Source of the DNA: Thermoanaerobaculia bacterium
GTDB lineage: Bacteria > Acidobacteriota > Thermoanaerobaculia > Gp7-AA8
Length of the DNA stretch: 37,310 nt
Direction of reading: 5' to 3'
NCBI GenBank assembly: GCA_017883205.1
Contig: JADGNZ010000058.1
Coordinates: 1-37,310, forward strand
In this document: positions 1 through 37,310 of the stretch, piece by piece
Numbering within the stretch: position 1 is the first letter of the stretch
Layout of the letters: every line of letters starts with the position of its first letter
The notes under the pieces: generated by a model
Told to the model about the DNA's origin: nothing
Seen by the model: only the letters and a program-made list of their open reading frames with translations
The model's database searches: none
Made by a program: the position numbers and the translations under genes

Positions 1-80
1 GTTACCTGACGGCACCCGATCCGGAGACGTTCGTGCCCTACTGGCTTCTTCCTCCCCTTGTTGACGACTACGACACCTGA
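1..80 (+). CDS. C-terminal end of an unknown protein (5' partial)
   Basis: One frame, from base 3, is open from the window edge to TGA at 78-80. It encodes 25 residues ending LVDDYDT, rich in proline and aromatic residues. Too little remains to assign a family. The next start codon on the same strand is 53 bases on, so the two could share a transcript. The reading is supported only by the open frame and plausible codon use. Confidence 0.4.
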   Translation, partial: YLTAPDPETFVPYWLLPPLVDDYDT

Positions 81-133
81 GCAGCTATTGGGTTGGTTGA
101 GCGGCCGAATTTCTGCGAGAGAATTTGTAACAC

Positions 134-604
134 ATGACACTCCGACGCTACGAAGTTGAGGCGTGGGTTCTGCGGATCGTCGAGGACGTTCTCGCTCGTC
201 GACTATCTGAGGATCACGTTGTCGAGTTGAAGACCGACTGGCCGGGTGATTGGCCGAAGGCAGCGCGTCGAATCGCAGCGCACGCGAACAGTGCTCGTCA
301 GCAGCCCATTCTCTGGATCATCGGGCTAGACGAAAAGGCACGCGCACACCGTTGGTCTGTCGCGGCCTTTGGATTCCAAAGGATGAGTTCCGCGGGCAGT
401 AGTCGGAAGCGAAGTCGACTTCCGCCACCACATTCTCAGGATGCGGTGGAGCGAAACGAGGTCAAAGGGGTCAGATCCGAAGTTGGAAGTGACGGAAGAT
501 TGCTTTTCTCTCTTGCCCAATACCACCCTCTGTCACTTCCAACTTCGGACCTGACCCCTTTCGCCCGTGCGGAGAAGCGAGCTTATTGGGAGGAGTTACT
601 CTAA
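134..604 (+). pseudogene. truncated AlbA_2 (Schlafen-like) domain gene
   Basis: Residues 1-66 look like the start of an AlbA_2/divergent AAA-4 type protein: an amphipathic N-terminal helix, then VELKTDWP, KAARRIAAHAN and ILWIIGLDEK, a typical order for this nucleic-acid-binding fold. After about residue 70 the frame turns into low-complexity Arg/Ser/Pro sequence and runs through both arms of a 30-bp inverted repeat (464-561) before stopping. Intact family members are usually several hundred residues long, so this looks like a gene cut short by a rearrangement or by insertion of the palindromic element. The domain call is from remembered family patterns; that the product is inactive is inference. 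Confidence 0.5.
464..561. repeat. 30-bp inverted repeat with 38-nt spacer (GGGGTC-type element)
   Basis: The left arm (464-493) begins AAAGGGGTCAGATCCGAAG. The right arm (532-561) is its reverse complement except for one position. The outer ends carry AAGGGGTC/GACCCCTT, the same core as the short palindrome at 24863-24883. The element lies inside the 3' part of the broken AlbA_2 frame. Size and structure fit a non-autonomous palindromic element of the REP or MITE kind; no transposase gene is nearby. Confidence 0.85.
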
Positions 605-677
605 CCCGAAGGGACTGAAGTCGAGGATGCAACTCGATCGGGAGGTATCGCATAGGCAGAAAGGGCCAACGTGATCT

Positions 678-1229
678 ATGGGGACGCTATCGCTTTTTGG
701 CGACGATCGTGAGGTCATTCTCGCTGAAATTGCCGAGGATTTCGGATCGCCTCGGTTGAGTGTTGAACTCATACCGATGCAGGCATGGGGCAGTAACTTG
801 TGGACCCGCCTCTGGCCGCGAGACTGGAACCGCCTGCGAAAGAGAACATCTGAATCCGCTGGCCGTCGATGCGAGATATGTAGCGGCGTTGGTAAGAGTT
901 GGCCCGTTGCGTGCCACGAGCGATGGGAGTTTGAGGAATGGAGCTGCACTCAGTACCTCATCGGACTGATTGCGCTGTGTCCCGCCTGCCATGATGTGAA
1001 ACACATCGGGCGCGCGATCGCCGGTGGACGGAGAGCCGAGGCAATTGCACACCTTCGCGCGATCAACCGCTGGTCGCGAAAACGAGCCGAGAGGTACTTG
1101 GATTTGGCCTTCGCAGTCGATGATCTTCGCAATCTCGAAGAACGGTGGTACGTCGACTTGTGGTCATGGCTGAAGCAGTTCAACATACAGCCACGTCCGT
1201 TTCAGCCAAAGGCCAGCATACAGATATGA
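678..1229 (+). CDS. HNH-endonuclease-like zinc protein
   Basis: 183 residues. The core has two CxxC-type pairs and a histidine set: C65-x-x-C68, then C79-H80-E81, then C101-P-A-C104-H105 and H109. This matches the zinc ribbon and beta-beta-alpha core of HNH-type proteins, with H80 as candidate catalytic base and the four Cys as structural zinc ligands. The C-terminal helical part (about 112-175) is rich in Arg and Trp and could bind DNA. The ATG at 678 has no strong ribosome-binding site. The gene converges on the large minus-strand gene, so the two are not an operon. Whether it cuts DNA is unproven; a non-catalytic zinc-binding role is possible. Confidence 0.65.
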   Translation: MGTLSLFGDDREVILAEIAEDFGSPRLSVELIPMQAWGSNLWTRLWPRDWNRLRKRTSESAGRRCEICSGVGKSWPVACHERWEFEEWSCTQYLIGLIALCPACHDVKHIGRAIAGGRRAEAIAHLRAINRWSRKRAERYLDLAFAVDDLRNLEERWYVDLWSWLKQFNIQPRPFQPKASIQI

Positions 1230-1554
1230 AGGCCACAGGGAACCGGATTGCGTGGTACGCAGGTGTTCAGCGCGCCTGGCGGCGGACCTCCCCGGAGGAC
1301 TGACACGTGACTCGATGCCCGCGCTTCGAGGAGATCAAGGAACTCTCGCCGACAGGCCACAACATTGCTTGCCCCCGTCGACTTGTGCCTCGGAAGTCTT
1401 GATGACGTCGCGCCGATCATAAAGCCCTGACGGCGTAGTGTGGAGTCGTCAACTCAGTTCAGCACCTCCGCATCTCAAGCGGCCGTTTTTCGCATCGACT
1501 TCAACTGTCGTGATTTTAAGCCGGTGCGCGCGGGCGGGCAACGTGGCCGATGGT
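1230..1554. other. intergenic stretch between convergent genes
   Basis: No supported gene, hairpin or repeat was seen here. The open frames in it are short, with poor codon character and no ribosome-binding site. Confidence 0.5.
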
Positions 1555-4500
1555 CTACGCGAGATCCTTGAAATCTGTCATCCCGCGCGCGGCAACGATG
1601 TTTGCGATACGGCGCGCTTCCCTGCGAATGTTAGCATCATCGCTAGCACTACCCTGCGTCACCAATCGCCGGAGTCCCTGACGTGCCGCATTGAGCTGCA
1701 TATAGTCCGTCTCAGCTTCTGTGATGGCACGCGTTGCAACCATGAGGCGCGCCGCGTTGTTTGGCCATAGGTTGGCTAAGTCATCGTTGACGAGCATCAT
1801 GTAACCGGAGAACCTGACGCCCCGCTCGCCGACACGTGCGAGCTGGTCGAGCGCCCATCCAATCGGAAACGCTCCTGACTGGAACCAGGAGTCGAACGCT
1901 CTGAGTTCGCTGGCGCTTTCGCATTGCTCGACTCGCCACTCCCAAAGCGCCATGAGCCTTGTGATGATCGAACCGTCCGTTGGAGGATTCGCGCGGATAA
2001 GGGCGGCTGCTGACCATAGTGCGTGATACCGAAGCGCGTCTGAAGCCCTTTCGAAGAAGCGCTGAATCAAGCTGTCATGTTCAAGGCTCACGTCTCCATG
2101 AGAGTAGACAAGGACCAGAACTTGTCCGAGCGATTTGTCTACCAGCGAGGGCTCGGCTCTCGAGTCGAGAGCCGCAACGGCAAGCTCATATTTCGACCGA
2201 AGAAGGGCCACTGATTCAGTAGTGATGCCATTGTGCAGATATCCCGCCCACGCGGCAGTCGCTAGCTCAGCCGAGCCATCGAAGAGTCTTCGCACGTGAC
2301 TGCGAGACCATTCGGAATCAAGCCGCAACAGGTGAACGAAGACATTCCCGATCATGAAGTGCACGCCGAGCGACGTCTCCCGATAAAGAAGCTCGTCAAT
2401 CGTTCGGATGACGGTGTGCCTCGCCGTTTCGGAGTTGGCCCATTCGGCGAAGATCAGCAAAACGCGGATCAACCGCCCCCGAACTGTCCCGAAAGCGTTC
2501 GAGAACCATCGCTCGACGTCGCCCGGATGGTCTCGCTCGTCCTCCGGTGACGGATTCGGATCGCGCGACAGCTCTTGGAGAAAGTCGCCGATCTGCTTTG
2601 CCCCTTCGGTCGGTAGGGACCGGCTCCGCATCGCGTTTTCGAGGAGGTCCAGCATCGCCAAACGCACCCACAGCCAGCTCTGAGACGTATCTTCGTCGGA
2701 CATGGCGCGGTGATCGTTCACCTGACGGGTTTGGCCGATGACCCACAAGAGGAGGTCCGTCAATTCATTCCACCGAAAGGTGGCGCCGCGCTGGGCGGCG
2801 TCGGCAAGCCCGCCCACAATGGCCCGTACATATACCGGCGGCAATTCACGGAACTTGCGCGCAACGTCGGCGTATTCGTCCGGACGCATCGCCACAATCG
2901 TTCGAAGGTCTTCAGCGAGTGCGCCGGGGCTATCTGTTGTCATCGCCTGATAGTCGGTCGGTCGCGGCTGCCACCGTTGCAGAAAAGCGATGATTTCGTC
3001 TATCTCCATGCGGGCGAGCTCATCGCGTGACAGCGGTGTCTGTGGTGCGACCCAACCGGCGCGCGGCGCCTTCATCAAGAGGTCGGGATCAGAGATCGTC
3101 CCGAACTCCGCCGCAAGTCTTCGCGCCACAAGCTGCAGCTCGGCGGGGACTGGCGTCGGCAAGCGACTGATATGGCGGAATTGCCGCCAACGGGTAGCGC
3201 TGCTGTCGGAGGTCGCAGATGCCGCCACGTTCACGATGAACTTAGTAATCGCCGAACGCGCGGCTTCAGGAATCTCTCGCCAATGCTCTGTCAGAATACG
3301 TGACATCTCATGCCAGCAATCATCGCTGTCGAGGAGATCAATTCGCGAAGCGAGTTCTCCCGCCAATTCGGAATCGTCGCCACATGCGACGAGATGCAGC
3401 GCGACGCGGCGCTCTATGTTCCACGAACGTCTCAATAAGTAGCTTGCCACTTCCCGGAGTGTCGATCGGTCGCATTCGACGAGTGCGGTTCCACCGTCTC
3501 GCAGTGCGTCTACGAGTTCGTCTCTGAGATCGCCACGGAGGTTCTGCTCTTGCGCTTCGATGGTCGTCCGCCAGACATAGGAGTAATCGATCGGCGACAC
3601 GAGACCAGGGTGTTTTGCGCTCTGGAACATCTCAAGCGCGTTGCCGACGATCTCGAGAATTGAGGTTCCGCACATTGCCGCAAGTTGCGGTACAGCATCC
3701 TTCAGAATCTGTTCGAGTGCCAGCCGGTCAGTGCAGAGCAGGATTTCATTGCCGCCATCGTCGGAAACAACATCGAAACGTACCAAGACGCGTAACAGGT
3801 CTGTCGCTGCATCGGCCTGTCCAGATTCGGCCAATTCTCTGGCCAGCGCGCTCGCCGCCTCGGCGTGCAAGAACCACGTGAACGAGTGCTTCTCAATCCA
3901 CGTTGTCTCACACTTGGCCGCTTCGCGGCGCAGATCGGGCGGGAGGAGCGACGCCACCTTAGCGATTTCTTCATGGACGCGCGGATTCGCTGATGCGGCA
4001 GCAAGTCTCAGGATGGCCGAGATCGGGGGCGCGAGCGCCCGGTCGTTATCAAGCATCCTTCGGAGATAGTCGCCTTGGGGCCATGCGGGAAACTCGGTCC
4101 GAGCGCCGCGTCGGAATGGCTCCGGCGTGTGTCGCAGCACGTTCGAATCAGCCAACGCAGCGATCCAGTCAGGATTGTCGAGGCGGCGGAAAAAGTAGTC
4201 GTAAATCGCGTCCGTCTGTGGCAGTTCGCTCAGGAACCTCTTCTTTTGCACGGTACCCGAGGACAGGATCTCGTCCATCAAGTGGAGATACTTCCCGAAC
4301 TCATGTTCAAACCTTGCCAGCAGCGCGGCGAAGACATCGATGACAGAGCGAAAGAGGCTTCGTGCTTCATGGTCCAGGCCTCGCGGAAGCTCGAGGTGGA
4401 GTTCTGAAACGTGCGCGCGCACGGCGAGGTTGCTATCTGCTGCGACAGTTGTGATCGATTCCCAGGCCTGCGCAACCGCATCGGATCTGGCTATACCGTA

Positions 4501-5193
4501 TGCGGCAAGGATCGCGTGAACCTCCTGCAGGTGAGTACTCTCCAGCATCTCGTCCGTGTGAGAATCGCGTGGCAGTAGCACGTCGCGAAGACCACTCTCA
4601 GCCTCTCGGAGCGCATGGGCGATGAGATAGCTACGCGTCACCACGAAACTGAAACGATCATCGAGTAAGCGCAGCGCGTCGTGGTAGTACGCCTTGGGAC
4701 CAGGAGCGATGTGGTCCATAAACTTCTGCAAGACCTGTACGTCATGATCTCGAAGCGAAGCCTCGGCGAGAGCCTCTCCAGCACGCTTCATGTGAGCGAT
4801 GAGGTACAGTCCTGCGTCAGGGACTTCTGCGACGTTCAGATCATTGAGAAGAGAGGCAAGTGTCTCGTCGACTTTGGCAGCGGCGGTCCTGAACTTCTCA
4901 TCGATCGGCTCGGGAAACTCAAGCCACCTCCGATGTGCCAATTTGTTCAAGAGCCTTCTCAAGACATCAAGATCGCTGGGGTTCTCCGTCATGGGTGGCG
5001 ACACCGACCCCAGTCGATGTTCGATGCTCGCGCGCACTTCGCGAAGCGCGTGCGCCACGAGCATCCGTGTCGCATCCAAGCGCGCCCCAAGCTGGCGGAG
5101 TGTGCAACTGTCAAGATAGAGGCCAGCCGCAGTTGCACCGATCTTCGCCAGTAGCGCGTCGAATACCTCTCTCTGAACATCATTCTCAAACAT
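1555..5193 (-). CDS. very large alpha-helical protein of unknown function
   Basis: 1,212 residues from the ATG at 5193. The frame stays open to a TTG at 5301, but those extra 36 residues are Arg/Ser rich and look non-coding. The sequence is almost wholly helical, soluble and rich in Leu, Ala, Arg and Asp, with short HEAT/ARM-like helix pairs along its length, for example around the GVHFMIGNVFVHLLRLD segment in the last third. No signal peptide, membrane helix, Walker A motif (no GxxxxGK[ST]), nuclease or protease motif is visible. The C-terminal style recalls the helical sensor regions of large STAND-type defence proteins, but without an NTPase domain this is only a suggestion. It lies in an accessory segment beside an HNH gene and a broken AlbA_2 gene. 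Confidence 0.75.
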   Translation of the reverse strand: MFENDVQREVFDALLAKIGATAAGLYLDSCTLRQLGARLDATRMLVAHALREVRASIEHRLGSVSPPMTENPSDLDVLRRLLNKLAHRRWLEFPEPIDEKFRTAAAKVDETLASLLNDLNVAEVPDAGLYLIAHMKRAGEALAEASLRDHDVQVLQKFMDHIAPGPKAYYHDALRLLDDRFSFVVTRSYLIAHALREAESGLRDVLLPRDSHTDEMLESTHLQEVHAILAAYGIARSDAVAQAWESITTVAADSNLAVRAHVSELHLELPRGLDHEARSLFRSVIDVFAALLARFEHEFGKYLHLMDEILSSGTVQKKRFLSELPQTDAIYDYFFRRLDNPDWIAALADSNVLRHTPEPFRRGARTEFPAWPQGDYLRRMLDNDRALAPPISAILRLAAASANPRVHEEIAKVASLLPPDLRREAAKCETTWIEKHSFTWFLHAEAASALARELAESGQADAATDLLRVLVRFDVVSDDGGNEILLCTDRLALEQILKDAVPQLAAMCGTSILEIVGNALEMFQSAKHPGLVSPIDYSYVWRTTIEAQEQNLRGDLRDELVDALRDGGTALVECDRSTLREVASYLLRRSWNIERRVALHLVACGDDSELAGELASRIDLLDSDDCWHEMSRILTEHWREIPEAARSAITKFIVNVAASATSDSSATRWRQFRHISRLPTPVPAELQLVARRLAAEFGTISDPDLLMKAPRAGWVAPQTPLSRDELARMEIDEIIAFLQRWQPRPTDYQAMTTDSPGALAEDLRTIVAMRPDEYADVARKFRELPPVYVRAIVGGLADAAQRGATFRWNELTDLLLWVIGQTRQVNDHRAMSDEDTSQSWLWVRLAMLDLLENAMRSRSLPTEGAKQIGDFLQELSRDPNPSPEDERDHPGDVERWFSNAFGTVRGRLIRVLLIFAEWANSETARHTVIRTIDELLYRETSLGVHFMIGNVFVHLLRLDSEWSRSHVRRLFDGSAELATAAWAGYLHNGITTESVALLRSKYELAVAALDSRAEPSLVDKSLGQVLVLVYSHGDVSLEHDSLIQRFFERASDALRYHALWSAAALIRANPPTDGSIITRLMALWEWRVEQCESASELRAFDSWFQSGAFPIGWALDQLARVGERGVRFSGYMMLVNDDLANLWPNNAARLMVATRAITEAETDYMQLNAARQGLRRLVTQGSASDDANIRREARRIANIVAARGMTDFKDLA

Positions 5194-5293
5194 GGCGAAT
5201 ACAAGACCTTCGGAGGTGGAGGCATTCCGGCGTTCCCCAATAGCGGAGATTCCGGCGAAGGGTTGAGAGCGCCGTACTCGCGTGATCGCGTCG

Positions 5294-5410
5294 ATGATCA
5301 ACGAGGCCTGTCAGCCCATCCGCGGCGCTCGGACAGCGATCAACGAGGCCGGCGCGGCCGGTGCCGGCGTCTACGCGGCGAAGTGGCAGTACACGGCAGC
5401 TTCAGATTGA
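5294..5410 (+). pseudogene. possible remnant of a DUF4398-like coding segment
   Basis: A 38-codon frame (ATG 5294, TGA 5408-5410) contains GARTAINEAGAAGAGVYAAK. The A-x-x-AI-x-x-A-x-x-x-GA-x-x-YA rhythm resembles the helical DUF4398 family of envelope proteins. No ribosome-binding site and no signal peptide precede it, so if real it is a decayed fragment. The match is short and could be chance. Confidence 0.15.
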
Positions 5411-5762
5411 GATCTTCACTCTCACCGCGATCACGCGTAGCACGAGGAAGGTTGATAGTCGCATTGGCGTCCCCAACGGTTCCGAGTTGGAACCGCGTGG
5501 TTGCATGGTTGCGCGAGGTGGATTCCTTCCGGCTGATCGCGGCGTGAGGCTGGTAACCGGGCACGGCGCTCCCTCGGATTGAAACTCCCTCGCGGATATG
5601 GAGCTCAGGCAGCCAGCCAGTGATTCTGCGCTCTCGTCAGCCGTGGAAAACATGGAGGTGTTTCGAATCCCGGGCGACGCACTTCGGGGGGTGACGCGCG
5701 TCATCCCTTCGAGTGGTACGCCGCCGTAGACTCCATGGTTTGCGTCACCGGAGAGGTCCCTG
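5411..5762. other. intergenic stretch upstream of the propeller gene
   Basis: Apart from repeat copy A and the ribosome-binding site just before 5763, nothing else is recognisable. Frames across 5557-5750 are short and conflict between strands. Confidence 0.5.
5466..5556 (+). repeat. 91-bp direct repeat, copy A
   Basis: Starts GGCGTCCCCAACGGTTCCG and ends GTGAGGCTGGTAA. A same-length copy in the same orientation is at 8388-8478, with 8 differences by my count. Both copies sit a few hundred bases or less upstream of a plus-strand gene. No indels separate the copies. Confidence 0.9.
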
Positions 5763-6401
5763 ATGAATCGTCAACACAAACAACACAAACAGAGAGTCGT
5801 TGTGTGCGTGATCGTTGTTGCCTTCCTCGGTCTGGCGGCTTCCGAGGCGACGGCGCAACTGTACTTCGGCAACGAAAGTTCGCCGGGTGTCATCCAGGAG
5901 TACAGCCTTCCCATCAGCGCGAGCTCGACGCCAAATTTCTCGATAGCCTCGAACAACGTCTCCGCGCTTGGCATCGACGCAAAGGGGAATCTCGCCGCCG
6001 GTGCGTTTGGTGGCGCGCTCACGTTCTTTCCCGCGCCGCTATCCGGCTCGAGCACGCCATCCGCAACGTTCAACAACGGCACAACGGGCGTGGCACAGAT
6101 CGCATTCACAGCGGCGGGCGACTTTTTCACGTCAGCGTTCGGCAACAAAGTCAACCTGTTCACTCATCCGTTCAGCAACGCCAGTACGCCGTCGATGTCG
6201 ATCACGAATGCCAACATCATGTCCGCCCAGGGTGTGGCCGTCGACGCCGCGCAGAACCTGTACATCTCCAACAACGGAGGATCTGGCTCGAACACGTACG
6301 GCAACGTCATCGTTTATACGCCACCGTACACAGGTTTGCCGATCGTCACGGGGCCCGCGACCGGGTGGGCCCTCGCTTTCTGCATGAGGGCGAGGGCCTA
6401 G
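5763..6401 (+). CDS. secreted NHL/SMP-30-like propeller protein, C-terminally shortened
   Basis: 212 residues. The ATG is preceded by GGAGAGG with a 6-base spacer. Residues 1-32 are a signal peptide: a basic start, a hydrophobic core VVVCVIVVAFLGLAA and cleavage near TAQ. The rest is made of short blade-like units around phrases such as LGIDAKGNLAAGAFGG and VAVDAAQNLYISNNGG, typical of NHL-like beta-propellers that are exported. Full propellers usually need 300 or more residues. Here the frame leaves blade-like sequence after LPIVTGP and ends in ATGWALAFCMRARA, encoded by a GC-rich hairpin (6368-6398). The last part is therefore probably not native and the protein looks truncated. Confidence 0.6.
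   Translation: MNRQHKQHKQRVVVCVIVVAFLGLAASEATAQLYFGNESSPGVIQEYSLPISASSTPNFSIASNNVSALGIDAKGNLAAGAFGGALTFFPAPLSGSSTPSATFNNGTTGVAQIAFTAAGDFFTSAFGNKVNLFTHPFSNASTPSMSITNANIMSAQGVAVDAAQNLYISNNGGSGSNTYGNVIVYTPPYTGLPIVTGPATGWALAFCMRARA
6368..6398. repeat. GC-rich hairpin at the 3' end of the propeller gene
   Basis: GGCCCTCGC (6368-6376) pairs perfectly with GCGAGGGCC (6390-6398) around a 13-nt loop, directly before the stop codon. No T-run follows. It could act as a weak terminator or be the scar of the event that shortened the gene. Confidence 0.6.
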
Positions 6402-6658
6402 GTTCCCTGTGAGATGCAGCCACGTCGAGGTTTGGCCAACCAATGCTGCGGCGCACCGCCGCTGGGTTCCCAAAACATTTCCAGTTGGAACTTATCTCCC
6501 GATGTCGAGGCGAGTCTGCTCTCTCTTAAGTGAGTCGACGCCCAACTTAGCCTAACGATCAGCCGCGCGAAAGTCTCCTGCCCGAATCCGTCGGTCCATT
6601 CGTTACGGCCGCTCGACTGGCACGCCTCATGCTGCTCTCTTGGGAAAGGAGAAAGATT

Positions 6659-6739
6659 ATGAATCTCATCCTCTTGATTGTGGTCCTGGTTCTCTTGTTC
6701 GGTGGCGGCGGCTTTTACTGGAGAAGCAGACACCGGTAG
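6659..6739 (+). CDS. 26-residue single-pass membrane peptide
   Basis: ATG 6659, TAG 6737-6739. AAGGAG at 6646-6651 lies 7 bases upstream, an excellent ribosome-binding site for so short a frame. The peptide is a hydrophobic helix (LILLIVVLVLLFGGGG) followed by an aromatic/basic tail FYWRSRHR. This layout (Leu/Ile/Val helix, glycine run, short basic tail) recurs in tiny bacterial membrane proteins of unknown role, some annotated in the DUF3309 group. It stands alone between 6.4 and 6.96 kb. The coding call rests on the start signal and composition; the function is unknown. Confidence 0.65.
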   Translation: MNLILLIVVLVLLFGGGGFYWRSRHR

Positions 6740-6881
6740 CCCGCCGGGAGCTCGGAAGCACTTCGATAGGTTTGACCGAACGCTCTCCGAGGCTTTCCTG
6801 GGTCAACCATTTGAGAAGTTTGTTGCTCCACGGTTTTTTCCCTAGCCGGAACGACCATCGGCCGTCTTACTCACAGGAGAC

Positions 6882-6902
6882 TGAGACTCTGAGTCTCAGA
6901 GA
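6882..6902. repeat. short palindrome upstream of the cytochrome gene
   Basis: TGAGACTC and GAGTCTCA face each other with a single central base within this stretch, giving an 8-bp stem about 55 bases before the cytochrome start. The GAGACTC/GAGTCTC wording overlaps with that of the CACAGAGACTC palindrome at 24127-24206, so it may be a decayed relative; an operator is the alternative. Confidence 0.35.
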
Positions 6903-6956
6903 CCGGGGCGGAGAAGCTGACGTCCATTTTCTGCCATTTACACCAGAAGGAATGGG

Positions 6957-8345
6957 ATGAAGAGACCTGTCACCGTTGCGTACACAACCCTCGCCATCCT
7001 GTTTGCGGGCGGCCTCACGATCATTGCGCAGGAGCCCGAGAAACCGCCAAAGCAGCCTGATGATGCGAAGGCAGACTTCAAAAAGACCTTCGACAAGATG
7101 TCGACGGAGAAAGCGGGGATCATGGCTGCCGCGCGCGCGCACCTCGCCGCGCGCTACGATCTCTCCGACAAGCCAGCAGCCGGCGTCACGATGTCGCGCG
7201 GCAAGACCATCCAGGAAGAGCCCCGCGTCAAGCTCCCGTCCGGCTTGACCTGGCAGCAGCTCGCGTCGATGACTCCGGATGAAATCCGCCGAAAGAACGC
7301 CTGGCCGCTCGGCTTCATGCCGCTGCCGCACCCTAACCACCCGGAAGGGGGAATGCTCTTCCCGCAGTTTCATATCGATGAAGTGAAGCGCCAGACCGGC
7401 CGCGATCTCAACCGCTTCGATCTCGACTTCGACATCCCCGATCGCTTCCTTCCTGAGTTCCCTCCACCGATCTACCTCACCACACGTCCCGATCTCGGAG
7501 ACGTCTCCCAGGGGAAGCTCGTCACCAGCGAGAACTTCTATGAGATATTCAGTGGCATCCTCAATCCGAAGCAGATGGAGGGGCTGCGCCTCCTGGTAAC
7601 GCCGTTTCCACAGCAGCAGTACAACGCCACAGAGGACCGCAGATCGGTACGCCCGAGCCTCGGCGTCACCTGCTTCGATTGCCACGCCAACGGACACACG
7701 AACGGTGCGACGCACCTCGCTGGCGACGCCCGTCCACAGGAGTTCCGCCACCGCATCGAGACGCCGACGTTGCGCGGAGTCAACGTGCAACGTCTCTTCG
7801 GCTCTCAACGCGCGCTGAAAACCGTGGAGGACTTTACCGAGTTCGAGCAGCGCGCGGCCTACTTCGACGGCGATCCAATGCTGGCGACGAAGAAGGGCGT
7901 CAATATCCTGGAGCGCGGTAGCCAGGTCCACGACATGGCGGAGTTCCAGGAGATCCTGGATTTTCCCCCAGCGCCGAAACTCGGTGTCGATGGCAAGCTC
8001 GATCCCGCCAAAGCAACACCAGCGGAGTTGCGCGGCCAGGCGATCTTCTTCGGCAAAGCGCAGTGCTCAAGCTGCCACGCCCCGCCCTACTACACGGACA
8101 ACATGACGCACGATTTGCAGACCGGCCGCTTCTTCGAGCCGCGGATGATCCGCAAACACATGGCGGTGATGGACGGAAAGATCAAGACCTTCCCATTGCG
8201 AGGCATCAAAGACTCGCCCCCGTACTTGCATGACGGACGCCTCCTCACTCTCGACGATACCGTCGAATTCTTCAACCTGATTCTGGGCGTGAAGCTCGCG
8301 GATCAGGAGAAGAAGGACCTGGTGGCATTCATGCGCGCACTCTGA
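6957..8345 (+). CDS. secreted di-heme c-type cytochrome (cytochrome c peroxidase/MauG-like)
   Basis: 462 residues. The signal peptide occupies about 1-24 (VAYTTLAILFAGGLTIIAQ). There are two CxxCH haem c sites: CFDCH at 239-243 and CSSCH at 370-374. The region between and after them (PTLRGVN, FPLRGIKDSPPYLHDGR, TLDDTVEFFN) has the hallmarks of the cytochrome c peroxidase/MauG superfamily, in which one haem passes electrons and the other may be the reaction centre. Close homologues are often named 'cytochrome B6' in databases, which is misleading because this is a soluble periplasmic di-haem protein. ATG 6957 follows GAAGGAATGGG. No partner redox gene adjoins it, so electron donor and substrate are unknown. 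Confidence 0.8.
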   Translation: MKRPVTVAYTTLAILFAGGLTIIAQEPEKPPKQPDDAKADFKKTFDKMSTEKAGIMAAARAHLAARYDLSDKPAAGVTMSRGKTIQEEPRVKLPSGLTWQQLASMTPDEIRRKNAWPLGFMPLPHPNHPEGGMLFPQFHIDEVKRQTGRDLNRFDLDFDIPDRFLPEFPPPIYLTTRPDLGDVSQGKLVTSENFYEIFSGILNPKQMEGLRLLVTPFPQQQYNATEDRRSVRPSLGVTCFDCHANGHTNGATHLAGDARPQEFRHRIETPTLRGVNVQRLFGSQRALKTVEDFTEFEQRAAYFDGDPMLATKKGVNILERGSQVHDMAEFQEILDFPPAPKLGVDGKLDPAKATPAELRGQAIFFGKAQCSSCHAPPYYTDNMTHDLQTGRFFEPRMIRKHMAVMDGKIKTFPLRGIKDSPPYLHDGRLLTLDDTVEFFNLILGVKLADQEKKDLVAFMRAL

Positions 8346-8387
8346 TCGCATGGTGTTACATCAACGAAATGGCACCGATGGCAAGGT

Positions 8388-8478
8388 GGCGTCCCCAACG
8401 GTTGCGAGTTGGAACCGCGTGATGGCGTGGTTTCGGGAGGTGGACTCCTTCCGGCAGATCGCGGCGTGAGGCTGGTAA
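8388..8478 (+). repeat. 91-bp direct repeat, copy B
   Basis: Same orientation and exact length as 5466-5556, with 8 substitutions clustered in the middle. The ends GGCGTCCCCAACGGTT and GATCGCGGCGTGAGGCTGG are identical in both. It begins 43 bases after the cytochrome stop codon and ends 91 bases before the next gene. Confidence 0.9.
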
Positions 8479-8569
8479 TCTGTGTCGCAGAGAGCAGGTG
8501 GAGCCAGAAACCACTATAAAAAACGGGGCGTATTCCGAAAAGCCTACGAGTAGGACATTGGAGAGAATC

Positions 8570-15625: not shown

Positions 15626-18196
15626 TCATCGAATCACGTACAGATCCGACAGCAATCGCGTGTAGCTGTATACCGTCGTCGCGCCGTCGGGTGTGACGAG
15701 AATCGGGCCGACGTTGATAAGGCCTGAGGGGTCGGCGGGCATGGCCTCGCGCCAGAGTGTGCGCGTGCCTGATGCCAGATCGATCTTGTAAAGCATTGCC
15801 GGGATCTTGCCGAATGTGGCGACAAACAGAGAGCGGCCGTCGGCGGTGAAGTGCGTGGGGACGTCGCCGGTCTTGAGGGCGGGGACGGGAAGGGGAGCGC
15901 CGCCCGCAATCGGATAGAGAGAGAACTTGCGCTCGGTCGTGCGGCCCAGCACGTAACGGCCGTCGGGTGTGACCTGCGTCCCGCTGACGTTCTCGGGGGT
16001 GATGGCGCGCGGCGCACTTCCATCGAGCGACTGAATCCAGAGCTTGGGCGGTTGGCCTTCTTCGTTGCCCTGAAAGAAGATGTGTGTGCCGTCCGGCATC
16101 CAGCGCGCATTGCGGTGATTGATGCGGTCTCTCGTGATTTGCCGCGGCTGGCCGGCGCCAGTCGGCAGCATGACGATCTGCGCGGGTTTGCGGTTGCGCG
16201 GAATCGACAGCACCCACTCTCCATCCGGTGACAACGCCTCGGAGGTTCCATCGCCGAGTCGGATGGCAGGGGAGCCGTCGATGCCGCGGATGTAGACGCC
16301 GAAGATCGCGCCGCCCGCTTCGCCCGACTCCGAGAAGACGACCGTCTTGCCATCGGCGGAAAGATCGCGCACGACGGAGTAGTCGAACCAGGAGAGATCG
16401 ACCGGCTTGTCGTTGGCGCGAATGGCCACGATCCCGGCGCGGACGATCTCGCGCGTGACGAGGATGCGCCCGTCCGGCGCGACGTCGTGCAGCCAGAGCG
16501 GGCCGGCGCTCGCGGCGATCAGCCGCTCTTTGCCCCGCAGCGTCACCGCGCGAACGGAGCGGGACGTCGTGCCGTCCTCGGATGAGAAAATGATCTCGTT
16601 GCCGGCCGCAGTCCAGGCCAGGCCTTGGATGCTCTGCGACTCTTTGGTCAGCGCCCGATGCGCTTTGTCCGTGAGCTTGACCAGGACGACGGAGCCGCGG
16701 TCGTCGTTGAAGAACGGATGATCGAGAAGCGCGATTGTGTCGCCGGCCGGATTGAAACGAGGATGGCTGATCCATCCCACCGTGTCGTAGAGGACAGTGC
16801 CGATCGGAAACTCCAGCCGGCAACGGCCGCCGACCGTGCGGACGACGGCGAGCCGTCCGTCCGGCGACCAATCGGCGTACTCGACATCATCGAGGATCTC
16901 GCGCGGCGCGCCGCCGGCGATCGGCACCTGCGCCAGCGTGCCGCTCTCGCGCACGTAGCCGATGGGATGACGATGAAGCGAGATGGCCAGTTGGCCGCCG
17001 CGCGACACCGCGAGAATCTCGGTCTCAGGACCCATATCGAGATCGCGCGATTCGGGGGAATCGGCGCGAACAGAAAAAATCGACATCGGTTTCCCACTCC
17101 AGCGCGCGCCGTAGAAGACGGTCTGGCCGTCGGGCGAGAAGCGGGCGTTGAAGATCGTGCCGCTGCGGAACGTCAGCCGGCGGTACGACGGTGGCGGTTG
17201 CGTGCCGCGCCGCTGTCCGGCCAGATAGGCAATCGCGGCGGCCGCGAGAATCGTCGCAGCGATCGCCAGCGGCTTGATCAGATTGCGCGGACGAATGCGC
17301 CACATCGGAAGAAACGAGACGGCCTGGCTGGTCAGTCCGGAGAGTGAGCCGAGGTCGAAGGCGAGGTCGCGCGCGGACTGGAAACGCTCGTCCGGATTCT
17401 TTTCCAGACAGTGCCGGACCACGCGGTCGATCGCGCCGGGAACGCGGATGCTCAGTTCGAAGAAGTCGGGGGGATCGTCTTTGAGGATGGAGTTGAGCGT
17501 CTCGATCGGCGACTCGGCGCGGAACGGCTGCACGCCGGACAGCATCTCGTAAAGGATGACGCCGAACGCGAAGATGTCGGAGCGGTTGTCGCCGCTGCCG
17601 CCTCGCACCTGCTCCGGCGCCATGTAGCCGATCGTCCCCATCAGGCGCCCGGGCTCGGTCGGCGTCGCCGGCAGCGTGAGCTCGTGCTCGTCGCCGGGCG
17701 TGGCGTTCGGCAGACGCGGGCCCGCAAGTTTCGCCAGACCGAAGTCGAGGATCTTGACGTGGCCGTCGCGGGTGATGAAGAGATTCTCCGGCTTGAGGTC
17801 GCGATGAACGATGTTGCGCTCATGGGCGGCGGCGAGGCCGCGGGCGATCTGCGCGGCGTAGTCGAGCGCCTTGCGCGGCGGAATGGCGCCGTGACGGATG
17901 CGCGCCCGGAGCGATTCCCCTTCCAGCAGCTCGGAGACGATGTAGTTCTGGCCGCCTTCGTTGCCGATGTCGTAGATGGCCAGGATGTTGGGATGGTTGA
18001 GCATCCCGGCCGCTCTCGCTTCCTGCTCGAAACGCCGCAGCGCCTCGGTGTCGCCGGAGAGATTGCGCGTGAGGACCTTGACCGCGACGTCGCGGCCGAG
18101 GCGGGTATCCTGCGCTCGGTACACCTCGCCCATCCCGCCCGCGCCGATGGCCGTGAGGATCTTGTACGGACCGAGCATCGTGCCCGCAGCAAGCAT
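15626..18196 (-). CDS. membrane Ser/Thr protein kinase with extracytoplasmic WD40/PD40 propeller
   Basis: 856 residues, ATG at 18196. The kinase domain spans about 11-280: glycine loop GAGGMGEVY (18-26), VAVK with K40, catalytic HRDLKPEN (H131, R132, D133), DFG at 151-153 and APE at 193-195, all intact, so it should be active. One membrane helix at about 308-326 (LAIAATILAAAAIAYLAG) follows. Residues 330-856 form a TolB/PD40-type propeller, with repeated phrases such as FSPDGQTVFYG, WSPDGRLAVV, LSPDGEWVLS and VTPDGRYVLG. This is the common acidobacterial kinase layout: a cytoplasmic kinase linked through the membrane to a sensor propeller. The signal and substrates are unknown. It is divergent from the aconitase-family gene. 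Confidence 0.9.
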   Translation of the reverse strand: MLAAGTMLGPYKILTAIGAGGMGEVYRAQDTRLGRDVAVKVLTRNLSGDTEALRRFEQEARAAGMLNHPNILAIYDIGNEGGQNYIVSELLEGESLRARIRHGAIPPRKALDYAAQIARGLAAAHERNIVHRDLKPENLFITRDGHVKILDFGLAKLAGPRLPNATPGDEHELTLPATPTEPGRLMGTIGYMAPEQVRGGSGDNRSDIFAFGVILYEMLSGVQPFRAESPIETLNSILKDDPPDFFELSIRVPGAIDRVVRHCLEKNPDERFQSARDLAFDLGSLSGLTSQAVSFLPMWRIRPRNLIKPLAIAATILAAAAIAYLAGQRRGTQPPPSYRRLTFRSGTIFNARFSPDGQTVFYGARWSGKPMSIFSVRADSPESRDLDMGPETEILAVSRGGQLAISLHRHPIGYVRESGTLAQVPIAGGAPREILDDVEYADWSPDGRLAVVRTVGGRCRLEFPIGTVLYDTVGWISHPRFNPAGDTIALLDHPFFNDDRGSVVLVKLTDKAHRALTKESQSIQGLAWTAAGNEIIFSSEDGTTSRSVRAVTLRGKERLIAASAGPLWLHDVAPDGRILVTREIVRAGIVAIRANDKPVDLSWFDYSVVRDLSADGKTVVFSESGEAGGAIFGVYIRGIDGSPAIRLGDGTSEALSPDGEWVLSIPRNRKPAQIVMLPTGAGQPRQITRDRINHRNARWMPDGTHIFFQGNEEGQPPKLWIQSLDGSAPRAITPENVSGTQVTPDGRYVLGRTTERKFSLYPIAGGAPLPVPALKTGDVPTHFTADGRSLFVATFGKIPAMLYKIDLASGTRTLWREAMPADPSGLINVGPILVTPDGATTVYSYTRLLSDLYVIR

Positions 18197-18306
18197 GGCC
18201 GTGAATCATGTCACGGGAATCGCGTCGCGCGGCCCAGTAGATTCGGTGAGTCGCAGATCCGTGGATTAGATAAGTAGGTTAGTCAGCTTATGGATCGGTG
18301 GAGTGG

Positions 18307-18456
18307 ATCAGTAGCTTAGTTGATGAGTGGATTAGTAGACTTGGGGCATCGTGCGCGCTTCGTGCATCGAAGGCGGATCGCAGCAAAACGTCATCAAAGA
18401 TTCCGACTCCCGCCTCCTCCTGACCACTGATCTCTGATCTACTAATCTACTCACTC

Positions 18457-18458
<2 letters not shown>
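18307..18458. repeat. imperfect inverted repeat of ATTAGTAG/CTACTAAT words
   Basis: From about 18260 to 18338 the DNA repeats GGATTAGTAG- and GATCAGTAG-like words (for example TGAGTGGATTAGTAG at 18323-18337). At 18428-18458 the opposite wording CTGATCTACTAATCTACTCA appears. The two could form a long imperfect stem around about 90 bases. The right arm runs into the ATG of the aconitase-family gene and leaves it without a recognisable ribosome-binding site. Confidence 0.5.
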
Positions 18459-20529
<2,071 letters not shown>

Positions 20530-20548
20530 CCGGGCGAAGAATCATGAA

Positions 20549-20612
20549 CCACAGAGACGCAGAGATCACGGAGTGGAAAGCGACGTCTCTGTTGATCTCA
20601 GTGTCTCTGTGG
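20549..20612. repeat. CACAGAG-type palindrome 3' of the aconitase-family gene
   Basis: ACCACAGAGACGCAGAGATC (from 20549) pairs imperfectly with GATCTCAGTGTCTCTGTGGT (ending at 20612), with a short loop in between. It starts 19 bases after the stop codon and may act as its terminator as well as being a mobile-type element; the related perfect copy is at 24127-24206. Confidence 0.75.
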
Positions 20613-20620
20613 TGGATCCA

Positions 20621-20791
20621 TCACGCTTCTACGGGTGCGCTGTCGGACACGGAGGCGTTTTCGATGGGCACCAACCTCGCGACAACCTTGCCATCGCGCG
20701 TAAATAGAATCTCGCGGCCGTTCTTCAGGAACTCATGCACCAGCGCTTCGAACTTTGGCCCCAGCTCAGCGACCTCGATCTGTCTGATCAT
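20621..20791 (-). CDS. small Phd/YefM-like antitoxin, no toxin partner seen
   Basis: 56 residues from ATG 20791 to TGA (20621-20623). The phrase MIRQIEVAELGPKFEALVHE, then FLKNGREILFTRDGKVVARL, fits the Phd/YefM antitoxin N-terminal fold (ARxxL-type helix, then G-x-x-I-x-x-T-R-D-G-K-x-V-A strand pair). A GTG one codon upstream is also possible. No RelE or Doc toxin lies next to it: the aconitase-family gene and a palindrome are on one side, repeats on the other. It is probably an orphan, either a relic or a free DNA-binding regulator. Confidence 0.6.
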   Translation of the reverse strand: MIRQIEVAELGPKFEALVHEFLKNGREILFTRDGKVVARLVPIENASVSDSAPVEA

Positions 20792-20912
20792 CACATCATC
20801 GTAGAACCGGCTTTACCCGCGTTCAAGTTCCTGACGTCCCGCCGCCGGGGCAAAACCTCAGCAAGGTTGTTGGCAAATGCCGTCACACCGTTTTCCTCAC
20901 TTCAAAAACCGG

Positions 20913-20970
20913 TCACGCGGAGGCGCGGAGATGCGGAGGGTTTCTCTGCGCGCTCCGCGGCTCCGCGTGA
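20913..20970. repeat. GCGGAG-type palindrome
   Basis: TCACGCGGAGGCGCGGAG (20913-20930) pairs with CTCCGCGGCTCCGCGTGA (20953-20970) with one mismatch and a 22-nt loop. It is the same construction as the CACAGAG palindromes (about 8-9 base words repeated in each arm) but with different bases. It lies just before the 3' end of the DinB gene. Confidence 0.8.
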
Positions 20971-20994
20971 AACGCTTTTCGGACGATGGAACGC

Positions 20995-21564
20995 CTACTC
21001 CGTGCTCCAGGGCGGCACGATGCCGTTCATCCGCGCGTAGGCGACGGATTGGCCGAGGTGCTCGTGGAGGTGGTTGAGGGCCATCATGAACGCGGCGCGC
21101 TCGGTGCTGTCGTTGCCGAACATGCGAATCGATTTGTCGAGATCGGCGTCCGAGGTATTGATGATCGTGTCGCGCAGGTGGTCGAACGATTTGCGGAGCT
21201 CTTCGATGATGCGTGGCTTTTCGGTGATGCGCTCGAAGGAACGTGTGTCGAGCATCGGATGGTCGCCGACGAAACTGACCAGCGTGTAGTTGCCGCCAGC
21301 CATGTGCATGTAGACCTCGCTCACGGATCGGACGCCGTTGCCTGGCCGCCATCCATACTTGTCGGCCGGTACGGCTGTCGCCAGCGAGAGGATCTTCTTC
21401 TGCAGGTCATCGAGATCGTGAAGCAACTCGGCGCGGACGCCGCTCTTCGGAACCGCTGGTGGCGTCGTCTGCCGCATTTCGTGCGTTGCGCGAGCGCTGC
21501 GCACGGCTGCGGTCAGTGGTGTGGCTGCGACGATGGCCATTGCCACGATCGAGGTAAGGCGCAT
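20995..21564 (-). CDS. exported DinB-family protein
   Basis: 189 residues from the ATG at 21564, chosen because AGGAGAG lies 10 bases upstream and a signal peptide follows at once (LTSIVAMAIVAATPLTAAV); an in-frame start at 21654 would bury it. The mature part is a four-helix bundle of the DinB type: candidate metal ligands are the His of YMHMAGGNY and the His pair of LNHLHEHLGQ. DinB-like proteins are often metal-dependent thiol transferases or hydrolases; the activity here is unknown. It begins 37 bases after the M1 peptidase stop on the same strand, so the two likely form an operon. Confidence 0.8.
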   Translation of the reverse strand: MRLTSIVAMAIVAATPLTAAVRSARATHEMRQTTPPAVPKSGVRAELLHDLDDLQKKILSLATAVPADKYGWRPGNGVRSVSEVYMHMAGGNYTLVSFVGDHPMLDTRSFERITEKPRIIEELRKSFDHLRDTIINTSDADLDKSIRMFGNDSTERAAFMMALNHLHEHLGQSVAYARMNGIVPPWSTE

Positions 21565-21601
21565 GTTCGAAGGTCTCTCCTGGGAAAGCGGTCGCGACAG
21601 A

Positions 21602-23947
21602 TTACTCCCGCCGGATGTTCGCGAGCAACGAATGTTCCGGCGCGAAGACGACACTCCGAGGGGTGGACGCCAGTACTTGAGTCACGGTCTGCTCGGTCTT
21701 GTTAATGAGGACGTAGAAAATGCCGACGCGGTTGCCATCGAATTCGACGCGCACCGGCGCGACCATGACGAAGTCGTCGCCCACGCCGCTGCGCTTCACG
21801 GTGACGCTGATCTTCGAACCGCCGGTTGCCGTCGGTTCGAGCTTGTAACTCCAGCGGATGGTGGGAATGGCGGAGTCGTAGATCCAGGAGTTGAAGAAGA
21901 AGCTCCAGTCGCCCGGCGCATTCTTCTCGACCTCTTTCTGAAAGTCGGCGGTGCTGGCGTCTTTGCCGCTGTAGTCCTTGACGAAGTCGCGCAGGATCTT
22001 GATGAAGACTTCGTCGTGCCCCGTCTTGAACCGCAACAACGTTCGCAGCATGTGCAGGACGAGCGGTCCTTTGAAGTACGCCTGGATCTGATACCCCGCA
22101 GGCACCTCGGCGGTTGCTGCGCGATAGCCGACACCGATCGGTCCGATGCGTGCGCGTGCGGTAGGATTGAACTCGATCAGCCACGGCCGGTTGAACTTGC
22201 TGAATCCGCCGCCCATGTTGCCCTGCACGATGCTGTCGTACACGTTGACGATCTCGTCGTAGTACTTGTCGCCGCCCTTCACGGTCGCCTGCACGAACAT
22301 CATCGCGGAGTATTCGGCGAACGATTCGCTGAGCCACTGATCGCGATACGTTTTCCAACCGACTTTGTGACCCCACCACTCGTGAGCCACTTCGTGCGTG
22401 CGGAAAAGCTCCGTCGCGCCGGGATGCTCCTCATAGGAGAACTCGGATAAGTGGAGGAAGCCGTCGAAGGCCTGACCGTGACCCGCGGCGATGGCGGTGG
22501 CGTAGATCTGGGGCGTGTCAAGCTTGTCGTCGAAGAGGAATTGATAGAAGCGAAGCGAGTTGATGACGTCCGCGCCGGCGTTGCGGATCCGATTGCCCGG
22601 ATCGATGCCGGTGACCGTTCCGAACGAGATAACTTTCGGCGCTCCTGCGATCTCGAGTGGAACCTCGATGAAGCGCTCGGCGGTCGAGAAGGTCACCATC
22701 TTCGCGGGCTTTTCGACAATCCACACCGACGTTTTCGTTCCGTCCGGCGCTTCCGTCTCGCTGGCTCGCCGCCCCATCGAGCGCACTTCGTTGTGCTTCC
22801 CAACCTTCAACTCCAGGTGCGCGGTGGTGGCGTCGAAGGCGTCGGGGATGGTCGGATACCAAGCGTTTCCGGGTGCGTAATTCGGCGTTTCAAGATCGTA
22901 CTGGAAGGTGACGACGCGGGAGGCATTGGCTCGCAGCGGTGCCGGGAAGATCAGGGTCGTGGTGCTGTCGTAGACGTCGTTGCCGATTCCCGCGCTTCGC
23001 GCTCCGATGTGGTCTCGGAGGATCGTCAGCGGCTGCCCCTTGTCGTCGATCGCCGTAACGTTCTTCGCGGTCGGATACAAGATCATCGCCAGCGCACCGA
23101 TGCCGTCGATGTTCGGAGTGATCACTTCGCCGACCGTGTAGTGGCCATTGAGCATGGCCTGTTCGGTCGCCCCGACGCGGCGCGGGTTCCATTTGCCTTT
23201 CGAGAGATCGGCTTTGATATCGAGACTACTGATGGTGGCCGGCCGGACGTCGGACACGCCGTGGCCGCCGTTCGCATCCCGATCCTTGGCCCGATCGAGG
23301 CTGATCCACACCTCTTCGGTGCGGCGGTCGAACCGGACCAACTGGATCTCTTCGCGGCGTGTCGAGTCGTAGTCGAAGGTGAGCCAGTCGAAGTCGGGCG
23401 TCTTCATCGCCGCCGTGATTTGCAGTGCTCCCGGATTCAGCATCGCGGCGATGACTTTGGCGTCGATGTCGCGGCCGAGGTCGATCAGCCAGTGGTTGTG
23501 GCGGTTTTCGGCCAGGGCGTTCTTCGCCCACGAGACCTGGGCGGCGCTCGGAAAGAGCTTGTCGATCGTGTCGTCGGAGACTCGCAGGACGAGCTGCGTG
23601 AAGCGGACGTCGACCGAGGAGAGGTCATGCCGGGAAAAGCGGCGCAACTGCGCGCGTTCGATCGGGTCAGGCACGGCCATCGTGAAACGCCCTTCCCCTT
23701 CGAACACCAATCCGGTCGTGCGGCCCGATGACACCGGCTGCATGAGGTGCACCTTGCCGGAGAGTAGCTTGATCATGGCCACGTCGCGCCCGATGGTGAG
23801 CGGCTCGGTGAGCGTGATCGGCTCGATCGTGAATTGCCACCTCTGCAACTGGTCGTAGTCGGCGCGAGCGTGTGCCGGATCGGCTCCCAGAAGGGGGAGG
23901 GCCAGAACAAAGACAAAGACCGTCAACAGCGACGCGCGAAGCGGCAA
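21602..23947 (-). CDS. exported M1-family (gluzincin) metallopeptidase, divergent
   Basis: 781 residues from a TTG at 23947, with AAGGGGG 5 bases upstream. The signal peptide is about 1-22 (LLTVFVFVLALPLLGAD). The zinc site is complete: HEVAH (H518, E519, H522) and E541 in WLSESFAEY, exactly the HExxH-x18-E spacing of M1. The exopeptidase GxMEN motif expected about 30 residues upstream is not recognisable (IAAGHGQAFDGFLHL instead), so N-terminal anchoring of substrate may differ from true aminopeptidases. The first 450 residues are beta-rich without familiar motifs. A TATAAT -10 box lies upstream at 24009-24014. Confidence 0.85.
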   Translation of the reverse strand: MPLRASLLTVFVFVLALPLLGADPAHARADYDQLQRWQFTIEPITLTEPLTIGRDVAMIKLLSGKVHLMQPVSSGRTTGLVFEGEGRFTMAVPDPIERAQLRRFSRHDLSSVDVRFTQLVLRVSDDTIDKLFPSAAQVSWAKNALAENRHNHWLIDLGRDIDAKVIAAMLNPGALQITAAMKTPDFDWLTFDYDSTRREEIQLVRFDRRTEEVWISLDRAKDRDANGGHGVSDVRPATISSLDIKADLSKGKWNPRRVGATEQAMLNGHYTVGEVITPNIDGIGALAMILYPTAKNVTAIDDKGQPLTILRDHIGARSAGIGNDVYDSTTTLIFPAPLRANASRVVTFQYDLETPNYAPGNAWYPTIPDAFDATTAHLELKVGKHNEVRSMGRRASETEAPDGTKTSVWIVEKPAKMVTFSTAERFIEVPLEIAGAPKVISFGTVTGIDPGNRIRNAGADVINSLRFYQFLFDDKLDTPQIYATAIAAGHGQAFDGFLHLSEFSYEEHPGATELFRTHEVAHEWWGHKVGWKTYRDQWLSESFAEYSAMMFVQATVKGGDKYYDEIVNVYDSIVQGNMGGGFSKFNRPWLIEFNPTARARIGPIGVGYRAATAEVPAGYQIQAYFKGPLVLHMLRTLLRFKTGHDEVFIKILRDFVKDYSGKDASTADFQKEVEKNAPGDWSFFFNSWIYDSAIPTIRWSYKLEPTATGGSKISVTVKRSGVGDDFVMVAPVRVEFDGNRVGIFYVLINKTEQTVTQVLASTPRSVVFAPEHSLLANIRRE

Positions 23948-24008
23948 AGGAGCCCCCTTGTTCCACCCCAGGTAGAACGTTGCCTGCTGGTGCTAGATGG
24001 ATGACAAG

Positions 24009-24014
24009 ATTATA
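24009..24014 (-). promoter_or_regulatory. -10 box upstream of the M1 peptidase/DinB operon
   Basis: Read on the minus strand this is a perfect TATAAT, 61 bases before the TTG start. No good -35 hexamer occurs at 16-18 bases, so only half of the promoter is supported. Confidence 0.4.
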
Positions 24015-24126
24015 AACGATGGAACTGCCGTGGGACAGCAGCACAGACGGCTGCCGGCGTCGCATGAATTTGAACCGCGTGAATGATCTGTTTCATGCGA
24101 ATCCTCGGCGTGATTTTACTTCACCA

Positions 24127-24206
24127 AAACCATCACCACAGAGACTCAGAGGTCACAGAGAAACGGTCTCATCTCTGTGACCTCTGAGTCTCTGTGGTGA
24201 TGGTTT
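24127..24206. repeat. perfect 35-bp palindrome (CACAGAG type)
   Basis: The left arm (24127-24161) and right arm (24172-24206) are exact reverse complements across a 10-nt loop. Each arm contains ATCACCACAGAGACTCAGAG and GTCACAGAGA. The right arm ends on the first base of the stop codon of the tRNA-binding gene, so the transcript of that gene ends in an 80-nt hairpin. It lies between two minus-strand transcription units and probably separates them. Confidence 0.95.
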
Positions 24207-24559
24207 CATCCCGCCCGCGTTCCGTTCGGAACCGGCCGCTCCGGACTCAGAAGCGCCGACTCGATACCATCCGCGAATCCCACATCGAACAACATCCCCT
24301 CAGATACTTCACCCGCCATCGTTCGCGGCGGAAGGTTCACGACGAACAGCGCCTGTCTGCCGGCGATCGCGTGGACGTCGCTCCGTTCCTTCTTCATGCC
24401 GGCGAGGATGTTCCGCGTGTGATCGCCGAAGTCGACGACCATACGAATCAGTTTCGACGAGCCAGCGACGTCATGAACGGATTGGATTGTGCCGACGCGG
24501 ATGTCGACTGAGGCGAGCGTCGCGAACGGAATCTCCGGCTTAATGTCCGCTGGCTTCAT
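24206..24559 (-). CDS. tRNA-binding OB-fold protein (CsaA/MetRS C-domain-like)
   Basis: 117 residues forming one EMAP/Trbp-type OB-fold: ASVDIRVGTIQSV at the start, then LIRMVVDFGDHTRNILAGM and ALFVVNLPPRTMAGEVSEGML, the usual markers of the tRNA-binding domain found in CsaA, in the C-terminus of MetRS and in free-standing homologues. Free forms may bind tRNA or act as chaperones. Its ATG overlaps the end of the next gene upstream by 20 bases, so the two are translationally coupled. The 3' end abuts the perfect palindrome at 24127-24206. Confidence 0.85.
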   Translation of the reverse strand: MKPADIKPEIPFATLASVDIRVGTIQSVHDVAGSSKLIRMVVDFGDHTRNILAGMKKERSDVHAIAGRQALFVVNLPPRTMAGEVSEGMLFDVGFADGIESALLSPERPVPNGTRAG

Positions 24560-24833
24560 CGGAAGGGATCACCAGCGGTCCCTGCTTGAGGTCTTCTTTG
24601 ATGATGAGATCGAGGAAGAACTCGCGCACGCCGTCGGGGCCGCGCTCACGATAGACCTTCGCCACCTGATACGGCTTCAGCTTGATTCCGGTCATCGTCT
24701 GCAGGTACTGGCAGAAGACGACGGCACGCGAGCGGAACGAGATGATGAGGATGAGCAGCAGCACCGCCGCGAAGGCGAGCAACATCCCCGCAGCGAGCGA
24801 GCGAACGCTGAAAATCGACGTCAGACCATTCAT
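24540..24833 (-). CDS. small membrane-anchored protein of unknown function
   Basis: 97 residues. One membrane helix at about 12-33 (LAAGMLLAFAAVLLLILIIS) is followed by a basic, probably cytoplasmic tail with TGIKLKPYQVAKVYRERG and REFFLDLIIKEDL. No known domain was recognised. It overlaps the tRNA-binding gene by 20 bases on the same strand and is divergent from the A2M gene. The overlap with a gene of clear family supports it as real. Confidence 0.7.
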   Translation of the reverse strand: MNGLTSIFSVRSLAAGMLLAFAAVLLLILIISFRSRAVVFCQYLQTMTGIKLKPYQVAKVYRERGPDGVREFFLDLIIKEDLKQGPLVIPSDEASGH

Positions 24834-24862
24834 TCCGGACCCGCAAAGATCCTACCACGCGT

Positions 24863-24883
24863 GGAAGGGGTCTGACCCCTTCC
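24863..24883. repeat. GGGGTC/GACCCC palindrome
   Basis: GGAAGGGGTC-T-GACCCCTTCC is a perfect 10-bp inverted repeat with one central base, in the gap between divergent genes. Its AAGGGGTC core matches the outer ends of the larger element at 464-561. A T-run begins 9 bases later (24892-24900), so it could end plus-strand transcription, but no plus-strand gene lies just upstream. Confidence 0.8.
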
Positions 24884-24943
24884 ATCGGTTTCCTTTTTTT
24901 CCAATCCCTCATCTAATCAGCCGTGTAGCACCTGGGGGTAACC

Positions 24944-27900
24944 GTGAATCTCGCCGCGCTGGTCTTCTCCACACTGTCCTTCCTTCCGATCCCCGGCAAC
25001 ATCTTCTTCGGCACAGCGGTGCCCGTGGCAACAGCCGGCACATCGAGCTATCAAACGTTGCGGCGTGAGGCCGAGGTCGCGATTGGAGAGCGGTCGTACG
25101 CGCGGGCGCACGAGCTGTACGCGAAAGTGAAGCAGGAGTCATTGCAGCCGGAAGAGAAGCGCTGGGTGCGATTCCGTCTCGCCGACACGTTCTGGCGTGC
25201 GGAAGCGAATGATCCGAAGAGCGACAACACCGGCGTCGCCAAAGCGCGCGACGAGCTGCTCGCGCTCCTTCGCGAGGCGGGCGACGATCACGACAAACTC
25301 TGGGCCGAGGTCAACGAATCACTGGGTGATTTTGCGAGCTCCCCGGTCAACACAGGGCTCTCCCCGATGTCCTACTACGAAGCCGCCCTCGACTGGTGGG
25401 CCGGCAGCGACGACATCGCGAACGCCCGGTCGCACTACCTCGGCATCGTGCGCAGCTTCACATCATCTGATGACGACTATCTCTACGGTGTCCCCCAGCA
25501 GATCTCGATCGACGTCTTCGAGAATGCCGCGAAGATCGCCGTCACTCCGTCCGACCGCCAGACATTTCGATACATCCTCGGCGTTCGTCTTTTCAACTCA
25601 GGCGATCAGGACCGCGTCGGTGAGGAGCTCGAGGCTGCCATCCGTGAAGGCAACGTCAGCAAGCACTACGACAACGCCTTGATCATGTATGGCCGCTGGC
25701 TGGAGCGGCAGGGACGCGTAGTCATTCTCGAAGATGGACGCGCGCAGCGGCGGGCGGATTACACGAAGGCATTGGTGATGTATCGCCGCATCCTCTCCGA
25801 ATTCGCGAACGGTGAGAGCCGGTTCCGCGACGAGGCGAGGAGCGCCGTCGAGCGCATCACGAGCCCCACAGTCTCAGTCCAGGTCTCCAACGTCTTTCTT
25901 CCCGACTCCGAGGTGGAGTTCGCGCTGTCGTGGCGGAACGTGAAGTCGATCGATCTCACCCTCTCCGCCATCGACCTCACCAGCGACGTGAACCTCAATG
26001 CCTCGCCGAGCTGGCTGGCATCGATCACCGCACCGCCCTCCGCCAGCGTCCGCAACTGGAAGAAGGAGACCGAAGACAAAGGCGATCACGAGCCGGGCTC
26101 CGATCACATCCGCATCGATCCGAAGCTGCCGGCCGGCGCGTATCTGCTGCAGGCCAACGGTGGCGGCACGTCCGAGCGTGCGCTCGTCCTGATCACCGAC
26201 GCCTCGGTCGTCGTGCGAACGGATATGTCGAAGGTGGTCGTGTTCGCGTGCAGCGCGCTGACCGGTGCGCCGATCGCCAACGCTCGCCTCAGAGTCTGGG
26301 AGCGCCACGGAGAAGACGGACACGATCTGGCGCATTCATTCGACGCCACGACCAACGCTGATGGTCTTGCCGAGGTGAGCCTCGGGCAGACCCAGTACAT
26401 GAACCTCTTTGCAGCCATCGCCCAGGGCAACGGCCGGCAGGCGTTTGCCACCGCTTCGAAGGGAGGACGATACGGCGAGCAGGATCAGTGGCGCATCTAC
26501 GCCTACACCGATCGTCCTGCCTATCGTCCCGAGGAAACGGTGCAGTGGAAATTTACGGCGCGGCGCTTCGAAGGGGAGACGCCAACGAATCCCGCCGGGG
26601 CGACGCTTCACTACACGATCACCGATCCGCGCGGGACGAAAGTCGCCGACGGATCGGCGAAGTTGAACGCCTTCGGCAGCGCCTGGGGCTCGCTCCCTCT
26701 CACCGCCACGATGCCCCTCGGCGTCTACGACATCTCGTTCCGCGACGGGAAGAATGACGTCGGAAGCGCGCAGCTCTTCCGACTCGAGGAGTACAAGCTC
26801 CCGGAGCTCAAGGTCGAGGTTCATACCCCCGAGGAGAACGGCAAGAAAAAACTCTTCCGCCTCGGCGACACGATCGAAGCAAGCATCGACGCCAGCTACT
26901 ACTACGGTGGCCCCGTTGCGAACGCGAAGGTCGAAGCGGTCGTCTACTCGCGTCCGTACACGCGATGGTGGTGGCGTCCGCGCGACTACGCCTGGCTGTA
27001 CGCAAACGCCACGGAGCCGAACAACTACTACGGCAACGGCCAGATCATCAAACGGGAAGCGCTCACGACCGACGCGAACGGCCACGCCGTCATCCACCTG
27101 CCGACGCAGCGCGACGGCAACGAAGTTCAGTATCGGATCGAGGCGCGTGTCACCGACGCATCGCGCCGCGAGATCACCGGCAGCGGCAGTGTGCGCGTCA
27201 CGCGCCAGCGCTACCTCGTCCACGCCGATCCGGAGCACTACGTCTACCAGCCGAACCAGAAGGCGACCATTGATTTCAAGGCGATCGATGCCAATGACAA
27301 TCCCGTCCACGCGAGCGGTACTGTGACAATCACGCGCGACTGGTGGGACGAGTCGTGGATCGATCCGCAGGGTCGCGAAGTCAGCGGCGCGGAGCTCGAG
27401 CGCGTGCGCGGGACGATGCGTATCTTCCCGCCGAAGCCGCACGATCCGTGCGGCTGGCAGCTCAAGTCGCGCGGATACAAGCACGAAGACGTGCTGACGA
27501 TGAAGAGCGAGACTGATGCGAACGGGGAGGCCAAGGTTACGTTCACGCCGAGCCGCGACGGCTACTACCGCGTGAGCTGGTCGAGTCCCGACCGCGATCC
27601 GTCGAAGCCCAACGCACCGCTGGCGCAGCGCGACGTCGTCACCACCGAGACGACGGTCTGGGTCGTCTCGCACGACGTTCGCGACATCGGCTATCGCCAC
27701 GACGGCGTTGAGATCATCGTTGACGATGCGGCCTTCCGCGCCGGCCAGACCGCGCCAGTGATGATCGTGACGCCCACGAGCAACCGCTGGGTGCTCTTCA
27801 GCGTCGATGCCGAATCGATCCTTGATTACCGCCTCGTGCACGTCGAAGGGACCGTGAAGCTCATCGAGATCCCCATCGAAGAAAAGCATGTACCAAACGC

Positions 27901-30900
27901 CTATCTCAACGCGGCCAGCGTCGCCGATCTGGCGCTCTCCGTCGATCAGAAGGAGATCGTCGTTCCGCCGCTGAGGAATGTCGTTGATGTTTCCGTGAAA
28001 CCTGACCGCGAGCAATACCAGCCTCGGGAGGAAGGAACGCTCACCGTCACGACGCGCGACGCCGACGGCAAGCCGTTGTCTGCCGAGGTCGGACTCGGAT
28101 TCGTCGACGACTCCGTCTACGCGATTCAGAGCGACTTCGCCGGCGATCCTCGGCAGTTCTTCTTCGGCACCAAGCGCAGCGCGAATGTTCAAACCTCGGC
28201 CAGCGTGCAGCAGGGACGCTACGCAAAATTCATCCTCGATGACGGGAAAGTCGTCGACGAGCGGATGATCGGGCAGATCGCGGATGAGCGTGCGAAGAAC
28301 GAGGCTCTCAAGAAGGACGGAGTGGATTTCGACCGGGCATGGATCGGTGGAGTAGCCGGCGGTGCGGTCGCGGAAGCGATCACGGTGACGGCGGCGGCAC
28401 CGGCGCTGAGCAGGGAAATGGCTAAATCTGCGTCCATGCCGGTGATGGCGCCACCGCCTCCGCCGTCCGCTCCCAAGCCGGTCGTTAGTCAAGGCGGAGC
28501 GGCCGAGCCTGCGGTTCAGGTCCGCAACGACTTCCGCTCCACCATCATCTGGCAGCCCGATGTGAAGACCGACGCGAACGGCGTTGCCACGATCAAGATC
28601 ACCTATCCCGACTCGCTGACCACATGGCGCGCCACCGCACGCGCGGCCTCGGCAACGAACCAGTTCGGCATGGCCACGAGCACGGCGCGCACGAAGAAGC
28701 CGCTCATCGTGCGGCTGGAAGGCCCGCGCTTCTTCGTCGTTGGCGACCGCGTCACCATCTCCGCGGTCATCGACAACAACACCGACGCGCCGATGCAGGT
28801 GCGGCCGTCGCTCCACCACGGCGGTCTGACGCGGATCGACCCGTTGGCCACCGGACAGCGGTCGCTGCACGAGGACCCGCTCGTCGACGTCCCCGCAAAC
28901 GGCGAGACGCGCGTCGACTGGCTCCTCGGCGTTGAAGCTCCGGGCACGGCCAGTCTGCAGGTTAGTGCACACGGCGAGAAGTACTCCGACGCCATGGAGA
29001 AGACGTTCCCGATCTACGATCACGGCATCGACAAGCTGATCGCGAAGTCCGGCCGCATGCGCGGCGACGACGCGGTGATCAAGCTCGATCTTCCGGCCGA
29101 GCGCCGCGTCGGATCGACCAACGTCACCATTCAAGTCACGCCGAGCCTGGCCGTGACCATGCTCGACGCGCTTCCATACCTCATCGACTATCCCTACGGC
29201 TGCACCGAACAGACCATGAGCCGCTTCCTCCCCGCCGCGATCGTCGCCCGCACGCTACGCGGCATCGGCGCCGATCCCGCCGACATCGCCGGGCGCATGT
29301 TCGGCGGCATCGAAGCCAGCACCGCCTCCGAGACGCACCCGAAAGGTAAGCACGACCTCGGTGAGCTCGATCGCATCACCGCCGCAGGCATGAAGCGCCT
29401 CTACGACTTCCAGCACGACGACGGCGGCTGGGGCTGGTGGAAGGAGGGGAGCAGCGATCCCTACATGACCGCCTACGTCATCTGGGGCTTCGCCGTCGCC
29501 CGCGAAGGCGGCCTCTCCATTCACACGCAAGCAGTCGAGAACGCCGCCAACTGGCTCGACACGAAACTCGTGAACTACGAAACGAACCGCGAAGAACAAG
29601 CCTGGCTCCTCCACGCCCTCGCCGCCTGGCGCAGAGCCCACCCTGGGACCGCGGGCGTCTCGCCCGCCGTTCCCCGGAAGACCGCCGCGCCGAACGCACT
29701 AGAAACCAAAGCCCTCGACAACGTCTGGGAGCATCGCGAGAAACTCACCTCCTACGCCCGCGCCATCTTCGCCCTGGCCGAGAACGACTTCGGCAACGCC
29801 GAGCGAGCCAACATCCTCATAAGAAACCTCGAGAACGGCGTCCGCATCGACCGCGCTCCCGACGCCTCGGTGCTCATTCACGGCGAGAACGGCCGTACCG
29901 CGAGCAGCGCCGAGACCATGGCCACCGCCCACTGGGGCGAGGACGGCATGTGGTGGCGCTGGTCCGACGGCCCCGTCGAGTCGACGTCATTCGCCCTGAT
30001 GGCCCTCGTCGAGATCGATCCCCAGAACAAACTGATCGAGCCGGTAACGAACTGGCTGATCAAGAACCGTCGCGGCGCGCAGTGGAACAACACAAGGGAC
30101 ACCGCCATCACCATCCTCGCCCTGGACGAATACCTACACGCCAGCGGCGAGCTGACCAGCGAAGCCACCTACGAGATCACCGCCAACGGCGTCCCCATCG
30201 CCACGCAAACCGTGAAGCCCTCCGAGATCCTGCGCGCCCCAAGCCGCTGGACGATCCCCGCGAACGTGATCGGGGAGGGGAGCGGCGTCCCAATCCGCGC
30301 GGCCGTATTCGATCGATCCCCGAAGCTTCCCTCCGAGTCTCGGGAGCAGACGCAATCGCCGAATGAGGCAGCGAGTCACATGCAGTCCGGATCGCAGGAG
30401 CAGGCAAGTACGCAAGCGCAGACACAGACGTCCGCGGGTACGCAATCCCATCCTCCACTCCCCACCCCCCACACTCCACCCCCCCTAACGATCCACATCC
30501 ACAAGACCGGCACGGGTACGCTCTACTTCGCCGCCGAGGCCAGATTCTTCTCGCTCGAAGAACCAATCAAAGCCGCCGGCAACGAGATCTTCGTCCGCCG
30601 CGACTACTACCACCTCGTCGGCCATCCCACGCTGCTCAAGGGACAGGTTTACGACAAAGTCCCCCTGCGCGACGGCGAGACCATCAACAGCGGCGAACGA
30701 GTGGAAGTCGTCGTCACCGTCGAAACGAAGAACGACTACGAATACCTCCTCTTCGAAGACCTCAAACCCGCCGGCCTGGAAGCAGTAGAGATCCAAAGCG
30801 GCCAGCCGCTCTATGCCACGGAACTCAAATCCGGCGCAGTGACCCGAAAGTTCGTGGAAGCGAAGCGCCCCGCAATGGGAAAGCCGTCAGTCATCCAACG

Positions 30901-31129
30901 CAACCCCAACACCGACACCACCGGCCGCACCGAGTGGCTCTACCAGGAGCTGAGAGACCGCAAAGTAGCCATCTTCGCCTCCCAATTCCCCCAGGGAATC
31001 TGGGAAATCCGCTACACCCTCCGCGCCGAAGTCCCGGGCTTCTTCCACGCGCTGCCGTTGATGGGTCAGGCGATGTACGTTCCGGAGATTCGGGCGAATA
31101 GCGAGGAGGTAAGGGTGGGAGTGAAGTGA
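24944..31129 (+). CDS. giant secreted alpha-2-macroglobulin-family protein
   Basis: 2,061 residues from a GTG at 24944 (GGGGG 5 bases upstream). The signal peptide is about 1-32, with no lipobox Cys. Residues 35-280 are TPR-like helices (YARAHELYAKVKQE). Macroglobulin domains follow, with DRPAYRPEETVQWKF near 521-535. An Ala/Pro-rich stretch (about 1150-1190) precedes the alpha-2-macroglobulin core at about 1195-1235 (FRSTIIWQPDVKTD). The thioester domain has the intact motif YGCTEQTMSRF, with C1420 and Q1423. The protein should trap proteases covalently in the periplasm. Two low-complexity inserts break the conserved sequence: AGVSPAV at 1570-1576 and a Gln/Ser/Pro stretch at about 1800-1848. 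Part of its 3' end is duplicated at 36363-36857. Confidence 0.9.
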   Translation: MNLAALVFSTLSFLPIPGNIFFGTAVPVATAGTSSYQTLRREAEVAIGERSYARAHELYAKVKQESLQPEEKRWVRFRLADTFWRAEANDPKSDNTGVAKARDELLALLREAGDDHDKLWAEVNESLGDFASSPVNTGLSPMSYYEAALDWWAGSDDIANARSHYLGIVRSFTSSDDDYLYGVPQQISIDVFENAAKIAVTPSDRQTFRYILGVRLFNSGDQDRVGEELEAAIREGNVSKHYDNALIMYGRWLERQGRVVILEDGRAQRRADYTKALVMYRRILSEFANGESRFRDEARSAVERITSPTVSVQVSNVFLPDSEVEFALSWRNVKSIDLTLSAIDLTSDVNLNASPSWLASITAPPSASVRNWKKETEDKGDHEPGSDHIRIDPKLPAGAYLLQANGGGTSERALVLITDASVVVRTDMSKVVVFACSALTGAPIANARLRVWERHGEDGHDLAHSFDATTNADGLAEVSLGQTQYMNLFAAIAQGNGRQAFATASKGGRYGEQDQWRIYAYTDRPAYRPEETVQWKFTARRFEGETPTNPAGATLHYTITDPRGTKVADGSAKLNAFGSAWGSLPLTATMPLGVYDISFRDGKNDVGSAQLFRLEEYKLPELKVEVHTPEENGKKKLFRLGDTIEASIDASYYYGGPVANAKVEAVVYSRPYTRWWWRPRDYAWLYANATEPNNYYGNGQIIKREALTTDANGHAVIHLPTQRDGNEVQYRIEARVTDASRREITGSGSVRVTRQRYLVHADPEHYVYQPNQKATIDFKAIDANDNPVHASGTVTITRDWWDESWIDPQGREVSGAELERVRGTMRIFPPKPHDPCGWQLKSRGYKHEDVLTMKSETDANGEAKVTFTPSRDGYYRVSWSSPDRDPSKPNAPLAQRDVVTTETTVWVVSHDVRDIGYRHDGVEIIVDDAAFRAGQTAPVMIVTPTSNRWVLFSVDAESILDYRLVHVEGTVKLIEIPIEEKHVPNAYLNAASVADLALSVDQKEIVVPPLRNVVDVSVKPDREQYQPREEGTLTVTTRDADGKPLSAEVGLGFVDDSVYAIQSDFAGDPRQFFFGTKRSANVQTSASVQQGRYAKFILDDGKVVDERMIGQIADERAKNEALKKDGVDFDRAWIGGVAGGAVAEAITVTAAAPALSREMAKSASMPVMAPPPPPSAPKPVVSQGGAAEPAVQVRNDFRSTIIWQPDVKTDANGVATIKITYPDSLTTWRATARAASATNQFGMATSTARTKKPLIVRLEGPRFFVVGDRVTISAVIDNNTDAPMQVRPSLHHGGLTRIDPLATGQRSLHEDPLVDVPANGETRVDWLLGVEAPGTASLQVSAHGEKYSDAMEKTFPIYDHGIDKLIAKSGRMRGDDAVIKLDLPAERRVGSTNVTIQVTPSLAVTMLDALPYLIDYPYGCTEQTMSRFLPAAIVARTLRGIGADPADIAGRMFGGIEASTASETHPKGKHDLGELDRITAAGMKRLYDFQHDDGGWGWWKEGSSDPYMTAYVIWGFAVAREGGLSIHTQAVENAANWLDTKLVNYETNREEQAWLLHALAAWRRAHPGTAGVSPAVPRKTAAPNALETKALDNVWEHREKLTSYARAIFALAENDFGNAERANILIRNLENGVRIDRAPDASVLIHGENGRTASSAETMATAHWGEDGMWWRWSDGPVESTSFALMALVEIDPQNKLIEPVTNWLIKNRRGAQWNNTRDTAITILALDEYLHASGELTSEATYEITANGVPIATQTVKPSEILRAPSRWTIPANVIGEGSGVPIRAAVFDRSPKLPSESREQTQSPNEAASHMQSGSQEQASTQAQTQTSAGTQSHPPLPTPHTPPPLTIHIHKTGTGTLYFAAEARFFSLEEPIKAAGNEIFVRRDYYHLVGHPTLLKGQVYDKVPLRDGETINSGERVEVVVTVETKNDYEYLLFEDLKPAGLEAVEIQSGQPLYATELKSGAVTRKFVEAKRPAMGKPSVIQRNPNTDTTGRTEWLYQELRDRKVAIFASQFPQGIWEIRYTLRAEVPGFFHALPLMGQAMYVPEIRANSEEVRVGVK
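29651..29667. repeat. TCT-loop hairpin inserted in frame in the A2M gene
   Basis: GCGGGCG-TCT-CGCCCGC, identical to 15365-15381. It begins exactly on a codon and is read as A-G-V-S-P-A, between an Ala-Trp-Arg helix and a Pro/Lys/Thr stretch of the thioester domain. It probably sits in a surface loop. Confidence 0.85.
30446..30486. repeat. C-rich tract inside the A2M gene
   Basis: CATCCTCCACTCCCCACCCC and the following ACACTCCACC-CCCCC encode SHPPLPTPHTPPPL. The wording matches the C-rich half of the tract in the aconitase-family gene (19161-19200), including PPLPTPHTP. The G-rich half is absent here. Confidence 0.75.
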
Positions 31130-31171
31130 AGAGAATCCGTGCGGTTCCAACGGACGGCATCAAGTTCAAGC

Positions 31172-31222
31172 GCGGCGGAACGCCGCCGTCTCGGCGGCTG
31201 GCCCGGCGGCGTCCCGCCGCCG
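31172..31222. repeat. cluster of CCGCCG/CGGCGG hairpins between convergent genes
   Basis: Three short stems follow one another: GGCGG-AAC-GCCGCC, GCCGCC-GTCTC-GGCGGC and GGCGGC-GTCCC-GCCGCC. They share the GTCTC/GTCCC loop style of the hairpins at 15365 and 29651. They lie in the 128-base gap between the A2M stop and the vapC stop and so can end transcription from both sides. Confidence 0.75.
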
Positions 31223-31257
31223 TTCTGACTGCCGACCCTGAGATTCGTCTGCTCTGC

Positions 31258-31647
31258 TCACCACACGTGCAGATCCAAGCCGGCGATTTCCTTGAAGTGC
31301 GGATCGCGAGACACGACGGTCACACGATGTTGCATTGCTACCGCAGCGATCCAGATGTCATTCTCTGGAATCGGTCGGCCTTTCGCGCGCAGGTGATTCT
31401 TGATCACCCCGTAATGTCTTGCGGTGCCGGCATCGCACGCAAGGACTGCCGCATTCTGAGCGAACTGATCGATTTTCGCGATGTTCTCCGCGATGCGTTC
31501 CGACTTATGGGCGCCATATTGGAGCTCGCCGAGAACGATGGCGGCAACGAAAACCTCCTCAGCTTCGACGAGATGCTCGAGGACAGACTTCGTCTCTGCG
31601 AACAGGGCGATGACGATATTCGTGTCGAGAAGGAACCTACCACTCAT
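31258..31647 (-). CDS. vapC: PIN-domain toxin, VapC-like
   Basis: 129 residues, complete PIN domain. The acidic residues of the active site are present: D8 (FLLDTN), E41 (VLGELQYG), D97 (ENDIWIA) and D115 (VVSRDPHF). VapC proteins are Mg2+-dependent ribonucleases, mostly cutting tRNA or rRNA. The start codon overlaps the end of the antitoxin gene by 11 bases, the normal coupled arrangement. It converges on the A2M gene across a hairpin cluster. Confidence 0.85.
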   Translation of the reverse strand: MSGRFLLDTNIVIALFAETKSVLEHLVEAEEVFVAAIVLGELQYGAHKSERIAENIAKIDQFAQNAAVLACDAGTARHYGVIKNHLRAKGRPIPENDIWIAAVAMQHRVTVVSRDPHFKEIAGLDLHVW

Positions 31648-31864
31648 CGGGATTGACCTGCTCGCAGCCGGCCTCGATTGCCCTCTCGATGAGCGTCAAA
31701 TCGCTTCGTCCTATCACTCCGCTGAGATGGATCAGCGACTTGCCCGGAAGCCCACGAACGTCCTTTGCAGTTAGGGCGCGGGCGAAGTTGAGCACCCGCT
31801 GCTGCCCATCGGCGTCCATCCGGCTGAGCTGTTGATGAAGCTCGTTTTCTATCGCAGGGTTCAC
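31637..31864 (-). CDS. vapB: antitoxin partner of the VapC-like toxin
   Basis: 75 residues from a GTG at 31864. GGGAGG at 31874-31879 lies 9 bases upstream, and TATAAT at 31885-31890 lies just before that. The N-terminal half is helical (LHQQLSRMDADGQQRVLNFARAL); the C-terminal half (GKSLIHLSGVIGRSDLTLIERAIE) resembles antitoxins of PIN toxins in which the tail wraps the toxin. It is not a clear AbrB or RHH type by eye, so the vapB name rests mainly on its place before vapC. Confidence 0.7.
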   Translation of the reverse strand: MNPAIENELHQQLSRMDADGQQRVLNFARALTAKDVRGLPGKSLIHLSGVIGRSDLTLIERAIEAGCEQVNPDEW

Positions 31865-31884
31865 GCTCGCAGCCTCCCAATCTA

Positions 31885-31890
31885 TTATAC
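31885..31890 (-). promoter_or_regulatory. -10 box of the vapBC-like operon
   Basis: Reads TATAAT on the minus strand, 20 bases before the GTG start, with GGGAGG in between. The -35 region is not consensus. Such operons are usually autoregulated by the toxin-antitoxin complex, and no operator palindrome was recognised. Confidence 0.45.
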
Positions 31891-31922
31891 GTGCAAGAGA
31901 GCTAACGGTTGGTGGGCTGGCT

Positions 31923-33620
31923 TTGACAGATACTCCTGAAGCTCGGCACCGGTGGCTGCTCCGGCTCGGCGCCCGACTGAACGGCGACGGCGTGCTTTAT
32001 TGCGCCTTGCTCCTTCTGGTTTGGGGGCTGACCGTGCCATGGCGCGGCCTGTGGCAGGACGACACCGCGTTGCTGCGGGTGGCGCGCGACCATCAAGGCC
32101 ATGGTTTCCTGGCCGCTCTGACCCCGGTCGTCGCCCCCATGCGGCGCCTCTATGCACTGCCGTTCCGCCTGGCGCTCGCAACGCCGCAGCCCATCTGGAC
32201 CCTGCACCTGATCTTCGGCGTGACGTGGCTCGGGCAGGCTCTTGCCGCCGGCTGGATCGCCCGGCTGCTGCTGCCGGGAAGGCGGCTCACTCAGTTCCTG
32301 GCGATCTGCCTGACGCTCACGGCGACTAGTGACTACCTGACCAACAACCTCACGTCTCTGGGATACAACATCAGCGCGCTCATGCTGTTGCTCGCCGTCG
32401 GCTGCAGCCTGCGCTACGTGACGGGCGGGAGCGCCGGCTGGATCGCGATTGCGTGCGCGGCTACGACGGTCAGCATCTGGACGGTCGACGTCGCGATCCC
32501 GGCACTGCCGTTCCTGCCGCTGCTCCTGTTCTGGCGTCGCGGTACAGAGGAGTGGCGCCGGATTCTTGTTGTGCTGTCGGCGCTCGGTCTCACCCTTGCT
32601 CCCGCTGTTCCGATCGAGTGGCGATTTCTGCACGACGCCTCCGGTTATGCGGCGGTGGCGATGCAACCGATGCGTCTCGCGGAGCGTCTTCATCGCACGG
32701 CAAGCCTGTGGCTCGAGAACTTCAGACCGTGGCGCTGGGCCTTTGCACACCCAACCTGGTATCCCAGGCCGCCGGCGGCGATCCCGCTGTGGGTAATGGG
32801 ACTCGCTGCCGGAGTGGCGGCGGCGTGGTTCGGGTTCCGGGCACGGCAGTCACAGAATCCGGATCGGCCCGAGCGTGCCGCCCGGTTACTCCTGTTGGCT
32901 GGGATATTCGCGGCGATGGCCCTGGCTGCGAATGCTGCGTATGCCGCGCTTCAGATGGCCGAGGTTCACTATCGCACGCACATCCTGTCGCGCACGTGGG
33001 CGTCGCTGGCGGTCGCCGTTCTGACCGGCTGGGCGATGCAACAATGGCCTCGCTTCCGGACCGCATTTCTGCTCGTGCCTGTCCTCTTTGTCGGTTTCGG
33101 AGTCTGGGGAGGCCTGGAGCGTCAGGACCTCTGGGTCTCGACCTGGCGGCTGCACAAGAAAGAGCTCCTGTCGATCGTCACCACCGCCCCAGCCTTGACA
33201 CCGGGCACTGGTATCATCCTCCGCAGCCCACCCACGCCGGATCTGTATCTCGCGACCGAGGCCGACTATCTGGCTCAAAGCTGGCTCATATTGCTCTATG
33301 ACGACCCTGCCATACACGCCCTGCGCATGGCCCCCGACCGAGGGACGGGTTGCCGCGCCACACCCGAGGGGCTCGACTGCTGGCACGAGCAGCAGGCCGA
33401 GTGCTTCGACGCTGGCACGTGTGCGGTCGATCGCTTTCCCTACGAGACCCTGGTGATCCTGGACTTCGACAATCGGAGAGGAACCTGGCGGTTGGTTTCC
33501 ACTCCGCAGGGTGACCCTCTATTGGGCGGATCCGCCGCGGCGCTTGCGGGCTATCGGCCCGCCGGCCGTATCGTGGAACGTCCGTTGACGCCGCGGCAGC
33601 GCGCCCTGTTGCTGGAGTAG
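31923..33620 (+). CDS. multi-pass membrane protein, GT-C glycosyltransferase-like
   Basis: 565 residues from a TTG at 31923; no stronger start is close. About nine or ten membrane helices lie in residues 20-400 (for example LYCALLLLVWGLTV, ALPFLPLLLFW, AAGVAAAWFGF, FLLVPVLFVGFGVWGG), then a soluble C-terminal domain of about 160 residues with paired Cys. The first periplasmic loop has GLWQDDTALLR; an acidic pair after the first helix is the usual catalytic mark of GT-C enzymes, which use lipid-linked sugars. It is the first gene of a four-gene plus-strand cassette, 13 bases from the next. Confidence 0.7.
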   Translation: MTDTPEARHRWLLRLGARLNGDGVLYCALLLLVWGLTVPWRGLWQDDTALLRVARDHQGHGFLAALTPVVAPMRRLYALPFRLALATPQPIWTLHLIFGVTWLGQALAAGWIARLLLPGRRLTQFLAICLTLTATSDYLTNNLTSLGYNISALMLLLAVGCSLRYVTGGSAGWIAIACAATTVSIWTVDVAIPALPFLPLLLFWRRGTEEWRRILVVLSALGLTLAPAVPIEWRFLHDASGYAAVAMQPMRLAERLHRTASLWLENFRPWRWAFAHPTWYPRPPAAIPLWVMGLAAGVAAAWFGFRARQSQNPDRPERAARLLLLAGIFAAMALAANAAYAALQMAEVHYRTHILSRTWASLAVAVLTGWAMQQWPRFRTAFLLVPVLFVGFGVWGGLERQDLWVSTWRLHKKELLSIVTTAPALTPGTGIILRSPPTPDLYLATEADYLAQSWLILLYDDPAIHALRMAPDRGTGCRATPEGLDCWHEQQAECFDAGTCAVDRFPYETLVILDFDNRRGTWRLVSTPQGDPLLGGSAAALAGYRPAGRIVERPLTPRQRALLLE

Positions 33621-33633
33621 GTGAGGGCTCCTC

Positions 33634-34359
33634 ATGCGCCCGGAGTTCTCCGTCGTCGTCTTGTGCTACCGCTCCGGCGCCGCCGCGCGCTCCTTCGCCG
33701 CACGCATCAGTAAGGCCCTGCTCGATACGGGCGTCGACAACTATCAGCTCGTGCTGGTTGGCAACTATGTGGCCGGTTCCGACGACACGACCCCGGACGT
33801 GGTGCGGGAGCTGGCAGCCGGTGACTCGCGCATCGTCTGCTCGGCGGTAGAGAAGCAGGGGATGATGGGTTGGGACTTGCGCAGCGGATTGGCTCTCGCT
33901 ACCGGTGAGTATCTGGCGGTCATCGACGGCGATGGCCAGGTTCTGGTCGAGGATCTGGTGCGGATTTACCGGCTGCTCCGCGAACAAGGGCTCGATCTGG
34001 CGAAGACGTATCGCAGGCAGCGCGGCGACGGCATCAAGCGCAAGCTCTTTTCGCTGGTCTTCAACGGGCTCTTTCATATTCTCTTCCCCGGGGTTCCGTC
34101 GCGGGACATCAACGCCAAGCCGAAGATTCTGACTCGCGCGGCCTTCGAGCGGATGACCCTGCAATCCACCGACTGGTTCATCGACGCCGAGATCATGATC
34201 CAGGCTCGCAGTCTTGGACTTCGCATCGGCGAGACGGAAACAGAGTTCCTCGGTCTAACCGGCCGGCGTTCCTTCATCAAGTTGGCGGCTGTCTTCGAGT
34301 TCCTGCGCAATCTTGTGCGCTACCGGATCATGGAGCTCCGGCGGCGGGGCAAGAAATGA
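33634..34359 (+). CDS. GT2-family glycosyltransferase (polyprenyl-phosphate sugar synthase type)
   Basis: 241 residues. GT-A fold: FSVVVLCYRSG at the start, the DxD metal motif IDGDGQ (D98, D100), and a later acidic residue in TDWFIDAEIM (D184). Length and the absence of C-terminal membrane helices fit dolichol- or undecaprenyl-phosphate hexose synthases such as GtrB-like or Dpm1-like enzymes, which make the lipid-linked sugar used by GT-C enzymes. That would suit the neighbouring gene. The sugar is not predictable. Its stop overlaps the next start by 4 bases (ATGA). Confidence 0.85.
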   Translation: MRPEFSVVVLCYRSGAAARSFAARISKALLDTGVDNYQLVLVGNYVAGSDDTTPDVVRELAAGDSRIVCSAVEKQGMMGWDLRSGLALATGEYLAVIDGDGQVLVEDLVRIYRLLREQGLDLAKTYRRQRGDGIKRKLFSLVFNGLFHILFPGVPSRDINAKPKILTRAAFERMTLQSTDWFIDAEIMIQARSLGLRIGETETEFLGLTGRRSFIKLAAVFEFLRNLVRYRIMELRRRGKK

Positions 34360-35261
34360 GGCTCCTGGTGACAGGCCCCGGGCGCCTCGGCCGCCCCTTG
34401 CTGGCAGAGCTGCACAGGCGAGGCATCACCGGCGCGGTTCTGCATCGCAGCGCGCCGGCTTCCCTCCCGCCCGGCTGGCGGTCCGTTCGCGCCGACGTGA
34501 CGCGGCCGGAGAGCCTTGCGGGAGTATGCGCGGAGTGCGATCAAGTCCTCCACCTGGCGGCCGTCACGCACTCCAACCGGAGCAACCGCTACGCCGAGGT
34601 CAATGCTCTCGGCACACGGAATCTGGTCGCTGAGGCACGGCGGGCCGGCGTCCAGCGGTTCACTCTGGTGAGCACGCGCGCGATCGACCCCGCGGGCGGC
34701 GCCTACAGCCAATCCAAGATCCAGGCCGAAGAGATCGTTCGGGATTCGGGTCTGGCCTGGAACATCCTGCGGCCCGCCGAAGTCTATGGCATGGTTGATG
34801 GCACGGGCGGTGAGGGCATCTCGGCGTTGATCGAACGCTGCCGCCTGGGCCGCTGGGTTCCGATCGCCGGCGACGGCAGCCCGAAGCTGGCGCCGGTCTA
34901 TCTCGACGACGTCATCGACGGCATGTGCCGCGTCGTCGCGGCACCAGGTCACGGCGGTGTGCACGTGCTCGCGGGGCCTGAGGAAATGAGCTACGTCCAA
35001 CTAATCCGCCGTCTGGCGGCCTACTTCGACACGCGTCCGCGGACGATCGGTGTGCCTGCCGGCATGTTGGCGCTCGCCGCTCGGGTGCTCGCGCTTCTGC
35101 CGCTCGATAAGCCACCGCTCTATGCCGACCAGGTGGCGCGCCTGTTCAGTCCGAAGAGCCACGACACGAAGAGTGCGTTTCTGGCCTTCGGTTTCACCGC
35201 CCGGCCGCTCGAGCAGGGCCTGAACGCAATCTTCCATCCACGACAGCAGGCCCTGGCTTGA
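34356..35261 (+). CDS. NAD(P)-dependent epimerase/dehydratase (extended SDR)
   Basis: 301 residues. The Rossmann dinucleotide loop is TGPGRLGRP (6-14), near the usual TGxxGxxG. The active-site residues are S106 and Y117-x-x-x-K121 (AYSQSKIQAE). Extended SDR enzymes of this kind alter nucleotide sugars or lipid-linked sugars. Both ends overlap neighbours by 4 bases (34356-34359 and 35258-35261), so the operon is tightly coupled. The substrate is unknown, probably a sugar made or used by the GT2 and GT-C proteins. Confidence 0.85.
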   Translation: MRLLVTGPGRLGRPLLAELHRRGITGAVLHRSAPASLPPGWRSVRADVTRPESLAGVCAECDQVLHLAAVTHSNRSNRYAEVNALGTRNLVAEARRAGVQRFTLVSTRAIDPAGGAYSQSKIQAEEIVRDSGLAWNILRPAEVYGMVDGTGGEGISALIERCRLGRWVPIAGDGSPKLAPVYLDDVIDGMCRVVAAPGHGGVHVLAGPEEMSYVQLIRRLAAYFDTRPRTIGVPAGMLALAARVLALLPLDKPPLYADQVARLFSPKSHDTKSAFLAFGFTARPLEQGLNAIFHPRQQALA

Positions 35262-35932
35262 GCTTCGACGAGCACAGCGCGGACTACTCGCAGAAGATGG
35301 ACCGTGCCTTGACGGTCGTCGGCCTCGAACATGATTTCTTTATCGAGGCCAAGGTGCCGCACATCCTTGAAGCAAGGCGCCGCCTGCCGGCAAATGCTGC
35401 GGTGCGTGTGCTTGAGATCGGCTGCGGCATCGGCTTGATTACCCAGCGCCTGCGTCCGCTACTGACCGACGTCTGGGGGATCGACCCCTCCATCTCCAGC
35501 CTCGGCCACGCCGCAGCGCGCGGTGGCCAGATGATCGCGGCGGACGGCCTCCGCACGCCGTTCGCCGATGAGACCTTCGACCTGGTGATCGCCGTTTGCG
35601 TTCTCCACCACGTGCCCGTCGACCAGCGTGCCGCCTTCCTGGCCGAGGCGGCGCGCATCACCCGGCGCGGCGGCATCGTCCTGCTGTGCGAGCACAACCC
35701 GTGGAATCCCCTGACCCGCCTCGTAGTCGGCCGCTGCGAGCTCGACCGCGATGCGATCTTACTGCCGCAGACCGAAGCCAGACGCCGCCTCACCACCGCC
35801 GGCCTCTCCAACATCCGCTCCCGCTACATTCTCTTCTTCCCCTGGCGCGGAGCCGTCTGGCGCTGGCTCGAATCGCACCTCGCCTGGCTCCCCCTCGGCG
35901 GCCAATACGTGATCGACGCCGTGCGGAGGTGA
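35258..35932 (+). CDS. class I SAM-dependent methyltransferase
   Basis: 224 residues from a TTG at 35258 inside the previous stop codon. Motif I is VLEIGCGIG (51-59), with the acidic residue D76 (WGIDPS) at the end of strand 2, then ADGLRTPFADETFDLVIAVCVLHHVP, typical of Methyltransf_11 enzymes. A C-terminal hydrophobic patch (YILFFPWRGAVWRWL) suggests contact with membrane or a lipid substrate. It is the last gene of the four-gene cassette. It might methylate a sugar or a lipid carrier; this is inference from the neighbours. Confidence 0.85.
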   Translation: MSFDEHSADYSQKMDRALTVVGLEHDFFIEAKVPHILEARRRLPANAAVRVLEIGCGIGLITQRLRPLLTDVWGIDPSISSLGHAAARGGQMIAADGLRTPFADETFDLVIAVCVLHHVPVDQRAAFLAEAARITRRGGIVLLCEHNPWNPLTRLVVGRCELDRDAILLPQTEARRRLTTAGLSNIRSRYILFFPWRGAVWRWLESHLAWLPLGGQYVIDAVRR

Positions 35933-35980
35933 GTGGGGAGTTTGTTGTAAGTAGGGCGCCGCTACGTGACGAGGATCGGG

Positions 35981-36286
35981 TTACGTACCCTTGCCCGACG
36001 GTTCGTAGGAGGCATGAGCCTCCACATAGATCCGCAGTGCTGCATTGATGAGCCGCTCGTACTGTGCGCTTTGATTCCGGAACCAACGAAGAAGCAACGG
36101 ATCGATATGGAGCGTCACCTCAGCGAGGGGCAGACTCGGCATCCGCGCGGTTGCTGGAACGAAGAACGCGTCGTCGAGGATTGGGCTCTCGGAAGTGTCG
36201 ATCTCGGCATCCGAGAGCGCTGCGACCTTAGGCAGTCGGTTCTGGAGGTAGGTGTCAAAGCTCGATTCACGTTGGCATCGTCCCAC
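35981..36286 (-). CDS. brnA: BrnA-like antitoxin
   Basis: 101 residues from a GTG at 36286; the true start may be later, since the first 20 residues are atypical. LSDAEIDTSESPILDDAFF and VTLHIDPLLLRWFRNQ with YERLINAALRIYVEA match the BrnA pattern: an acidic LSDAEIDTS linker, then a C-terminal ribbon-helix-helix. BrnA represses its own operon and neutralises BrnT. No intact brnT is present. Just upstream, from a GTG at 36297 in another frame, SLKWDDANVNR is reminiscent of the first strand of BrnT but soon becomes unrelated sequence, so the toxin gene may have been deleted. Confidence 0.65.
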   Translation of the reverse strand: MGRCQRESSFDTYLQNRLPKVAALSDAEIDTSESPILDDAFFVPATARMPSLPLAEVTLHIDPLLLRWFRNQSAQYERLINAALRIYVEAHASYEPSGKGT

Positions 36287-36304
36287 TTGAGAGACACGAT
36301 TTGA

Positions 36305-36310
36305 ATTGTA
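36305..36310 (-). promoter_or_regulatory. possible -10 box for the brnA-like gene
   Basis: Reads TACAAT on the minus strand, 18 bases before the GTG at 36286 and 7 bases before the other-frame GTG at 36297. No convincing -35 was found. Confidence 0.3.
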
Positions 36311-36362
36311 GCCCGCGCCGGGTAGGTGGTGGTTGGGTCAGGTTCCCTCTTCATCTGGGCTT

Positions 36363-36857
36363 CTCCTACTTCGCCGCCGAGATCCGATTCTTCTCGCTCG
36401 GAACCGAGCAAAGTCGGCAACAGATCTTCGTCCGCCGCGACTACTACCACCTCGTCGGCCACCCCACACTCCTGAAGGGAAAGGTCTACGGCCGTCTTCC
36501 CTGCGACCGCGAAACCATCGCTTGGTGGGAGCGCGTCGAAGTCGTTGACAGCGTCGAAACGAAGAACGACTAGTAGTACCTCCTCTTCGAAGACCAACCC
36601 ACCGCCTGCCTCGAGGCAGTAGTGATCCAAAGAGGCACGCCGCTCTACGCCACCGAACTGAAGCCGGGCGTAGTGACCCGACAGTTTGTCGAAGCAAAGC
36701 GCACCGCAAAGGGAAAAACCTCAGTCATCCAACGCAACCCCAATACCGTAACCATCGGCCGCAGGGGTTGGCTCCGTCCCACCCTCACACCGATGGGAAA
36801 GTCAAATGTACGTCCGGGAGACTCGGGCGAATTGTGAGGAGCTGAGATGGGAGTGAA
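36363..36857 (+). pseudogene. decayed duplicate of the 3' end of the A2M gene
   Basis: The frame reads YFAAEIRFFSL and QIFVRRDYYHLVGHPTLLKG, nearly the same as residues of about 1860-1900 of the A2M protein encoded at 30521 onward. Two in-frame stops (TAGTAG after VETKND, at 36571-36576) replace Tyr-Glu. Homology resumes with LYATELKPGVVTRQFVEAKR and SVIQRNPNT, then the segment corresponding to parent 30940-31050 is deleted, and the last 70 bases (around TACGTCCGGGAGACTCGGGC) match the end of the parent. There is no start signal, so the piece is not expressed as a protein. Confidence 0.9.
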
Positions 36858-37121
36858 TTTGGGTGAAGTGAGGGTGGCCCGCCCCAACAGTCTCGCGTGC
36901 GCATGAACGTAAGTGTATGCCACCGGTGGATGGTTCCATGCCACGCGCCTTCGATGCGCCCACCTTCGACACCAGGACACGCCGGCAGCCAGGAAACCCT
37001 TCATTTTTGAACTAGATGCCGACCAATGGTTGATTTTTCAACTTCCCTGCGTACCAGCACATCTGCTAAACTGCCGTTGGTCCATCCACAAAAAGATCTA
37101 GATAACGAAGCGGAGGTGCGA
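36858..37121. other. intergenic stretch before the TIR-like gene
   Basis: No gene or strong repeat was seen. From about 36990 on, the DNA becomes more AT-rich (for example TTGATTTTTCAACTTCC near 37030), as expected of a promoter region for the downstream gene, but no -35/-10 pair with standard spacing could be assigned. Confidence 0.4.
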
Positions 37122-37310
37122 GTGCGCACGAAGATATTTGTCTCGTATTGTCATGACGACGTCGCACCTGATGACGGCCGTTTGCGCGTGCTGCTTACTG
37201 CGCTAAAAGACGCCTCCTCGCTATCGCAGGTGGGTAACATTGAGTTCGAGCTTGCCGGCGATGAGATAGACCATGGCGATGAGATTGCGGGAGGTTCTGT
37301 AGCCGCGAGC
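37122..37310 (+). CDS. TIR-like domain protein (3' partial)
   Basis: An open frame of 63 codons from a GTG at 37122 runs off the window. GGAGG at 37112-37116 lies 5 bases upstream, which fixes the start. The N-terminus RTKIFVSYCHDDVAPDDGR is the first strand and loop of a TIR domain (typical form K-x-F-[IV]-S-Y-x-x-x-D). Further on, FELAGDEIDHGDEI has the form of the D-x-x-I-x-x-G-D-x-x loop of bacterial TIR proteins. The catalytic Glu of NAD+-cleaving TIRs lies beyond the window. Bacterial TIR proteins often act in anti-phage defence; the partner domain or gene cannot be seen. Confidence 0.7.
   Translation, partial: MRTKIFVSYCHDDVAPDDGRLRVLLTALKDASSLSQVGNIEFELAGDEIDHGDEIAGGSVAAS

Follow-up and report, generated by a model that had tools for sequence, protein, structure and literature searches.

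A decayed partial copy of an alpha-2-macroglobulin gene beside a glycan cassette in a Thermoanaerobaculia bacterium

Mobile elements that target tRNA genes duplicate the 3' end of the gene that they enter and displace the original end to their far side, and partial gene duplication is one kind of origin of bacterial pseudogenes. We describe here a locus that invites comparison with both. The window is a stretch of 37,310 nucleotides, the whole of contig C105 in a draft genome of 6.37 Mb and 105 contigs from a Thermoanaerobaculia bacterium, in which a gene for a bacterial alpha-2-macroglobulin (A2M) is followed by a toxin-antitoxin pair, a glycan cassette, an antitoxin-like gene and then a fragment of the A2M gene's own 3' end (Table 1). 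The papers that full-text searches brought up deal mostly with pseudogenes and duplications of eukaryotes, and none of them bears on this case. We think it quite probable that the fragment is a pseudogene left when the A2M 3' end was partly duplicated in this lineage, together with a rearrangement, separate or joint, that moved a cassette native to the genus. In what follows G000 is the genome of the window and G001 and G002 are the two other members of the genus that were compared, G002 being its sister genome.

Table 1. Features of the A2M locus and of the DNA to its right, in window coordinates
Feature	Position	Strand	Basis
Intact parent, bacterial alpha-2-macroglobulin, 2061 aa	24944-31129	+	Pfam, codon-position pattern, G002 ortholog
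In-frame low-complexity insertion in the parent, 231 nt	30259-30489	+	Missing from G002 (30 nt there)
Copied part of the parent, from the C-terminal bMG10 region to the stop codon	30523-31129	+	Alignments
Dispersed REP-like palindrome, left edge of the cassette block	31169-31226		Repeat matches, hairpin test
PIN-domain toxin and small partner gene (vapBC-like pair)	31258-31864	-	Pfam, G002 match
Cassette: 565-aa protein without Pfam family, GT2 glycosyltransferase, NAD-dependent epimerase, methyltransferase	31923-35932	+	Pfam scan
BrnA-like antitoxin gene	35981-36286	-	PF14384, E 7.7e-4, 20.2 bits, below the curated cut-off of 26.1
Decayed partial copy of the A2M 3' end	36358-36857	+	Alignments; outermost bases approximate
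Probable end of an ISL3-like IS, transposase C-terminus, at the contig end	37212-37310	-	Shared suffix, peptide match

The A2M gene and its truncated copy

The parent gene encodes a protein with the Pfam domains MG2, bMG5, bait region, A2M, a thioester domain with the motif GCTEQ, and bMG10, and a weaker bMG3 that falls below the Pfam cut-off; its ortholog in G002 has 80% protein identity to it. Upstream of the gene there is a perfect 35-nt inverted repeat with a 10-nt loop (24127-24206), and a segment within it (24135-24198) recurs on contig C49 of the same genome at 86% identity.

The earlier note on this DNA had described the fragment as a decayed 3' copy in the same orientation as the parent, with two stops and an internal deletion, and both the alignments and the reading of the frame confirm this description; the limits given for it, 36363-36857, are correct to within a few bases. 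In pairwise alignment, parent positions 30523-30940 match 36366-36774 with 341 of 405 aligned bases identical (84%) and 17 gap positions, and the 3' tip (parent 31073-31113 against 36806-36846) is 83% identical. Between these two parts, 132 nt of the parent (30941-31072) are replaced in the copy by 31 nt (36775-36805), which amounts to a net internal deletion of about 100 nt between 36774 and 36806, and there are small indels besides. Two adjacent stops, TAG TAG, stand at 36571-36576 in the A2M frame, and the frame of the 3' tip differs from that of the part before 36774. The copy lies 5.73-5.84 kb from the parent and its right end coincides almost exactly with the parent's stop codon, and the DNA to the right of the copy shows no match to that on the right of the parent beyond a few bases past the stop. 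The properties that mark a pseudogene are thus found together here, namely homology to an intact parent, a disrupted frame, and substitutions free of coding constraint (see below).

In a blastn search of its own whole genome, the copy matches the parent at 81% identity (E 1.7e-104; best 40 of 193 candidates), and in this and the pairwise alignment it differs from the parent at 16-19% of bases. So large a difference speaks against an assembly duplicate, and about 450 nt separate the copy from the contig end; that the locus is an artefact joining unrelated contigs, as a draft in 105 contigs and a contig ending at a repeat might suggest, is barely credible. The same search gave 33 matches among the best 40 of 193 candidates, and besides parent and copy the other 31 are pieces of one dispersed repeat spanning 27-49 query bases. 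A protein search of the genome with the copied region, with all nine candidates scored, returned the parent, the copy, whose match contains '2 TAG', and a single distant paralog (G000:C54:45937-46095, 32% identity over 53 residues in a 2028-aa frame), so that with every candidate scored the fragment is the sole close second copy in its genome. Distant A2M paralogs similar to the one on C54 occur in many relatives.

The parent carries an in-frame insertion that ends about 30 nt before the copied segment starts, and the 3' part of this insertion holds a dispersed repeat of the CCCCACTCC type, for which about 30 other places in the genome are listed (best 40 of 193 candidates). The position of the insertion next to the start of the copied part may be a coincidence, or it may be the mark of the same unstable place.

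A DNA search of 60 genomes, the own genome included, gave matches in 11, nine of which are real A2M 3' ends, and a protein search of the 60 with all candidates scored found a close A2M (at least 66% identity) in the same nine. A close second copy is present in one of these nine genomes and in none of the eight relatives. Paired matches in G003, G004, G009 and G012 are pieces of one gene each, the second match in G006 (G006:C306) is a 99-nt exact contig overlap that we treated as an assembly overlap, and rows of 30-33 nt in the DNA search (G013, G026 and G003:C357) were treated as chance. The protein search matched 36 of the 60 genomes in all, mostly weakly (29-42% identity) and inside long open frames, and we read these weak matches as distant A2M paralogs and did not count them with the close copies. 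The DNA searches of the genomes scored a part of the candidates (9 or 40 of many), and their absences weigh less than those from the fully scored protein searches or from the search with 36840-37215 described below.

Age and mode of decay

Substitutions were polarised with G002, the one outgroup of the genus, G001 having no close A2M ortholog and only a distant paralog in the protein search. The 397 sites counted exclude those gapped in any of the three sequences and those outside parent positions 30523-30940. Fifty changes are unique to the copy and are distributed uniformly over codon positions (15/17/18, p 0.88), whereas the 19 unique to the parent are not (4/2/13, p 0.005); G002 has 64 unique changes (16/10/38), and six sites differ in all three sequences. 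Because the copy-unique changes are even over codon positions and the parent-unique changes look coding, the copy has decayed without visible coding constraint since its origin, whereas the parent has changed under such constraint. It was apparently without coding function from the start and has been decaying neutrally, and we take it to have no function. A functional second A2M gene was considered and is rejected by the even counts.

These counts also bear on the idea that the fragment is what remains of a complete second A2M gene, a full tandem paralog that lost its 5' part to the cassette. Copy and parent are 5.7-5.8 kb apart, a distance close to the 6.2 kb of the gene, as such a paralog would give, but the 15/17/18 distribution leaves little room for a functional phase, and a search covering the A2M 3' region found no further close pieces of it in the genome. 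We consider this origin quite improbable.

In a tree of ten sequences, built from 503 columns with the less certain tails included, copy and parent are joined with an SH-aLRT value of 88 and a bootstrap value of 88, a support for the grouping that is not decisive, and the branch of the copy (0.281) is much longer than that of the parent (0.039). By blastn the copy has 72.5% identity to the G002 gene, and the parent has 79%. A foreign origin of the copy was rejected on these grounds, its own parent being nearer (81%) than G002 (72.5%) and the tree agreeing. With support of 88/88, the tree places the duplication after the split from G002. Judged from third-position counts, 13 in the parent against 38 in G002, it would date to about half the age of that split (13 against the mean of 13 and 38), an estimate from small numbers that assumes a constant rate.

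The cassette block and its place in the genus

The DNA between parent and copy holds seven proteins that were scanned with Pfam. The PIN gene (31258-31647) matches PF01850 with an E value of 7.5e-19 and its partner belongs to no Pfam family; the partner gene and both ends of the PIN gene are present on G002:C166. Beside the BrnA-like gene no BrnT was recognised in the scan of the seven proteins; from operon order we would expect the BrnT toxin gene on the side where the A2M copy lies. A stretch 76% identical to the BrnA-like gene is found on G000:C54, and no full-length frame is listed over it.

DNA 88-90% identical to the cassette (31910-35933) is present on G002:C152, and G001 has the first two cassette genes at 79-84% identity, so that the cassette is represented in all three genus genomes compared and its last two genes in two only. 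A protein search with the first cassette gene found it in 6 of 60 genomes at E <=1e-20, including both other genus members and its own genome, where it occurs just once. Because it is present, in whole or in part, in all three genus genomes compared, the cassette is by this distribution not a recent import. In G002 the start of the cassette is repeated about 6.6 kb away (176 nt, 91%), and a 200-nt inner piece of its first gene is repeated as well, also at 91% (L040:12601-14460 and L041:343-518).

The cassette of G001 and that of G002 are both linked to a different block of genes, a contiguity that depends on exact overlaps of contig ends (147 nt between C90 and C181 in G001, 88 nt between C152 and C166 in G002). 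By way of the join in G001, the cassette directly adjoins the block on C181 from base 804. The G002 relative of that block (C166:6838-10374) is separated from the full cassette by about 13 kb, which hold the toxin-antitoxin genes and another, partial copy of the cassette start. The counterpart of the cassette-linked block in the own genome lies on contig C49, and the cassette has no match in either of the two stretches of C49 compared. The G002 A2M gene is followed over 11.9 kb by DNA that matches neither the cassette nor the sequence right of 36857, and the only match of 31130-37310 within the G002 A2M locus is that of the A2M copy to the gene itself. Since the cassette in G001 and G002 lies away from A2M and is linked to a block whose counterpart here is on C49, it probably moved next to A2M in this lineage, with G001 and G002 presumably keeping the older arrangement. 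The alternative, that G001 and G002 share a derived order, is less likely than a move of the cassette.

At the left edge of the cassette block, 31169-31226 takes up at least 40 of the 44 own-genome matches of 31130-37310 (best 40 of 203 candidates), it folds into a hairpin with z = -3.07 (one of 200 shuffles was as good), and the genome has 15 Y1_Tnp (RAYT-type) genes; a palindrome dispersed in this way, in a genome that also encodes RAYT-type transposases, is what one expects of a REP. The homology of the moved block to G002 starts at 31226, the end of this palindrome. At the right, the last 99 nt of the contig are identical to the end of C23 (G000:C23:112683-112781), and the 29-aa peptide that they encode matches Acidithiobacillus transposases over 25 of 29 residues at 64-68% identity (E 2e-3 at best), most of them annotated as ISL3-like, with no Pfam match for the peptide; the remainder of the element would lie beyond the contig. 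The ISL3-like sequence follows, and may truncate, a reading frame from 37116 whose beginning we take to resemble a TIR domain, for which Pfam gave no support.

The intervening segment, 36840-37215, matches only itself in the three genus genomes with all candidates scored, and the DNA right of the copy has no match in the A2M loci of eight relatives, so that these comparisons did not reveal the native A2M flank. The earlier note had asked whether the A2M gene of relatives sits directly beside the DNA right of 36857, and it does so in none of these loci, the A2M flank of G002 matching neither side.

Direct repeats of at least 150 nt, shorter matches having been dropped, occur in 8 of 14 genus stretches surveyed (192,725 bases from three genomes), and many of them are short-period tandem arrays. 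Such repeat debris is not rare here, though few instances are a dispersed decayed gene piece like the A2M copy. Elsewhere in the window, 11500-12736 and 13553-14786, each of about 1.24 kb, are 70% identical in direct orientation and are perhaps tandem paralogs.

Origin of the fragment and comparison with described systems

The earlier note had proposed that the accessory block arrived by, or is bounded by, a duplication of the A2M end such as integrating elements produce. One part of this holds, in that the cassette is probably new beside A2M; the evidence does not support the other part, an integrating element that duplicates its target. Such an element, carrying the cassette, would have inserted at the 3' end of A2M and brought a new end with it, so that the original one came to lie on the far side. 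The geometry fits, with a copy that starts mid-gene and ends at the stop and with the cassette between, and so does the probable newness of the cassette at A2M. However, no integrase was found among the seven block proteins scanned (31258-36286; overlapping ORFs lie outside the scan), and the four boundary pairs share no words of at least 8 nt other than the homologous gene tail, although shorter or imperfect cores could escape such a comparison, so that the direct repeats anticipated at the ends of the duplication did not appear. No empty site was found in relatives, and G001 and G002 have the block at another place. The three genus genomes compared share the cassette, and its location away from A2M in G001 and G002 had been named beforehand as an observation that would speak against the idea. 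The A2M 3' end does not look foreign either. The parent 3' end shows no sign of another ancestry, its identity to G002, 79.1%, being close to the 79.2% of the remainder of the gene; nor does the copy show a coding-like phase, and therefore the two ends would have been nearly the same sequence when they parted. For want of an integrase, boundary repeats and a foreign-looking 3' end, and with a block native to the genus, this was rejected as the leading reading, and we regard it as highly improbable.

A tandem duplication of a unit running from the A2M interior through the cassette, with later loss of the second cassette, would place the cassette at A2M before the duplication. The direct orientation is as such an event would leave it, a single joint near 36358 would suffice, and local direct repeats are frequent in the genus stretches surveyed; but the flank right of the copy is unlike that of the parent, which means that a second cassette and the spacer must have been wholly lost. 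We consider this unlikely, if still worth keeping in mind.

The reading that we prefer, a partial duplication together with a moved cassette, has the following steps. The A2M 3' end would have been partly duplicated in this lineage after the split from G002, and the fragment, without coding function from the start, would then have decayed neutrally. A rearrangement would have brought the genus's own toxin-antitoxin and glycan cassette from elsewhere to the 3' side of A2M, presumably through ordinary recombination or repair in repeat-rich DNA, with the REP-like palindrome at the left and the ISL3-like element beyond the copy. The duplication and the relocation may or may not have been one event. 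Comparable debris is present in G002, where the 200-nt inner piece and the 176-nt start of the cassette are repeated. Against this reading, a random duplication would not have to end almost exactly at the parent's stop, as this copy does, and an insertion that G002 lacks ends about 30 nt before the start of the copied segment; a single targeted event would also give both. The locus, moreover, lies at the end of a draft contig.

It is also conceivable, if very doubtful, that whatever moves cassettes in this genus leaves a partial copy of a neighbouring or target gene behind. If so, both the A2M 3' fragment and the 176-nt repeat of the cassette start in G002 would be its footprints, and such copies would let gene relocation be traced in the little-studied Acidobacteriota. 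By itself the fragment, most likely a defunct and commonplace one, means little, and the gain from the comparison is that a relocated glycan cassette native to the genus is kept from being mistaken for an integrated island.

Set beside the described systems, the locus resembles integrative elements with target 3'-end duplication in the mid-gene start of the copy, its end at the stop and the genes lying between, and it departs from them in that no integrase was found in the scanned proteins, no att core was found and the block is native to the genus. With bacterial pseudogenes that arise from partial gene duplication it shares truncation, stops, indels, a neutral codon-position pattern and closeness to the parent, and we see no difference in kind between these and the A2M fragment.
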